A model generated the notes under the pieces. That model saw nothing but the letters and a program-made list of their open reading frames with translations. It did no database searches and was not told where the DNA came from. Source: Microbacterium oryzae (GTDB lineage Bacteria; Actinomycetota; Actinomycetes; Actinomycetales; Microbacteriaceae). From it: 64,000 bases of DNA. A program made the translations under genes and the position numbers. The first letter of the stretch is position 1. Each line of letters opens with the position of its first letter. Positions 1 through 64,000 of the stretch are shown piece after piece. The DNA lies in contig NZ_JAUEPM010000003.1 of the NCBI RefSeq assembly GCF_030406385.1, positions 1 to 64,000 of the forward strand, in the 5' to 3' direction.

Positions 1-235
1 GGTGGGGTCGTTCCCCGCCCCCTGTCTCGCGGCTGCGGTCGCTCCCGGGGTCCCCGGGGGCGCGGGGGTGGGGGGCGAGGCCGGGGGGGCGCCGGGGGTG
101 GTGGCTGCGGTATTTTGTCCGTATTTTTTGGGGGGGTGGCGCTGGGGTGCCGGCGGGTTGTGTCACGGGGGGGGGGGGGGGGGGGGGGCGGGCGCGGGGG
201 GGGGGGGGGGCGCGGGGGGGCCCCCCGCCCCTCAG
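1..235. other. G-homopolymer-rich low-complexity sequence, probable contig-end artefact
   Basis: This stretch has strongly strand-skewed G content. It has a run of about 22 G at 167-188, another of 15 G at 196-210, and shorter runs throughout. It has no recognisable gene, although an open frame exists on the plus strand only because G-rich codons contain no stops. The composition differs from every other intergenic region here. Genes usually found downstream of rpoZ in relatives (coaBC, metK) are not seen. The simplest reading is a poorly resolved or erroneous contig end rather than biology. Confidence 0.6.
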
Positions 236-242
236 TATGACG

Positions 243-273
243 AGGGCCTCCGACACGCGGTGACGGAGGCCCT
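243..273 (-). terminator. Hairpin downstream of rpoZ
   Basis: A 10-bp perfect inverted repeat (243-252 with 264-273, AGGGCCTCCG type arms) with an 11-nt loop lies 25 nt beyond the rpoZ stop codon. It has no clear U tract, as is common for actinobacterial terminators. It would end the long pyr-gmk-rpoZ transcript. Confidence 0.6.
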
Positions 274-298
274 GTCGGTATGACGAGTTCTTACGCGC

Positions 299-553
299 TC
301 ACTCAGCGGGACGCAGGCGCAGCTTGTCCTGGTGGATCTCGTGCAGCGCGATCGTGAGGGGCTTGTCCTCCACCGACGAGTCCACGAGGGGGCCGACGTT
401 GTCGAACAGGTTCCCCTCGTGCAGATCGGTGTAGTAGTCGTTGATCTGACGGGCACGCTTGGCCCCGTAGATCACGAGCTGGTACTTCGAGTCAACCTTG
501 TCGAGAAGCTCGTCGATGGGCGGGTCGATGATGCCCTTGTGCTCGCTGCTCAT
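299..553 (-). CDS. rpoZ: DNA-directed RNA polymerase subunit omega
   Basis: The 84-residue product is the omega subunit, which chaperones assembly of the beta' subunit of RNA polymerase. The N-terminus [17 protein letters not shown] and the following [15 protein letters not shown] block match the actinobacterial omega signature (the conserved x-KRARQIN element that contacts beta'). The ATG at 553 was chosen over an upstream in-frame start because an AGGAGG Shine-Dalgarno sits just before it and the omega family starts here. It is the last gene of the pyr operon, 67 nt after gmk, in the gmk-rpoZ order typical of Actinobacteria. Confidence 0.95.
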
Positions 554-620
554 AGCAGTCCTCCTGTTCGGCGACGTCCTGTCGCGCGGCGAAACCATGG
601 CTCGAAGGCGCGCCGGTCGG

Positions 621-1550
621 TCAGCGCGCGGACGCCTGCACCAAGTCTACGACCTGCCGCGCGGCGTCGGCGACCGAGTCGTTGACGATGCGGAAGTCGA
701 ACTCCGACTGCGCGGCGAGCTCCACCCGCGCGGTGCGCAGGCGCCGCGCGCGCTCCTCCTCGTCCTCCGTGCCGCGCCCTACCAGGCGCGACGTGAGCTC
801 GTCCCAGCTGGGCGGGAGCAGGAACACGAGCGTCGCCGACGGATCTGCGGCGCGCACCTGGCGCGCGCCCTGCAGGTCGATCTCCAAGAGCACCGCCTTG
901 CCGTCGGCCAGCGCCTGCTCGATGGGCGCCCGCGGCGTGCCGTAACGGTGGCGGTTGTGAACGGTCGCGTACTCCAGCAGCTCGCCGTCGGCGATGAGCC
1001 GATCGAACTCGGCCTCGTCGACGAAGTAGTAGTGCTGCCCATCGACCTCGCCGGGTCGCGGCGCGCGGGTGGTCGCCGACACCGAGATGAGGATCTCCGG
1101 GTAGTTCGCGCGGATGTGCGCCGCGACGGTCCCCTTGCCGACGGCGGTCGGTCCGGCCAGCACGATCAGGCGGCTGCGGCCCGGGCGTGCCTGCGGCTCG
1201 GGCATGCGCTGGTCGAGCCAGGCGGCGAGGGCGAGGCGCTGGCGGCTGCCGAGCCCGCCCAGGCGCTTGACGGGCGAGATCGCGAGCTCGGCGAGCACCC
1301 GGTCGCGCTTGCCCTCGCCGATCGCAGGCAGCGCCATGAGGAACTCCGGCACGCGCATCGTGCCAGCCGGGGACTGCGGGTCGGCCTCGGCACGGCGCAG
1401 CACCTCCTGCGGGGTGACCACGCGCATCGCGAGGTCGCGCTTGAGGCTCGCACGGGCGCGGCGCGCGGCGACCGCCTTCCGCGAGGCCGCCGCGCGGTCC
1501 ACCGCGGGCGGGGTGGGACGACCGGGAGCCGTCGCGTCGCTCTCAGACAA
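621..1550 (-). CDS. gmk: Guanylate kinase fused to an N-terminal mIHF domain
   Basis: At 309 residues this is about 100 longer than an ordinary guanylate kinase. Residues about 126-309 are the kinase (GMP + ATP to GDP + ADP), with the P-loop GPTAVGKGT at 133-141 and the GMP-binding block [13 protein letters not shown]. Residues about 21-116 resemble the actinobacterial integration host factor mIHF: the [17 protein letters not shown] and [15 protein letters not shown] segments match the helix-hairpin-helix DNA-binding part of mIHF. In many Actinobacteria mihF is a separate gene immediately before gmk, so this looks like a gene fusion. The start overlaps the end of pyrF by 8 nt, which implies translational coupling. 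Whether the fused product binds DNA cannot be told from sequence. Confidence 0.93.
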
Positions 1551-2390
1551 GGGAGCCTCCCTTCGAGGTCCGGTACGCGGAAGCGGCGCGCGCGACCGCG
1601 TCGGCGAGGTCGTCGGGCCCCGCGGCGAGGATGCTGCGGCTCTCGGAGGCGATCACGCTCGCCGCCGCATCTCCGAACACCGCCTCGAGGCGATCCGGTC
1701 GCGCACCCTGGAAGCCGAAGCCCGGCGCGAGGATGGGCGCCGGCGGCGTGAACGGGGCCAGGCCCGCGTCCTGCCAGTCCACCGTCGCGCCGACGACGAA
1801 CCCCAGGCTCCCCCACTCCCCCGCAGGCGTCGACCGGGCGTTGCGAGCCGAGACCTCCGCGATCACCGTGGCGGCGACCGTCGCGCCGCGGGCGGTGGCG
1901 CGCTGCAGGCCCGCCGCCTCGGGGTTGCTCGTGGCGGCGAGGACGAACGCGCCCTTGCCGTGGGTCGCGGCCAGCTCGAACGCGCCGTCCAGTGCGCCGA
2001 CCCCGAGATACGGGCTCATGGTGAGCGCGTCGGCCTCGAGCGGCGACCCGGGCGTCAGCCAGGCGGCGGCGTACGCGTCCATGGTCGAGCCGATGTCGCC
2101 GCGCTTGGCGTCGGCGATCACGACGAGATCCGCCGCGCGAGCGGCCGCGAGCACGTCCTCGAGGGCGGCGAAGCCCGCGGAGGCGTATCGCTCGAAGAAC
2201 GACACCTGCGGCTTCACGATGCCCGCACGACCGGCGACCGCCTCGACGACGCGCAGGCCGAACTCTCGCACGCCCCGGCCATCCGCCCCCAGCCCCCACT
2301 GCGCGAGCAGCGAGGGGTGGGGGTCGATGCCCACGCAGAGCGGTCCGCGCGCGCCGATGACGGCGCGGACCCGCTCTCCGAAGGCCGGCA

Positions 2391-2391
<1 letters not shown>
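1543..2391 (-). CDS. pyrF: Orotidine-5'-phosphate decarboxylase
   Basis: This 282-residue enzyme makes UMP from OMP, the last step of de novo pyrimidine synthesis. It belongs to the longer type found in actinobacteria. The catalytic [10 protein letters not shown] motif is intact, with the active-site lysine at about residue 96. The C-terminal phosphate-binding segment [11 protein letters not shown] is present. The GTG start overlaps the carB stop by one base (TAGTG), and the stop overlaps the gmk start, so carB, pyrF and gmk are translationally coupled. Confidence 0.95.
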
Positions 2392-5685
<3,294 letters not shown>

Positions 5686-5693
<8 letters not shown>

Positions 5694-6867
5694 TGTTCTC
5701 CTCGGTCAGGGAGCGAGCGGAGCGATTCGAGATGGTGTCCTGCACCATGTCGACGAACCGGTCGAAGAGGTAGTTGGCGTCGTGGGGGCCGCCGGCGGCC
5801 TCCGGGTGGTACTGCACGGAGAACGCGGGGATGTCGAGGGCGCGCAGGCCCTCCACCACGTCGTCGTTGAGGCCGACGTGGCTCACCTCGACGCGGCCGA
5901 AGCCGGCCGGGCTCTCGAAGACGCCCTCGATCGGGGCGTCGACGGCGAACCCGTGGTTGTGCGCGGTGATCTCCACGCGGCCCGTGAGCTTGTCGCGCAC
6001 CGGCTGGTTGATGCCGCGGTGGCCGAAGGGCAGCTTGTAGGTGCCGAGGCCCAGCGCGCGGCCGAGCAGCTGGTTGCCGAAGCAGATGCCGAAGAACGGC
6101 ACCCCCTCGCGCAGCACGCTCTGCAGCAGCTCGACGTGCGCGTCGCTCGCGGCGGGGTCGCCGGGGCCGTTGGAGTAGAACACCGCGACGGGCGAGACCG
6201 CGAGGACCTCGTCGATGGTCGCGCTCTGCGGCAGCACGTGCACCTCGAAGCCGCGGCGGGCGAGGTTCTCGACCGTGGCCTGCTTGATGCCGAGGTCGAT
6301 GACCGCGACGTTCCCGATCCGCTCGCCCTCGGCGGGTGTCACCTCGGCGACCGCGACCGAGACCTCGGCGGAGAGGTTGAGTCCGGTCATCTCCGGCGCC
6401 TCGGCGACGATCCGCAGCTGCTCCTCGGCGGTGAGGCCCGCGGCCTCGCCGGAGAAGACGCCGCCGCGCATCGAGCCGGCCGAGCGGATGTGGCGGGTGA
6501 CCGCGCGGGTGTCGATCCCGCTGATGCCCACGACGCCGTCGCGCTCGAGGGCGTCGTCGAGGGTCTCCTCGGCGCGCCAGCTCGACACGACGCGGCTGGG
6601 GTCGCGCACGATGTAGCCCGACACCCAGATGCGGCGGGATTCCGGGTCCTCGGTGTTCACGCCGGTGTTGCCGATGTGGGGCGCGGTCTGCAGCACGATC
6701 TGGCCCGCGTAGGACGGGTCGGTGAGGGTCTCCTGGTAGCCGGTCATGCCGGTGGAGAAGACGACCTCGCCGAGGGTCGTGCCGCGGGCGCCGTAGGCGT
6801 ACCCGGCGAAGCGGGCGCCGTCTTCGAGGACGAGGACCGCTGGTTCGCGGTCGAGCAGAGAGGTCAT
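5686..6867 (-). CDS. carA: Carbamoyl-phosphate synthase small subunit
   Basis: The 393-residue glutamine amidotransferase subunit hydrolyses glutamine and channels ammonia to CarB. The N-terminal CPSase small-chain domain contains the [18 protein letters not shown] signature. The C-terminal class I GATase domain has the nucleophile cysteine in [12 protein letters not shown] and the catalytic histidine in QYHPEAAGG. The ATG at 6867 follows a good AGGAG site and overlaps the upstream gene's stop by 4 nt (ATGA), so the much longer upstream open frame is not coding. Confidence 0.96.
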
Positions 6868-7373
6868 CGGTTGGCTCCTGTCGGGTTCGAGGATGTGCGC
6901 AGGTCTTCGATCGCCGCGACGAGCGCGTCGGGGTCGTCGCCCTGCAGGCGCACGTAGGAATCGCAGATCGTGCCGTCGGCCGCGCACCACGCGATGAGGA
7001 CGAGGCCGTCCTGCTCCACCACGCGGTCGATGGTCCAGGTCGCGCGGCCGGAGCCGGCGATCTCCTCGGCACGGAGGAAGACGGTGGGCGCGCCCGAGAG
7101 GTCGAGTGCGACGCCGCGGTCGGTCACGGTGATGGCGACCTTCGCGCGGAAGTCGAGGGGCTTCGCGGCGAGGCGGTCGAGTGGCTGGTCGTGCCGCGTC
7201 GTGGCGACGTGGATCCCCGCGAAGCGGGCGGCGGCGGTGCCCTCGGCCGGGCGGACCGGAACGACGGTCCCCGCGTCGCGGCGCACGCGTCGCCGCCAGC
7301 CCCAGGCCATCCCGGCGAGGATGAGCACGGCGATGACGACCATCAGCATGAGGCCGGGCAGGTATTCGCTCAT
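6864..7373 (-). CDS. Small membrane-anchored PH-like protein of the pyr operon
   Basis: The predicted product has 169 residues. One hydrophobic segment (about residues 5-25) is followed by a basic [10 protein letters not shown] stop-transfer and then a soluble domain rich in beta strands. Similar PH-like membrane proteins sit between pyrC and carA in other actinobacterial pyrimidine operons, but I know of no assigned function. The start overlaps the pyrC stop by 4 nt and the stop overlaps the carA start by 4 nt, so it is tightly co-translated with pathway enzymes. A catalytic role is unlikely because no conserved active-site motif is visible. A membrane-tethering or sensing role is only a guess. 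Confidence 0.8.
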
Positions 7374-8686
7374 GCGCGCGCGCCCTCCCGCTCGACGAGC
7401 TCGCCGTCGGCGAGGGTGAGGGAGCCGCGGTGGACGGTCCACAGGACCCGCCCCGGCAGCTCACGCCCGAGGTACGGGGAGTTCCCGCTGCGGCCGCGCA
7501 GGTCGTCCGCGCCGAACGGCGCCGACGGACGCGGGTCGTAGAGGGTGATCTCGGCGGGCTGCTGCGCCGCGATCGGCGTGCCGTGACCGGCCAGACGCCC
7601 GATCCGGGCAGGGGCCTTCGACATCACGCGCGCGACGTCCGACCATCCGATGAGCCCCGTCGCGACCATCGCCTCGTGGACGACGCGGAGCGCGCTCTCG
7701 AGGCCGACCATCCCGTTGGCCGCGGCCGCCCACTCGCAGCTCTTGCTCTCGGCGGGGTGCGGTGCGTGGTCGGTGGCGACGATGTCGATCGTCCCGTCGG
7801 CGAGACCCTCGCGCACGGCGAGCACGTCCTCCTCGCGACGCAGCGGCGGGTTGACCTTGTAGCGCGCGTCGTAGCCGCGCACGAGCTCGTCGGTCAGCAG
7901 CAGGTGATGCGGGGTGACCTCGGCGGTCACGGCGATGCCGCGCTTCTTGGCCCAGCGGATGATGTCCACCGAGCCGGCCGTGGACAGGTGGCAGACGTGC
8001 AGGCGCGATCCGACGTGCTCGGCGAGGAGCACGTCGCGCGCGATGATCGACTCCTCGGCGACCGCCGGCCATCCGGCGAGCCCGAGCTCGGCCGACACGA
8101 CGCCCTCGTTCATCTGAGCGCCCTCGGTGAGCCGCGGGTCCTGCGCGTGCTGGGCGACGACGCCGTCGAACGCCTTCACATACTCCAGGGCGCGGCGCAT
8201 GATGAGCGGGTCCCACACGCAGAAGCCGTCGTCGCTGAAGACCCGGACGCGGGCGCGGGAGTCGGCCATGGCGCCGAGCTCGGCGAGGCGCTCGCCCTTC
8301 TGCCCGACGGTCACGGCGCCGATCGGCTGCACCGTGGCGTACCCGGCCGCCTCGCCGAGCGCGAGCTCCTGCTCGACCACGCCCGCGACATCCGCCACAG
8401 GCGACGTGTTCGGCATGGCGAAGACGGCGGTGAAGCCACCGGCCGCCGCCGCGCGCGTGCCGGTGAGGATGGTCTCGCTCGCCTCGTACCCCGGCTCGCG
8501 CAGGTGGGTGTGCAGGTCGACGAGCCCCGGCAGCGCGATCAGGCCCGCTGCGTCGATGACCCGGGCGCCGGCGCGGCTGATCCCGCTGCCGACCTCGGCG
8601 ATGCGGCCATCCTCGACGAGGATGTCGGCTGTCTCGCCGCCCTCGATCGCGGCCCCCTGGATGAGGAGCGGCTTCGTCCCGGTCAC
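7370..8686 (-). CDS. pyrC: Dihydroorotase
   Basis: The 438-residue amidohydrolase cyclises carbamoyl aspartate to dihydroorotate (class I type). The metal-binding motif [10 protein letters not shown] follows the short N-terminal beta domain, and the catalytic aspartate lies in the VATDHAPH segment. The GTG at 8686 was chosen because it follows a GAGGAG site and overlaps the pyrB stop as GTGA. A longer upstream reading frame runs through pyrB and is a shadow. It acts directly after PyrB. Confidence 0.95.
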
Positions 8687-9642
8687 TTCGTCTCCTCGCT
8701 CCTGCGCTCGCCCGCCAGCAGCAGGTAGAGCACGGCCATCCGCACCGACACACCGGCTCGCACCTGCTCGAGCACAGTGGCCCTGGGCGAGTCGGCGGCG
8801 GCTGCGGAGATCTCCAGTCCCCGGTTCATCGGACCGGGGTGCATGACGATGGTATCGCCCGTGAGCCTGGCGAATCGCTCGGGGTCGAGGCCCCAGCGTC
8901 GGGAATACTCCCGCTCCGATGGGAAATAGGCGGCGTTCATGCGCTCGGCCTGGATGCGCAGCATCATGAGCGCATCGGGCTGCTCGGCGATCGCGTCGTC
9001 GAGGTCGTAGCGCACCGACACCGGCCACTGCGAGACGTCCTGGGGCAGCAGCGTCGGCGGGGCGACGAGGGTCACCTCGGCGCCGAGCGTGGCGAGCAGC
9101 CAGACGTTCGAGCGGGCGACGCGGGAGTGGAGGATGTCGCCGACGATCGCGACGCGGTATCCGGCGAGGTCCTTGCCGCGGCTGCCGGCGCCGTAGCGGC
9201 GCTTGCGCATGGTGAAGGCGTCGAGGAGCGCCTGCGTGGGGTGCTCGTGCGTGCCGTCGCCGGCGTTGACGACGCCCGCCGAGATCCAGCCGCTCGTGGC
9301 GAGCGTGCGCGGCGCGCCCGAGGCGCCGTGGCGGATGACGACCGCGTCGGCGCCCATCGCCTGGAGGGTCTGCGCGGTGTCCTGCAGGCTCTCGCCCTTG
9401 GAGACGCTCGAGCCCTTCGCGGAGAAGTTGATGACATCGGCCGAGAGGCGCTTGGCTGCGGCCTCGAACGAGATGCGGGTGCGGGTGGAGTCCTCGAAGA
9501 AGAGGTTCACGACCGTCCGGCCGCGGAGAGTCGGGAGCTTCTTGACCTCGCGCTCCTGCGTGCCCTGCATGTCCTCGGCGACGTCGAGGATGCGGATGGC
9601 GTCCTCGCGCACCAGGGTGCGGGTGTCGAGCAGGTGGCGCAT
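8683..9642 (-). CDS. pyrB: Aspartate carbamoyltransferase catalytic subunit
   Basis: The roughly 319-residue enzyme condenses carbamoyl phosphate with aspartate, the first committed pyrimidine step. The carbamoyl-phosphate site [11 protein letters not shown] and the [12 protein letters not shown] motif are intact. No pyrI regulatory gene is present, as expected for actinobacteria. The ATG at 9642 overlaps the pyrR stop as TGATG. A GTG one codon upstream (9645) is equally possible because the GAGGGGG site serves both. It is translationally coupled to pyrR. Confidence 0.95.
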
Positions 9643-10178
9643 CACTCGCCCCCCTCGATCGAGACGTGCTCTTCGCCGTCGACCTCGGCGAGGCGCACGT
9701 TCACGCGCTCCGAGCGAGCGGACGGCAGGTTCTTGCCGACGAAGTCCGGCCGGATCGGCAGCTCGCGGTGACCGCGGTCGACGAGGATGGCCAGGCGCAC
9801 GGCGGCGGGGCGGCCGATGTCGTTCAGCGCGTCGAGCGCGGCGCGGATGCTGCGGCCGGAGAACAGCACGTCGTCGACGAGGACGACGGTGCGGCCGTCG
9901 ATGCCCTCGGTCGGGATGTCGGTCGGGCGCGGCGCGCGGGTCGGATGCTGCGCCAGGTCGTCGCGGTACATCGTCACATCGAGCGATCCCACCGGCACGG
10001 GGCGGCCGCCGAAGCGCTCGACGAGCGCTGCGAGGCGGTGCGCGAGGGTGACGCCGCGGGTGGGGATGCCCAGGAGGACCAGTCCCTCCGGGCCTCGGTT
10101 CGACTCGAGGATCTCGTGGGCGATCCGCGTCAGCGCGCGGGCGATGTCGGCGTCATGCAGCACGGTTCTCGTGCTCAT
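9642..10178 (-). CDS. pyrR: Bifunctional PyrR: pyr operon regulator and uracil phosphoribosyltransferase
   Basis: The 178-residue protein is of the PRTase fold, with the PRPP-binding motif [13 protein letters not shown] and the [15 protein letters not shown] substrate segment. PyrR proteins bind a conserved hairpin in pyr mRNA when UMP or UTP is high, and also convert uracil to UMP. The ATG at 10178 follows a GGGAG site and begins at the usual family position. It is the first gene of the operon, and a matching binding hairpin lies directly upstream, which supports autoregulation. Confidence 0.95.
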
Positions 10179-10187
10179 CTGCCGCTC

Positions 10188-10218
10188 CCTTCTCCGCCTC
10201 ACAGGACGGGGTTAAAGG
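10188..10218 (-). promoter_or_regulatory. PyrR-binding hairpin overlapping the pyrR Shine-Dalgarno
   Basis: On the minus strand the leader contains GUCCUGUGAGGC at 10207-10196, which fits the PyrR-binding loop consensus GUCCNGNGAGGY. It sits on a CCG/CGG upper stem and a CCUU/AAGG lower stem, separated by a purine-containing internal loop. The 3' side of the lower stem overlaps the first bases of the GGGAG ribosome-binding site of pyrR. Stabilising the hairpin would therefore block translation. No separate terminator or antiterminator hairpin is visible, so translational repression, as described for mycobacterial PyrR, is favoured over attenuation. Confidence 0.8.
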
Positions 10219-10231
10219 TGCAGGTGCGCTC

Positions 10232-10237
10232 AGTCTA
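10232..10237 (-). promoter_or_regulatory. Candidate -10 box of the pyr operon
   Basis: TAGACT on the minus strand, 54 nt upstream of the pyrR start. Transcription from here would begin near 10225 and include the whole PyrR hairpin. No good -35 hexamer is seen, and the box lies only 12 nt beyond the stop of the upstream helicase gene. Confidence 0.55.
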
Positions 10238-10248
10238 CCGGGTGCCGG

Positions 10249-13200
10249 TCACGGCTCGAGCAGGCCGCGGATGTCGTCGGCCGTGAGCGCCTGCGAGAAC
10301 AGCGCGTCGTCGTCCATGACGGCCTTGAACAGGCGCGCCTTGCGCTCCTGCAGCGCCATGACCTTCTCCTCGATGGTGTCGGCGGCGATCATCCGGTACA
10401 CCATCACCTGCTTGTCCTGGCCGATGCGGTGCGCGCGGTCGACGGCCTGCGCCTCCGCCGCCGGGTTCCACCACGGATCGAGGAGGTAGACGTAGTCCGC
10501 CTCGGTCAGGGTGAGACCGAAGCCACCGGCCTTGAGGCTGATGAGGAACACCGGCGCGTCGCCCGAGCGGAACGATTCCACCACCGCCGGGCGATCGCGC
10601 GTGCTGCCGTCGAGGTGAGCGTGCGCGATGCCCTCCCGGTCGAGGCGCCCGGCCACGAGGTCGAGGTACGACGTGAACTGGCTGAACACCAGCGCGCGGT
10701 GGCCCTCGGCGATGACGGCGTCGAGCTGCTCGACGAGTGCGTCGAGCTTGCTCGACGCGATGTCGGCGTGCTCGGGGTCGACGAGCTCGGGGGCGAGGCT
10801 CAGCAGGCGCAGCAGGGTCAGGGACCGGAACACGATGAAGCGGTTGCGGTCGAGGTCGTCCAGCAGACCGAGCACCTTCTGCCGCTCGCGCTGCAGCACG
10901 GTGTCGTAGACGGCGCGGTGCGCGGGGCTCAGCTCGACGTGCAGCCGCTGCTCCTGCTTCGGCGGCAGGTCGCCCGCCACGAGCTCCTTCGTGCGGCGCA
11001 GCATGAGCGGGCGCAGGCGCCGCCGCAGCCGGGCGAGGCGCTCGGCGCGGTACGCGCTCCCCTCCTGGTCCTCCGGCACCTTCCCCTTCTCGATCGGCCC
11101 GACGTACTCCTCGCGGAAACGGCGGGCGGAGGGGAAGAGGCCGGGAGCGGCGAGCGACAGCAGCGCCCACAGCTCCGACAGGCCGTTCTCCAGCGGCGTG
11201 CCGGTCACGGCGAACGTCACGTCCGCGCGCAGCTCGGCGGCCGCGCGGTGCACGCCGGTCTGCGGGTTCTTGGCGAACTGGGCCTCGTCGAGCACGAGCC
11301 CCGCCCACTCCACCGACGCGTACTCCTCGGCGTCGAGCCGCAGGAGCGCATACGACGTCACCACGACATCGGCGCCCGCCGCGGCGTCCGCCAGCGTCCC
11401 CGTGCGCTTCGAGCGGGTCGCCTCGATGCGGCGCACGCGCAGCGACGGGGCGAAGCGCTCGGCCTCGTCGCGCCACGTGGCGGTGACCGACGTCGGAGCG
11501 ACGACGAGGAACGGCCGCTCCTCCCCCGCCTCGCGGGTGTGCAGGATGAGCGCGAGCATCTGCAGCGTCTTGCCGAGGCCCATATCGTCGGCGAGGATGC
11601 CGCCGAGACGGTGACGCCACAAGAAGGCCAGCCAGTCGAGGCCCTCCTGCTGGTAGGGCCGCAGCTGCGCGTGCAGCCCCGCGGGCGGCGAGGTCGGCTC
11701 GATGCGCTCCACATCGCGCAGCCCCTCCGCCGTCGCCCGCCATGCCGCCGCCGGCAGCGACTCGTCGGCGAGGTCCTCGAAGTCCGACCAGAGCGCGGTC
11801 TGGTACCGGCTGATCCGCGGCCCGGACTCCCACTCCGACAGGGTCGCCGCCTCGTCGACCAGGTCGCGCAGGCGCTGCAGCGCGGGGTGCGCGAGGGAGA
11901 AGTACTCGCCGTCGGCGAGCAGCATCTTCTTCCGCCGCTGGCTGATGGCGGTGAACAGCGGCGCGAACGGGATGGTGCGTCCGTCGATGGTCACCACCAC
12001 GCCGAGGTCGAACCAGTCCGAGTCGGTGGTCTCCACCGTGGACACGGATATCTCGGGGACGCCGGCGAGTTCACGGTACCGCCGCCGGGTGCCCGTCGTC
12101 TCCACCTCGACGTCGGCAGCCTCCAGGGCCGGCAGGATCCGGTCGGAGAACTCCGCAGCCTCGACGTCGCGCAGCTCTCCGGATGGCGCGAACGGCACGT
12201 CCGCGGAGGCGTTCGCCCATGCCTGCGCGACGACCGCCGCCTGCGTGGCCTCGACCTGGCCGTCCCGTTCGGGGTCGGCGGCGGCGCCGCCGGCCGGCGC
12301 GTCGAAGCGATGGCGGCCCAGACCGGCGTACGCCCAGGACAGTGCGTATGTGACGCGGTCGCCGGGGTGGAAGACGACCTCGATCACGGGCCGCGGGGCG
12401 GGCCGCTCGGGGATGTCGATGTCGGCGCTCGAGCGGATCTCCGCGCGCCGCGCGATGACGGGCAGGGCGTCGGCCACGAACTCGTCGGTCTCGTCCTCGG
12501 GCACCGAGACCGGCCCGGCGAGGAGCGCGGCGACGGGGTCGGTGAGCGCGACAGGCGCGAGGGTGAGCGAGATGCGCCCGTACTCGACGGCGAAGGCGTA
12601 GACGCCGGAGCGGGAGATGGGCCGCACGGCCGCGACGTCGACGGGCGCACCGTCGATCTCGACCTCGGCGCGGACCTCGAGCCCGCCGGCGGCGGAATCG
12701 TCGATGCGGATGCGGGCAGTCGCGGCCTGCGCGAGGCGCACGTCGAGGAGCTTCTGCGTGGGGATGAGCGGGATGCTCAGCGCGTCCGCCGCGCGCAGGT
12801 GCGTCCACAGGAGCGCGGATGGGATCGTGTCGAGCGTCAGCCACTCGGCGCCGTCGCCGAACGAGTCGAGGCGGAAGACGTCGCGGGCGATGCTGTAGAG
12901 CTCGGCGAACCAGCGCGACTGCGGCCGCGAGAACCGGCCGCCGGGCCGTCGCACCGCCTCCCACGAGGCGTCGCCCTTGATCCAGGCGCCCGACCGGTCG
13001 CTGCGCAGCAGCGGGCGCAGCCCGACGAACAGCTCGCCGGCGGCGCCCTGCTCGAGGTGGCGCGGGTGCGCGGGCTCGGCGCGCCGCGCCTGCCAGGCGC
13101 CTCGGGCCGCGCGGTGACGCAGCTCCACGCCGAGCGCGAGCGGAACGGTCTCCGGCGACCCGGCGGCCTCCTCCGGCGAGCCGATGAGGCCGCGCCAGGA

Positions 13201-13527
13201 GGAGGCTGGGGCGTCATGACGCCCGCTCGCGGCGTTGCGCCGCTGCGCGTTGCCGGCGAGTAGGGCGGCCACCACGTGCTTGCAGCGGCTGCGCATGGGG
13301 CAGCTGCACTGCGAGGCGACGATCGCCGACGCCCGCGCGTCGATGCGCACCCGCACGGAGTAGCTGCGCGCGGCGGAGCCGGATACGCGCGCGGTGAGGG
13401 TGACGCCGTCGGTCATCCAGCGCGCGTGCTCGACCGCGCCCTCCTGGAAGTACGCGAGCCCGCGCTCGTATGCTCCTTCGTCCGCCATCCTGCGGATGGC
13501 GTCGACGGGGACGAACGGCGCGGGCAC
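10249..13527 (-). CDS. SNF2/Rad54-family DEAD-like helicase with SWIM zinc finger
   Basis: The product has about 1092 residues. An N-terminal SWIM zinc finger (CxC-x5-CxH, residues about 74-84, in SQCSCPMRSRCKHVV) precedes a long middle region. The SNF2 ATPase follows: Walker A DMGLGKT at about residue 645, a DEAQ box in VLDEAQFAKNP, and motifs V-VI in LKAGGFGLTLTEA and QAVDRAHRIGQ. SNF2 enzymes translocate on double-stranded DNA. Bacterial SWIM-SNF2 proteins are poorly characterised, and the substrate here is unknown. I chose GTG 13527, just after the nusB stop. ATG 13488 is the alternative, and neither has a strong Shine-Dalgarno. It is probably co-transcribed with efp-nusB. Confidence 0.9.
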   Translation of the reverse strand: MPAPFVPVDAIRRMADEGAYERGLAYFQEGAVEHARWMTDGVTLTARVSGSAARSYSVRVRIDARASAIVASQCSCPMRSRCKHVVAALLAGNAQRRNAASGRHDAPASSWRGLIGSPEEAAGSPETVPLALGVELRHRAARGAWQARRAEPAHPRHLEQGAAGELFVGLRPLLRSDRSGAWIKGDASWEAVRRPGGRFSRPQSRWFAELYSIARDVFRLDSFGDGAEWLTLDTIPSALLWTHLRAADALSIPLIPTQKLLDVRLAQAATARIRIDDSAAGGLEVRAEVEIDGAPVDVAAVRPISRSGVYAFAVEYGRISLTLAPVALTDPVAALLAGPVSVPEDETDEFVADALPVIARRAEIRSSADIDIPERPAPRPVIEVVFHPGDRVTYALSWAYAGLGRHRFDAPAGGAAADPERDGQVEATQAAVVAQAWANASADVPFAPSGELRDVEAAEFSDRILPALEAADVEVETTGTRRRYRELAGVPEISVSTVETTDSDWFDLGVVVTIDGRTIPFAPLFTAISQRRKKMLLADGEYFSLAHPALQRLRDLVDEAATLSEWESGPRISRYQTALWSDFEDLADESLPAAAWRATAEGLRDVERIEPTSPPAGLHAQLRPYQQEGLDWLAFLWRHRLGGILADDMGLGKTLQMLALILHTREAGEERPFLVVAPTSVTATWRDEAERFAPSLRVRRIEATRSKRTGTLADAAAGADVVVTSYALLRLDAEEYASVEWAGLVLDEAQFAKNPQTGVHRAAAELRADVTFAVTGTPLENGLSELWALLSLAAPGLFPSARRFREEYVGPIEKGKVPEDQEGSAYRAERLARLRRRLRPLMLRRTKELVAGDLPPKQEQRLHVELSPAHRAVYDTVLQRERQKVLGLLDDLDRNRFIVFRSLTLLRLLSLAPELVDPEHADIASSKLDALVEQLDAVIAEGHRALVFSQFTSYLDLVAGRLDREGIAHAHLDGSTRDRPAVVESFRSGDAPVFLISLKAGGFGLTLTEADYVYLLDPWWNPAAEAQAVDRAHRIGQDKQVMVYRMIAADTIEEKVMALQERKARLFKAVMDDDALFSQALTADDIRGLLEP

Positions 13528-13541
13528 GCGGAGGGGCGCGC

Positions 13542-13952
13542 TCAGTTCGAGCGCGCGATGCGCGCGAGGACGCCGTGCACGAAAGCGCCCGACTCCTCGG
13601 TGGAGAGCTCCTTGGCGAGCTCCACCGCCTCGTCGATCGCGACCGCCGTCGGCACCTCGTCGTTGTACACGATCTCCCAGACCGCCATGCGCAGCAGCGC
13701 ACGGTCGACGGCGGGCATCCGCTCCAGCCGCCAGTCGCGGCTGTGGGTGGTGATCTGCTCGTCGATCTCGTCGCGGTGGTCGATGACGCCGTCGACGATC
13801 TCGCGGGCATACAGCCACGAGGCCTGCCGCGCGGGCTCGCCGGCGGCGCGCCGCGCCTCGGCCGCGAGCGTCACGTCCAGCCCGTCACCGCGGACGTCGG
13901 ACGAGAAGAGGATGTCGAGGGCGCGCTTTCGCGCCTTGGTGCGTGCGCTCAC
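13542..13952 (-). CDS. nusB: Transcription antitermination factor NusB
   Basis: The 136-residue all-helical protein binds BoxA RNA with S10 (NusE) in rRNA antitermination. The N-terminal ARKRALDILF and C-terminal INEAVE-like segment (AVAIDEAVELAKELS) fit the family, and the length is normal. The GTG start lies 9 nt after the efp stop. The efp-nusB order is common in Actinobacteria and Firmicutes. Confidence 0.95.
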   Translation of the reverse strand: MSARTKARKRALDILFSSDVRGDGLDVTLAAEARRAAGEPARQASWLYAREIVDGVIDHRDEIDEQITTHSRDWRLERMPAVDRALLRMAVWEIVYNDEVPTAVAIDEAVELAKELSTEESGAFVHGVLARIARSN

Positions 13953-13961
13953 TCGCGCGGC

Positions 13962-14522
13962 TCAGTTGACGCGGCCGAGGTAGTCGCCCGTGCGGGTGTC
14001 GACCTTGACCTTCGTGCCGGTCTCGAGGAACAGCGGCACCTGGATCTCGGCGCCGGTCTCCACCGTGGCGGACTTGGTGCCGGCCGACGAGCGGTCTCCC
14101 TGCAGGCCGGGCTCGGTGTACGTGATCTCGAGGACGACGGACGCGGGCATCTCGACGTAGAGCGGGAGGCCGTCGTGCAGCGCGATCGTGACGAGCTGGT
14201 TCTCCAGGAGGAAGTTCGCGGCGTCGCCGACGACGGTGCCCGGCACGTTGATCTGGTCGTAGTCCGTCGCGTCCATGAACACGAACGACTCTCCGTCGTT
14301 GTAGAGGTACGTGAAGTCGCGGCGGTCGACGTTCTGGATGTCGACCTTGGCGCCGGCGTTGAACGTGCGGTCGACGACCTTGCCGGAGACGACGTTCTTG
14401 AGCTTGGTGCGCACGAATGCGCCGCCCTTGCCGGGCTTGACGTGCTGGAACTCCACCACGCTCCAGAGCTGTCCGTCGATGGCGAGGACGACGCCGTTCT
14501 TGATGTCTGCGGTGGATGCCAT
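13962..14522 (-). CDS. efp: Elongation factor P
   Basis: The 186-residue, three-domain factor enters the ribosomal E site and relieves stalling at consecutive prolines. The tip loop [10 protein letters not shown] carries the conserved Lys32, which is modified differently among bacteria. No EpmA or EpmB-like modification gene is nearby. Length and start ([10 protein letters not shown]) are standard. It heads the efp-nusB-helicase operon. Confidence 0.97.
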
Positions 14523-14591
14523 GTGCGTATTCGGTCCGTTCGTGTGGATCGTTCGTCGGAAGGGGCGGGGCCCGCGCGGGACCGAGAGAAG

Positions 14592-14597
14592 ATTCTA
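14592..14597 (-). promoter_or_regulatory. Candidate -10 box for efp
   Basis: TAGAAT on the minus strand, overlapping the stop codon of the upstream ABC ATPase gene. It would give a leader of about 62 nt before the efp ATG, which has no strong Shine-Dalgarno. Confidence 0.45.
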
Positions 14598-15374
14598 GTT
14601 CAGATCCACGTGCGTCGGATGGATGACCCGCTTGAGGAAGTCCTGCATGCGCGGCGTCTGCGGGGCGGAGATGACCTGCTCGGCCGGTCCTTCCTCCACG
14701 ACGACGCCGCCGTCCATGAAGACGACGCGATCGGCCACGACCCGGGCGAACTCCATCTCGTGCGTGACGACGAGCATCGTCATGCCGTCGCGGGCGAGCC
14801 CGCGCATGATCGCGAGCACGTCGCCGACGGTCTCGGGGTCGAGGGCGGAGGTGGGCTCATCGAAGAGCATGAGGTGGGGATCCATGGAGAGCGACCGCGC
14901 GATCGCGACCCGCTGCTGCTGACCGCCGGAGAGCTGGTCGGGGTAGCGCTCGTCGAAGTCGGCGAGCCCCACCTTCGCGAGGTTCTCGCGGGCGACGCGC
15001 TGGGCCTCCTCGCGGCCGCGCCGCAGCACCTTGATCTGCGCGACGGTGCAGTTCTCCAGCACCGTGAGGTGCGGGAAGAGGTTGAACTGCTGGAACACCA
15101 TCCCCACGTGGCGGCGCAGCTCGTCGATGTCGACGTCGGGGTCGGTCACCTCGCGGCCGCCCACCTGCACGGAGCCGCCGCTCGGCGCCTCGAGCAGGTT
15201 CACGCAGCGCAGCAGGGTGGACTTCCCGGAGCCGGACGGCCCGATCAGGCAGACGACCTCGCCGGGCCGGACCTCGAGGTCGATGCCCTTGAGGACCTCG
15301 TTCGACCCGAAGGCCTTGTGGAGTCCCTGGATCGTCACGCCGAAGTGCGCCTCCGGCTGGGAGCTGTCGGTCAT
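14595..15374 (-). CDS. Polar amino-acid ABC transporter ATP-binding protein
   Basis: The 259-residue ATPase is of the GlnQ/ArtP family. It has Walker A GPSGSGKST, signature LSGGQQQR and Walker B LMLFDEPTSALDPE, all intact. The ATG at 15374 follows a GGAGGAG site. An upstream in-frame ATG would overlap the permease gene and lacks support. It is the last gene of a binding protein-permease-ATPase operon. The substrate is a polar amino acid by family; the exact one cannot be told. Confidence 0.93.
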   Translation of the reverse strand: MTDSSQPEAHFGVTIQGLHKAFGSNEVLKGIDLEVRPGEVVCLIGPSGSGKSTLLRCVNLLEAPSGGSVQVGGREVTDPDVDIDELRRHVGMVFQQFNLFPHLTVLENCTVAQIKVLRRGREEAQRVARENLAKVGLADFDERYPDQLSGGQQQRVAIARSLSMDPHLMLFDEPTSALDPETVGDVLAIMRGLARDGMTMLVVTHEMEFARVVADRVVFMDGGVVVEEGPAEQVISAPQTPRMQDFLKRVIHPTHVDLN

Positions 15375-15391
15375 GTCTCCTCCTCGAGGGC

Positions 15392-16186
15392 TCATCGCGC
15401 GGCCTTCGCCGCTCGCGACTCGAACCGGCGGGAGAGCTGGCTGAGCGGCAGGGTGATGATCAGGTACATGGCGCCCGCCACGACGAGCGGCGTGATGCCT
15501 GCGCCGTACTGCAGGATGCCGTCGCGCCCGAGCTTGGTGAGCTCGAAGCTCGACGCGGCCAGGCCGATGACGTAGATCAGCGACGTGTCCTTGGTCACGA
15601 GGATGAACTCGTTCGTGAGCGGCGGGAGCACGATGCGGAAGGCCTGCGGGATGACGATCGTGAGCATCGCGCGCCAGCCGGGCATGCCGAGCGAGCGAGC
15701 GGCCTCGTACTGGCCGCGCGGCACGGCCTGCAGGCCCGCGCGCAGCGTCTCCGCGATGTAGGCCGCCGCCACGATGCCGAGCGACAGCATGACCACGAGC
15801 ATCGTCGGCCAGCGCGTGCCGGGGAAGGCCGCCGGAACGCCGAAGCCGAACGCGATGAAGACGAGGAGCGCCGGGATGCCGCGGAAGAACTCGATGTAGG
15901 CCGTGGCGATCCAGCGGTAGGGCGGGAACGACGCGATCTTCATGAGCGCCAGCAGCAGGCCGAGCGTCAGCCCGAGCGCGAACGACACCAGCGTGTAGAG
16001 GATGGTGTTCTTGAGGCCGACGAGGATCACCCCGGGGAACATGCCCGCGACGGCAGGGAAGTCGAAGAACGAGTTCAGCACGCGCGGCCAGTCGACGCTG
16101 ATCGCCAGGACGACCAGGACGACGACGAAGATGCCGCCCTGGACGTACTGGCTGGTCCGCGCGCGCTGCCGTGCGGTCAGGGCCAC
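15392..16186 (-). CDS. Polar amino-acid ABC transporter permease
   Basis: The 264-residue integral membrane protein is of the HisM/GlnP family. A first hydrophobic segment near residues 16-30 is followed by the transport domain with the EAA loop (GQYEAARSLGMPGWRAM), which contacts the ATPase. The start codon is GTG preceded by AAGGGG, 10 nt after the binding-protein stop. It probably works as a homodimer, since only one permease gene is present. Confidence 0.93.
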   Translation of the reverse strand: MALTARQRARTSQYVQGGIFVVVLVVLAISVDWPRVLNSFFDFPAVAGMFPGVILVGLKNTILYTLVSFALGLTLGLLLALMKIASFPPYRWIATAYIEFFRGIPALLVFIAFGFGVPAAFPGTRWPTMLVVMLSLGIVAAAYIAETLRAGLQAVPRGQYEAARSLGMPGWRAMLTIVIPQAFRIVLPPLTNEFILVTKDTSLIYVIGLAASSFELTKLGRDGILQYGAGITPLVVAGAMYLIITLPLSQLSRRFESRAAKAAR

Positions 16187-16196
16187 CGCGTGCCCC

Positions 16197-16988
16197 TTAC
16201 GCGCCGTCGCCGAACCAGGTCGACTTCAGCTCGTCCAGCTCGCCGGAGTCGGTCAGGCGCTGCAGCGTGCCGTTGACGACGTCCATCAGCTCGGTGTCGC
16301 CCTTCTCGGCCGCGATGCCCAGCTGCTCGCCGGTCTCGAAGTCGGCGACGCGCGTGAAGCCCTCTTCGTCCTTGATGCCGTAGCCGAGCACGGAGACGTT
16401 GCCGAGCACGGCGTCGACGGTGCCGGCCTTGAGCGCCTCCAGCTGCAGGCCCGCGTTCTCGAAGCCGACCGGGGAGATCCCGTTCTCCTGCGCGTACGCC
16501 TCACCGGTGGTGCCGGACTGCACGCCGACGACCTTGCCAGCGGCGGACTCGAGGTCCTCGACGCCGGAGCCGTCGGCGGCGATCAGCGTGAGGTCGTCGT
16601 CCATGTAGGGCTCGGAGAAGTCCATGTTGCCCTTGCGCTCCTCCGTGATGGAGATGGAGGAGATCGCGAGGTCGCACTTGTCGAACGACAGGCCGGACTG
16701 GATCGACTCGAAGGAGTCCACGATGACCTCGAGCTCGACGTCGAGGTCCTCCGCGATGGCGGCCGCGATGTCCATGTCGAAGCCGACGTACTCGCCGTCC
16801 TCGTCGATGAACTCGAAGGGCTCGTAGGGGATGTCGGAGCAGACCGTGAGCTTGCCGGACTCGACGAGCTGGACGCCGCCGGCCGAGGCTTCGGGCTCCT
16901 CGCCGCCGGATGCGCAGCCGGCCAGGGCGAGCCCGGCGGTGCTGGTGACGATCAGTGCGGTCACCGCACGGGACGAGATGCGCTTCAT
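16197..16988 (-). CDS. Amino-acid ABC transporter substrate-binding lipoprotein
   Basis: The 263-residue precursor has an N-terminal signal with lipobox LALAGC, so the mature protein is lipid-anchored outside the membrane. The SBP family 3 fold is indicated by SDIPYEPFEF, VGFDMDIAAAIAEDL and DLAISSISITEERKG. Residues equivalent to the usual amino-acid clamp are present, but the ligand cannot be assigned. The ATG at 16988 lies after a GAGGAAGG site. It is the first gene of its transporter operon. Confidence 0.94.
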   Translation of the reverse strand: MKRISSRAVTALIVTSTAGLALAGCASGGEEPEASAGGVQLVESGKLTVCSDIPYEPFEFIDEDGEYVGFDMDIAAAIAEDLDVELEVIVDSFESIQSGLSFDKCDLAISSISITEERKGNMDFSEPYMDDDLTLIAADGSGVEDLESAAGKVVGVQSGTTGEAYAQENGISPVGFENAGLQLEALKAGTVDAVLGNVSVLGYGIKDEEGFTRVADFETGEQLGIAAEKGDTELMDVVNGTLQRLTDSGELDELKSTWFGDGA

Positions 16989-17019
16989 GGCAGGGGCCTT
17001 CCTCGAAGTGATGGGGTTC

Positions 17020-17025
17020 ATCCTA
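17020..17025 (-). promoter_or_regulatory. Candidate -10 box of the amino-acid transporter operon
   Basis: TAGGAT on the minus strand, squeezed between the aroB stop (17027) and the binding-protein start (16988). It implies a 20-25 nt leader that contains the Shine-Dalgarno. Confidence 0.5.
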
Positions 17026-17026
17026 A

Positions 17027-18142
17027 TCACGCACCGCCGGTCGAGATGATGCGACCCGCGCTCTCCTCGGCGATCTCCTGATACGCGGCGAAGAGGAGCG
17101 ATTCGTCGGGCGCCTGGGCGAGCGTGGGCTTGCCGATGTCGTCCAGGAGCACGAACCGCAGCATCCCGGCTCGCGCCTTCTTGTCGCGCTGCATGGTGGC
17201 GAGCAGCTGCTGCCACGCCCCCGCCCGGTAGGTGGTGGGGAGGCCGAGGGACGTGAGGACGGCGCGGTGCCGGTCGACGGCGGCATCCGACAGTCGTCCC
17301 GCCAGTCGCGAGAGCTCCGCGGCGTACATCATGCCGATCGACACGGCGGCGCCGTGGCGCCACCGGTAGCGTTCGGCGTGCTCGATCGCGTGCCCCAGCG
17401 TGTGGCCGTAGTTGAGCGTCTCGCGCACCCCTGATTCGCGGAAGTCCTCCCCCACGACGTCGGCCTTCATCCGGATGGCCAGCTCGATGCAGCGGCGGAA
17501 CTCCGGGGTGGTCGGGTCGGTCGCCCGGGTCGGGTCTGCCTCGACGATGTCGAGGATCTCCGGGTACCGGATGAACCCCGCCTTCACGACCTCGGCGAAG
17601 CCCGCGACCGCCTCGTTCTCAGGCAGCGTGGCCAGCAGGTCGAAGTCGCAGAGCACGGCACGCGGCGCCCAGAAGGCGCCGACGAGGTTCTTCCCCTCCG
17701 CCGTGTTGATGGCGGTCTTCCCGCCGACCGCGGCGTCGACCATCCCGAGGACGGTGGTGGGGATCTGCACGACGTCGACGCCGCGCAGCCAGGTCGCCGC
17801 GACGAAACCGGCCAGGTCGGTCACGGCGCCGCCGCCGAGTCCCACGACGGCGTCGCTGCGGGTGAAGTCGGCCTGGCCCATGATCTGCCAGCAGAAGGCC
17901 GCCACCTCGACGCGCTTGGCCTGCTCGGCATCGGGCACCTCGGCGAGGAGGATCTCGCGCCCGCCGGCCTCGACGAGCTCCGCGCGCAGCTGCTCGGCAC
18001 GCGCGCCGAGCGACGGCTGGTGCACGATGAGCACCTTCGTCGCCGCGGGCGGCAGCGCGTCGCCGAGACGCGCCAGGACGCCGCTGCCGACGATGACGTC
18101 GTAGCCGGGTGTTCCCGTCACGCTGATGACGGTGTCGCTCAT
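17027..18142 (-). CDS. aroB: 3-dehydroquinate synthase
   Basis: The 371-residue NAD-dependent enzyme converts DAHP to 3-dehydroquinate. Markers are the NAD-binding GLGGGAVTDLAGFVAATWLRG region, the PTTVLGMVDAAVGGKTAIN block and the metal-ligand segment NYGHTLGHAIEH. The ATG at 18142 overlaps the aroK stop by 4 nt and has a GAGGA site. It is the last of the clustered shikimate genes aroE-aroC-aroK-aroB. Confidence 0.96.
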   Translation of the reverse strand: MSDTVISVTGTPGYDVIVGSGVLARLGDALPPAATKVLIVHQPSLGARAEQLRAELVEAGGREILLAEVPDAEQAKRVEVAAFCWQIMGQADFTRSDAVVGLGGGAVTDLAGFVAATWLRGVDVVQIPTTVLGMVDAAVGGKTAINTAEGKNLVGAFWAPRAVLCDFDLLATLPENEAVAGFAEVVKAGFIRYPEILDIVEADPTRATDPTTPEFRRCIELAIRMKADVVGEDFRESGVRETLNYGHTLGHAIEHAERYRWRHGAAVSIGMMYAAELSRLAGRLSDAAVDRHRAVLTSLGLPTTYRAGAWQQLLATMQRDKKARAGMLRFVLLDDIGKPTLAQAPDESLLFAAYQEIAEESAGRIISTGGA

Positions 18143-18714
18143 GTGTCCTCCTCGGTGCGCGCGGTGCGCGCGCTCGGCTGGCGGTCTGCCGGCCCTTCGC
18201 CGCGCACCCACGCGACGATGCGGTCGACGGCGCCCTGGGTGGGTCCGTGTGACGTGTCGAAGACGGCGTCCGCGACCTCCGCGTACAGCGGTGCTCGCGC
18301 GTCGCGGATGCGCTTCCAGTCCGCGACCGGGTCGCCGCCGCCGTTCAGCAGCGGCCGCTTCTGACCGCGGATGCGGTGGGCGATGGCGGCCTCGTCGACG
18401 TCCAGCAGCACCACGCGGTGCGCGCGCAGCAGTGCGCGCGTCTCCGCGGCGAGGACGGCGCCGCCGCCCAGCGCGACGACGCCCGATCGCTCGAGCGCGG
18501 TCCGCACCGCGTCGCGCTCGAGCGCGCGGAAGCGCTCCTCGCCGTCCTGGGCGAAGATGGCGGCGATGGGCCCGTGCGCGCGGACGATCTCCGCGTCGGT
18601 GTCGATGAAGGGCAGGGCGAGGGCGCGCGCGACGCGGCGGCCGATGCTGGTCTTGCCGGCGCCCATCGGCCCGACGAGAACGATCGCGCCGCGGGGGTCA
18701 GCGGGCGAGGTCAT
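18139..18714 (-). CDS. aroK: Shikimate kinase
   Basis: The 191-residue P-loop kinase phosphorylates shikimate at the 3-OH. It has Walker [16 protein letters not shown], the shikimate-binding FIDTDAEI and the GGGAVL loop. It overlaps aroC by 17 nt and aroB by 4 nt, which indicates coupled translation. Confidence 0.96.
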
Positions 18715-19909
18715 GCGCGAGCGCTGCGGTCCGCTGCGTCTCGGGGATGGCCGCGAGGTAGCTCTCGAGGTTGCGGCGGGTCTCCGCGACGCTGTCGCCG
18801 CCGAACTTCTCCAGGACCACCTCGGCCAGGACGATCGCCACCATGGCCTCGGCGACGACCCCCGCCGCCGGCACCGCGCACACGTCGGAGCGCTGGTGGT
18901 GGGCGGAGGCGGTGTCGCCGGTGGCGACGTCGACGGTCTGCAGGGCGCGGGGCACGGTCGCGATGGGCTTCATCCCCGCGCGCACGCGCAGGACGGTTCC
19001 CGTGGACATCCCACCCTCGGTGCCGCCCGCGCGGTCCGACCCGCGCGCGATGCCGTCATCGCCCGCGAAGAGCTCGTCGTGGGCGGCGGAGCCGCGGCGC
19101 CGGGTGGTCTCGAAGCCGTCGCCGACCTCGACCCCCTTGATGGCCTGGATGCTCATGAGCGCCTGCGCGAGCTTCGCGTCGAGACGGCGGTCCCACTGCA
19201 CGTGCGATCCGAGCCCCGGCGGCAGGCCGTACGCGAGCACCTCGACGATGCCGCCGAGGGTGTCGCCGTCCTTCTTGGCCGCGTCGACCTCCGCCACCAT
19301 GCGCTCGCTCGTGGCCGGGTGGAAGCACCGCAGGGGATCGGCGTCGAGCGCGGCGACGTCGGCGGGTGCGGGCAGCGCGGCCTCATCGGGGACCCGGACG
19401 GGCCCGATGGAGAGCGTGTGGCTCACGAGCCCGATGCCGAGCTCGGCGAGGAAGCAGCGGGCGACGGCGCCGAGCGCGACGCGCGCGGCGGTCTCCCGCG
19501 CGCTCGCGCGCTCGAGGATCGGACGGGCCTCGTCGAAGCCGTACTTCTGCATGCCCACCAGATCGGCGTGCCCCGGGCGCGGCCGGGTCAGCGGGGCGCC
19601 GCGGCCGCGTGATCTGTCGCTGAGCTCGACCGGTTCGGCGCTCATCACCTCGGTCCACTTCGGCCACTCGGTGTTGCCGATCCGCAGCGCGATGGGGCTG
19701 CCCATGCTGAGGCCGTGGCGGATGCCGCCGGAGATCGACAGCTCGTCCTGCTCGAACTTCATCCGCGACCCGCGCCCGTAGCCGAGCTTGCGACGCTGCA
19801 GGTCGGCCTGGATGGCCGCAGCCGTGACGGGGACGCCTGCGGGCAGTCCCTCCATGATGGCGATGAGTTCGGGGCCGTGGGATTCGCCGGCCGTGAGCAC
19901 GCGGAGCAT
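18698..19909 (-). CDS. aroC: Chorismate synthase
   Basis: The 403-residue FMN-dependent enzyme makes chorismate from EPSP. The signatures [10 protein letters not shown] at the N-terminus, [26 protein letters not shown] and the [15 protein letters not shown] segment are present. The ATG at 19909 ([12 protein letters not shown]) fits the family start. A GTG two codons upstream overlaps the aroE stop as TAGTG and could be used instead. The EPSP synthase gene aroA is not in this cluster. Confidence 0.96.
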
Positions 19910-19914
19910 GGCCA

Positions 19915-20754
19915 CTAGTCTCCCATGAGCGCGGAGCGCATCGCGGCCACCACCGCCGCCTCGTCGGGCAGCTCGGCCTCGACGTCGCCCGCGACGAACA
20001 CGCGCACCTGCAGCACCGCCTGGTGCAGCAGCATCCCGAGACCCGAGTGCGCGGCGCCCGCCGGCCACGCCGCGGCGAGGGCCGAGGGCCAGGGCGCGTA
20101 CGCGGCGTCGAACAGCGTCCCGCCCGCCGCCGCCAGAGCCTCGCCGTGCGCGGCCGGAAGCGCGGTCCCGCCGGGCAGGGTGGCCACGGTGAGGTCGACG
20201 GCCGCGTGCGGGGCATCGAAGGGCGCTGCCACGACCACCATGCCTGCGCGCTCTCCGATCGCGGCGAGCGGAGCGACGGCCTCGGGCCGACGCGCGACGA
20301 CCTCCACCCGCTCTGCGCCCATCTCGCCGAGCGCGACGAGGGCCGACGCAGCGGTGGCACCGGCGCCGACGATCCGGGCGGTCGCGGCCGCGGCGATGCC
20401 GAGCTCTTCCAGCGCGCGGACGATGCCGCCGACGTCGGTGTTGTGCCCGTCCGGCGACGAGAGCCGCTCGCCACTCGCGCCGAACGACAGCGTGTTCACC
20501 GCTCCGGTGAGCTCCGCCCGACGGCACCGCCTGCCCGCCGCGCGAAAGGCCTGCGCCTTGAGCGGCATGGTGACCGCGAGACCGCGCCAGCGGGCGTCGA
20601 GGGACGCGAGCGCGTCGGCGAACCCGCCCTCGTCGACGCGCCGCCGTTCGAAGGCCCAGTCGAGGCCCAGAGCGCGATAGGCGGCGCCGTGCAGCTGCGG
20701 CGACCGACTGTGCGCGATGGGGTCGCCCCACACCTCGAGGCGGATGTCACTCAC
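19915..20754 (-). CDS. aroE: Shikimate dehydrogenase
   Basis: The roughly 279-residue enzyme reduces 3-dehydroshikimate with NADPH. The substrate pocket is seen in [13 protein letters not shown] and the catalytic lysine in [16 protein letters not shown] and the NADP-binding [12 protein letters not shown] follow. I chose GTG 20754, whose start overlaps the mltG stop by 8 nt. ATG 20766 is an alternative, with the GAGGAG site too close for the ATG and a little far for the GTG. The cysteine- and arginine-rich GRRCRRAE patch near residue 90 is slightly unusual. Confidence 0.92.
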
Positions 20755-22069
20755 AGTAGACGGCATTCTCCTCGCTCGCGCGGCACCATTCCTGAAGGCG
20801 GGCGACGGCGGCCTCATGCTCCTGGAGGGTGCTGGAGAAGACGGTCTCCCCCGTCTCGAGGTTCACCGGCACGAAATAGAGCCAGTCGCCGTCGGCGGGC
20901 GAGATCGCCGCGGCGATGGCCGCCTCACCGGGCAGGCCGATCGGGCCCGCCGGCATGCCCTCGTGCACGTACGTGTTGTACGGGTTGGAGGCGTCGGCGC
21001 GCTGCTCGTCGGTCGTCCACACCGTGTGCGTGCTGTCCGCGCCGTAGGCGACGGTCGCATCCGACTGCAGGAGCATCCCCTCGTCCACGCGGTTGGCGAA
21101 CACGCGCGCGATCTTCGGCATGTCGGCCTCGCCGCCGGACTCGCGCTGCACGAGAGCGGCCATCGTGAGGATCTCGAAGCGGTTCTCCGGCGCCACGCCC
21201 TGCGCGTCGAGGCGCTCGAACATCTCGTCCACGAGCTGCTGGATCACGTCGTCGGCGGTCGCGTCCGGGTCGAACGTGTAGGTGGCCGGGAACAGGAAGC
21301 CCTCGATGCTCGGCGCCTCCGCCGGCACGCCGAAGCGCGTGTAGTCGTCCGCGGCGGCCTGCAGGTCCTCGAGCGGGATGTCGGTGGCTTCGGCGATGTT
21401 CGCGAGTGCGTCGGCGGCGAAGCTGCCCTCCGTGATGAGCACGGTGTTCTCGAGGCGCGACGCCGGGTCCTGCAGCGCGGCCAGAGCGGCCGCCGAGGTC
21501 ATCTTCTGCTGCAGCTGGTAGACGCCCGGCTGCAGCGCGCCGTCGTCGCCGATCTCGATGAGGTGACGGTAGAAGGAGTCCTCCTCGAGGGTGACGCCCG
21601 CGTCGTGCAGCGTCTTCGAGATCACCTGCCCGGTGTCCCCCTCGGCGATGGTCACCGTCGCCTCCCCGGTGGCCTCGCCTTCCTCGTAGTCATGCGGGCC
21701 GTCCCAGCCCATCGCCTCGGCGATCCGCTCGCCGTACGTGTTCCACGCCCACAGGGCGCCGGCGCCGGCGCCGGCCAGAAGCGCGAGCACGATGACCGCG
21801 GCGATCAGGCAGCCGGCGCGGCTCGCCCGGCGCTTCACGGGCCGATGCTCGTTCTCCGGAGTGAAGAGATCCTCCAGGCCGGCGGGGCGGTGCTCGGGAA
21901 GGGCCTGCGCCGCGGCCCGCTCGGCCGCAGGCGGCTCGGGTCGGGCCGCGCTCGCCACCTCGTGAGCAGCGGCGCTCGGCAGCTTCCGTCGGGCCTCCGC
22001 GGCGAGCTCCTGCTCGCGGCGCTCGCGGCGGGTGAGCTCGCGCTCGTCGGGATTCGAGGGATCGGACAT
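20747..22069 (-). CDS. mltG: Endolytic murein transglycosylase MltG
   Basis: The 440-residue protein has a long acidic and basic cytoplasmic N-terminus (1-85), one transmembrane helix (about 86-108) and an extracellular YceG domain. The catalytic glutamate lies in AALVQRESGGEADM, and the conserved LLQSDATVAYG and GLPGEAAIAAAISP segments are present. It cleaves nascent peptidoglycan strands and sets glycan length. It lies between ruvX and aroE, as in many actinobacteria. Confidence 0.94.
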   Translation of the reverse strand: MSDPSNPDERELTRRERREQELAAEARRKLPSAAAHEVASAARPEPPAAERAAAQALPEHRPAGLEDLFTPENEHRPVKRRASRAGCLIAAVIVLALLAGAGAGALWAWNTYGERIAEAMGWDGPHDYEEGEATGEATVTIAEGDTGQVISKTLHDAGVTLEEDSFYRHLIEIGDDGALQPGVYQLQQKMTSAAALAALQDPASRLENTVLITEGSFAADALANIAEATDIPLEDLQAAADDYTRFGVPAEAPSIEGFLFPATYTFDPDATADDVIQQLVDEMFERLDAQGVAPENRFEILTMAALVQRESGGEADMPKIARVFANRVDEGMLLQSDATVAYGADSTHTVWTTDEQRADASNPYNTYVHEGMPAGPIGLPGEAAIAAAISPADGDWLYFVPVNLETGETVFSSTLQEHEAAVARLQEWCRASEENAVYCE

Positions 22070-22078
22070 GCGTCTGCC

Positions 22079-22546
22079 TTACTCCAAATCGGTGCCGACG
22101 AGGATGCCGGGCGCGGCCCCCGTCTGCTTCTCCGTGTCGACGGCGTGCTGCAGCAGCACGACAGCGGCGACCTGGTCGACGATTCCGCGCGACCCCTTCT
22201 GCGACCGCCCGGACTGGCGCAGCGCCGCGTGCGCGCTCACTGTGCTGAGTCGCTCGTCGACCATCCGCACGGGCGCGGACTGCGCGCGCGAGAGCTCGGC
22301 GGCGAAGTCGCGCGCGTCCTGCGTCGACGGCGTGTCGTCGCCGCGCATGTTGAGCGGCAGGCCCACCACGAGCTCGAGCGGACCGTGCTCGGCGGCCAGC
22401 TCGACGATGCGCGCGATCGATCGCTCGCCGCGCGGCACCGTCTCCACCGGGACGGCGAGCATGCCGTCGGCGTCGCACCGCGCGACGCCGACGCGGGCCT
22501 TGCCCACGTCGACGCCGAGGCGCACCCCGCGGCGGAAGCCGGTCAT
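22079..22546 (-). CDS. ruvX: Putative pre-16S rRNA nuclease / Holliday-junction resolvase-like protein
   Basis: The 155-residue RNase H-fold protein is of the YqgF family. Motifs include LGVDVGKARVGVARCD with the first catalytic aspartate, VVGLPLNMRGDD, and VDERLSTVSA. It is implicated in 16S rRNA 5' maturation. The ATG at 22546 overlaps the alaS stop by 4 nt. The alaS-ruvX-mltG order is standard. Confidence 0.94.
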   Translation of the reverse strand: MTGFRRGVRLGVDVGKARVGVARCDADGMLAVPVETVPRGERSIARIVELAAEHGPLELVVGLPLNMRGDDTPSTQDARDFAAELSRAQSAPVRMVDERLSTVSAHAALRQSGRSQKGSRGIVDQVAAVVLLQHAVDTEKQTGAAPGILVGTDLE

Positions 22547-25203
22547 GCAGCCGCCAGGCCCGTGCGGATGGCCGCGAGCGCGGTGGGCACGGCGGTCGCG
22601 TCGGTGCCGCCGCCCTGCGCCATGTCGTCGCGACCGCCGCCGCCGCCGCCCAGGGCCGACGCCGCGGCCTTGGCGAGGGCGCCGGCCTTCGCACCGGCGC
22701 CGCGCGCGGCCTCGTTCGTGGCGACGATGACCACGGGCCGCCCCGCGACCTCGCCCGCGAGGGCGACGACCGCGGCGTCGGACCCGAGCCGCTCGCGCAC
22801 CTGAGTGACGAGCGCGCGGACGTCGTCCTGCGATCCGACCGCGCCGAGCGACTCCGCGACGAGGCGCACCGAGCCGACACGGGCTGCGCTGTCGGCGAGG
22901 GCCGGCACGCGCTCGGCCAGCGCCTTGGCCTCGTACTGCGCGATGCGCTTCTCGGCGGCCTTGAGGCTCGCCGCGAGCTCGGCGACGCGGGTGGGCAGCT
23001 GCTCGCGCGGGGTCTTCAGCGCCGCGGTGAGCTCGTTCACGAGCGCGCGCTCCGCGGTCAGCTCGCGGAAGGCGTCGAGACCCACGAGGGCTTCGACGCG
23101 GCGGTTCGACGCGCCCACCGACGACTCGCCGGTGATGGAGACGAGACCGATCTCCGCAGAGGTCGACACGTGAGTGCCGCCGCAGAGCTCGCGCGACCAC
23201 GGCCCGCCGATGTCGACCATCCGCACGCGGTCGCCGTACTTCTCGCCGAACAGGGCCATGGCGCCGGCTGCCTTCGCCTCCTCCAGCGTCAGCACGCGCG
23301 TGGTGACCTCGAGGTTGTCGCGCACGGCGTTGTTGGCGATCTCCTCGATCTCGCTGCGCGTGGCCGGGCTGAGCGGCTGTCCCCAGGTGAAGTCGAAGCG
23401 CAGGTAGCCGGCGCGGTTGAGCGACCCGGCCTGCGTCGCGCCCTTGCCCAGCGTGTCGCGGAGGGCGGCGTGCACGAGGTGGGTGGCGGAGTGCGCCTGC
23501 GTCGCAGCACGACGGTTCGCAGCGTCGACGACCGTGGTCGCCGGCTGGCCGACGCCCACCTCGCCGCGCGTGACCTCGACGGTGTGGCTCACGAGGCCGG
23601 GCACGGGGCGCTGCACGTCGAGGACCTCGAGCTCGAACCCGGGTCCGACGATGGCGCCCTTGTCGGCCACCTGACCGCCCGACTCCGCGTACAGCGACGT
23701 CTCGGCGAGGATGACCTCGGCGATCTGCCCCTGCGTGGCGCTCCCCCGGCTCTCGCCGTCGACGAGCACGCCGAGCACGCTCGACTGCGTCTCGAGGTCG
23801 GTGTACCCCGTGAACTCCGTCTCGCCGAGCGCGCGGAACTCGCGGTACACGCCGACGTCGGCGATGGCCCGCTTGCGCGAACGGGCGTCGGCCTTCGCGC
23901 GCTGCTTCTGCTCCTGCATGAGGCCGTCGAACGCGTCGCGGTCGACGCCGAGGCCCGCCTCCTCCGCGATCTCGAGCGTGAGGTCGATGGGGAAGCCGTA
24001 CGTGTCGTGCAGGAGGAACGCCTCGGGGCCGGCGAGCGTGGCGCCGCCCGAGGCCTTGGTCCTGGCCACGGCGGTGTCGAGGATGGTCGAGCCCGCAGTG
24101 AGCGTGCGCAGGAACGTCTCCTCCTCCGCGAACGCGTAGGAGGAGATCCGCTGCCAGTCCTGCTCGACGACCGGGTAGCCGTCCTTCATGGCGTCGCGCG
24201 ATGCCTCGAACAGGGCGGGGAACGTCGCCTCCTCGACCCCGAGCAGGCGCATCGAGCGCACGGTGCGGCGCATGAGGCGGCGCAGGATGTAGCCGCGGCC
24301 CTCGTTGGAGGGGGTGACGCCGTCGCTGAGCAGCATGAGGGACGAGCGCACGTGGTCCGCGATCACGCGGAAGCGCACGTCGTCGCCCTGGTCGGCGCCG
24401 TAGCGGCGACCCGAGAGCTCCACGGCGCGGTCGAGGACCGGGCGGACCTGGTCGGTCTCGTACATGTTCTCGACGCCCTGCTTGAGGAACGCCACGCGCT
24501 CGAGGCCCATGCCGGTGTCGATGTTCTTCTTCGGCAACTCGCCGACGATGTCGAACTCCGTCTTCGAGCGCACGTTGGTGATGGAGTTCTGCATGAACAC
24601 GAGGTTCCAGATCTCCAGGAAGCGCCCGTCGTCGACGGCGGGTCCGCCGTCGCGGCCGTACGCGGGGCCGCGGTCGACGTAGATCTCCGAGCAGGGGCCG
24701 GCGGGGCCGGGCTGGCCCGTGGTCCAGAAGTTGTCGGCGCGGCCGAGCCGTTGGATGCGCTCCGCGGGGATCCCGGCGATCTTGCGCCACAGCGCGGCGG
24801 CCTCATCGTCGTCCTCGTAGACCGTCACCCACAGGTCGCGCTCGTCGAACCCGAGGCCGCCATCCGCCTCGTTCGAGGTGAGCAGCTCCCAGGCGTAGGA
24901 GATCGCGCCCTCCTTGAAGTAGTCGCCGAACGACCAGTTGCCCAGCATCTGGAAGAACGTGCCGTGACGGGCCGTCTTCCCGACCTCCTCGATGTCGTTC
25001 GTGCGGATGCACTTCTGCACGTCGGCGGCGCGCGCATACGGCGCGGGCACCACGCCGGTGAGGTACGGGATGAACGGCACCATGCCGGCGATCGTGAACA
25101 TGATCGACGGGTCGTCGCTCACGAGCGATGCCGAGGGAACGATGGTGTGGTCGTTCTTCTCGAAGTAGTCGAGGTAGCGCTGCGCGATCTCCGCGGTCTT
25201 CAT
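22543..25203 (-). CDS. alaS: Alanine--tRNA ligase
   Basis: The 886-residue class II synthetase has the catalytic core in the N-terminal 450 residues (FTIAGMVPFIPYLTG, RHGTFFQMLGNWSFGDYF). The editing domain follows with zinc-binding HSATHLVHAAL and ELCGGTHVS, and the C-Ala region has the glycine-rich GGGGGGRDDMAQGGG segment. All expected motifs are intact. A hairpin lies 35 nt upstream of the start. No strong Shine-Dalgarno is adjacent to the ATG. Confidence 0.97.
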   Translation of the reverse strand: MKTAEIAQRYLDYFEKNDHTIVPSASLVSDDPSIMFTIAGMVPFIPYLTGVVPAPYARAADVQKCIRTNDIEEVGKTARHGTFFQMLGNWSFGDYFKEGAISYAWELLTSNEADGGLGFDERDLWVTVYEDDDEAAALWRKIAGIPAERIQRLGRADNFWTTGQPGPAGPCSEIYVDRGPAYGRDGGPAVDDGRFLEIWNLVFMQNSITNVRSKTEFDIVGELPKKNIDTGMGLERVAFLKQGVENMYETDQVRPVLDRAVELSGRRYGADQGDDVRFRVIADHVRSSLMLLSDGVTPSNEGRGYILRRLMRRTVRSMRLLGVEEATFPALFEASRDAMKDGYPVVEQDWQRISSYAFAEEETFLRTLTAGSTILDTAVARTKASGGATLAGPEAFLLHDTYGFPIDLTLEIAEEAGLGVDRDAFDGLMQEQKQRAKADARSRKRAIADVGVYREFRALGETEFTGYTDLETQSSVLGVLVDGESRGSATQGQIAEVILAETSLYAESGGQVADKGAIVGPGFELEVLDVQRPVPGLVSHTVEVTRGEVGVGQPATTVVDAANRRAATQAHSATHLVHAALRDTLGKGATQAGSLNRAGYLRFDFTWGQPLSPATRSEIEEIANNAVRDNLEVTTRVLTLEEAKAAGAMALFGEKYGDRVRMVDIGGPWSRELCGGTHVSTSAEIGLVSITGESSVGASNRRVEALVGLDAFRELTAERALVNELTAALKTPREQLPTRVAELAASLKAAEKRIAQYEAKALAERVPALADSAARVGSVRLVAESLGAVGSQDDVRALVTQVRERLGSDAAVVALAGEVAGRPVVIVATNEAARGAGAKAGALAKAAASALGGGGGGRDDMAQGGGTDATAVPTALAAIRTGLAAA

Positions 25204-25237
25204 GAGGAGGGAAACGTCCTTCGGTGTACGTGCGAAA

Positions 25238-25260
25238 GCGGCCGCCGGTCGGGCGGCCGC
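25238..25260 (-). terminator. Hairpin with TTT tail between the small membrane gene and alaS
   Basis: A 9-bp perfect stem (GCGGCCGCC with GGCGGCCGC) with a 5-nt loop is followed on the minus strand by TTTCG. It lies 14 nt after the stop of the 62-residue membrane protein gene and 35 nt before the alaS start. It could be a terminator or an attenuator inside the operon. Confidence 0.55.
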
Positions 25261-25273
25261 AGGAGTGTGAGGG

Positions 25274-25462
25274 TCAGGCGGGCTCGTCGCCGTCGCGCCG
25301 GGCGGCCTCGGCGTAGTACGCGTCGGACATGCGGTCGGCGAACTCGTCGATCCGGCGGTCGATGGATCCCAGCAGCTCGTGTCCGCGCGGGTCCTTGTTC
25401 AGGAGGTGCCCGACGACCAGGCCTCCGGCGAGCCCCAGCAGGAACCACAGCAGCTTCTTCAT
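25274..25462 (-). CDS. Small conserved membrane protein, YtxH-like
   Basis: The 62-residue product begins MKKLLWFLLGLAGGLVVGHLL, a single N-terminal membrane segment with glycine spacing. A charged helical tail (GSIDRRIDEFADRMSDAYYAEAA) follows. It resembles the short proteins found between rpsD and alaS in other Microbacteriaceae. No function is known. The ATG at 25462 was chosen because the hydrophobic segment starts there. Confidence 0.75.
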   Translation of the reverse strand: MKKLLWFLLGLAGGLVVGHLLNKDPRGHELLGSIDRRIDEFADRMSDAYYAEAARRDGDEPA

Positions 25463-25523
25463 GTCATCCGTCCTCGCGCCCGTCGCGTGTGTCGGCGCCG
25501 CACGCGACGCGCAGCGCCATCCC

Positions 25524-25529
25524 ATCCTA
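25524..25529 (-). promoter_or_regulatory. Candidate -10 box upstream of the small membrane gene and alaS
   Basis: TAGGAT on the minus strand, about 62 nt before the start of the 62-residue protein gene and after the rpsD terminator. It separates rpsD transcription from the alaS operon. Confidence 0.4.
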
Positions 25530-25554
25530 GGGCGCAACGTCGGGCGGGAAGCGA

Positions 25555-25587
25555 GAGGGCGCCAGGGCACGAAGCCCCGGCGCCCTC
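25555..25587 (-). terminator. Terminator hairpin downstream of rpsD
   Basis: A 14-nt stem with one mismatch (25555-25568 with 25574-25587) and a 5-nt loop begins 22 nt after the rpsD stop. The stem is very GC-rich and has no long U tract. Confidence 0.7.
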
Positions 25588-25609
25588 CCGCGCTCATCGC
25601 GATGTGCGA

Positions 25610-26239
25610 TCAGCGCGCCGCGTAGTACTCGACCACGAGCTGGACCTCACAGGTGACCGGCACCTCGACGCGCTTCGGGCGACGCACGAGCTTCGCCTGG
25701 AGCTTGTCGAGGTCGACCTCGAGGTAGCCGGGGACGTTCGGCAGGACCTCGGCGTGACCGCCGGCGGCCGCGACCTGGAACGGCTCGAGCGCCTCGCTCT
25801 TGGCCTTGACCTCGATCGTCTGACCCGGCTTCACCCGGAACGACGGACGGTCGACGATGTTGCCGTCGACGGTGATGTGACGGTGCACGACGAACTGGCG
25901 AGCCTGCGCGGTGGTGCGGGCGAAGCCCGAACGCAGCACGAGCGCGTCCAGACGCATCTCGAGGAGCTCGACGAGGTTCTCACCCGTCAGGCCGTCCTGG
26001 CGACGCGCCTCGTTGAAGGCGATGCGGAGCTGCTTCTCGCGGATGCCGTACTGCTCGCGGAGACGCTGCTTCTCACGCAGACGGACGGCGTAGTCGCTGT
26101 CAGCCTTGCGCTTGGTGCGGCCGTGCTGGCCGGGGCCGTAGGGGCGCTTCTCGAGGTAGCGCGCGGCCTTCGGGGTGAGCGCGACGCCGAGCGCGCGCGA
26201 CAGGCGGACCTTGCGGCGGTCCTGGGACTTGGTGACCAT
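25610..26239 (-). CDS. rpsD: 30S ribosomal protein S4
   Basis: The 209-residue primary 16S rRNA-binding protein nucleates the small-subunit 5' domain. It contains EKRPYGPGQHG, EKQRLREQYGIREKQ and the S4 RNA-binding domain RLDALVLRSGFARTTAQARQ. The N-terminal zinc cysteines of some S4 proteins are absent, so this is the cysteine-free form. It stands outside the main ribosomal operon, next to rarA. Confidence 0.97.
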   Translation of the reverse strand: MVTKSQDRRKVRLSRALGVALTPKAARYLEKRPYGPGQHGRTKRKADSDYAVRLREKQRLREQYGIREKQLRIAFNEARRQDGLTGENLVELLEMRLDALVLRSGFARTTAQARQFVVHRHITVDGNIVDRPSFRVKPGQTIEVKAKSEALEPFQVAAAGGHAEVLPNVPGYLEVDLDKLQAKLVRRPKRVEVPVTCEVQLVVEYYAAR

Positions 26240-26368
26240 GGTTTCCTTTCACGTGGCCGCGGATGTCGCGGACACACGGACGTACATCGCTCTTCTCCCG
26301 TTGGGGGCGTACGCCGGACTGCCCGAAGGAACTGCGAAGAGGGATGTGCTCGGATTTCGAGCCGATTC

Positions 26369-26374
26369 AGCCTA
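26369..26374 (-). promoter_or_regulatory. Candidate -10 box of rpsD with a long leader
   Basis: TAGGCT (within GATAGGCT) on the minus strand would give a leader of about 120 nt before rpsD, ending in a GAAAGGA Shine-Dalgarno. Such a leader is long enough for ribosomal-protein feedback, but I could not recognise a known S4 structure in it. Confidence 0.5.
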
Positions 26375-26447
26375 TCAGACGAGGACTCTCCGGCCGCCGA
26401 GGCCGCTCCCAGCAGCGGAGGGCGCCCGACGCCCATCGGGATCGCCG

Positions 26448-27794
26448 TCAGCCCTCGAGGATGCGGCGGATCCGCTCGAGGCGGGCGGACACCTCGCGCT
26501 CGCCGCCGTGCTGCGTGGGCTCGTAGTACCGCGTGCCGACGAGCTCGTCGGGCAGGTACTGCTGCGGCACCACGCCGACGTCGCTGTCGTGCGGGTAGCG
26601 GTAGCCCTTGCCGTGCCCCAGTCGCTTCGCCCCCGCATAGTGCGCATCACGCAGGTGCTTGGGGACCGGCCCCATCCGCCCGGCCTTCACGTCGGCGATG
26701 GCGGCCCCGATCGCACGGTAGGCCGCGTTCGACTTGGCAGCGGTCGCGAGGTAGATCGTGGCCTCGGCGAGCGGGATGCGCCCCTCCGGCATGCCGATGA
26801 ACGCGACGGCGTCGGCGGCGGCCACCGCGATCTGCAGGGCCTGCGGGTCGGCGAGGCCGATGTCCTCGGCTGCGTGCACGACCAGGCGCCGTGCGATGAA
26901 GCGCGGGTCCTCGCCGGCCTCGATCATGCGGGCGAGGTAGTGCACGGCGGCGTCGGGGTCGGAGCCGCGGATGGACTTGATGAACGCGCTGATGACGTCG
27001 TAGTGCTCGTCGCCCTGCCGGTCGTAGCGCAGGAGCGCGCGGTCCACCGCCTGGGCGACGTGATCCGCCGTCACCAGGGCCGGCTCGCTCACGGTGTCCT
27101 TCTCGACGTCGCCCGCGCTCTCGGATGCCGCGACGCCCGCGCTCGCCTCGAGGGCGGTCAGTGCGCGCCGGGCGTCGCCGGAGGCGAGCTGGATGAGAGC
27201 CGCGCGGGCCTCCGGTGCGAGCGCCACCGCGCCCGCGAGGCCGCGCGCGTCGGACACCGCGCGATCGATGAGGTCGCCGAGATCGTCGTCGGTGAGCGGC
27301 TGCAGGGTGAGCAGGAGCGACCGCGAGAGCAGCGGCGAGATGACCGAGAACGAGGGGTTCTCGGTGGTGGCCGCGATGAGGATGACCCAGCCGTTCTCCA
27401 CGCCGGGCAGCAGCGCGTCCTGCTGGGCCTTCGTGAAGCGGTGGATCTCGTCGAGGAAGAGAATGGTCGACTGGCCGTAGAGGTCCCGCTGATTCAGCGC
27501 CTCCTGCATGACCTCGCGCACGTCCTTCACCCCCGCGGTGATCGCGGACAGCTCGACGAAGCGTCGTCCCGACGAGCGCGCGATCGCCTGGGCGAGCGTG
27601 GTCTTGCCGGTGCCCGGCGGGCCCCACAGGATCACGGAGACCGTGCCCGGCTTGGTGCCGTTGGGATCGGCCAGCGCGACGATGGGCGAGCCCGGGCGCA
27701 GCAGATGCGCCTGACCGGCGACCTCGTCCAGCGACGTCGGGCGCATCCGCACGGCGAGCGGCGTCTGCCCCTGGAAGAGCGCGGCGGAGGTCAT
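26448..27794 (-). CDS. rarA: Replication-associated recombination protein A (MgsA/RarA)
   Basis: The 448-residue AAA+ ATPase is related to clamp loaders and RuvB and acts at stalled forks. It has Walker [11 protein letters not shown], Walker [11 protein letters not shown], sensor 1 [10 protein letters not shown] and the C-terminal MgsA tetramerisation domain. The last part has [19 protein letters not shown] and YRYPHD. An in-frame [12 protein letters not shown] insert near residue 230 looks like a lineage-specific loop. The ATG lies six bases after a TAGCCT box, so the mRNA may be leaderless. Confidence 0.95.
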
Positions 27795-27800
27795 CCCTCC

Positions 27801-27806
27801 AGGCTA
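27801..27806 (-). promoter_or_regulatory. -10 box placing the rarA transcript start at its ATG
   Basis: TAGCCT on the minus strand, then six bases (GGAGGG), then the ATG. The spacing predicts transcription starting on the start codon. The GGAGGG spacer also resembles a Shine-Dalgarno sequence but is too close to be one. Confidence 0.55.
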
Positions 27807-27918
27807 GTCGGCGCCTCCGACGCCGCGCTGGATGGCCGTGCCGGCTCCGCGAGCTCGTCACGCGTCCGCGCGGCGGAATGATTCGCACTCTCCCGCTGAC
27901 CTGAGCGACCGCGCGTAC

Positions 27919-27924
27919 TAGGCT
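27919..27924 (+). promoter_or_regulatory. -10 box of the DUF349 gene
   Basis: TAGGCT lies about 48 nt before the GTG start at 27973. The leader would be about 42 nt and carries an AAGGAGA Shine-Dalgarno. Confidence 0.6.
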
Positions 27925-27972
27925 GGGCGCGTCCTGTTCCCCTCCCGCGGACCCCCGCGCAAGGAGATTCCC

Positions 27973-29619
27973 GTGTCGATTCCCGACCACACCACCCCGT
28001 CCGACTCCGCGCCCGAGGAGACTCCCGCCGCGGCGACCGCGTCTGCGGACGACGCAGCCTCGTCGGCCTCTCCCGCTGATGCGCTCACGCTTCAGGCGGT
28101 GGCCGACAGCGCTCTGATCGAGGCCGGCGCCATCCCCGCGCCGACCGGAGCGGAGTCCGCCGACGAGCAGACCCCCGCCGGGGCGCCCGAGCCGGGGTCC
28201 GCGCCGGAGCCGACGACCGCGGCGGGCACCGAGCTGCCGGCGGACGGCGCCGCGGCTGCTGAGGCGACCGAGGGTGCAGGCGCCGAGCCCGCGCCTGGTG
28301 CCGGTTGGACGACGTCCGAGCAGGGCGACGCCGCACCCGCCGCGGCCGACGCCGCACCGGCCGAGGCGCCCGCCGAGCCCGGCGAGGTCGTCATCGAGGA
28401 GACCTGGGGCCGCGTGACGGAGAACGGCGTCGTGTCGGTCCGCGAGGGCGACCAGTGGCGCGTCGTGGGCGAGTTCCCCGACGGCACGCCGCAGGAGGCG
28501 CTGGACTACTTCGTGCGGAAGTTCGCCGACCTGGAGTTCAAGGTGTCGACGCTCGAGCAGCGCCGCACTCGCGGCGGCGCATCGGCGAGCGACCTGCGCG
28601 GACAGGCCACGCGCCTGCAGAAGGACGTCGCCGGCGCCACCGCCGTGGGCGACCTCGCCGGGCTGGAGCAGCGTCTGACCGCTCTCATCGAGGCCCTCGC
28701 CGAGGCGACGGCCGAGGAGGCCGCCGCCGCGCGGGCCGCTGTGGACGCTGCCATCGTCGAACGGACCGGCATCGTCGAGAAGGCGGAGGCGCTCGCCGCC
28801 CGCGACCCGAAGACCGTGCAGTGGAAGCAGGCGACCGCCGACCTCGCCGACCTCTTCGCCGCGTGGCAGAGCCACCAGCAGAACGGCCCGCGTCTGCCGA
28901 AGGCGCAGGCTCAGGCCCTCTGGAAGCGCTTCCGCGACGCGCGCTCGACGGTCGAGCGGCAGCGCCGCGCCTTCTTCGCCGAGCTCGACGAAGTGCACAA
29001 GTCGGCGCGCGACGCGAAGAACCGGCTCATCGAGCGCGCCGAGGCCCTCGCTCCGCGCGGTGAGGACGGGATCCCCGCCTACCGCACGCTGCTGGACGAG
29101 TGGAAGCGCTCGGGCCGCGCCGGCCGCAAGGCCGACGACGCGCTCTGGGCTCGCTTCAAGGCGGCGGGCGACGCGCTGTACCAGGCGCGCACGGAGCGCG
29201 ACCAGGCGGAGCAGGCCGAGTCCGCCCCGCGCATCGAGGCGCGCCGCGCGCTCCTCGAGGAGGCCAAGGTCGTCGCCGACACGAAGGATCTGACCGAGGC
29301 GCGTCGCATCCTCACCGGCATCCAGCGCCGCTGGGACGAGGTCGGCCGCATCTTCCCGCGCGACGTGGAGCGCGGCCTCGACGACCAGATGCGCCGCATC
29401 GAGCAGGAGCTCAAGCAGCGCGAGGACCTGGACTGGAAGCGCAACAACCCCGAGACGAAGGCGCGTGCCAACGATCTCGGCGGTCAGCTGCGCGACGCGA
29501 TCGAGAAGCTGCAGGAGGAGCTCGCCGCCGCGGAGGCGCAGGGCGACCCGCGTGCGATCGCCGACGCCAAGGAGGCCCTGGAGGCCCGTCAGGCCTGGCT
29601 GCGCGCCATCGGCGGCTGA
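27973..29619 (+). CDS. DUF349 coiled-coil protein with acidic Ala/Pro/Glu-rich N-terminus
   Basis: The 548-residue product starts at a GTG after AAGGAGA. The first about 140 residues are low-complexity, rich in Ala, Glu, Pro and Thr. A short conserved WGRVTENGVVSVREGDQWRV segment follows. The rest is helical, with repeated DUF349 units marked by W-K (QWKQATADLADLFAAWQSH, LLDEWKRSGRAGRKADDALW, IQRRWDEVGRIFPRD). DUF349 proteins are widespread in Actinobacteria, and their molecular role is not established. It is divergent from rarA and close to rel; no enzyme motif is visible. Confidence 0.88.
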   Translation: MSIPDHTTPSDSAPEETPAAATASADDAASSASPADALTLQAVADSALIEAGAIPAPTGAESADEQTPAGAPEPGSAPEPTTAAGTELPADGAAAAEATEGAGAEPAPGAGWTTSEQGDAAPAAADAAPAEAPAEPGEVVIEETWGRVTENGVVSVREGDQWRVVGEFPDGTPQEALDYFVRKFADLEFKVSTLEQRRTRGGASASDLRGQATRLQKDVAGATAVGDLAGLEQRLTALIEALAEATAEEAAAARAAVDAAIVERTGIVEKAEALAARDPKTVQWKQATADLADLFAAWQSHQQNGPRLPKAQAQALWKRFRDARSTVERQRRAFFAELDEVHKSARDAKNRLIERAEALAPRGEDGIPAYRTLLDEWKRSGRAGRKADDALWARFKAAGDALYQARTERDQAEQAESAPRIEARRALLEEAKVVADTKDLTEARRILTGIQRRWDEVGRIFPRDVERGLDDQMRRIEQELKQREDLDWKRNNPETKARANDLGGQLRDAIEKLQEELAAAEAQGDPRAIADAKEALEARQAWLRAIGG

Positions 29620-29633
29620 TCCCCCGACGCGAG

Positions 29634-29665
29634 AAGCGGCCCCGTCCATCCGGACGGGGCCGCTT
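29634..29665 (+). terminator. Strong hairpin downstream of the DUF349 gene
   Basis: A perfect 14-bp stem (AAGCGGCCCCGTCC with GGACGGGGCCGCTT) and a 4-nt loop lie 14 nt after the stop codon. There is no U tract, only mixed pyrimidines afterwards. Confidence 0.75.
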
Positions 29666-29719
29666 CGTCCGTCCACAGGCATCCGCGCCACCCCGACCAG
29701 CCGCGGCACACTGGCGAGC

Positions 29720-30310
29720 ATGACCGTGTCGGGCGTCCTCTTCCCGGGCGGGCGCTTCAGCGTCGCCGAGCTGCAGGCGTCCTGCCTCGACGGCGAGCTC
29801 GTGCCGCTCGGCGTCGGGTATCTGCCGGCCGATGCCCCGACGCCGCCGGCGGTGCGGGCCGCCGCCCTCGCCCCGCTGCTCAGCACGAGCTGCGCGTACG
29901 TCGGGATGGCCGCGGCCTGGATCCACGGAGCCGCCTGCCGACTGCCGCAGCCCCTCGACGTGCAGCGGGCGGTGCCGTGGCGCACCACCCGCACCCTCGA
30001 CCGCAGGGTGCGCTTCCACGACCAGGAGCTCGCTCCCGCCGACGTCGAGCTCCTCGGCGCGACCGCGGTGTCGACCAGGGCCCGCACGCTCGCCGACCTC
30101 GCCCGTGACGCCGTGCGACCCGACCCGCTTCACACCGACGCCGGACGTGCCGCCCTCGTGCTCGCGCGCGACGCGACCACGCGGGCGACGGCGATCGCCT
30201 GGTTCGCCGCGCACCCGCGGCGCACTCACGCCGTCGCGGCGGTCGCGCTTCTGCGCTCGCTCGACGAGGGCACCCCCGCCGAGCCAGCTCAGGAGGAGGT
30301 CACGCGGTAG
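29720..30310 (+). CDS. AbiEi-like antitoxin-family / hypothetical protein
   Basis: The 196-residue product has YVGMAAAWIHGAACRLP followed by VSTRARTLADLARD. These resemble the middle part of the AbiEi antitoxin C-terminal domain seen in many Microbacteriaceae hypothetical proteins. The usual N-terminal winged-helix is weak, and no AbiEii nucleotidyltransferase toxin gene is adjacent, so a working toxin-antitoxin pair is not supported. The last 22 nt overlap the 3' end of rel on the opposite strand. The start ATG 29720 has no clear Shine-Dalgarno. Confidence 0.6.
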   Translation: MTVSGVLFPGGRFSVAELQASCLDGELVPLGVGYLPADAPTPPAVRAAALAPLLSTSCAYVGMAAAWIHGAACRLPQPLDVQRAVPWRTTRTLDRRVRFHDQELAPADVELLGATAVSTRARTLADLARDAVRPDPLHTDAGRAALVLARDATTRATAIAWFAAHPRRTHAVAAVALLRSLDEGTPAEPAQEEVTR

Positions 30311-32520
30311 ACGTCGTAGACGCCGTCGATGCGGCGCACCGCGTTGAGCACGCGGTCGAGATGCACGGTGTCGCCCATCTCGAACACGTAGCGCGAGATC
30401 GCGAGGCGTTCGCGCGTGGTGGACACGTTCGCCGAGAGGATGTTGACGTGATGCTCGGTGAGCACGCGCGTGATGTCGGAGAGCAGCCCGCCGCGATCGA
30501 GGGCCTCGACCTGGATCTGCACGAGGAAGACGCTCTTGGTCGTCGGCGCCCACTCCACGTCGATCATGCGCTCGGGGTTGTCCTTCAGCGCCCGCACGTT
30601 GGTGCAGTCCGCACGGTGCACCGAGACGCCCTGACCGCGGGTGATGAACCCGACGATCTCGTCGCCGGGCACCGGCGTGCAGCACTTCGCGAGCTTGACG
30701 AGGATGTCGTCGGCGCCGCGCACGAGCACGCCCGAGTCGCCGCCGCGCGACTTGCTGCGCGAGGGGCTCGACGGCAGGTCGATGAGGCCGGTCGCCGGCT
30801 CCGACGTCTGGTGCAGCGCCGTGACCTTCTCGAGCACCGACTGCGTCGAGGTGTGCCCCTCGCCCACGGCCGCGTAGAGCGCCGAGACGTCCTCGAGCCG
30901 CAGCTGGTGCGCGACCTCGGCCAGCGAGTCCTTGAGGTTCTGCAGCGGCATGTTCTGGCGGCGCATCGCGCGGGCGATGGCCTCCTTGCCCTGCTCGATC
31001 GCCTCGTCACGGCGCTCCTTGGTGAACCAGCCGCGGATCTTGTTGCGCGCGCGCGAGCTCTTGACGAACTCGAGCCAGTCGTGGCTCGGGCCCGCGTCGG
31101 GGTTCTTCGACGTGAAGACCTCGACGATATCGCCCGAGCTCAGCTGCGAATCCAGCGGCACGAGACGGCCGTTGACCTTCGCGCCCATCGTGCGATGGCC
31201 GATCTCTGTGTGCACCGCGTACGCGAAGTCGACCGGCGTCGCACCGGCGGGGAGCCCGATCACGCGCCCCTTGGGCGTGAAGACGTAGACCTCCTTCGCG
31301 CCGATCTCGTAGCGCAGCGAGTCCAGGAACTCGCCGGGGTCCTTCGTCTCGGCCTGCCAGTCGCTGAGGCGGGCGACCCACGCCATGTCGGTGTCGGAGA
31401 GACGCCCGTCCTCCTGGCCCGAGGCCATCCGCTCCTTGTACTTCCAGTGCGCGGCGACGCCGTACTCGGCCTGCTGATGCATCTCCTGCGTGCGGATCTG
31501 GATCTCGACCGTGCGGCCGCCAGGGCCGATCACGGTCGTGTGCAGCGACCGATAGAGGTTGAACTTCGGAGTGGCGATGTAGTCCTTGAAGCGCCCCGGA
31601 AGCGGCGTCCAGCGGGCGTGGATCGCGCCGAGCACGGCGTAGCAGTCGCGCACGCTGCTCACGATGACCCGGATGCCGATGAGGTCGTAGATGTCGTCGA
31701 ACTCGCGTCCGCGGACGATCATTTTCTGGTACACGGAGTACAGCTGCTTGGGCCGGCCCACAACGGCGCCGCGGATCCGCAGCTCGTGCAGGTCGATGCT
31801 GACGTCGTCGATGACCCGCTGCACGTACTGTTCGCGCTGCGGGGTGCGCTGCTTCACGAGGCTGTCGATCTCGTTGTAGATCTTCGGGTACAGCACCGCG
31901 AACGACAGGTCCTCGAGCTCGGACTTGATCGCCTGGATGCCCAGGCGGTGCGCGAGCGGCGCGTAGATCTCGAGGGTCTCGGTGGCCTTCTTCTTCGCCT
32001 TCTCCGGCGGGACGAAGCCCCAGGTGCGGGCGTTGTGCAGGCGGTCGGCGAGCTTGATGACGAGCACCCGGATGTCCTTCGACATCGCGACGATCATCTT
32101 GCGGACGGTCTCGGCCTGCGCGCTCTCGCCGTACTTGACCTTGTCGAGCTTCGTGACGCCGTCGACGAGGAGCGCGACCTCGTCGCCGAACTCCGAGCGG
32201 AGGTCCTCGAGCGGGTAGCCGGTGTCCTCCACGGTGTCGTGCAGGAGCGCAGCGGCGATGGCCTTCGGGCCGAGGCCCAGCTCGGCGAGGATCTCCGCGA
32301 CCGCCAGCGGATGGGTGATGTAGGGCTCGCCGCTCTGACGCTTCTGGCCACGGTGCCGCTCGGCGGCCACCTGGTACGCCTTCTCGATGATGGCGACGTC
32401 GCCGCGCGGGTGGTTCGAGCGCACCGAGGCCAGCAGCTTCGAGAGATCCGCGTAGCGAGGCGCCCGCGAGAAGATCCGCGGCACGAGCCGTCGCAGGCTC
32501 GTGGGGCTGCTGTCGGGCAT
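30289..32520 (-). CDS. rel: Bifunctional (p)ppGpp synthetase/hydrolase Rel
   Basis: The 743-residue long RSH protein has an N-terminal HD hydrolase domain with intact ALLHDTVEDTG. The synthetase domain carries RFKD, the RxKD type of bifunctional Rel rather than the ExDD of RelA. TGS, helical, CC zinc-finger (KCCTPVPGDEI) and ACT domains follow. It should both make and degrade (p)ppGpp. The ATG at 32520 follows GGAGGA; an upstream in-frame ATG (32556) is less likely. It lies downstream of the sec genes and is convergent with the AbiEi-like gene. Confidence 0.96.
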   Translation of the reverse strand: MPDSSPTSLRRLVPRIFSRAPRYADLSKLLASVRSNHPRGDVAIIEKAYQVAAERHRGQKRQSGEPYITHPLAVAEILAELGLGPKAIAAALLHDTVEDTGYPLEDLRSEFGDEVALLVDGVTKLDKVKYGESAQAETVRKMIVAMSKDIRVLVIKLADRLHNARTWGFVPPEKAKKKATETLEIYAPLAHRLGIQAIKSELEDLSFAVLYPKIYNEIDSLVKQRTPQREQYVQRVIDDVSIDLHELRIRGAVVGRPKQLYSVYQKMIVRGREFDDIYDLIGIRVIVSSVRDCYAVLGAIHARWTPLPGRFKDYIATPKFNLYRSLHTTVIGPGGRTVEIQIRTQEMHQQAEYGVAAHWKYKERMASGQEDGRLSDTDMAWVARLSDWQAETKDPGEFLDSLRYEIGAKEVYVFTPKGRVIGLPAGATPVDFAYAVHTEIGHRTMGAKVNGRLVPLDSQLSSGDIVEVFTSKNPDAGPSHDWLEFVKSSRARNKIRGWFTKERRDEAIEQGKEAIARAMRRQNMPLQNLKDSLAEVAHQLRLEDVSALYAAVGEGHTSTQSVLEKVTALHQTSEPATGLIDLPSSPSRSKSRGGDSGVLVRGADDILVKLAKCCTPVPGDEIVGFITRGQGVSVHRADCTNVRALKDNPERMIDVEWAPTTKSVFLVQIQVEALDRGGLLSDITRVLTEHHVNILSANVSTTRERLAISRYVFEMGDTVHLDRVLNAVRRIDGVYDVYRVTSS

Positions 32521-32554
32521 CGTCCTCCTCCCCCGGCCGCCGGGCGTGGACATC

Positions 32555-32560
32555 ATCCTA
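32555..32560 (-). promoter_or_regulatory. Candidate -10 box of rel
   Basis: TAGGAT on the minus strand, 34 nt before the chosen ATG. Starting transcription near 32548 excludes the upstream in-frame ATG at 32556 and includes the GGAGGA site, which supports the chosen start. Confidence 0.55.
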
Positions 32561-32590
32561 AGCCCGCCTCACGGCGCACGAGGGCCGCGG

Positions 32591-33562
32591 TCAAGCGCGG
32601 GCTCCGAGCACGCGCTGGTCGCGCTGGGCGATCGCCGGCTCCTTCTCGCGCATCAGCGAGTAGAGCGGCGCCGACACGAACAGCGTCGAGTAGGTCGCGA
32701 CGAGGATGCCGACGAAGATCGACAGCGAGATGTCGGAGAGCGTCTCGGCGCCGAGCCAGATCACGCCGATGAAGAGGATGGCCGCGACCGGCAGCGCGGC
32801 CACGATCGACGTGTTGATGGAGCGGACGAGGGTCTGGTTGACGCCGAGGTTGACCGACTCCCCGAACGTCCGCCCGGAGATCTCGCCGTCCTCCGCGGTG
32901 TTCTCGCGGATCTTGTCGAAGACCACCGTGGTGTCGTAGAGCGAGTAGCCGAGGATCGTGAGGAATCCGATCACCGCCGCAGGCGAGATCGCGAAGCCCG
33001 CCAGCGCGTAGACGCCGATCGTGATCACGAGCACGTCGACGAGGCCGATGATCGCCGCAACCGACATCTTCCAGGTGCGGAAGTAGATCGCGAGGATGAC
33101 GAACGTCAGCACGAGGAAGACGACGAGGCCCCACAGCGACTGGCGCGTGACATCCGCACCCCAGGTCGGGCCGATGAACGAGTCGGTCACCTCGGTCGCG
33201 TCGACGCCGTAGCCCTCGGCGAGGGCCGCCGAGACCTCACGGGTCTCGTCCTGCGACAGCTGCGTGGTCTGCACGCGGATGTCCGTGCCGCCGACCACGG
33301 TGACCTTGGCCTCGGCCTCTCCGTCGACCGAGTGCACGGCGTCGGTCGCGATGGCCTGGTCCGTGGAGTCGGGTGCCGAGACGGTGAACTGCGAGCCGCC
33401 GGTGAACTCGATCGAGAGATCGACACCCCGCACGAACGGCGCGAGCACCGAGATCGCCACGAGCACGATGGCGATGATGAACCAGAGCTTCCGGCGGGCG
33501 ACGAACGGAACCGACGCCTTGCCGGTGTAGAGGTCGTTGCCCCACTGTCCCATCGAGCCCAT
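32591..33562 (-). CDS. secF: Protein translocase subunit SecF
   Basis: The 323-residue membrane protein works with SecD in the proton-driven late stage of Sec export. It has a first membrane segment near 28-45, the periplasmic loop starting GVDLSIEFTGGSQF, and five further helices including the YSLYDTTVVFDKIREN element. The start overlaps the secD stop as TGATG after a GGAGGAG site. Confidence 0.96.
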   Translation of the reverse strand: MGSMGQWGNDLYTGKASVPFVARRKLWFIIAIVLVAISVLAPFVRGVDLSIEFTGGSQFTVSAPDSTDQAIATDAVHSVDGEAEAKVTVVGGTDIRVQTTQLSQDETREVSAALAEGYGVDATEVTDSFIGPTWGADVTRQSLWGLVVFLVLTFVILAIYFRTWKMSVAAIIGLVDVLVITIGVYALAGFAISPAAVIGFLTILGYSLYDTTVVFDKIRENTAEDGEISGRTFGESVNLGVNQTLVRSINTSIVAALPVAAILFIGVIWLGAETLSDISLSIFVGILVATYSTLFVSAPLYSLMREKEPAIAQRDQRVLGARA

Positions 33563-35259
33563 CAGACGTTCTCCTCCGTGCCGAGGCGCTCGCCTGCGCG
33601 GCGCTCGGCTTCCTTGCGTTCTGCGATGGTCTGACGTCGCTCGGCTTCACCGCGCGCGCGGGTGCTGCGCGGCGAGGTGACCGCCGGCGTGCGGAACTGC
33701 GCGCGCCCGCGGAAGACGGCGCCGAGCGAATCGGGGTCGAGCCCCGACAGCGGATGGCCGCCGCCGAAGAAGCGGGTGCGCGCGAGCAGCTGCATGACCG
33801 GGTGGGTGAAGATGATGAAGATCAGGATGTCGAGCACGGTGGTGAGACCGAGCGTGAACGCGAATCCCTTCACGGTCGCGTCGGCGAGGATGTACAGCAC
33901 CACGGCCGCGAGGATGTTGATCGACTTCGAGATGTAGATCGTGCGCTTGGCGCGTGCCCAGCCGTCTTCGACCGCCCCGGTGATCGTCTTGCCGTCGCGC
34001 AGCTCGTCTCGGATGCGCTCGAAGTAGACGATGAACGAGTCGGCGGTGAAGCCGATCGTGACGATGAGCCCCGCGACGCCCGCGAGCGACAGGCGGTACC
34101 CCACGCGCCACGACAGGATGCACAGCAGGATGTAGGTCAGCACCGCCATCACCGCGAGCGAGGCGATGATCACGAAGCCGAGTGCGCGGTAGCTGATCGC
34201 CACGACGTACAGCGCGACGAGGCCGAGGCCGATGAGGCCGGCGATGAGGCCGATCTGCAGCTGCTGCGAGCCGAGCGTCGCGGAGATGGTGTCGGAGGAG
34301 ACGACCTCGAAGCTGATCGGCAGGGCGCCGAACTTCAGCTGGTCGGCCAGGACCTGCGCGGTCTCCTGCGTGATGCCCTGACCGGAGATGCTGGGGCGGC
34401 CGTTCGTGATGACCGCGTCCATGGTGGGCGCGGAGATGACCTGGCCGTCGAGCACGAACGCGAACATGTTCGCGGGCTGCGCCTGGCCGTAGAGCTGCTG
34501 GCTGATCTCGCCGAACGTCTTCGTGCCCTCGCCGTCGAAGCGAAGCTGCACGGCCCACTGGCCGTTCTGCTGATCGACGACGGCCTGCGCGTCGGAGATC
34601 GACGAGCCGTCCATCTCGAGCGGGCCGAGGAGGTACTTCGCGGACCCGGTCTCGTCGCACGCGATGAGCGGCTGGTCGTCGGCGGCCTCAGCCGGGTCGG
34701 ACGGCTGCGCGCAGTCGTACGCGAAGAACTGCGCCTGCAGAGCGGGCGTGATCCAGTTCGGGTCGTTGCCCGCCGTCGGCTCGACCGTCGGCGTGGCCGC
34801 GAGGGACGGGTCGGGCGTCGGGTACGGCGTGCTCTCGCCGTCCTCGCCGACGAAGGTGTTGGCGGCCACGTCGGCGTAGAGCACCTTACGGAGCTGCATC
34901 TGCGCGCTCGCCTCGATGCGCTCGCGCGTCGCCTCATCGGCGACGCCGGGGATCTGCACGACGATGTTGTTCGCGCCCTGCGTGGTCACCTCGGCCTCGG
35001 AGACGCCGGAGGCGTCCACGCGCTGTCGGATGATCGTCACCGCCTGGCGCATCTGCTCGTCGGACGGGGTCTCGTCCGCGGTCTGCGCCTCGAGCACGAT
35101 CTGCGTGCCGCCCTGCAGGTCGAGCGCGAGCTCGGGAACCCAGGCGCTCTCCTTGAACACGTGCACGCCGAGCGCGTTCACGCCGAAGAGCACCGCCGTG
35201 AGGACGAGGAGGCCGGTGAGGGTGCGCACAGCTCTGCGCACGGGTGAGGATGTCGCCAC
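33562..35259 (-). CDS. secD: Protein translocase subunit SecD
   Basis: The 565-residue membrane protein has an N-terminal helix (about 11-28), a large external P1 domain starting at LALDLQGGTQIVLEA, and five C-terminal helices with the conserved GFTADSFIVYFERIRDE segment. A Thr/Pro-containing insert (about 150-170) and a long charged C-terminal tail of about 50 residues are lineage features. The start is GTG. It is in the order yajC-secD-secF. Confidence 0.96.
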   Translation of the reverse strand: MATSSPVRRAVRTLTGLLVLTAVLFGVNALGVHVFKESAWVPELALDLQGGTQIVLEAQTADETPSDEQMRQAVTIIRQRVDASGVSEAEVTTQGANNIVVQIPGVADEATRERIEASAQMQLRKVLYADVAANTFVGEDGESTPYPTPDPSLAATPTVEPTAGNDPNWITPALQAQFFAYDCAQPSDPAEAADDQPLIACDETGSAKYLLGPLEMDGSSISDAQAVVDQQNGQWAVQLRFDGEGTKTFGEISQQLYGQAQPANMFAFVLDGQVISAPTMDAVITNGRPSISGQGITQETAQVLADQLKFGALPISFEVVSSDTISATLGSQQLQIGLIAGLIGLGLVALYVVAISYRALGFVIIASLAVMAVLTYILLCILSWRVGYRLSLAGVAGLIVTIGFTADSFIVYFERIRDELRDGKTITGAVEDGWARAKRTIYISKSINILAAVVLYILADATVKGFAFTLGLTTVLDILIFIIFTHPVMQLLARTRFFGGGHPLSGLDPDSLGAVFRGRAQFRTPAVTSPRSTRARGEAERRQTIAERKEAERRAGERLGTEENV

Positions 35260-35306
35260 GAGACGTCAGCTTTCCGGTCGGCCCGAGGGCCCGAGATGAG
35301 GGGGTG

Positions 35307-35759
35307 TCAGTTCTGCGGCTTGTCGTCACCGGGGCGGCGGCCGCCCTCGATGTCGTCCAGGCCGTCCACGCGCGGCGCGTCGTCGACCGGGCGCTCCACG
35401 TCTGCCCCGCTGAGGTTCAGCAGCTCGTCCTGCTGCGTTGCGGGCTCGACGTCCGCGACCTCGCCATCGGCCGCGTCGGCCGCGACAGCGGACGTCTCCG
35501 GAGCCAGGTCGAGCGCCTGCGCGTGCACCTCGATGACGACACCGGGTGCGACCTCGATCTCGGCGGCCTGCGTGAGGTCGTCCGCGTCGAAGGAGACGAT
35601 GGTGCCGAAGATGCCGCTGCGCGTCATCACCCGGGCGCCCGGGACCATCTGAGCCTGACGGCGCTCCTGCTCCTCCTTCATCTTCTTGGTGCGGCGGCGG
35701 GAGCTGGTGAACATGAACACCAGCAGCGCGGCCAGGACGACGAGGAGGAGAAGATCCAT
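35307..35759 (-). CDS. yajC: Preprotein translocase subunit YajC
   Basis: The 150-residue protein has an N-terminal membrane helix (about 2-18), then a basic RRRTKKMKEEQERR segment and the YajC core (VPGARVMTRSGIFGTIVSF). The C-terminal 60 residues are an acidic tail not found in short YajC proteins. Its partner genes secD and secF follow directly. Confidence 0.92.
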   Translation of the reverse strand: MDLLLLVVLAALLVFMFTSSRRRTKKMKEEQERRQAQMVPGARVMTRSGIFGTIVSFDADDLTQAAEIEVAPGVVIEVHAQALDLAPETSAVAADAADGEVADVEPATQQDELLNLSGADVERPVDDAPRVDGLDDIEGGRRPGDDKPQN

Positions 35760-35843
35760 GGAGGATGCGCCTTTCAGACGTGCGTGAGCCGTCTTCGGCT
35801 CGAGGGGAACGACGCCGGAGAGCCCGGCGGAAGTCTCCAGCGA

Positions 35844-36884
35844 TTATAGGTCATCGAGTTTCAGCGCCGTCTGACCGTGCGCGGCGTGCGCCACGCCGAG
35901 GTGCGCATAGGCCTCGGGGGTGGCGACGCGGCCGCGCGGCGTGCGCCCCATGAAGCCGATGCGCACGAGGTAGGGCTCCACGACGCTCTCGACCGTGTCG
36001 GCCTCCTCGCCCACGGAGACCGCCAGCGTGCCGAGTCCCACGGGGCCGCCGCGGAACCGCCGCACGAGGGCGTCCAGCACGGCCCGGTCGAGCCGGTCCA
36101 GTCCGATCGCGTCGACGTCGTACAGCTCGAGCGCCGCCCGGACGTCCTCGAGCGACGCCGCCCGGCCACCGCCGCGCACGAGCGCGTAGTCGCGCACGCG
36201 GCGCAGCAGCCGGTTCGCGATGCGGGGCGTGCCGCGCGAGCGGCGCGCGATCTCGTCGCGCTGCGGGCCCGCCAGGTGCATCCCGATGACGCGCGCGGAG
36301 CGGGCGATGACCTGCTCGAGCTCCTCGGGCTCGTAGTACTCGAGGTGCGCGGTGAACCCGAACCGGTCGCGCAGCGGGTTCGGCAGCATGCCCGATCGGG
36401 TCGTCGCGCCGACGAGGGTGAACGGAGCGAGGTCCAGCGGGATGCTCGTCGCGCCGGCGCCCTTTCCCACCATGATGTCGATGCGGAAGTCCTCCATGGC
36501 GAGATACAGCATCTCCTCGGCCGTGCGGGCCATCCGATGGATCTCGTCGATGAAGAGCACCTCCCCGGGCACGAGACTCGACAGCAGCGCGGCGAGGTCG
36601 CCGGCGTGCTGGATGGCCGGGCCGCTCGACATGCGCAGGGGCCGCTCGCTCTCGTGGGCGATGATCATCGCCAGGGTGGTCTTGCCGAGGCCGGGAGGGC
36701 CTGCGAGGAGGATGTGGTCTGCGGGCCGCTCCTGGATGCGCGCGGCGTCGAGGAGGAGCTGGAGCTGCCCGCGCACCTTGTGCTGGCCGACGAACTCGTT
36801 CAGGCTCGCCGGGCGCAGCGCCCCCTCGATGGCGAGCTCGGTGTCGTCAGCGGGCTCCGGCGAGATGGCGTCGCGCTCAGCCAC
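35844..36884 (-). CDS. ruvB: Holliday junction branch migration helicase RuvB
   Basis: The 346-residue AAA+ motor has Walker [11 protein letters not shown], Walker [10 protein letters not shown] and arginine-finger segment [12 protein letters not shown], followed by the C-terminal winged helix ([17 protein letters not shown]). The start overlaps the ruvA stop by 8 nt. Confidence 0.97.
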
Positions 36885-37500
36885 GAGCGCCTCCCGGCTG
36901 CGCGGGGCCGAGCGCGGCGAGCGTCAGGCGCAGGAGGGCGGGCACCGACGCGCGGTCGGCGTCGGAGGCCGACTCCGCGGCCGACGCGACCGCGTCCACC
37001 GCGACGCGCTCGGGCCATCCGAGACCGGCGACGGCCTGGGTGACCTGCGCGATCACCGCGTCGGGCGCTGCCGCCCCGCCCGCCGCGGCGGCCGGTGACG
37101 GCGGCGCGAGCCGCCCCTGCAGCTGCAGGGCGATGAGCTTGGCGGTCTTCGGGCCGATGCCGGAGACCTTGCGGAACGGCTTGTCGTCCTCGTTCGCGAC
37201 CGCCTCGGCGATCTGATCGATGGTGAGACCGGACAGCACGCCGAGGGCGGACTTCGGACCGACGCCGGTGACGCCGAGGAGGATCGCGAACACCTCGAGC
37301 TCCTCGCGCTCGGCGAAGCCGAACAGCGCGAGCTGGTCCTCGCGCACGATGAGGTGCGTATGGAGGAAGAGCTCCTCCCCCTGCCTCGCGATGCGCGCGA
37401 CGTCGACCGGCACGGCCACCGAGAAGCCGACGCCGCCCACCTCGACGATCACGCTGTCGGATCCGGTGTGCAGCACGGTTCCGCGCAGTGTCGAGATCAT
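36877..37500 (-). CDS. ruvA: Holliday junction branch migration protein RuvA
   Basis: The 207-residue junction-binding tetramer subunit has domain I ([20 protein letters not shown]), helix-hairpin-helix motifs ([35 protein letters not shown]) and a C-terminal domain III that contacts RuvB. The ATG is 7 nt after a TAGGCT box, so the transcript is probably leaderless, separate from ruvC. Confidence 0.96.
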
Positions 37501-37507
37501 GACAGCC

Positions 37508-37513
37508 AGCCTA
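37508..37513 (-). promoter_or_regulatory. -10 box of a leaderless ruvAB transcript
   Basis: TAGGCT on the minus strand, 7 nt before the ruvA ATG. It sits in the 47-nt gap between ruvC and ruvA, so ruvAB can be transcribed apart from ruvC. Confidence 0.6.
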
Positions 37514-37547
37514 CGGTGCGATCGTACCTATGTTCGATGCGACACGC

Positions 37548-38117
37548 TCAGCGTGCGAGGGCGCCGCGGTTGCGCGTGCGCTTCTCGGCTTCGGCCCATG
37601 CGCGCTGGGCGGGCGTGAGCGCCTCGCCCGCTGTGGCCTCCGCCGGCGCGCCGCGCCACGCGTGGCACAGCGCGAGAGCGAGCGCGTCCGCCGCATCCGC
37701 GGGGCGAGGGAGCTCCTCGAGCCGCAGCACGCGGGCGACCATGGTCTGCACCTGCAGCTTGTCCGCGGACCCGTATCCGGTGATCGCGGCCTTCACCTCG
37801 CTCGGGGTGTGCGTCGCGGTCGGAAGGCCGGCCTCGGCCGCGAGCAGCAGGGCGACGCCCGCGGCCTGCGCGGTGCCCATGACCGTGGAGCGGTTCTGCT
37901 GCGCGAAGACGCGCTCGACGGCAACGACCTCCGGACGGTGCTCCTCGAGGACGACGCGGATGCCGGCGGCGATGATCGCGAGCCGTTCGGCGACCGACGC
38001 GTCCACCGGCGAGCGGACGACCGCCACGTGCACGAGGGTCGCCGTGCGGTCCCGCCGCACGTCGACGACGCCGACACCGCAGCGGGTGAGACCGGGGTCG
38101 ATGCCGAGCACGCGCAT
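37548..38117 (-). CDS. ruvC: Crossover junction endodeoxyribonuclease RuvC
   Basis: The 189-residue RNase H-fold resolvase starts MRVLGIDPGLTRCGVG with the first catalytic aspartate. It has the acidic residue in VVAVERVFAQQN and the final pair in ADAADALALALCHAW. The start codon is 6 nt after a TAGGCT box. Confidence 0.96.
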   Translation of the reverse strand: MRVLGIDPGLTRCGVGVVDVRRDRTATLVHVAVVRSPVDASVAERLAIIAAGIRVVLEEHRPEVVAVERVFAQQNRSTVMGTAQAAGVALLLAAEAGLPTATHTPSEVKAAITGYGSADKLQVQTMVARVLRLEELPRPADAADALALALCHAWRGAPAEATAGEALTPAQRAWAEAEKRTRNRGALAR

Positions 38118-38123
38118 GCCGCC

Positions 38124-38129
38124 AGCCTA
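38124..38129 (-). promoter_or_regulatory. -10 box of leaderless ruvC
   Basis: TAGGCT on the minus strand followed by exactly six bases and the ruvC ATG, the spacing expected when transcription starts on the start codon. Confidence 0.6.
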
Positions 38130-38219
38130 CGCCGGGGGTCTCACGCGCCCCGGCGGCGCGCGGCGGCGCGTGGGTGTGGGGCGGTGTGCTCGCGCGGTGC
38201 CCGGGCCGGGGGACGCGGA

Positions 38220-38633
38220 ATCCTCCGAGACTGCGCGATCGCTCACGCGCATCGTCAGCGCTCCGGCACCGCGCGTAGCGCACGCGGTCTCGGAGGATCG
38301 ACAGGGGCATGCTCGGCGAGACAGCCCCATCGCTCCGGGACGTCGCCATTGCGCGGGGCGAGCCTTGGCGGCCCGAGACTGCGCAAACGCTCGCCGACAG
38401 GCCCGCGGCTCCCACGGCTCGTGCGAAGCACGCGGTCTCGGAGCATCGGCGTGTGCGCCCGCGCGATGCCGCCCGATTCCGCTGCCAGGAACGCGGTGCT
38501 CCGAACCCGCTCCGCCGCTTCGACACCGCGCGTCCGCTCGCGCCCGCCGGCGCTGCTCCCGCACCGGGCGTGAGGCACGCAGTCTCCGAGCATCAGCGAG
38601 GGCATCGCCTGCGCGACAGCCGCGTCGGGCGAG
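38220..38633. repeat. Three tandem degenerate ~147-bp repeats with internal inverted repeats
   Basis: This fills most of the 516-bp gap between ruvC and the AbiEi/DUF559-like gene. The right-hand core GCACGCGGTCTCGGAG ends at 38295 and 38443 (148 bp apart), and a variant with two changes ends at 38590 (147 bp further). The left-hand element CGAGACTGCGC occurs at 38226 and 38374, with a degenerate copy at 38521. In unit 1, ATCCTCCGAGAC (38220-38231) and GTCTCGGAGGAT (38287-38298) form a perfect 12-bp inverted repeat with a 55-nt loop. I see no gene in it. Open frames exist on the plus strand, but the codons fit repeat structure rather than a protein family. Confidence 0.75.
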
Positions 38634-39611
38634 TCAGCGCTCGGCGGCGGGTGCCGCGGCTGGCGCCGCGGGAAGCGTCGCGAGCAGCGCGTATCGGGGC
38701 AGCCTTCGCCGCACCAGGCCGGCGGCGCGGAGAGCCTCGTCGAGCTCACGCGGGTCGCGCACCTCCCGCCATCCCCACCGCGCCACGTTCGCATGCTCGC
38801 GCAGCAGCCGGTCGCGCTGCTTCTCTGCGAGCACGACCTCCGCCGGCGCGCCGTATGTGCCGTCGTACTTGACCGCGCCATCCGCCTCGCCGATCACGCG
38901 CGCGTGCGGCCACCACATGTCCACCCGCTGCGTGCGGCCATCCCTCGTCGTGATCTGCCTCTGAAGAAGGGGCTCGTCATAGCCCAGCCAGGTCGCCGCG
39001 CATCGGCTCACCGACTCGAGCGGCGTCTCGGCCAGCGGATTCGCGGACGCGATCGCCTCCGATGCCCTGCCACAGCCGCGACCGACGGGCCGGTCCCCGT
39101 TCATCTTCACGAGGTCGTCGCGAGTGGGAGCATCCGAACGGCGCAGCAGCGCGTCGAAGATCGCGACGCCGGCGGCGAGATGACGGGAACGAGCGATGTC
39201 GATGGCGGTGTCGGTCGGCGAGACGACGCGCAGACCGTCGACCTCCACGACCTCGCGCGGGTACCGACTCTGGTGGATGCGCACGCCGCCCGACGCCCGC
39301 GCGGTGCCGGTCTCGGTGAGCAGGTGAACCTCCTCCGGCTCGGCGAGCACGGGCAGCCCCAGCACGGCGGCCGCCGACTCGAGGAACAGCGTGGCGCCGG
39401 GATGGGTGAGCGCCGCCGCGTGCACGCGCACCAGGTACCGGCCCCAGGGAGGCAGCGCGCTCCAGCCGGCATCGTCCACGTACACGCCGCGAGCGACGCG
39501 GCGCACCTCGCCGCGACGCTCGGCGAGATCGAGGCGGATGGCCGCATCTCGCGGCGTGAGCAGCGGCAGCGGCGACGGGACGAGTCGGGGCGGGACGAGA
39601 AGAGCCGGCAT
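38634..39611 (-). CDS. AbiEi-like protein with C-terminal DUF559/Vsr-like endonuclease domain
   Basis: The 325-residue product begins with a helix-turn-helix-like region (RGEVRRVARGVYVDD), as in AbiEi antitoxins, then GATLFLESAAAVLGLPV and SPTDTAIDIAR. The C-terminal 110 residues have VDMWWPHARVIGEADGAVKYDG, then EVVLAEKQRDRLLREHANVARWGW. That spacing of E/D, K and arginines resembles the PD-(D/E)XK fold of DUF559 or Vsr-type proteins. Nuclease activity is inferred only. No toxin partner lies beside it. It is flanked on both sides by repeat elements with the same core. The ATG at 39611 has no clear Shine-Dalgarno. Confidence 0.72.
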   Translation of the reverse strand: MPALLVPPRLVPSPLPLLTPRDAAIRLDLAERRGEVRRVARGVYVDDAGWSALPPWGRYLVRVHAAALTHPGATLFLESAAAVLGLPVLAEPEEVHLLTETGTARASGGVRIHQSRYPREVVEVDGLRVVSPTDTAIDIARSRHLAAGVAIFDALLRRSDAPTRDDLVKMNGDRPVGRGCGRASEAIASANPLAETPLESVSRCAATWLGYDEPLLQRQITTRDGRTQRVDMWWPHARVIGEADGAVKYDGTYGAPAEVVLAEKQRDRLLREHANVARWGWREVRDPRELDEALRAAGLVRRRLPRYALLATLPAAPAAAPAAER

Positions 39612-39821
39612 GCGCCCATGCTCTGACGGCCGAAGGCGCCGGTGCCGGGAGCGTCCGGATCTGTGGAGCGCCACTCCGCGTCGCCGCCCCTGTGCACGAA
39701 ACGTGCGGCCGGCGGGCCCCGGCGTCCCGGCCCACCGCCGCCCGCTCCGGCAGGACCGCCGCACCGCCGGCGGCGGGAGCGCACCGTCAGCGCTCGGAGA
39801 CAGCATCGACGCTCGCGCACA

Positions 39822-39874
39822 GCGCCCCCGCTCCGAGACCACGTGCGGAGCACGTGGTCTCGGAGCGGGGGCGC
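39822..39874. repeat. 25-bp perfect hairpin downstream of gatB, sharing the tandem-repeat core
   Basis: The arms 39822-39846 and 39850-39874 are exactly complementary around a GGA loop, with the core CTCCGAGACCACGTGC. The right arm contains GCACGTGGTCTCGGAG, one base different from the core of the tandem repeats near 38280 and 38428. It begins 18 nt beyond the gatB stop and could act as its terminator. The rest of 39612-39821 holds the AbiEi-like gene's promoter region and nothing else recognisable. Confidence 0.85.
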
Positions 39875-39892
39875 GGGAGAGCACCGAAGGCG

Positions 39893-41407
39893 CTACTGCT
39901 GTGCGCGCTCCAGGACCAGCTCGCGCACGCGTGCGGCGTCCGCCTGGCCCTTCATGGCCTTCATGACGGCGCCGATCACGGCGCCTGCGGCCTGGACCTT
40001 GCCGTCCTTGATCTTCGCGAGCACATCGGGCTGCGCGGCGAGGGCGTCGTCGATCGCGGCGATGAGCGCCCCGTCGTCCGAGACGACGGCGAGGCCGCGC
40101 CCGTCCACGACCTCCTGCGGGGTCCCCTCGCCGGCGATGACGCCCTCGAGCACCTGGCGGGCGAGCTTGTCCGTCAGCGTGCCGGCCTCGACGAGACCCT
40201 GCAGGGCCGCGACGTCGGCGGGCGACACGAGAGCGGAGGGCTCGCGGCCCTCGGCGTTCGCGACGCGGGTGATCTCACCCGTCCACCACTTGCGGGCGGA
40301 GGCAGGCGACGCACCGGCGGCGACCGTGGCCTCGACCTCGGCCAGCAGCCCGCCGTTGGCGACGTCCTGGAACTCGAGGTCGGTGAACCCCCACTGCTCC
40401 TTGAGCCGGCGACGACGCGCAGACGGCGACTCGGGCAGCGCGGCGCGCAGCTCCTCGATCAGCTCGAGCGAGGGCTCGACGGGGAGGAGGTCCGGCTCGG
40501 GGAAGTAGCGGTAGTCGTCGGCGTCCGACTTCGGACGACCGGGCGACGTGGTGCCGGTGTCCTCATGCCAGTGCCGCGTCTCCTGCGTGATCGTGCCGCC
40601 GGCGGCGAGGATGGCCGCCTGACGGCGGATCTCGTAGCGGACGGCGCGCTCGACCGAGCGCATGGAGTTGACGTTCTTCGTCTCCGTGCGCGTGCCGAGC
40701 TTCTCCGCGCCCCGCGGACGCAGCGAGACGTTCGCGTCGCATCGGATGTTCCCGCGCTCCATGCGGGCCTCGGAGATGCCGAGTCCGCGCGCGATCTCCC
40801 GTATGGTCGCGAGATACGCCTTCGCGAGCTCGGGTGCGCGGTGCTCGGCGCCGAAGATCGGCTTCGTGACGATCTCGACGAGCGGCACGCCCGCGCGGTT
40901 GTAGTCGACGAGTGAGTACTCGGCGCCCTGGATGCGGCCGGACGAGCCGCCGAGGTGCGTGAGCTTGCCGGCGTCCTCCTCCATGTGCGCGCGCTCGATC
41001 GGGATGCGGAAGACGTCGCCGCCCTCGAGCTCCACCTCGACCTCGCCCTCGAACGCGATCGGCTCGTCGTACTGGCTGATCTGGTAGTTCTTCCCGAGGT
41101 CGGGGTAGAAGTAGTTCTTGCGCGCGAACCGGCTCGACGGCGCGATCGAGCAGCCGAGCGCGAGGCCGAGGCTGATCGACGAGCGGATGGCCTCGGCGTT
41201 GACCGTGGGCATGGAGCCGGGCAGGCCCATGTCGACGGGTGCGATCAGCGTGTTGGGTGCCGCGTCGTGGAACTCCTCGTTGGCGGGGTTCCCCGCCTCG
41301 GAGAACATCTTCGTGCGCGTGTTGAGCTCGACGTGCACCTCGAGGCCGATGACGGGCTCGAACATCTCGAGCGCGGCATCGAAGTCCATCAGCTTGTCCT
41401 TGGCCAT
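39893..41407 (-). CDS. gatB: Asp-tRNA(Asn)/Glu-tRNA(Gln) amidotransferase subunit B
   Basis: The 504-residue tRNA-binding kinase subunit phosphorylates mischarged Glu- or Asp-tRNA before amide transfer. The conserved [13 protein letters not shown] and [16 protein letters not shown] segments are present, with the YqeY-like C-terminal tail domain. The ATG at 41407 overlaps the gatA stop as TGATG after a GGAAGGAGG site. Last of the gatC-gatA-gatB operon. Confidence 0.97.
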
Positions 41408-42930
41408 CAGCGGGCCCCTCCTTCCGTCGCGCCCAGCACCGGCGCGCGATCCAGCAGCGGTCCGCCCCACGAGTCGACGAGCAGCGTCTCGAGGGCGGCG
41501 CCGACGCGGTACAGGCGCGCATCCTCACGGGCGGGCGCCAGGAACTGGATGCCGGTGGGCAGTCCGTCGTCCGACGCGAGCCCCGACGGGATCGAGATCC
41601 CGGGGACGCCGGCGAGGTTCGCCGGGATGGTGGTGAGGTCGTTGAGGTACATCGACAGCGGATCGTCGATCTTCTCGCCCAGACGGAACGCCGTGGTCGG
41701 CGCGGTCGGCGTCGCGATGACGTCGACGTCCGCGAACGCGCGGGCGAAGTCCTGCTGGATGAGGGTGCGGACCTTCTGCGCGCTGCCGTAGTAGGCGTCG
41801 TAGTAGCCCGCAGAGAGCGCATACGTGCCGAGGATGATGCGGCGCTTCACCTCGGGGCCGAAGCCGGCGTCTCGCGTGGCGGACATGACGTCCTCCACGG
41901 TGCCGCCGGGCACGTCGACGCGCATGCCGAAGCGCACCGAGTCGAACTTCGCGAGGTTGCTCGACGCCTCCGCCGGGAGGATCAGGTAGTAGGCCGCGAC
42001 GGCGTACTCGAAGTGCGGCGCGCTGATCTCGACGATCTCGGCGCCCTGCGCCTCGAGCATCGCGACGGCGGCGCGGAACGACTCCGCCACACCGGTCTGG
42101 AAGCCGCTGGCGGGCAGTTCCTTCACGATGCCGACGCGGAGGCCCTTCAGCACATCTCCCCTGGCGCCCTCGCGGGCGGCGGCGGCGAAGGACGGCCACG
42201 CATCGGTGAGCGAGGTGGCGTCGTGCGGGTCGTGCCCGCCGATCACGTCGTGCAGGAGCGCGGAGTCGAGGACCGTGCGGGTGACGGGGCCGACCTGGTC
42301 GAGCGACGAGGCGAGGGCGATGGCGCCATAGCGGCTCACGCCGCCGTAGGTCGGCTTCATGCCCACCGTGCCGGTGACGTGCGCGGGCTGGCGGATGGAG
42401 CCGCCGGTGTCGGAGCCGAGGGCGAGCGGCGCCTCGAAGGCGGCGACCGCGGCCGCCGAGCCGCCGCCCGAGCCGCCGGGGACGCGGTCGAGGTCCCAGG
42501 GGTTGCGCGTGGGACCGTATGCCGAGTGCTCGGTGGAGGAGCCCATGGCGAATTCGTCCATATTGGTCTTGCCGAGCGGCACGAGGTCGGCGGCGCGCGC
42601 ACGCGCGACGACCGTGGCGTCGTAGGGCGACATGTAGCCCTCGAGGATGCGCGATCCCGAGGTGGAGGGCATGTCGGTCGTGACGAGCACGTCCTTGATG
42701 GCGAGCGGCACGCCCGCGAGCGGGCCGAGCTTCTCGCCGGCCGCACGGCGGCGGTCGACGTCCTCCGCGACCTCGACGGCGTGATCGCTGACGTGGAGGT
42801 AGGCGTTCACCTGCCGGTCGACGTCGGCGATGCGGTCGAGGTGCGCACGTGTGGCCTCGACGCTGGAGATCTCGCCCGCCGCGAGGCGCTCGGCGAGATC
42901 GGCGGCGGTCAGTCGGATGATGTCGCTCAC
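41407..42930 (-). CDS. gatA: Asp-tRNA(Asn)/Glu-tRNA(Gln) amidotransferase subunit A
   Basis: The 507-residue amidase subunit releases ammonia from glutamine. The Ser-cisSer-Lys triad is visible: lysine in LAIKDVLVT and the serines in [20 protein letters not shown] and [12 protein letters not shown]. The start overlaps the gatC stop by 4 nt. Confidence 0.97.
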
Positions 42931-43229
42931 TGCTCCTCCTCCGCGAGGATCGCGGTCACGCGGAACCGGCCGCCGTCGGCGTCCGGCGCGTTCTGCAGCG
43001 CCTGCTCGGTGGTGAGCATGGTGCCCACCTCGTCGGGACGGAAGACGTTCTGCAGGGCGATCGGATGGCTCGTCGCCGGCACATCGTCGCGCGCGACCTG
43101 GCCGACCTTGGCGATGTTGTCGACGATCGCGTCGAGCTCGCCGGTCAGGCGGGTCACCTCCGCGTCGTCGAGCTGGATCCGGGCGAGCACACCGAGATGG
43201 CGCACGAGATCAGGAGTGATTTCTGACAC
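42927..43229 (-). CDS. gatC: Asp-tRNA(Asn)/Glu-tRNA(Gln) amidotransferase subunit C
   Basis: The 100-residue belt subunit stabilises the GatA-GatB interface. It begins [20 protein letters not shown] and contains [22 protein letters not shown]. The GTG start is 6 nt after a TAGAAT box, so translation is probably leaderless. Confidence 0.95.
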
Positions 43230-43235
43230 CCGTCG

Positions 43236-43241
43236 ATTCTA
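43236..43241 (-). promoter_or_regulatory. -10 box of leaderless gatCAB
   Basis: TAGAAT on the minus strand, six bases before the gatC GTG. It shares a 58-bp intergenic region with the divergent acyl-CoA ligase promoter. Confidence 0.65.
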
Positions 43242-43275
43242 GGCGGTGCCTGCCGGGCCATCCGCCGGTCGCCCC

Positions 43276-43281
43276 TAGGCT
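43276..43281 (+). promoter_or_regulatory. -10 box of the leaderless acyl-CoA ligase gene
   Basis: TAGGCT followed by six bases (GGACGC) and the GTG start at 43288. The spacing predicts a transcript starting on the start codon. Confidence 0.65.
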
Positions 43282-43287
43282 GGACGC

Positions 43288-44985
43288 GTGACGCAGCCGT
43301 TCGACCCGCCTCGCCCGTGGGTGTCCTCCTACGCCGACGGGGTCCCGCACGACCTCCCGCCCGTCTCCGGCTCCCTGCTCGACCTCGTCGACGCCTCGGC
43401 CCGCGACTACCCGAGCGCTCCGGCACTCGAGTTCTTCGGGCGCGTCGTCGACTACGCGACGCTCCGCGCAGACATCGACCGCGCCGCCGCGGGCCTTCTT
43501 GCCCGCGGAGTGCGCAGCGGCGACCGTGTGGCGATCATCCTTCCGAACTGCCCCCAGCACATCGTCGCGTTCTACGCGGTGCTGCGGATCGGGGCGGTCG
43601 TCGTCGAGCACAACCCCCTCTACACGCCGCGCGAGCTGCGCAAGCAGTTCGAGGATCACGGCGCGCAGCACGCCATCGTATGGAGCACGGTCGTCGAGAC
43701 CGTGCGGTCCTTCCCCGCGGACCTCGCCCTCGCCACGATCATCTCCGTGGACATCACCCGGGCCATGCCCCCGCTGATGCGCCTGGCCCTGCACCTGCCG
43801 GTGCCGAAGCTGCGCGCCACCCGCACGCAGCTGACAGCACGGGTGCGCGACGCCGTCAGCTGGGAAGACGTGGTCGGGCACGCGCCGATCGCCGCGGACC
43901 ATCCGCGACCGGCGACATCCGACATCGCCATCATCCAGTACACGAGCGGCACGACCGGCGACCCGAAGGGGGCCGCGCTCACGCACGGGAACCTCCTCGC
44001 CAACGCGGAGCAGGCGCACGCCTGGACGCCGGGCGTGGCCCGTGGCGAGGGCACGGTGGTCTATGCCGTGCTGCCGATGTTCCACGCCTACGGACTCACG
44101 CTGTGCCTCACCTTCGCGATGTCGCAGGCCGCGCGCCTCGTGCTCTTCCCGAAGTTCGACCCCGACATGGTGCTGGCGGTCGCGCGCCGTCATCCCGCGA
44201 CGGTGCTGCCCCTCGTGCCGCCGATCGCCGAGCGGCTCCTGCGTCGGGCGAAGGAGAAGGGCGTGTCGCTCGCGGGCACGCAGATCGGCGTCTCGGGCGC
44301 GATGGCGCTCCACGACAGCCTCGTGGTGCCGTGGGAGGAGGAGACGGGCGGCTATCTCGTCGAGGGCTACGGCCTGTCGGAGTGCTCCCCCGTGCTCATC
44401 GTGAATCCGGTCTCGGAGAACCGCCGTGCCGGCACCATCGGACTTCCCCTGCCCGGGACCGAGGTGCGCGTCGCAGATCCGGACGACCCGTCGCGCGACG
44501 TCGCGTCGGGTGAGCCCGGTGAGCTGCTCGTGCGGGGCCCGCAGGTGTTCGGCGGGTACTACGGGCGCCCGGAGGCCACGGCGAAGGTCTTCCACGAGGG
44601 CTGGTTCCGCACCGGCGACATCGTCACGATGGACGCGGACGGCTTCGTGAAGGTGGTCGACCGGATCAAGGAGCTCATCATCACGGGCGGCTTCAACGTC
44701 TCGCCGACCGAGGTGGAGATCGCCCTCCGGCAGCATCCCGCGGTGGCGGACGCCGCGGTCGTCGGCCTGCCGAGCATGCGCAGCGGCGAGGACGTCGTCG
44801 CGGCGGTGGTCCTCGACGGCGGGTCGCGCGCCGACGAGCAGGAGCTGCGCGCCTTCGTCCGCGGCATCCTCACGCCCTACAAGGTGCCGCGTCGGATCGT
44901 GTTCGTCGACGAGCTGCCCACGTCGATGATCGGGAAGGTCCTGCGCCGCGAGGTGCGCGAGCGCCTCCTCCGCGCGGACGCCTGA
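43288..44985 (+). CDS. Long-chain fatty-acid--CoA ligase (AMP-binding)
   Basis: The 565-residue adenylate-forming enzyme probably activates fatty acids to acyl-CoA. Motifs are the AMP P-loop YTSGTTGDPKGAALTHGN, EGYGLSECSPV, the hinge RTGDIVTMDADGFVKVVDR, the ITGGFNVSPTEVE segment, and the C-terminal catalytic lysine in SMIGKVLRRE. Chain-length preference cannot be read from sequence. The gene stands alone on the plus strand between gatC and ligA. Confidence 0.9.
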   Translation: MTQPFDPPRPWVSSYADGVPHDLPPVSGSLLDLVDASARDYPSAPALEFFGRVVDYATLRADIDRAAAGLLARGVRSGDRVAIILPNCPQHIVAFYAVLRIGAVVVEHNPLYTPRELRKQFEDHGAQHAIVWSTVVETVRSFPADLALATIISVDITRAMPPLMRLALHLPVPKLRATRTQLTARVRDAVSWEDVVGHAPIAADHPRPATSDIAIIQYTSGTTGDPKGAALTHGNLLANAEQAHAWTPGVARGEGTVVYAVLPMFHAYGLTLCLTFAMSQAARLVLFPKFDPDMVLAVARRHPATVLPLVPPIAERLLRRAKEKGVSLAGTQIGVSGAMALHDSLVVPWEEETGGYLVEGYGLSECSPVLIVNPVSENRRAGTIGLPLPGTEVRVADPDDPSRDVASGEPGELLVRGPQVFGGYYGRPEATAKVFHEGWFRTGDIVTMDADGFVKVVDRIKELIITGGFNVSPTEVEIALRQHPAVADAAVVGLPSMRSGEDVVAAVVLDGGSRADEQELRAFVRGILTPYKVPRRIVFVDELPTSMIGKVLRREVRERLLRADA

Positions 44986-45000
44986 CGGCGGAAGCCACCA

Positions 45001-45016
45001 GCCGCGCGAGCGCGGC
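45001..45016. terminator. Small hairpin between the convergent acyl-CoA ligase and ligA genes
   Basis: GCCGCG and CGCGGC form a 6-bp stem with a 4-nt loop in the 72-nt convergent gap. It is the only candidate terminator there and is weak. Confidence 0.3.
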
Positions 45017-45057
45017 GCTCGCGAGGATCAGAGTCGTCCATCCCCGCCGCTGCCTGG

Positions 45058-47376
<2,319 letters not shown>

Positions 47377-47402
47377 GAAAGGACGAGCGACATCGGGGCG
47401 GC

Positions 47403-48506
47403 TCAGGCGTCGACGGGCACCGCGCTGACGGTCCTGTCGATCGTGCACTGACCCAGTACGCGGGTGCCGACGTAGAGCACGGCCGTCTGACCGGGTGCGA
47501 CGCCGTCGAGAGGAGCGTCGGGCGTCACCACGAGCTCGCCGTCGCGGACGAGCGCGACGGCGGGCACGGGATCGGCGTGCGCGCGGATCTGCACGTCGCA
47601 CGTGAACGCGCGCTCGGGGGCGTCGGGAGCGGCTCCCGCCCAGGTGTAGCGGGAGCCGGCGATCTCCGCCGTCGCGAGAGCCTCCTTGGGCCCCACCACC
47701 ACGGTGTTGGTCACGGGTCGCACCTCGAGCACGAAGCGCGGCTTGCCGTCGTCCGCCGGCACGCCGAGCCGCAGACCGCGGCGTTGACCCACGGTGAACG
47801 CGTGCGCGCCGTCGTGGTCGCCGACGACAGCACCCGAGCGGTCGACGATCGCGCCGCGCTCGGCGCCGACCCGCTCGGCGAGGTAGCCGCGCGTGTCGCC
47901 GTCGGGGATGAAGCAGATGTCGTAGCTGTCGGGCTTGGCGGCCACGGCGAAGCCGCGCTCTTCGGCCTCCGCGCGGACGAGGGCCTTCGACGGCGTGTCG
48001 CCGAGGGGGAAGTACGTGTGCGCGAGCTGCTCGGCGGTGAGGACGCCGAGCACGTAGGACTGGTCCTTCGCCTCCTCGCTCGACCGATGCAGCTCGAGCC
48101 CTCCCGGGCCTTCGCGCAGGATGGCGTAGTGGCCGGTGCAGACGGCGTCGAAGCCGAGCTCCAGCGCGCGCTCGAGGAGCGCGGCGAACTTGATCCGCTC
48201 GTTGCAGCGCATGCAGGGGTTGGGGGTGCGCCCGGCGCGGTACTCGCTGAGGAAGTCGTCGATGACGTCGTCGCGGAAGCGCTCGGAGAAGTCCCACACA
48301 TAGAACGGGATGCCCAGGCGGTCCGCGACGCGGCGCGCGTCCATCGCGTCCTCGATCGTGCAGCAGCCGCGGCTGCCGGTGCGCAGGGTCCCGCCCGCGC
48401 GCGACAGCGCGAGGTGCACGCCCACCACCTCGTGCCCGGCGTCGACCGCGCGCGCGGCGGCGACCGCGGAGTCCACTCCCCCGCTCATGGCGGCCAGAAT
48501 ACGCAT
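47403..48506 (-). CDS. mnmA: tRNA-specific 2-thiouridylase MnmA
   Basis: The 367-residue enzyme adds sulfur to U34 of Lys, Glu and Gln tRNAs. It has the PP-loop [14 protein letters not shown], the cysteine in [14 protein letters not shown] and the second catalytic cysteine in [10 protein letters not shown]. It sits just after a cysteine desulfurase gene, its likely sulfur donor. The ATG is six bases after a TAGACT box. Confidence 0.96.
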
Positions 48507-48512
48507 GCGGCC

Positions 48513-48518
48513 AGTCTA
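48513..48518 (-). promoter_or_regulatory. -10 box of leaderless mnmA
   Basis: TAGACT on the minus strand, overlapping the stop codon region of the desulfurase gene and six bases before the mnmA ATG. Confidence 0.6.
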
Positions 48519-49706
48519 CGAGCGCGCCCCTGAGCGCACTCCGGACGCCGTCAGTCGCCGGTACGCCTCGGGCAGCGCGGCGACGAGCACGTCGGCGTCG
48601 GCGTCGGTGGTCGTGCGGCCGAGCGAGATGCGCAGCACCTGTCGCGCCTCCGCCTCGCTCCGGCCCATCGCGAGCACGACGTGCGACGGCTCGCTCACCC
48701 CCGCCTGGCATGCCGATCCGGTGGAGACGGAGATCCCGTGCTGGTCGAGGAGGAACAGCATCGACTCGCCTGCCGCCCCGGGCAGGTGCAGGTGGACCGT
48801 GCCGGGCAGCGTGCGCTCCGGGTCCCCCAGAACCTCCATCTCGGGGACGGCCGCGCGCAGCCGCTCGATGAGACGGTCGCGGATGGCCGTGAGCCGGGAC
48901 GCCTCGCGCTCGCGTTCGCGGTCGGCCAGGTCGAGCGCGGTCGCGAGCGCCGCGGCCCCGGCGACGTCCTGCGTGCCGGAGCGGAGCCCGCGCTGCTGAC
49001 CGCCGCCGTGCAGCAGCGCCTGCGGCGCGACCGTGCGAGACACGACGAGCGCGCCGGTGCCGACCGGAGCCCCCACCTTGTGACCGGACACGCTGAGCGC
49101 GACCAGACCCGCGCCATCCGGAGCGTCGTCACGCCAGCGCCGGAAGCCCACCGCGACGTGCCCGACCGCCGCGACTGCATCGAGGTGCAGGGGCACGCCC
49201 GCGCGGGCGGCGGCCGCGGCGAGGGCGGGTGCATCGTGCACCGTGCCGGTCTCGTTGTTGGCGACGAGCGCGGTGGCCACCGCGATCCGCGGGTCGGCCA
49301 GTGCCGCGCAGAACGCGGCGGGGGCGATCCGCGACCGCTCGTCGAGGGCGATCGGCCTCACGCGCGCACCCTCCGCGCGCCGCAGCCACTCCACGGCGTC
49401 GAGGGTGGCGTGGTGCTCGCCGTCGGGCATCGCGATGGCGTCGCGCCCGGCCGGTCGCGACCACCACAGCCCCTTGAGGGCGAGGTTCACCGCCTCGGTC
49501 CCGCCGGAGGTGAGCACCACCTCGATCGGCTCGCAGCCGAGAGCCGCCGCGATCCGCTCGCGGGCATCCTCGAGCGCGCGCCGCGCGCCCTGCCCCGCCC
49601 CGTGCACCGACGAGGCGTTCCCGACGAGCGAGCCCGCCGCGAGCCACGCCTCGCGCGCCTCCGGCCGCAACGGGGTGGTCGCGGCGTGATCGAGGTACGC
49701 GCCCAC
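48516..49706 (-). CDS. Cysteine desulfurase (IscS/NifS family)
   Basis: The 396-residue PLP enzyme takes sulfur from cysteine. It starts YLDHAATTPLRPEA and has the PLP lysine in SVSGHKVGAPVG and the catalytic cysteine in STGSACQAG. The GTG at 49706 lies 5 nt after the stop of the thioredoxin-like gene. Its position before mnmA suggests a role in tRNA thiolation. It may also serve iron-sulfur cluster assembly, which cannot be decided here. Confidence 0.93.
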   Translation of the reverse strand: MGAYLDHAATTPLRPEAREAWLAAGSLVGNASSVHGAGQGARRALEDARERIAAALGCEPIEVVLTSGGTEAVNLALKGLWWSRPAGRDAIAMPDGEHHATLDAVEWLRRAEGARVRPIALDERSRIAPAAFCAALADPRIAVATALVANNETGTVHDAPALAAAAARAGVPLHLDAVAAVGHVAVGFRRWRDDAPDGAGLVALSVSGHKVGAPVGTGALVVSRTVAPQALLHGGGQQRGLRSGTQDVAGAAALATALDLADREREREASRLTAIRDRLIERLRAAVPEMEVLGDPERTLPGTVHLHLPGAAGESMLFLLDQHGISVSTGSACQAGVSEPSHVVLAMGRSEAEARQVLRISLGRTTTDADADVLVAALPEAYRRLTASGVRSGARS

Positions 49707-49711
49707 GGCGC

Positions 49712-50653
49712 TCAGAACAGCAGAGAGGTGAGGCGCCCGCGGGCTCGGAGCACACGCGGATCGTTCGCGCCGATCACGCCGAACAGCTCCACGAGGCGCT
49801 CCTGCACAGGACGACGGGCGTCGCTCGGCAGCTGCGCGAAGAGGTCGAGCAGGCGCTCGAATGCGTCCTCGACGTGGCCGCCGGCCACGTCGAGGTCGGC
49901 GACGAGCAGCTGCGCGTCGACGTCCTGCGGGTCGGCGGCCGCCGCCGCGCGGGCGGCATGGAGGTCGGCGCCCTGCACGCGGCCGAGAAGTCGCACCTGG
50001 CCGAGGCCGGCGGCGGCCTCCTCGTCGCGGGGGTTCTCCTTGAGCGCGCGCTCGTAGGCGTCGGCGGCACGCGCGTAGTCGCCGTCCTCGATCGCGTCGA
50101 ACGCCTCCTGGTGCAGCGGCGGCAGCGCGGGCGCCTCCGGCTCCTCGGTCGACTGCTCCTCGCCCTGCCCGACCGGGACCGCGCCGGTCACCCCGTTCTG
50201 GGCGGCGAGCTGCAGGAGCTGCGCGAAGACCTGCCGCACCTGCTCCTCGGGCACGGCGCCCGTGAACAGCGGCACCGGCTGACCGGCGACGAGCGCCACG
50301 ACCATGGGGATGGACTGCGCGCGGAACGCCTGCGAGAGCTGCGGGTTCGCGTCGACGTCGACCTTGGCGAGCACGAGGCGCCCGCCGTGCTCGACGACGA
50401 CCTTCTCGAGGATCGGGCTCAGCTGCTTGCAGGGGCCGCACCATTCCGCCCACAGGTCGACGACGACCGGCACGCGCTTGGAGAGCTCGAGGGCGTCGCC
50501 GAAGGTGGCGTCGGTGACGTCGAACACGAGGCTCGGCGCTCCGGCGTCCCCACCCGCGGGCGCTGCGGGAGCGGCAGGGGTCGCGGGACGGTTCTTCAGG
50601 GCCGACAGATCGACGGCGCCGCGCGGAACGGCACCGGGGGCGACGTCACTCAT
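49712..50653 (-). CDS. Thioredoxin-TPR protein (CnoX/YbbN-like)
   Basis: The 313-residue product has a Pro/Ala-rich N-terminus and a thioredoxin domain (about 43-150) with the redox motif WCGPCKQ. An acidic linker and a C-terminal TPR-like helical region (about 180-313) with FDAIEDGDYARAADAYERAL complete it. Proteins of this architecture act as chaperones and thiol protectants, often with GroEL. The intact CGPC means redox activity is possible, unlike E. coli CnoX. The ATG at 50653 follows a GGAAGG site. Confidence 0.9.
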   Translation of the reverse strand: MSDVAPGAVPRGAVDLSALKNRPATPAAPAAPAGGDAGAPSLVFDVTDATFGDALELSKRVPVVVDLWAEWCGPCKQLSPILEKVVVEHGGRLVLAKVDVDANPQLSQAFRAQSIPMVVALVAGQPVPLFTGAVPEEQVRQVFAQLLQLAAQNGVTGAVPVGQGEEQSTEEPEAPALPPLHQEAFDAIEDGDYARAADAYERALKENPRDEEAAAGLGQVRLLGRVQGADLHAARAAAAADPQDVDAQLLVADLDVAGGHVEDAFERLLDLFAQLPSDARRPVQERLVELFGVIGANDPRVLRARGRLTSLLF

Positions 50654-50688
50654 AATCACCTTCCGTGTGAAGTGGGGATGGGTCGAGC

Positions 50689-52470
50689 CTATTCGTCCGC
50701 CTCGGGCTCCGGCAGCAGCTCGGCACCCTGGATGGCCGAGGTGTAGCCGAGCAGGCGCACCTTCTCGTCGGAGCCCTGAGCGGGCACGAAGAAGAACAGC
50801 TGGTCGGTGTAGGTGGTCTCCACGCCCGTGGCGGACTCCTTCTCGCCCGTGAGCAGCGCCAGAGCCGCGTCGTCCTCGAAGCGGATGACGGCATCCTCGT
50901 CGGTCGGGCGCACGGTCTCGGTCTCGTCGACGCCGACCGAGACGATCGCCCCGCTGTCGAGCGTCGCGAGCGCCGTCGGCGGGGCCTCGTTGGCGCGCTG
51001 CGCGTACTCGATTCGCCCGGTCTCGGCGCCGGTCTCGTTGAAGGCGTCGATGGTCGCCTTGCGCTTCTCCGCCACGGCGGTGAGGAAGCCGTCGCCCTCG
51101 ATGTCGAAGAGGTCGGCGTACTCGCTCTCGTCGCCCTTGCCGATGATGTCAGCGTACGCGGTCGCCACCTGGTCGGGTGCGAGCGCGAGGAACGGCGAGT
51201 CGGGCGCGACGAGCGCGGCTCCGAGCCAGACCGGGGCGAGCTGCGGCGTCTCCGCGGCGGCCTCGAGGTTCGCCAGGTAGCTCACCCGGTAGCGCGACCA
51301 CGGGTCTGCCTGCGTCATCGAGAGAATGCTCGGCGCCACGGTGGCGTCATCGGGGTCGGCCACGATGACCAGCGCGGTTCGCGGCCATCCCTCGGCCGCC
51401 TGCGGCAGGACGACGCTCGCGGGACCCTGCGGAATCGATACCGCCGCGGGGTGGTCCTCGATCTCCCTCCGCAGCCGGTAGTTCACCTCGCGCGCCTGAA
51501 GCGCGAGGCCGGAGAGCCGCTGTGCCGCGATCTCGTCGTCCAGGTCGGCGTCGGCGCGCGCGACGGTGTCCGAGATCTCGTTGACGATCCGGTCGGCCTG
51601 CGCCTGCGTGAGCGTCGACGGCTTCTGATCGGGAGCGGCGGTGGCGGTGGCGGTCGGGGTCGGGGTGGGCGTCTGCCCGCCGCCGAACTCCGGCCAGTCG
51701 TCGGCCGTGCAGCCCGCGAGGAGCGCGGTGGAGACTCCGAGCGCGGGGATGGCGAGGAGCGCGCGGCGCCCCTTCCCCCGGCGCGAGCGGGAGATGACGC
51801 CCTTGGATGCGGCCTCGTCGCCGGCGGCCGGGCCCGACGGCCCCTTGCGGATGGGGCCGCGACGTCGCCGCGCCTGGCGCAGCGCGAGGATGTAGAGCAC
51901 GAGGCCGGCGGCGAGGAAGATGCCGCCGAGCACCATCAGCGGACCGAACCACGGCGTGCGCCGGTCCAGCGGCCACACGATCGAGATGTCGGATGGCGCG
52001 GGCTGGGTGCCGTCGACGGCGACGAGCATGCTCATCCCCTCGGGCAGCTGGTCGCGGCGGACGATCTCGTCCTCGGCGGTCTGCTCTTCGATCCACAGGT
52101 CGCTTCCGGCCGGGTTGCGCCCCTCGGTCGCCTCGCCCGGCTCCACGCTCGGCTCGACGACGTCGGTCTCCAGCTGGTCGTCGTCCCCCGCGCTCACCCG
52201 GCTGTACCGCTGGTCGGAGAGCCAGGCCTCGACGTCGCTCGTGCGGCCGTAGGCGGTGTAAAGAGGACCGTCGCCGCGCACCGTCAGGGTCTGCGCACCG
52301 GGCCGCAGCGCGAAGGCGTCGCCGTCGATGACGAGATAGGGCAGGTCCTCGTCGACGGACACCGACTGCTCGGCGGAGTCGGGTCCGAGGAACACCGTGC
52401 GCTGCGCGAGACCCGCGCCGAACGACGCCGCCGCGAGCACAAAGGCCAGTACTGCCCACACGAAACGCAC
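50689..52470 (-). CDS. Membrane protein with internal lipobox (two-part exported protein)
   Basis: The 593-residue product starts at GTG 52470 after GAGGAG. It has an N-terminal membrane segment (about 4-22), an external acidic domain, and a second segment (about 174-197). A strongly basic stretch follows (QARRRRGPIRKG to RRGKGRR), then a hydrophobic run ending in ALLAGC at residue 254 and a Thr-Pro-rich linker. The last part looks like a complete lipoprotein precursor fused in frame behind a two-helix membrane protein. The C-terminal domain (about 290-593) has no motif I recognise. It lies upstream of the thioredoxin-TPR gene. Function unknown. Confidence 0.8.
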   Translation of the reverse strand: MRFVWAVLAFVLAAASFGAGLAQRTVFLGPDSAEQSVSVDEDLPYLVIDGDAFALRPGAQTLTVRGDGPLYTAYGRTSDVEAWLSDQRYSRVSAGDDDQLETDVVEPSVEPGEATEGRNPAGSDLWIEEQTAEDEIVRRDQLPEGMSMLVAVDGTQPAPSDISIVWPLDRRTPWFGPLMVLGGIFLAAGLVLYILALRQARRRRGPIRKGPSGPAAGDEAASKGVISRSRRGKGRRALLAIPALGVSTALLAGCTADDWPEFGGGQTPTPTPTATATAAPDQKPSTLTQAQADRIVNEISDTVARADADLDDEIAAQRLSGLALQAREVNYRLRREIEDHPAAVSIPQGPASVVLPQAAEGWPRTALVIVADPDDATVAPSILSMTQADPWSRYRVSYLANLEAAAETPQLAPVWLGAALVAPDSPFLALAPDQVATAYADIIGKGDESEYADLFDIEGDGFLTAVAEKRKATIDAFNETGAETGRIEYAQRANEAPPTALATLDSGAIVSVGVDETETVRPTDEDAVIRFEDDAALALLTGEKESATGVETTYTDQLFFFVPAQGSDEKVRLLGYTSAIQGAELLPEPEADE

Positions 52471-52526
52471 GAATCGACTCCTCGCCGACCCGCGCGGGTG
52501 TCGCGGGTCTGGATATCCGACTGCAC

Positions 52527-52532
52527 AGGATA
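52527..52532 (-). promoter_or_regulatory. Candidate -10 box of the 593-residue membrane protein gene
   Basis: TATCCT on the minus strand gives a leader of about 50 nt that holds a small CGCGGGT-type hairpin and the GAGGAG site. Confidence 0.5.
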
Positions 52533-52594
52533 GCGAGTGCAACTGAAAGGCGCCCAGAAGCAGGTCGCGTCCGGGCGCGGCGCCGACGGCGATC

Positions 52595-52600
52595 TATCCT
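52595..52600 (+). promoter_or_regulatory. Candidate -10 box of the AI-2E family permease gene
   Basis: TATCCT, about 47 nt before the ATG at 52647. The next in-frame GTG (52611) is a possible near-leaderless alternative start. Confidence 0.5.
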
Positions 52601-52646
52601 GACGGGAGTCGTGCGGCAGGGCGCCCGCGGCGGCAGAAGGGCGCAC

Positions 52647-53696
52647 ATGAAGATCCACAACCCGTTCCGGGTCGCACTGGTGGCGACGCTGGGCGTCGGG
52701 CTGGGCATCCTGCTCATCGAGGGGCTGCAGTCGCTCTCGACGATCCTCGTGTACGTGGGGACCGCGCTGTTCATCTCGCTGGGCCTCGACCCCGTGGTGA
52801 CGTGGCTCGAGCACCGGCGTCTCCCGCGCTGGCTCGCCGTGACCCTGGCCATCCTCGCCGTCCTGGGGCTGTTCACGGGGATCGTGCTCATCATCCTGCC
52901 CGTGCTCGTGGGGCAGATCGGCCAGCTCGTCGAGCAGATCTCGCTCCTCGTCACGCGAGGCACCCTGCTCGACGATCTGCGGGAGTGGTCCCTGGCGACC
53001 TTCCCGACGCTGCAGATCGATCAGGTCCTCGACTTCGTCAACGCCTGGCTGACCGACAACATCGATCTCATCAGCCAGGGGGTCGTGGGCGTGACGCTGA
53101 ACGTGGCGCAGGGGCTGTTCGGCGCGTTCATCGTGCTCATCCTCACGATCTACCTCACGGCGTCCACGCCGTCGCTCAAGTCCGCGCTGTACCAGATGGT
53201 GCCGGCGTCGCGACGCGAGGGCTTCACGAACATCGCCGAGCAGATCACCGACTCCGTCGGCTACTACGTCATGGGGCAGATCACGCTGGCTGCCATCAAC
53301 GGGCTGCTGAGCGCGATCTTCCTCACGATCATCGATGCGCCCTACCCCACCGTGCTGGCGGTGGTCGCCTTCCTCGGGTCCATGATCCCGCTCGTCGGCA
53401 CCATCTCCGGCTCGACGATCATCGCCCTCACCTGCCTGATTCCGGGGCTCGGTTCGCCGACCACCGCCATCATCGCCGCGGTGTACTACCTCGTCTACAT
53501 GCAGATCGAGGCCTACGTGCTCGCGCCGCGCATCATGAGCAGGGCGGTGTCGGTCCCCGGCGGCGTGGTCGTGATCGCCGCACTCGCAGGCGGCGCGCTG
53601 CTGGGGCTCCTGGGAGCGCTCATCGCCATCCCCGTCGCGGCGAGCATCCTCATCATCTACCGACAGGTGCTCATCCCGCGCATGAACGCACGGTGA
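52647..53696 (+). CDS. AI-2E family transporter (UPF0118 membrane protein)
   Basis: The 349-residue membrane protein has a pair of N-terminal helices, a central amphipathic linker with the QIDQVLDFVNAWL segment, and a C-terminal bundle with the conserved PYPTVLAVVAFLGSMIPLVG block. The family includes TqsA-type exporters and sodium/proton antiporters, so the AI-2 name should not be taken as function. The ATG 52647 has an AAGGG site. Its stop codon directly abuts that of the convergent hydrolase gene (TGATCA). Confidence 0.88.
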   Translation: MKIHNPFRVALVATLGVGLGILLIEGLQSLSTILVYVGTALFISLGLDPVVTWLEHRRLPRWLAVTLAILAVLGLFTGIVLIILPVLVGQIGQLVEQISLLVTRGTLLDDLREWSLATFPTLQIDQVLDFVNAWLTDNIDLISQGVVGVTLNVAQGLFGAFIVLILTIYLTASTPSLKSALYQMVPASRREGFTNIAEQITDSVGYYVMGQITLAAINGLLSAIFLTIIDAPYPTVLAVVAFLGSMIPLVGTISGSTIIALTCLIPGLGSPTTAIIAAVYYLVYMQIEAYVLAPRIMSRAVSVPGGVVVIAALAGGALLGLLGALIAIPVAASILIIYRQVLIPRMNAR

Positions 53697-54410
53697 TCAG
53701 GCGTCGGGCCACTCCGTCGGCAGCGGGACGGCGGCGGGATTCACCACGCCGACGATCTCGTTGAGCACGCGGGCGGTCTGCTTCTCCCCCACCCACAGGT
53801 GCCGGCCATCCTCGACGGCCACGACGCGCAGCTGCGGGACGAGGGAGAAGCGCTCCACCGCCTCCGCGGGGCGCAGGTAGTCGTCGAACTCGGGGACGAC
53901 CGCGACGAGCGGCCGCGGGTCGCCCTGCCAGGCGCGCAGGTCGTCGTCGGTCGCCCGGTGCAGGGGTGGCGAGAGCAGGATGGCCCCCTCGATCGGGTGC
54001 GGACGGCCGTGCTTGAGCGCCACCTCGGTCCCGAACGACCACCCCACCAGCCAGGGATGCGGCAGTGCGCGCTCGGCCACGAACTGCATCGCGGCCGCGA
54101 GGTCCTCCGCCTCCGCGACGCCGTCGCCGAACGCCCCGTCGCTCGTCCCCCGCGGCGATGTCGTGCCCCGGGTGTTGAAGCGCAGCACGGCGAGGTCGGC
54201 GAGAGCGGGGAGGCGAGCGGCGGCCTTCCGGATGATGTGCGAGTCCATGAATCCGCCCGCCGTCGGCAGCGGATGGAGCGTCACGAGCGTGGCCAGCGGC
54301 TCGCGTTCGAGGGGCAGCGCGAGCTCGCCGACGAGCGTGAGGCCGTCCGCCGTGTGCAGCTCGACGTCCTCGCGGCGGGCGGGCAGCAGGGCGGCTCCGC
54401 GGATCTCCAT
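53697..54410 (-). CDS. Alpha/beta hydrolase
   Basis: The 237-residue cytoplasmic hydrolase has TLHPLPTAGGFMDS near the oxyanion region, the FNTRGTTSPRG segment, the nucleophile elbow GWSFGTE with serine, and a plausible acid in VPEFDDYLRP and histidine in EDGRHLW. It resembles the small X-Pro dipeptidyl-peptidase/dienelactone-hydrolase type proteins. Substrate unknown. The ATG follows GGAGGACC. Confidence 0.85.
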   Translation of the reverse strand: MEIRGAALLPARREDVELHTADGLTLVGELALPLEREPLATLVTLHPLPTAGGFMDSHIIRKAAARLPALADLAVLRFNTRGTTSPRGTSDGAFGDGVAEAEDLAAAMQFVAERALPHPWLVGWSFGTEVALKHGRPHPIEGAILLSPPLHRATDDDLRAWQGDPRPLVAVVPEFDDYLRPAEAVERFSLVPQLRVVAVEDGRHLWVGEKQTARVLNEIVGVVNPAAVPLPTEWPDA

Positions 54411-54420
54411 TCGGTCCTCC

Positions 54421-54705
54421 TCAGTAGAGCTTCCAGCAGTGGCTGTGCCAGTGGCGACGGGCGGCCAGATCGGCCTGCGCGCCGAGGACGCCGTCCTCGC
54501 GCCATACGACGACATGCGCTGCCCCGGCCGCGATCTCGCTGCCGCAGCCGGGGCACGAGTAGGTCTTCTCCGAGCGACCCTGGCCGATCGGCTGCACCGA
54601 CCACTCCCGGCCGCGTCGGGTCTCGGTGCGACGCCACCCGGCGATGAGGCGATCGAGCGACTCGTCATCGCGACCGTCGCGGCGGCGGCGGTTCGACCGC
54701 GGCAT
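54421..54705 (-). CDS. Conserved small zinc-ribbon protein
   Basis: The 94-residue product has an arginine-rich N-terminus, then YSCPGCGSEI and a C-terminal RRHWHSHCWKLY. The two Cys-x2-Cys and His-x-His-x2-Cys clusters suggest one zinc site. It is often annotated as a nucleotide-binding protein in Microbacterium, but no P-loop is visible. It lies 3 nt from the transglycosylase gene and 10 nt before the hydrolase gene. Confidence 0.8.
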   Translation of the reverse strand: MPRSNRRRRDGRDDESLDRLIAGWRRTETRRGREWSVQPIGQGRSEKTYSCPGCGSEIAAGAAHVVVWREDGVLGAQADLAARRHWHSHCWKLY

Positions 54706-54708
54706 GGC

Positions 54709-55434
54709 TCAGTACCAGCCGGACGCCTCGGAATGGCCCCATGCACCGCAGGGCGTCCCGTAGCGTCCGGCGATGTAGTCGAGGCCCCAGGCGATCTGCG
54801 TCGCGGGGTTGGTCTGCCAGTCGGCGCCGTGGCTGGCCATCTTGCTGCCCGGCAGCGACTGGGGGATGCCGTACGCACCGCTCGAGGCGTTGTAGGCGTT
54901 CACGTTCCAGCCCGACTCGCGGTTCCACAGCGCGACGAGGCACGAGAAGTCGCCCTCACCCCAGCCGCGCTGCGTCACCATCTGATACGCCACCGCCTGC
55001 GCCGACCCCGGGTCGGGCGCGGCGAACGGCGCGGCCCACGTCTCGGCCTGCATCGGCGCCGACTCGTCGTCGCTCGCCTCGGCGGGCTGCGGCGTCGGCG
55101 TGGGCGTGGGCGTGGGCTTCACGTACACGGAGTAATTGCCGAACTCGAGGCTGCCGGCGTGCGCGAGGTCGGCGGCGGCGACGTAGACTTGCGCCTCGCC
55201 GGCGGCCGTGGCGAATGTGGACTCCGCCTCGCGCTGCTCGGCCTGCGCCATGGAGGCCCCGGTCGTGACGAGGGTGCCGCCGAGGAGCCCGAACGCCGCG
55301 AGACCGGCGAGCACCGACCTGACGCGTCGCCGTGGCGACGGCCGGTCCGTCGTCAGCAGCGCCGCGTGCTGGGTCGCGATGGCGCGCGCCTCGCGGCGCG
55401 TGAGGGCTCGGGTCTCGGGAGGTCCGTCAGTCAC
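54709..55434 (-). CDS. Secreted or membrane-anchored lytic transglycosylase-like protein
   Basis: The 241-residue product has a cytoplasmic basic head, a hydrophobic segment (about 40-62), an Ala/Glu stretch, a Thr-Pro linker, and a C-terminal SLT-like domain. The catalytic glutamate is in LWNRESGWNVNAYNASSGAYG, followed by GIPQSLPGSKMA. Cysteines near 162 and 228 could form a disulfide. It probably remodels peptidoglycan outside the cell. The GTG is 9 nt after a TAGACT box. Confidence 0.88.
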   Translation of the reverse strand: MTDGPPETRALTRREARAIATQHAALLTTDRPSPRRRVRSVLAGLAAFGLLGGTLVTTGASMAQAEQREAESTFATAAGEAQVYVAAADLAHAGSLEFGNYSVYVKPTPTPTPTPQPAEASDDESAPMQAETWAAPFAAPDPGSAQAVAYQMVTQRGWGEGDFSCLVALWNRESGWNVNAYNASSGAYGIPQSLPGSKMASHGADWQTNPATQIAWGLDYIAGRYGTPCGAWGHSEASGWY

Positions 55435-55443
55435 AGTCGGGCC

Positions 55444-55449
55444 AGTCTA
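55444..55449 (-). promoter_or_regulatory. -10 box of the transglycosylase-like gene
   Basis: TAGACT on the minus strand, nine bases before the GTG. Transcription would start two or three nucleotides before or at the start codon. Confidence 0.5.
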
Positions 55450-55495
55450 TCGGCTGTTACGCGACCGTGATATCGCGTGTCGTCGGAAGCGGTGC

Positions 55496-56053
55496 TCACC
55501 GGACGGCGAGCATCACCTCGATGACCGCGTCCAGCACCGCATCGACCTGCTCCTCGCGGTAGCCGTCGCGCGTCATGCGGAACGCCGTCTGGCGCACCTG
55601 CTCGACCGACAGCGGATCTCCGTGCGAGAGGTAGGCGACGATCCGGTCGGCGACGAGATCGACCTCCGAGCGGGCGTAGCCGAAGCGCAGCAGGCCCACG
55701 CGGTCGAACCGCTCGCCGGCCGGGCGCTGCAGACGGTCGAGAACGACCTGCGCGTCCTCCCGCACGCGCGCGACCCACGCGCCCGCGCCATCCGCTCGGA
55801 CCGCCTGGTCTCGCTCGCGCGCGGCGAAGGCGTCCTCCACTCGCGCGAGGGCTGCGTCGACGGAGGCGACCCGGTAGCCGCCGCGCACGAGCGGGAAGGC
55901 GGCGGCGCGCACCTGCTCGGCGTCGACGTCGTCGCTCTGCTCCTCGAAGGCCGCACGAGCGCGGGCGAGGAAGGCGTCGACGGCGGCGCGGTCGTAGCCC
56001 TTGTCGCGACCCTCCGTGAGCGGAAACGGCAGGTCGGTGGACGAGTCGGTCAC
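55496..56053 (-). CDS. Protein of four DivI1A (DivIVA-type) repeats
   Basis: The 185-residue product contains four short repeats with the pattern GYxxxxVDxxL: GYDRAAVDAFL, GYRVASVDAAL, GYARSEVDLVADRI and GYREEQVDAVL. Two of them are preceded by EQVRxxAF. Each resembles the N-terminal membrane-curvature-binding element of DivIVA, without the long coiled coil. A cell-pole or septum role is inferred only. The GTG overlaps the cdsA stop as GTGA, which couples it to phospholipid synthesis. Confidence 0.85.
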   Translation of the reverse strand: MTDSSTDLPFPLTEGRDKGYDRAAVDAFLARARAAFEEQSDDVDAEQVRAAAFPLVRGGYRVASVDAALARVEDAFAARERDQAVRADGAGAWVARVREDAQVVLDRLQRPAGERFDRVGLLRFGYARSEVDLVADRIVAYLSHGDPLSVEQVRQTAFRMTRDGYREEQVDAVLDAVIEVMLAVR

Positions 56054-57045
56054 GATACCGCCAGCGGGGTGAGAAGCAGGTGCAGGGCGAGCGCGGCCAC
56101 GGCGGACGGCAGCATGCTGTCCAGTCGGTCGAGGACTCCCCCGTGCCCGGGCAGCATGGAGGACATGTCCTTGATGCCGAGGTCGCGCTTGATCATCGAC
56201 TCGCCGAGGTCTCCCGCGGTCGCCGTGCAGAGGATCACGACGCCGAAGATCAGTCCCGTCCACCACGGGATCGCGAGCATGAACTGCGCGAGCAGGGCAC
56301 CGGCGATGACAGCGGCCAGCGCAGCTCCCGCGAAGCCCTCCCAGGTCTTCTTGGGGCTGATCCGCGGCGCCATCGGGTGCTTGCCGAACGCGAGCCCCGA
56401 TGCGTATGCGGCGGTGTCGGCGACGACCGCGACGATGAGGAAGGCGAGGACCCACCATTCGCCGTTCTCCGCGCGCAGCAGGACGAGGGCGAGGCTCGCG
56501 AGCAGGGGGACGTAGAGGGGAACGAAGGCGCCGACGACCACGTCGGCGAGCACCTCGCGATGCGCTCGGCCATCCTCCGCCATCATCTGCGCCATCAGCC
56601 GCCACACCACGATGATCGTCAGCGAGACGAACAGCGAGACCGCGTGCAGCCAGGAGTCGGCGAAGTAGCCGGCGCTCAGCAGGAGGACGACGGCGATCAG
56701 CTGGGGAGCCAGATCCACGCGCCGACCCCCGGTCCGCAGCGCGCGCCACAGCTCGTGCACCCCGAGCACCGAGACCAGCAGTGCGACGAGCACGAACAGC
56801 GTCTTCACGACCAGCAGCGACACCAGCAGCACGGCACCCGCCACGACGCCGATGACGACGGCCGCGATGAGGTCGCGTCCGGTCCGCTGCTTGAGACGCT
56901 GGTTGCGCTGCTCGAACTTCTCGCGCGCGTAGGCGACCTGGTGCTCGAACTCGCCGCGCGCGGCGCTCACGCGCTCCTGGAAGGAGCCCTGCTCGGCGCG
57001 CGGCTCGCTCGAGGGCGTGTCCTCCGGTTCCGGAACGTCGGTCAT
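56050..57045 (-). CDS. cdsA: Phosphatidate cytidylyltransferase
   Basis: The 331-residue integral membrane enzyme makes CDP-diacylglycerol. A charged cytoplasmic N-terminus of about 58 residues precedes seven or eight helices. The CDS signature runs from SPKKTWEGF to GDLGESMIKRDLGIKDMSS and GHGGVLDRLDS. It closes the rpsB-tsf-pyrH-frr-cdsA series. Confidence 0.95.
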   Translation of the reverse strand: MTDVPEPEDTPSSEPRAEQGSFQERVSAARGEFEHQVAYAREKFEQRNQRLKQRTGRDLIAAVVIGVVAGAVLLVSLLVVKTLFVLVALLVSVLGVHELWRALRTGGRRVDLAPQLIAVVLLLSAGYFADSWLHAVSLFVSLTIIVVWRLMAQMMAEDGRAHREVLADVVVGAFVPLYVPLLASLALVLLRAENGEWWVLAFLIVAVVADTAAYASGLAFGKHPMAPRISPKKTWEGFAGAALAAVIAGALLAQFMLAIPWWTGLIFGVVILCTATAGDLGESMIKRDLGIKDMSSMLPGHGGVLDRLDSMLPSAVAALALHLLLTPLAVS

Positions 57046-57052
57046 CCCCGCC

Positions 57053-57607
57053 TCAGACCTCGAGGAGCTCTGCCTCTTTGTGCTTCAGCGCCTCGTCGAT
57101 CTTCTCCACGTGCGCCTTGGTGATCGCGTCGAGCTCCTTCTCCCCGCGCACGATATCGTCCTCGCCGACCTCGTCGCGCAGCGAATCGAGGTCGTCCTTC
57201 ACCTGACGGCGGATGCCGCGCAGGCGGACCTTCGCGTCCTCGCCCTTGGTGCGGACGATCTTCACGTACTCCTTGCGACGCTCCTGCGTCAGCTCGGGCA
57301 TCGTGATGCGCACGAGGGTGCCGTCGTTCGTCGGGTTCGCCCCGAGGTTCGGCATCTCGCGGATGGCCTCCTCGATGGCCTTGAGGGCCGACTTGTCGTA
57401 GGGCGTGACGATGAGCGTGCGCGCCTCGGGGTTCGCGAGCGACGCGAGCTGCTGCAACGGCGTGGGCGTGCCGTAGTAGTCCACGAGAAGGCGCTGGAAG
57501 AGCTGCGGGTTCGCGCGTCCGGTGCGGACGGTGGCGAAGTCCTCCTTCGCCGCCTCGACGGCTCGGCCCATCCGGTCAGTGGCATCGGCCAGAACGTCCG
57601 CGATCAC
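57053..57607 (-). CDS. frr: Ribosome recycling factor
   Basis: The 184-residue factor splits the post-termination ribosome with EF-G. It has [37 protein letters not shown] and [18 protein letters not shown]. The GTG at 57607 follows GGAG and gives the usual family start; a longer upstream frame is not expected to be coding. Confidence 0.96.
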
Positions 57608-57672
57608 GGTGACTCCATTCGTCGGTGGTGCTGAGGGAAAGTCTACTGGGAGCTGTCGCGGCTCCCTGCGCG

Positions 57673-58386
57673 TCACGCCGTGACGAGCGTGCCGATGGTG
57701 CGACCGCGCAGAGCGGCCGTGACGTTGCCGCCGGGCTCCATGCCGAACACGCGCATGTTCATGCCGTTGTCCATGCAGAGACTGAACGCGGTGGCGTCGA
57801 CGACCTTGAGACCGCGCATCAGGGCGTCCGAGTACGTGACGTGGTCGAGCTTCGTCGCGGTGGGGTCGGTTCGCGGGTCGGCGGTGTAGACGCCGTCCAC
57901 GCCGTTCTTGGCGACGAGCACCTCGGTGGCGCGGATCTCGAGCGCGCGCTGGGCGGCCACGGTGTCGGTGGAGAAGTAGGGCAGGCCCGCGCCGGCGCCG
58001 AAGATCACGACGCGCCCCTTCTCGAGGTGGCGCTCGGCGCGCAGCGGGATGTAGGGCTCCGCGACCTGACGCATCTCGATGGCGGACTGCACGCGCGTGG
58101 CGGCGCCGGCCTGCTCGAGGAAGTCCTGCAGGGCGAGGGCGTTCATGACCGTGCCGAGCATGCCCATGTAGTCGGCGCGGGAGCGGTCCATGCCGCTCAC
58201 GGCGAGCTCGGCACCGCGGAAGAAGTTGCCGCCGCCGACGACGATCGCGATCTCCACGTCCTGCGACGCCTCGGCGATCTCGCGGGCGATCTGGCTGACG
58301 ACGTCGGGGTTGACGCCCAGCTGACCTCCTCCGAACGCCTCACCGGACAGCTTCAGCAGCACGCGCCGCTTGCTCACTACGCTCAC
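57673..58386 (-). CDS. pyrH: UMP kinase
   Basis: The 237-residue amino-acid-kinase-fold enzyme phosphorylates UMP. It contains [25 protein letters not shown], and the [14 protein letters not shown] and [13 protein letters not shown] segments. It is separate from the pyr operon, as usual, and stands between tsf and frr. The start is GTG, and a second GTG three codons on is possible. Confidence 0.95.
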
Positions 58387-58485
58387 ACTCGATCCTCTCG
58401 TCGCCGATACACGCTACCCGTCGCAGGCGGCAGCACCCTGTGCTCGACCCGCGGATGGCCGCATGCGGCTTCCCCCGGGCAGAGG

Positions 58486-58519
58486 AAGGGGGCTCGGATC
58501 CGCGGATCCGAGCCCCCTT
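58486..58519 (-). terminator. Perfect 34-bp palindrome downstream of tsf
   Basis: The sequence from 58486 to 58519 is exactly self-complementary (arms AAGGGGGCTCGGATCCG and its complement). It begins 10 nt beyond the tsf stop and separates tsf from pyrH. Confidence 0.8.
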
Positions 58520-58529
58520 CATCACGTCG

Positions 58530-59357
58530 TTACGCGCCGACCTTGAAGCGCGCGAAGCCGGTCACGGTGATGCCGGCGTCCTGCGCGACCTTCGCGACGG
58601 ACAGCTTGTTGTCCTTCGCGTAGTCCTGGTCGAGCAGCGCGACCTGCTTGAAGAACGCGTTCACGCGGCCTTCGACGATCTTCGGCAGGGCGGCCTCGGG
58701 CTTGCCCTCGTTGCGGGAGATCTCGGTGACGATCTCGCGCTCCTTCTCGACCTCGGCCGCGGGGACCTCGTCGCGGGTGAGGTACGAGGGGTTGGCGAAG
58801 GAGATGTGCTGCGCGATGCTGCGCGCGGTCTCCGCGTCGTCACCCGAGTACGCCACGACCACGCCGACCTGCGGGGGCAGGTCCTTGCTGGTGCGGTGCA
58901 GGTAGATCTGGAAGGCGTCGCCGTCCAGCGTGCGCACACGACGCAGCTCGACCTTCTCGCCGATGATCGCCGCCTCGTCCGAGATGAGCTGGTCGACCGT
59001 CTGGTCGCCGGCCGAAGCGGCGAGGGCGGCCTCGACGGAGTCCGCACCGGCGGCGGCGGCCGCGTCGGCCACCTTGTCGGCGAGGGCGACGAAGCGCTCG
59101 TTCTTCGCGACGAAGTCGGTCTCGCAGGCGAGCTCGACGAGGGTCGCCTTGCCGTTCAGTTCACGCGCGACGACGAGGCCCTCGCTGGTGGCGCGGTCCG
59201 CGCGCTTGGCGTTGCCCTTGGCGCCCTTGAGGCGCAGCAGCTCGACGGCCTTCTCGACGTTGCCGTCTGCCTCTTCGAGCGCCTTCTTGGTGTCGACCAT
59301 GCCGGTGCCGAGCTGCTCGCGCAGCGCCTTGATGTCCGCGATGGTGAAGTTGGCCAT
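58530..59357 (-). CDS. tsf: Elongation factor Ts
   Basis: The 275-residue nucleotide exchange factor for EF-Tu starts MANFTIADIKALREQLGTGM and has ELACETDFVAKN. It is shorter than many EF-Ts proteins but normal for actinobacteria. It is cotranscribed with rpsB through a hairpin region. Confidence 0.97.
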   Translation of the reverse strand: MANFTIADIKALREQLGTGMVDTKKALEEADGNVEKAVELLRLKGAKGNAKRADRATSEGLVVARELNGKATLVELACETDFVAKNERFVALADKVADAAAAAGADSVEAALAASAGDQTVDQLISDEAAIIGEKVELRRVRTLDGDAFQIYLHRTSKDLPPQVGVVVAYSGDDAETARSIAQHISFANPSYLTRDEVPAAEVEKEREIVTEISRNEGKPEAALPKIVEGRVNAFFKQVALLDQDYAKDNKLSVAKVAQDAGITVTGFARFKVGA

Positions 59358-59395
59358 GAGTGCGGGCTCTCCTTGATTCGTGGTGGGATCTGAAG

Positions 59396-59427
59396 CGCCA
59401 GGCGGGCCCGATCGGGCCCGCCTGGCG
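59396..59427 (-). terminator. Perfect 32-bp palindrome between rpsB and tsf
   Basis: The arms CGCCAGGCGGGCCCGA and TCGGGCCCGCCTGGCG are exactly complementary, starting 6 nt after the rpsB stop. In other bacteria a partial terminator here adjusts the S2 to EF-Ts ratio. A similar role is likely. Confidence 0.75.
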
Positions 59428-59433
59428 TGAGCT

Positions 59434-60300
59434 TTACTCCGCTGCGGGAGCGGCAGCGACCTCGGCCGGAGCGGCCTCGGACTCCGCCGGAGCAGCCTCG
59501 GTCTCGGCGACCTCGGCCGGAGCGGACTCGACCGGAGCGGACTCCGTGGAGCCCTGCTCGAGGAGCTCGCGCTCCCACTCGGCCAGCGGCTCCGCCTCGC
59601 CCTCGGGGTTGTGCTTCTGCTGCAGGCCCTCGGCCGCGGCGTCGGCGATGATGCGCGTCAGCAGCGACACCGAGCGGATCGCGTCGTCGTTGCCCGGGAT
59701 CGGGTACTGCAGGTCGTCGGGGTCGACGTTGGTGTCGAGGATGCCGATGACGGGGATGCCGAGCTTCTTGGCCTCGTCGATGGCGAGGTGCTCGCGCTTG
59801 GCGTCGACGACCCAGAGAGCCGAGGGCGTCTTCGACAGGTTGCGGATGCCGCCGAGCGACTTGTGCAGCTTGGCGAGCTCGCGGCTCTTGAGCAGGAGCT
59901 CCTTCTTGGTGAAGCCCGTGCCGGCGGGGTCGTCGAAGTCGAGCTCCTCGAGCTCCTTCATGCGCGCAAGGCGCTTCGACACCGTCGAGAAGTTGGTGAG
60001 AAGGCCACCGAGCCAGCGCTCGTTGACGTAGGGCTGGCCCACGCGGGTCGCCTGCTCGGCGAGCACCTCCTGCGCCTGCTTCTTGGTGCCCACGAAGAGG
60101 ATGGTGCCGCCGCGGGCGACGGTCTCCTTGACGAAGTCGTAGGCCTTGTCGATGTAGCCCAGCGACTGCTGCAGGTCGATGATGTGGATGCCGCTGCGCT
60201 CCGTGAGGATGAAGCGCTTGACCTTCGGGTTCCACCGACGGGTCTGGTGTCCGAAGTGAACGCCGCTGTCGAGCAGCTGGCGGATGGTGACGACGGCCAT
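59434..60300 (-). CDS. rpsB: 30S ribosomal protein S2
   Basis: The 288-residue protein has the S2 core (residues 1-238) with [29 protein letters not shown] and [17 protein letters not shown]-terminal tail of about 50 residues is rich in Ala, Glu and Pro, as in many actinobacterial S2 proteins. The tail is not needed for the ribosomal fold. Confidence 0.97.
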
Positions 60301-60608
60301 GGTCGTACTCCTTGTCTGGGCGCTCTCGCGCCTTGCGGTTGATTCCGCCGGTCAGTCGACCGGCGAGCCTGGTGCCCGACGCACTCCCGCCCTTCGAGAA
60401 GGGACCGAGGGGAGTCGCGCCACGACGTCCGTCCGTGGGACGGAGCCGCTGCGGGCACGCGTAGTCATCCCGATGAGGGATGCGTCTGCCAGCATACCAG
60501 GCGGATGCGCCCGCGACGGCGCGTGCACAGCCCCACGACACGCCGCTGTCCCGTTCCCGACGCCGAGCGCGCCGGTCGGCGGCGCGGCTCGCGGCGGAGC
60601 CTGAATGC
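60301..60608. promoter_or_regulatory. rpsB leader and divergent intergenic region
   Basis: The best -10 box for rpsB is TATGCT on the minus strand near 60482-60487, which would give a leader of about 180 nt. Within it CCCTTCTCGAAGGG and a GTCCCAC/GGACGG pairing can fold. Such long leaders of rpsB are often sites of S2 feedback, but I do not recognise a described motif. No -10 box is convincing for the plus-strand M23-like gene. No gene is seen here. Confidence 0.45.
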
Positions 60609-61166
60609 ATGCGCCGGATCCTCCTCGTTCTCGTCGTCCTCGCTCTCGTCGGCGTATCCGTCGGCGCCGCTCCCGCGTCGGCCGCCGCGCCGGTGGTCGC
60701 CTCTGCGTCCGCGATGGCGACCGCGCCCGCCGACGCGGCGATCGTCCGCATCCGCACGAGCGAGCCGTGGCGATGGCCTGTGTCCCAGGACGTCCGGGTC
60801 GTCCGGCCGTTCGCGGCACCGCCCCACCGCTACGGCGCGGGGCACCGCGGCGTGGACCTCGCCGCGGACCAAGGGCCGGTGCTCGCCCCGGCGTCCGGCG
60901 TCATCGCGTTCGCGGGTGTCGTCGTCGACCGCCCGCTGCTCACCATCGATCACGGCGACGGGCTCGTCACGACGCTCGAGCCGGTGGCGACCGACCTCCG
61001 CGTCGGCGACGCGGTCGCGGTCGGTCAGGAGCTCGGCGAGCTCGCTTCCGGGGGCCACGCCGCCGCTGGCGCCGTCCACTTCGGCGTGCGCCTGCACGGG
61101 GAGTACGTCAACCCGCTGCTCCTGCTCGCCGGCGTGCCCCGCGCTGTGCTCCTCCCCTGCTGCTGA
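60609..61166 (+). CDS. Exported M23-like (LytM) protein lacking catalytic histidines
   Basis: The 185-residue precursor has a signal peptide (MRRILLVLVVLALVGV, cleavage near ASAAA) and a LytM domain. Zinc-ligand residues H and D are in GHRGVDLAADQG and the last histidine is in AVHFGVRL. The first histidine of the HxH motif is Ala, and the segment TTLEPV lacks the other general-base histidine. It may be a regulatory or binding factor rather than an active endopeptidase. Similar proteins next to rpsB in other actinobacteria seem to share this feature. It diverges from rpsB. Confidence 0.85.
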   Translation: MRRILLVLVVLALVGVSVGAAPASAAAPVVASASAMATAPADAAIVRIRTSEPWRWPVSQDVRVVRPFAAPPHRYGAGHRGVDLAADQGPVLAPASGVIAFAGVVVDRPLLTIDHGDGLVTTLEPVATDLRVGDAVAVGQELGELASGGHAAAGAVHFGVRLHGEYVNPLLLLAGVPRAVLLPCC

Positions 61167-61222
61167 CCTCGCTCGCTCCTCGGGGCTGCAACTGCGACCA
61201 CGCGCCCGCCTGAGCGCCCCAT

Positions 61223-61271
61223 GTCTCACTTGCTGCGGCCATTCGGCGCCGAAATCCACAGCGAGTGAGAC
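61223..61271. repeat. Inverted repeat between M23-like gene and xerC
   Basis: GTCTCACTTGCTG at 61223-61235 and its near complement at 61259-61271 (12 of 13 paired) enclose 23 bp. It lies in the 154-bp convergent gap. It may be a bidirectional terminator or one copy of a dispersed palindromic element. Confidence 0.6.
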
Positions 61272-61320
61272 ACGGGTGGAGCTGCTCGAGTGGCGAGGCG
61301 CGTGCGGCCGGTGGGAGCTC

Positions 61321-62223
61321 TCAGGCGCGGGGGTGGGCGAGTCGATAGGCGGCGGCGAGGCGCTCCGTGGACACGTGCGTGTAGATCTGCGTCGTGCCGA
61401 GGCTCGCATGGCCGAGGATCTCCTGCACCGCACGGAGATCCGCGCCGCCGTCGAGCAGGTGCGTCGCCGCCGAGTGGCGCAGCGCGTGCGGGCCGGCGGT
61501 CTCCACCCCCATCGCGGGTCCCACGGTTCGTGCGACCAGCGCGTACACCGCACGCGGGCCCATCCGTCCACCGCGCGCGCCGAGGAGCAGCGCGCCGCCC
61601 GCGCCGTCCGAGCGCGCCGCCAGCACCGGGCGTCCCCGCGAGAGGTACGCCGAGAGCGCCCGCGCGGCGGGTGTACCGAACGGCACGACACGCTCCTTCG
61701 AGCCCTTGCCGAGGACGCGCGCGGTGCCCCGCTCGAGATCGAGGTCGTCCACGTCGAGTCCGCAGAGCTCCGACACGCGCACCCCCGAGCCGTACAGCAG
61801 CTCGAGAGCCGCATGGTCGCGCAGCGCCGTCGGGTCGCCCTCCTCCGCGGCCGCGGCCATCCGCTTCAGGAGCTCGCCGAGGGATTCGGCGGTTGCGACG
61901 TGAGGGAGCGCGCGACCGCGCTTGGGGGTCACCAGTCGCAGGCTCGGGTCGGTCTCGACGAGCACCTCCTCGCGCGCCCAGCGGAACAGGGCCCGCGCGG
62001 AGGACGTGCGTCGCGCCACCGTCGAGCGCGCGTCCCCGCGCTGCGTCGCCCGCCACAACCAGTCCCGGAGCGCGTCGAGATCGACCGCGTCGAGTTCGCG
62101 ATCGCCCACCGCGGACACGAGGTCGGCGAGATCCGCGCGGTATGCGCGCACGGTCGCCGGAGACAGGCGCCGCACGTTCTCGAGGTGCACGGCGAAGGCA
62201 TCGATCGCGCGGGACAGCTGCAT
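61321..62223 (-). CDS. xerC: Tyrosine recombinase XerC
   Basis: The 300-residue recombinase resolves chromosome dimers at dif. The N-terminal SAM-like domain is followed by the catalytic residues: arginine in LLYGSGVRVSEL, lysine in LGKGSKERVVPFG, HxxR in HALRHSAATHLL, histidine in ILGHASLGTT and the tyrosine in QIYTHVS. It is close to dprA and rpsB, the normal XerC location in actinobacteria, rather than beside a mobile element. ATG 62223 was chosen; GTG 62229 is possible. Confidence 0.93.
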   Translation of the reverse strand: MQLSRAIDAFAVHLENVRRLSPATVRAYRADLADLVSAVGDRELDAVDLDALRDWLWRATQRGDARSTVARRTSSARALFRWAREEVLVETDPSLRLVTPKRGRALPHVATAESLGELLKRMAAAAEEGDPTALRDHAALELLYGSGVRVSELCGLDVDDLDLERGTARVLGKGSKERVVPFGTPAARALSAYLSRGRPVLAARSDGAGGALLLGARGGRMGPRAVYALVARTVGPAMGVETAGPHALRHSAATHLLDGGADLRAVQEILGHASLGTTQIYTHVSTERLAAAYRLAHPRA

Positions 62224-62273
62224 GCTCACATCGTCTCGCCGTCGGGAGGCCAGCCGCGGCCGCCGCGCCGCCA

Positions 62274-62279
62274 TACAGT
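62274..62279 (+). promoter_or_regulatory. -10 box of the leaderless GNAT-like gene
   Basis: TACAGT followed by six bases (GCTCAC) and the ATG at 62286. Transcription is expected to begin at the start codon. The divergent xerC gene starts 62 bp away. Confidence 0.55.
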
Positions 62280-62285
62280 GCTCAC

Positions 62286-62753
62286 ATGGACACCTGGCTT
62301 CCCGCCGACTTCGAGCACCCCGCCTTCGTCGCGCTCGACGGCGAAGCGCACCTTCGTCCCATCCGGGCGGCAGACGCGGACATCGACATGATCGCGGTGA
62401 TGAGCCATCGGCGCATGCTCTGGGAGATCTACGGCGAGGCCTGGGGATGGCCGCCCGCTGGGATGACCCGCGAGCAGGACGAGGAGGACCTCGCCCGTCA
62501 TGCCCGCGAGATGGTCGAGCACAGGTCCTTCAACTACGCCGTCCTCGCCTCCGACGAGAGCGCGCTCTACGGCTGCGTCTACATCGACCCCGTCGAGACC
62601 GAGGACGCTCCGAACGCGGCGGAGGTGTCATGGTGGGTGATCCCCTCGGCGCCCGCGTCGGTCCGGAGGGACCTCGACGCGTTCGTGCCGCGGTGGCTCG
62701 CGTCGAGCTGGCCGTTCGCCGAGATCCGATACCCGTTCAACGACGCGGCATGA
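62286..62753 (+). CDS. GNAT-like N-acetyltransferase family protein
   Basis: The 155-residue product has HLRPIRAADADIDMIAVM at the N-terminus and the core ALYGCVYIDPVE, then AEVSWWVIPSA and DAFVPRWLASSW, which fit the strand order of the acetyltransferase fold. The usual acetyl-CoA pyrophosphate motif (Q/RxxGxG/A) is not evident. Substrate unknown. It is convergent with the CsbD-like gene. Confidence 0.7.
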   Translation: MDTWLPADFEHPAFVALDGEAHLRPIRAADADIDMIAVMSHRRMLWEIYGEAWGWPPAGMTREQDEEDLARHAREMVEHRSFNYAVLASDESALYGCVYIDPVETEDAPNAAEVSWWVIPSAPASVRRDLDAFVPRWLASSWPFAEIRYPFNDAA

Positions 62754-62755
62754 CG

Positions 62756-62786
62756 GCGGACCTCCTCCGAACAGGAGACGGTCCGC
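62756..62786. terminator. Hairpin between convergent GNAT-like and CsbD-like genes
   Basis: GCGGACC (62756-62762) pairs with GGTCCGC (62780-62786), and an inner CTCC/GGAG extends the stem. It starts 3 nt after the stop codon of the plus-strand gene and can serve both strands. Confidence 0.65.
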
Positions 62787-62810
62787 GGTCACGACGTCGG
62801 ACCCGGCGGC

Positions 62811-62981
62811 CTACTTGAACGCGTCCTTGATGTTCTCACCGGCGTTCTTGAGATCGGCTCTCGTCTGGTCGCCCTTGCCCTCGTGCTCGAGGCGCTCGTC
62901 GTCGGTGGCCTTGCCCGCGGCCTCCTTCGCCTTCCCGGCGAGCTCCTCCGCGGCGTTCCTGATCTTGTCGTCGAGGCCCAT
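62811..62981 (-). CDS. CsbD family stress-response protein
   Basis: The 56-residue product starts MGLDDKIRNAAEELAGKAKE and ends NAGENIKDAFK, the charged helical pattern of CsbD proteins. These are often induced by general stress; their biochemical role is unknown. The ATG follows a GAAAGGA site. It lies downstream of dprA and converges on the GNAT-like gene. Confidence 0.9.
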   Translation of the reverse strand: MGLDDKIRNAAEELAGKAKEAAGKATDDERLEHEGKGDQTRADLKNAGENIKDAFK

Positions 62982-63114
62982 GATGCGTCCTTTCGCGATG
63001 CAGTCTGCGGATCAACGAAACTAGGCCCGGCGCCGCTCCCGGACAAGGGGTGGACAACTCCGCGCGGCTGCGCCGGCTCGACGATCACCGGAGCGGCGGC
63101 TACTCGTCCGCACA

Positions 63115-64000
63115 TCAGCTGAGCACCCACCCGCCCGGGACGCTCCGCACCTCCCCCGCGAGCTCCAGCAGGCCCAGCGCCGCCTGCACGTCGCCGACGG
63201 CGAGGCCGCTGCGGCGGGCGATCTCCGGGACGTCGCGCGCCGTGCGCGAGGCGAGCGCATCGCGCACGCGCACCTCCTCCGCCGACGGCTCTCTCGCGCG
63301 GTCCCCCGCGTCGAGTCCCTCGCCGAGAAGCTCCAGCACGTCCGCGGTCGAGGTGATGCACTGCGCGTCGAACTCGCGCAGCAGACGGTGGCACCCGGCG
63401 GATGTGGCGCTCGTCACGGGACCGGGAACGGCGCCCAACGGCCGGCCGAGCGCGGCGGCGTGCCCCGCGGTGTTGAGCGTTCCGCTCCGGGCGCCTGCCT
63501 CGACCACGACGGTGGCGGCGGTCAGTGCGGCGATCAGTCTGTTGCGCTGCAGGAAGCGCCATTTCGTCGGTGTCGATCCCGGAGCGCTCTCGCTGACGAT
63601 CGCTCCGGTGCGCGCGAGCTCGGTGAGGAGCCGCGCATGGCCCGCCGGGTAGACCCGGTCGGCGCCGCCGGCGACCACAGCGACAGTCAGCCCGCCGCTC
63701 CCGAGGGCGGCGCGATGGGCGGCCCCGTCGATGCCGTACGCAGCACCCGATGCGATCGCCACCTCCCGCACCGAGAGGTCCCCCGCCAGCTCCGCCGCGA
63801 CGTGCTCGCCGTACGGCGTGGCCGCCCGGGCGCCGACGATCGCGACCGATCGCGCCAGCCGCGCGAGCGCCGCCCGATCGCCACGCACCCAGAGTGCGAG
63901 CGGTGCGTGGGCTGCCAGATCATCCAGCTGCAGGGGCCACGACTCCTCCTCGGGCGTGAACAGGGCGAGCTCCGCCTTCGCAGCGTCCTGCAGAGTGCGC
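63115..64000 (-). CDS. dprA: DNA-processing protein DprA (5' end outside the window)
   Basis: The visible 294 codons of this SMF/DprA protein continue past the right edge, so the start is not seen. The Rossmann-fold core has SVAIVGARAATPYGEHVA, IASGAAYGIDGAAH, and VVEAGARSGTLNTAGHA. A C-terminal winged-helix (DML1-like) domain (VPEIARRSGLAVGDVQAAL) ends it. DprA loads RecA on incoming single-stranded DNA in transformation. In non-competent actinobacteria its role is less clear. Confidence 0.93.
   Translation of the reverse strand, partial: RTLQDAAKAELALFTPEEESWPLQLDDLAAHAPLALWVRGDRAALARLARSVAIVGARAATPYGEHVAAELAGDLSVREVAIASGAAYGIDGAAHRAALGSGGLTVAVVAGGADRVYPAGHARLLTELARTGAIVSESAPGSTPTKWRFLQRNRLIAALTAATVVVEAGARSGTLNTAGHAAALGRPLGAVPGPVTSATSAGCHRLLREFDAQCITSTADVLELLGEGLDAGDRAREPSAEEVRVRDALASRTARDVPEIARRSGLAVGDVQAALGLLELAGEVRSVPGGWVLS

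Follow-up and report, generated by a model that had tools for sequence, protein, structure and literature searches.

The window, by which we mean the whole 64,000-nucleotide stretch of Microbacterium oryzae DNA that was analysed, contains three minus-strand genes in close succession: ruvC (37548–38117; Pfam RuvC, 5.5e-48), a gene encoding a 325-residue protein (38634–39611), and gatB (39893–41407; Pfam GatB_N, 6.2e-104). ruvC, which lies outside the element described below, and gatB are treated here as context. The 325-residue protein is predicted to contain an AbiEi-like region (residues 14–191) and a Vsr/homing-endonuclease-like region (residues 196–301), and we refer to its gene as the AbiEi-nuclease gene. 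A 516-bp gap separates it from ruvC, and within the gap are three copies of a right core, starting at 38280, 38428 and 38575 (spacings of 148 and 147 bp) with identities over 21 nt of 100, 95 and 81%, each accompanied by a left element, at 38225, 38373 and 38520. Unit 1 (38220–38298) consists of an outer half-site CCTCCGAGACTGCGC, degenerate inner units and the right core GCACGCGGTCTCGGAG; unit 2 (38373–38448; left element 38373–38392, right core 38428–38443) is degenerate, and unit 3 (38520–38595; left element 38520–38539, right core 38575–38590), about 40 bp past the stop codon of the AbiEi-nuclease gene, is the most degenerate of the three. No strand is assigned to these units. The original prediction described a CGAGAC-type left element in all three, but the third copy is the degenerate CGACAC.

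The three 147–148 bp units are real. The best three-copy score in the 516-bp gap is 38 of 42, a value reached by none of 300 dinucleotide shuffles (mean 27.1, maximum 31), and the 16-nt core, with up to 3 mismatches, has 15 matches in the window against 6.8 expected, with none of 100 shuffles reaching 15. Two further cores, at 39831–39846 (minus) and 39850–39865 (plus), together form a perfect 39-bp palindrome (39829–39867; CGCTCCGAGACCACGTGC-GGA-GCACGTGGTCTCGGAGCG; likewise unstranded) that lies 25 bp past the gatB stop codon, on the upstream side of the AbiEi-nuclease gene. The building block is a half-site of about 19 nt, present as inverted copies about a centre, and not the 147-bp period; in unit 1, a decayed version of this arrangement, 38 nt separate the left half-site (38223) from a degenerate inner arm (38261), which corresponds to two ~19-nt units. 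The outer arms of unit 1 (38220–38235 and 38283–38298) are 94% complementary, and the expectation that the units fold on themselves is borne out for unit 1 as DNA (z -4.7), but not for the whole array as a single RNA, which folds no better than shuffled sequence (z -0.58).

The same palindrome is dispersed through the M. oryzae genome (G000; 3.09 Mb in 23 contigs), where CGCTCCGAGAC-N17-GTCTCGGAGCG with up to 3 mismatches has 16 copies, compared with one for the reversed control, and an interior of CGCGTGCnnnGCACGCG. Aligning the 16 copies with 19 nt added on each side reveals inverted ~19-nt units (CGCTC.....C.GCG....) about the palindrome, and at locus L003 four such units lie on one arm, at intervals of 19, 19 and 21 nt. 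Model R1 detects positions 38240–38320 of the array with an E value of 3.5e-4. We read the array as a decayed, local grouping of this dispersed palindromic element, its units being degenerate family members, and the amplified palindromic element that had been offered as one of three explanations is supported. Clusters of whole elements recur elsewhere, 127–150 bp apart in genome G330 and 132–174 bp apart in G406, so that the 147–148 bp period looks like local element duplication.

Covariation among the 16 M. oryzae copies does not exceed that of shuffles; the arms vary independently at some positions, and half-site letters are conserved where pairing is not. This, and the outcome of an Rfam search with nothing at the gathering threshold, led us to reject another of the three explanations, a non-coding RNA family. 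The sub-threshold Rfam matches all fall at the perfect hairpin, five of them being to microRNA models and one to a Mesorhizobium sRNA. A CRISPR array would have near-identical repeats with regular unique spacers, and what is present instead is three degenerate units, with a period correctly judged in the original prediction to be too long for CRISPR.

Relatives of the element are widespread in the genus. A covariance model built from the 16 copies identified them in at least 26 of 247 genus genomes (E 0.001), counts that are lower bounds since 19 candidates were scored per genome. The exact pattern CCGAGAC-N14-20-GTCTCGG is present at least once in 181 of the 247 and at least five times in 42 (hand count), reaching a maximum of 50 copies per genome with 0–2 for reversed controls. 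Across 299 genomes representing 85 genera of the family, those outside the genus have 0–6 matches, with interiors that are mostly non-palindromic in the places listed. Among the copies listed, the outer GAGAC/GTCTC is constant and the interior is common within a genome and different between species, being mostly GTGGGGTAACCCCAC in G349, mostly GTGGGTnATnCCCAC in G412, and near GCAGCTGnCAGCTGC in G439.

The two arms of the interior have changed together between species. In a comparison of 22 genomes, 62 cells are altered on both sides, compared with 21.4 after shuffling (none of 500 shuffles reach the observed value), and dyad-pair covariation is far above both shuffled and slid controls. This set comprises 22 of 23 loci with an exact GAGAC-N17-GTCTC, a second G361 locus being left out and L062, L079 and L196 omitted for lack of the exact core; with the core fixed, the core pairs are invariant by choice. 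As most of the 22 loci had been found with a model that gives credit for pairing, we repeated the test with a pattern in which the interior is free, using 13 of 14 loci, each from a different genome (G406, with an 18-nt interior, was left out), and found 28 cells against 12.7 after shuffling, again with none of 500 reaching the observed value. Covariation that is strong between species and absent inside G000 indicates that the interior has diverged lineage by lineage, a change in one arm being matched in the other.

The element has defined edges. In G349, 16 aligned copies (one copy with an 18-nt interior dropped out) have in common a sharply bounded block of about 73 bp set in unrelated flanks, the mean majority letter per 10-column block being 0.87–0.99 inside and 0.31–0.64 outside or across the ends. 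By eye, the G349 elements start and finish with CCGCGAGAC...GTCTCGCGG and those of M. oryzae with CGCTCCGAGAC...GTCTCGGAGCG. Of the target-site duplication used to recognise MITEs (derivatives of DNA transposons), none was seen by eye among the 16 G349 copies, nor any clean-edged empty-site pair.

Copies lie in intergenic DNA at the 3′ ends of genes. Using gene calls from a home-made codon score, we found that the 64 element-bearing intervals in seven genomes are divided into 33 convergent, 26 tandem and 5 divergent, compared with 27, 103 and 54, respectively, for the 184 baseline gaps of at least 100 bp, and only one scanner match in these genomes is inside a predicted gene. Fifteen of the 18 element loci in G330 align to a G000 locus, and element movement in G330 is therefore not recent; in more distant species, sites in common with the G000 loci tested fall to 1 of 11 for G382 and 0 of 7 for G432, and one G432 locus matched G000 only via the AbiEi-nuclease gene itself. 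At the single presence/absence site seen (L040), G000 has the element and the G330 allele is shorter by about 64 bp, perhaps through deletion. Immediately 3′ of gatB, inspection of the 30 closest genomes by eye places the element only in G000 and G330, while G416, outside those 30, has its own element type in that position (L068), and in G335 degenerate units of another type are located between the AbiEi-nuclease gene and ruvC.

The neighbouring gene, mentioned only as context in the original prediction, now appears to be part of the system. Its product matches the PADLOC AbiEi model (E 1.5e-10), and scores with the Pfam AbiEi models are below their cut-offs. An AlphaFold2 model (pLDDT 87.3) was compared with known structures using VIA-align: residues 14–191 match the Streptococcus agalactiae AbiEi antitoxin (6y8q_A; Z 10.4, 164 residues, rmsd 5.8), and residues 196–301 match the catalytic domain of I-Bth0305I (3r3p_A; Z 10.0, 2.7 Å over 93 residues) and Vsr (1cw0_A; Z 8.4). 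Nucleases of the I-Bth0305I type go by the name of EDxHD homing endonucleases. With Foldseek alone nothing reached E 0.001, and the best match was Rv2827c at E 0.0088; a PDB sequence search gave nothing below E 0.5, NCBIfam gave no family match, and the phage records gave no match to the G349 homologue. The nuclease-like region contains the motif D..GE[AS or C]DG..KY, in which the D, GE, DG and KY columns (D231, G241-E242, D244-G245 and K248-Y249) do not vary across the 13 sequences aligned, making D231, E242, D244 and K248 candidate catalytic residues. We predict that the protein encoded by 38634–39611 joins an AbiEi antitoxin fold to a Vsr/homing-endonuclease fold.

Homologues of this protein turned up in the loci fetched for palindromes (with the exception of G335, fetched via gatB), and we read 13 such genes from 12 genomes. 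Elements are present within 350 bp on both sides of eight, on one side of four (those in the window, G330, G501 and G439), and on neither side of one (G335), with identical results at scanner thresholds of 16 and 17 paired positions. The downstream side in the window is the degenerate array which, as with the G335 flanks, is too degenerate for the scanner. With gaps measured at a threshold of 16, the eight two-sided genes have an element 102–142 bp upstream and another at -22 to 62 bp downstream; the upstream gaps in the window and G330 are 210 and 299 bp, and the ten genes with a downstream match have gaps of -28 to 62 bp. An element was the route by which most gene loci were found, so one flanking side is partly accounted for by ascertainment, but the second side is not. 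The control, 400 kb of G349 DNA sampled at even spacing and run at the same two thresholds, contains no homologues, and has 6 elements with no pair within 2 kb at a threshold of 17, and 8 elements with one pair within 2 kb at 16. The genes are found in several contexts, at least gatB–ruvC and CPBP–gcvP, the latter two names being provisional ones for translated locus ends. At the element loci examined in G382, G405, G363, G469, G431 and G471 (at least five in each), no homologue was found.

The flanking elements also resemble the dispersed elements of their own genome. For 18 of 20 gene-flanking elements the nearest dispersed element is from the same genome, compared with a mean of 2.3 and a maximum of 12 in 5000 label shuffles, which ignore phylogeny. 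G000 and G330 were pooled for this test, the G000 set includes two scanner hits that are possibly chance (L048 2334 and L049 2644), and the test omits flanking elements that have no same-genome dispersed copies (two from G475 and one from G501), as well as the single G501 dispersed row. The exceptions are a G439 flanking copy that is unlike its dispersed copies, and a single copy among the four at a G406 gene. Two element subfamilies are present in G406 along with two genes, and each gene is beside its own subfamily.

Similar arrangements are seen outside the genus. Two plasmid-collection records, from Collinsella and Tsukamurella, were fetched by their match to the 325-residue protein alone, and in both the gene is flanked by repeats. 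The Collinsella aerofaciens homologue (31% identity) has 12 half-sites in six palindromes around its gene, four upstream and two downstream, with arms of TGTCTCGATCTGTAACA / TGTTACAGATCGAGACA in which GAGAC appears again; these 12 are the half-sites located around the gene among 22 'places' matched in the record, and no dispersed copies were present in three 50-kb samples (150 kb) of it. The first Tsukamurella gene has units with a 19-nt period downstream and similar units upstream by eye, and its array is partially matched in two further records from the strain. Another Tsukamurella gene (32% identity), likewise fetched by protein only, carries the annotation AbiEi family antitoxin domain protein. 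Inspection by eye shows one partly palindromic block repeated on either side of it (DNA fold z -2.3), and this block matches its own record only, in three places. For a third Tsukamurella relative (L294) no clear repeat pair was evident by eye.

We judge it very likely that the AbiEi-nuclease gene and the palindromes belong together as one system. The protein probably recognises the palindromes and perhaps spreads them; we consider spreading, argued by analogy, to be evenly balanced or slightly favoured. The explanation that we prefer, and think reasonably likely overall, is that the array is a decayed dispersed element and that 38634–39611 encodes the cognate protein that binds, cuts and spreads the palindromes in a REPtron-like manner. 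The dispersed family with its constant core and compensatory, lineage-specific interior, the flanking of the gene by repeats, the same-genome matches between flanking and dispersed copies, and the predicted folds all come from computation, and palindrome binding, cutting, autoregulation and mobilisation by the AbiEi-nuclease protein are what we infer. The AbiEi-type winged-helix module would bind half-sites of about 19 bp, with a constant GAGAC core and a lineage-specific interior, inverted about a 3-nt centre, in the way that AbiEi recognises its operator. A nick or cut at the palindrome or close by would then be made by the fused Vsr/homing-endonuclease-type domain, after which repair or copying could seed further palindromes in other intergenic positions, chiefly 3′ of genes. 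Copies of its own palindrome lie on both sides of the gene, and the upstream copy over the promoter region would probably confer autoregulation.

An alternative proposal is an AbiEi-type autorepressor that has the palindromes as its operators and the dispersed copies as a regulon or architectural set, and that does not mobilise them. AbiEi and Rv2827c are reported to autoregulate through inverted repeats upstream of their own genes (PMC7319586), and the palindrome 102–142 bp before the start of eight genes, together with the finding of Collinsella palindromes only around the gene in the sampled DNA, is consistent with such a role. We nevertheless consider this unlikely, as operators would not be anticipated at 3′ ends, where the dispersed copies lie (see the interval counts above), a further palindrome is located at or near the stop codon, and positions vary between species, with so few G382 and G432 loci in common with G000. 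The 3′-end position and strong hairpins, as well as the compensatory interior changes between species, could alternatively reflect bidirectional terminators or mRNA 3′-end hairpins standardised within each lineage and unlinked to the protein. However, there are no U-tract terminators at 37400–40100, the 16 copies of one genome keep the half-site letters even at positions that have lost pairing, only two of 30 species (and G416 outside these, with its own type) have an element 3′ of gatB, and the link to the gene and the same-genome matching would be left unexplained, such that we regard this proposal as improbable.

The PADLOC AbiEi matches and the predicted nuclease fold also raise the idea of defence or self-marking, in which the nuclease would act against DNA entering the cell, with chromosomal palindromes that titrate, sense or spare it, or of a remnant AbiE toxin-antitoxin system. 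The gene has gatB and ruvC as neighbours with no AbiEii toxin directly adjoining, and the scatter of elements at 3′ ends would be unexplained, and we give this idea very little weight. Finally, units 2 and 3 are degenerate and the full array folds no better than shuffles, as might be expected of chance similarity in GC-rich DNA, which the original prediction had named as the outcome if no other copies existed and shuffled sequence aligned as well. Copies are present elsewhere in the genome and in other species, and the genome-wide counts against controls, the array shuffles and the covariation tests refute chance, to which we attach almost no probability.

Compared with known systems, our preferred explanation of a mobilising cognate protein most closely recalls REP/REPIN elements with their RAYT (TnpA-REP) tyrosine transposases, the elements being described as short extragenic palindromes in tens of copies, forming lineage-specific families and clusters, located mostly 3′ of genes in convergent or tandem gaps, with the gene flanked by its own palindromes (PMC3733652, PMC3116915); a RAYT gene between REPs is termed a REPtron (PMC3733652). 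In contrast to REP/REPIN elements, no GTAG or CGTC tag is present at the ends of the G349 and M. oryzae copies by eye. The Y1 transposase domain (PF01797) is absent from the M. oryzae genome and found in one of 247 genus genomes, with 5 of 14 control genomes positive, and we rejected mobilisation by a RAYT. The sole Y1 domain in the genus is at G338:C15:20980-21342. As these two defining features, the tag and the Y1 transposase, are both lacking, we do not class the system as a member of REP-RAYT, and with a linked protein predicted to have an AbiEi-type binder and a Vsr-like nuclease fold it is a functional analogue only. Whether it constitutes a second, independent REP-like mobile palindrome system in Actinomycetota, in which an AbiEi-Vsr-type protein fills the RAYT/HUH role, seems to us evenly balanced; on that reading the interior and the protein would change together, and at least three genera would have their own repeat type.

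The predicted fold of residues 14–191 and the inverted-repeat sites upstream of the gene are shared with type IV antitoxins of the AbiE class (AbiEi and Rv2827c), which are reported to bind 23-bp inverted repeats with a gap of 3–4 bp within the pair (PMC7319586), compared with half-sites of about 18–19 bp that are 3 bp apart here. By analogy with those published operators, the protein-binding array of the original prediction appears apt. The system departs from AbiE in the gatB and ruvC neighbours in place of an adjoining AbiEii nucleotidyltransferase toxin, in the extra C-terminal nuclease-like domain, and in its many dispersed sites at 3′ ends. Likewise, residues 196–301 have a predicted fold like those of Vsr and the EDxHD homing endonucleases such as I-Bth0305I (Z 8.4 and 10.0), but are fused to an AbiEi module and associated with dispersed palindromes. 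The titles and abstracts in the literature searched gave no instance of AbiEi or DUF559 proteins joined to dispersed palindromes. CGTC REPs have been reported without a dedicated transposase (PMC3733652), and with regard to the origin of REP-like palindromes in genomes lacking a RAYT there is here a linked candidate enzyme of another fold. The several natural cognate protein–palindrome pairs offer material for specificity tests, and the proposed system, if true, would give a role to genes now annotated as hypothetical or as AbiEi family antitoxin domain proteins.

Several other features were noted. A different hairpin, GGATGCCACG...CGTGGCATCC, is present at the gatB 3′ end in L116–L118, L123, L124, L127 and L129; it is common between species and may be an ordinary terminator family. 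G330 has an additional 2.85 kb (L173 6427–9277) and about 7 kb (L174 1006–8054) relative to the corresponding M. oryzae loci, L031 and L149. At both of these sites G330 is without the element, and either M. oryzae may have lost, or G330 gained, genes. Scanning for half-sites gave no match at either end of these two stretches and one 3-mismatch match inside L174, and we set aside the notion that the elements mark gene-content islands. Elsewhere in the window, a G-rich run of 54 bp is located at positions 167–220.
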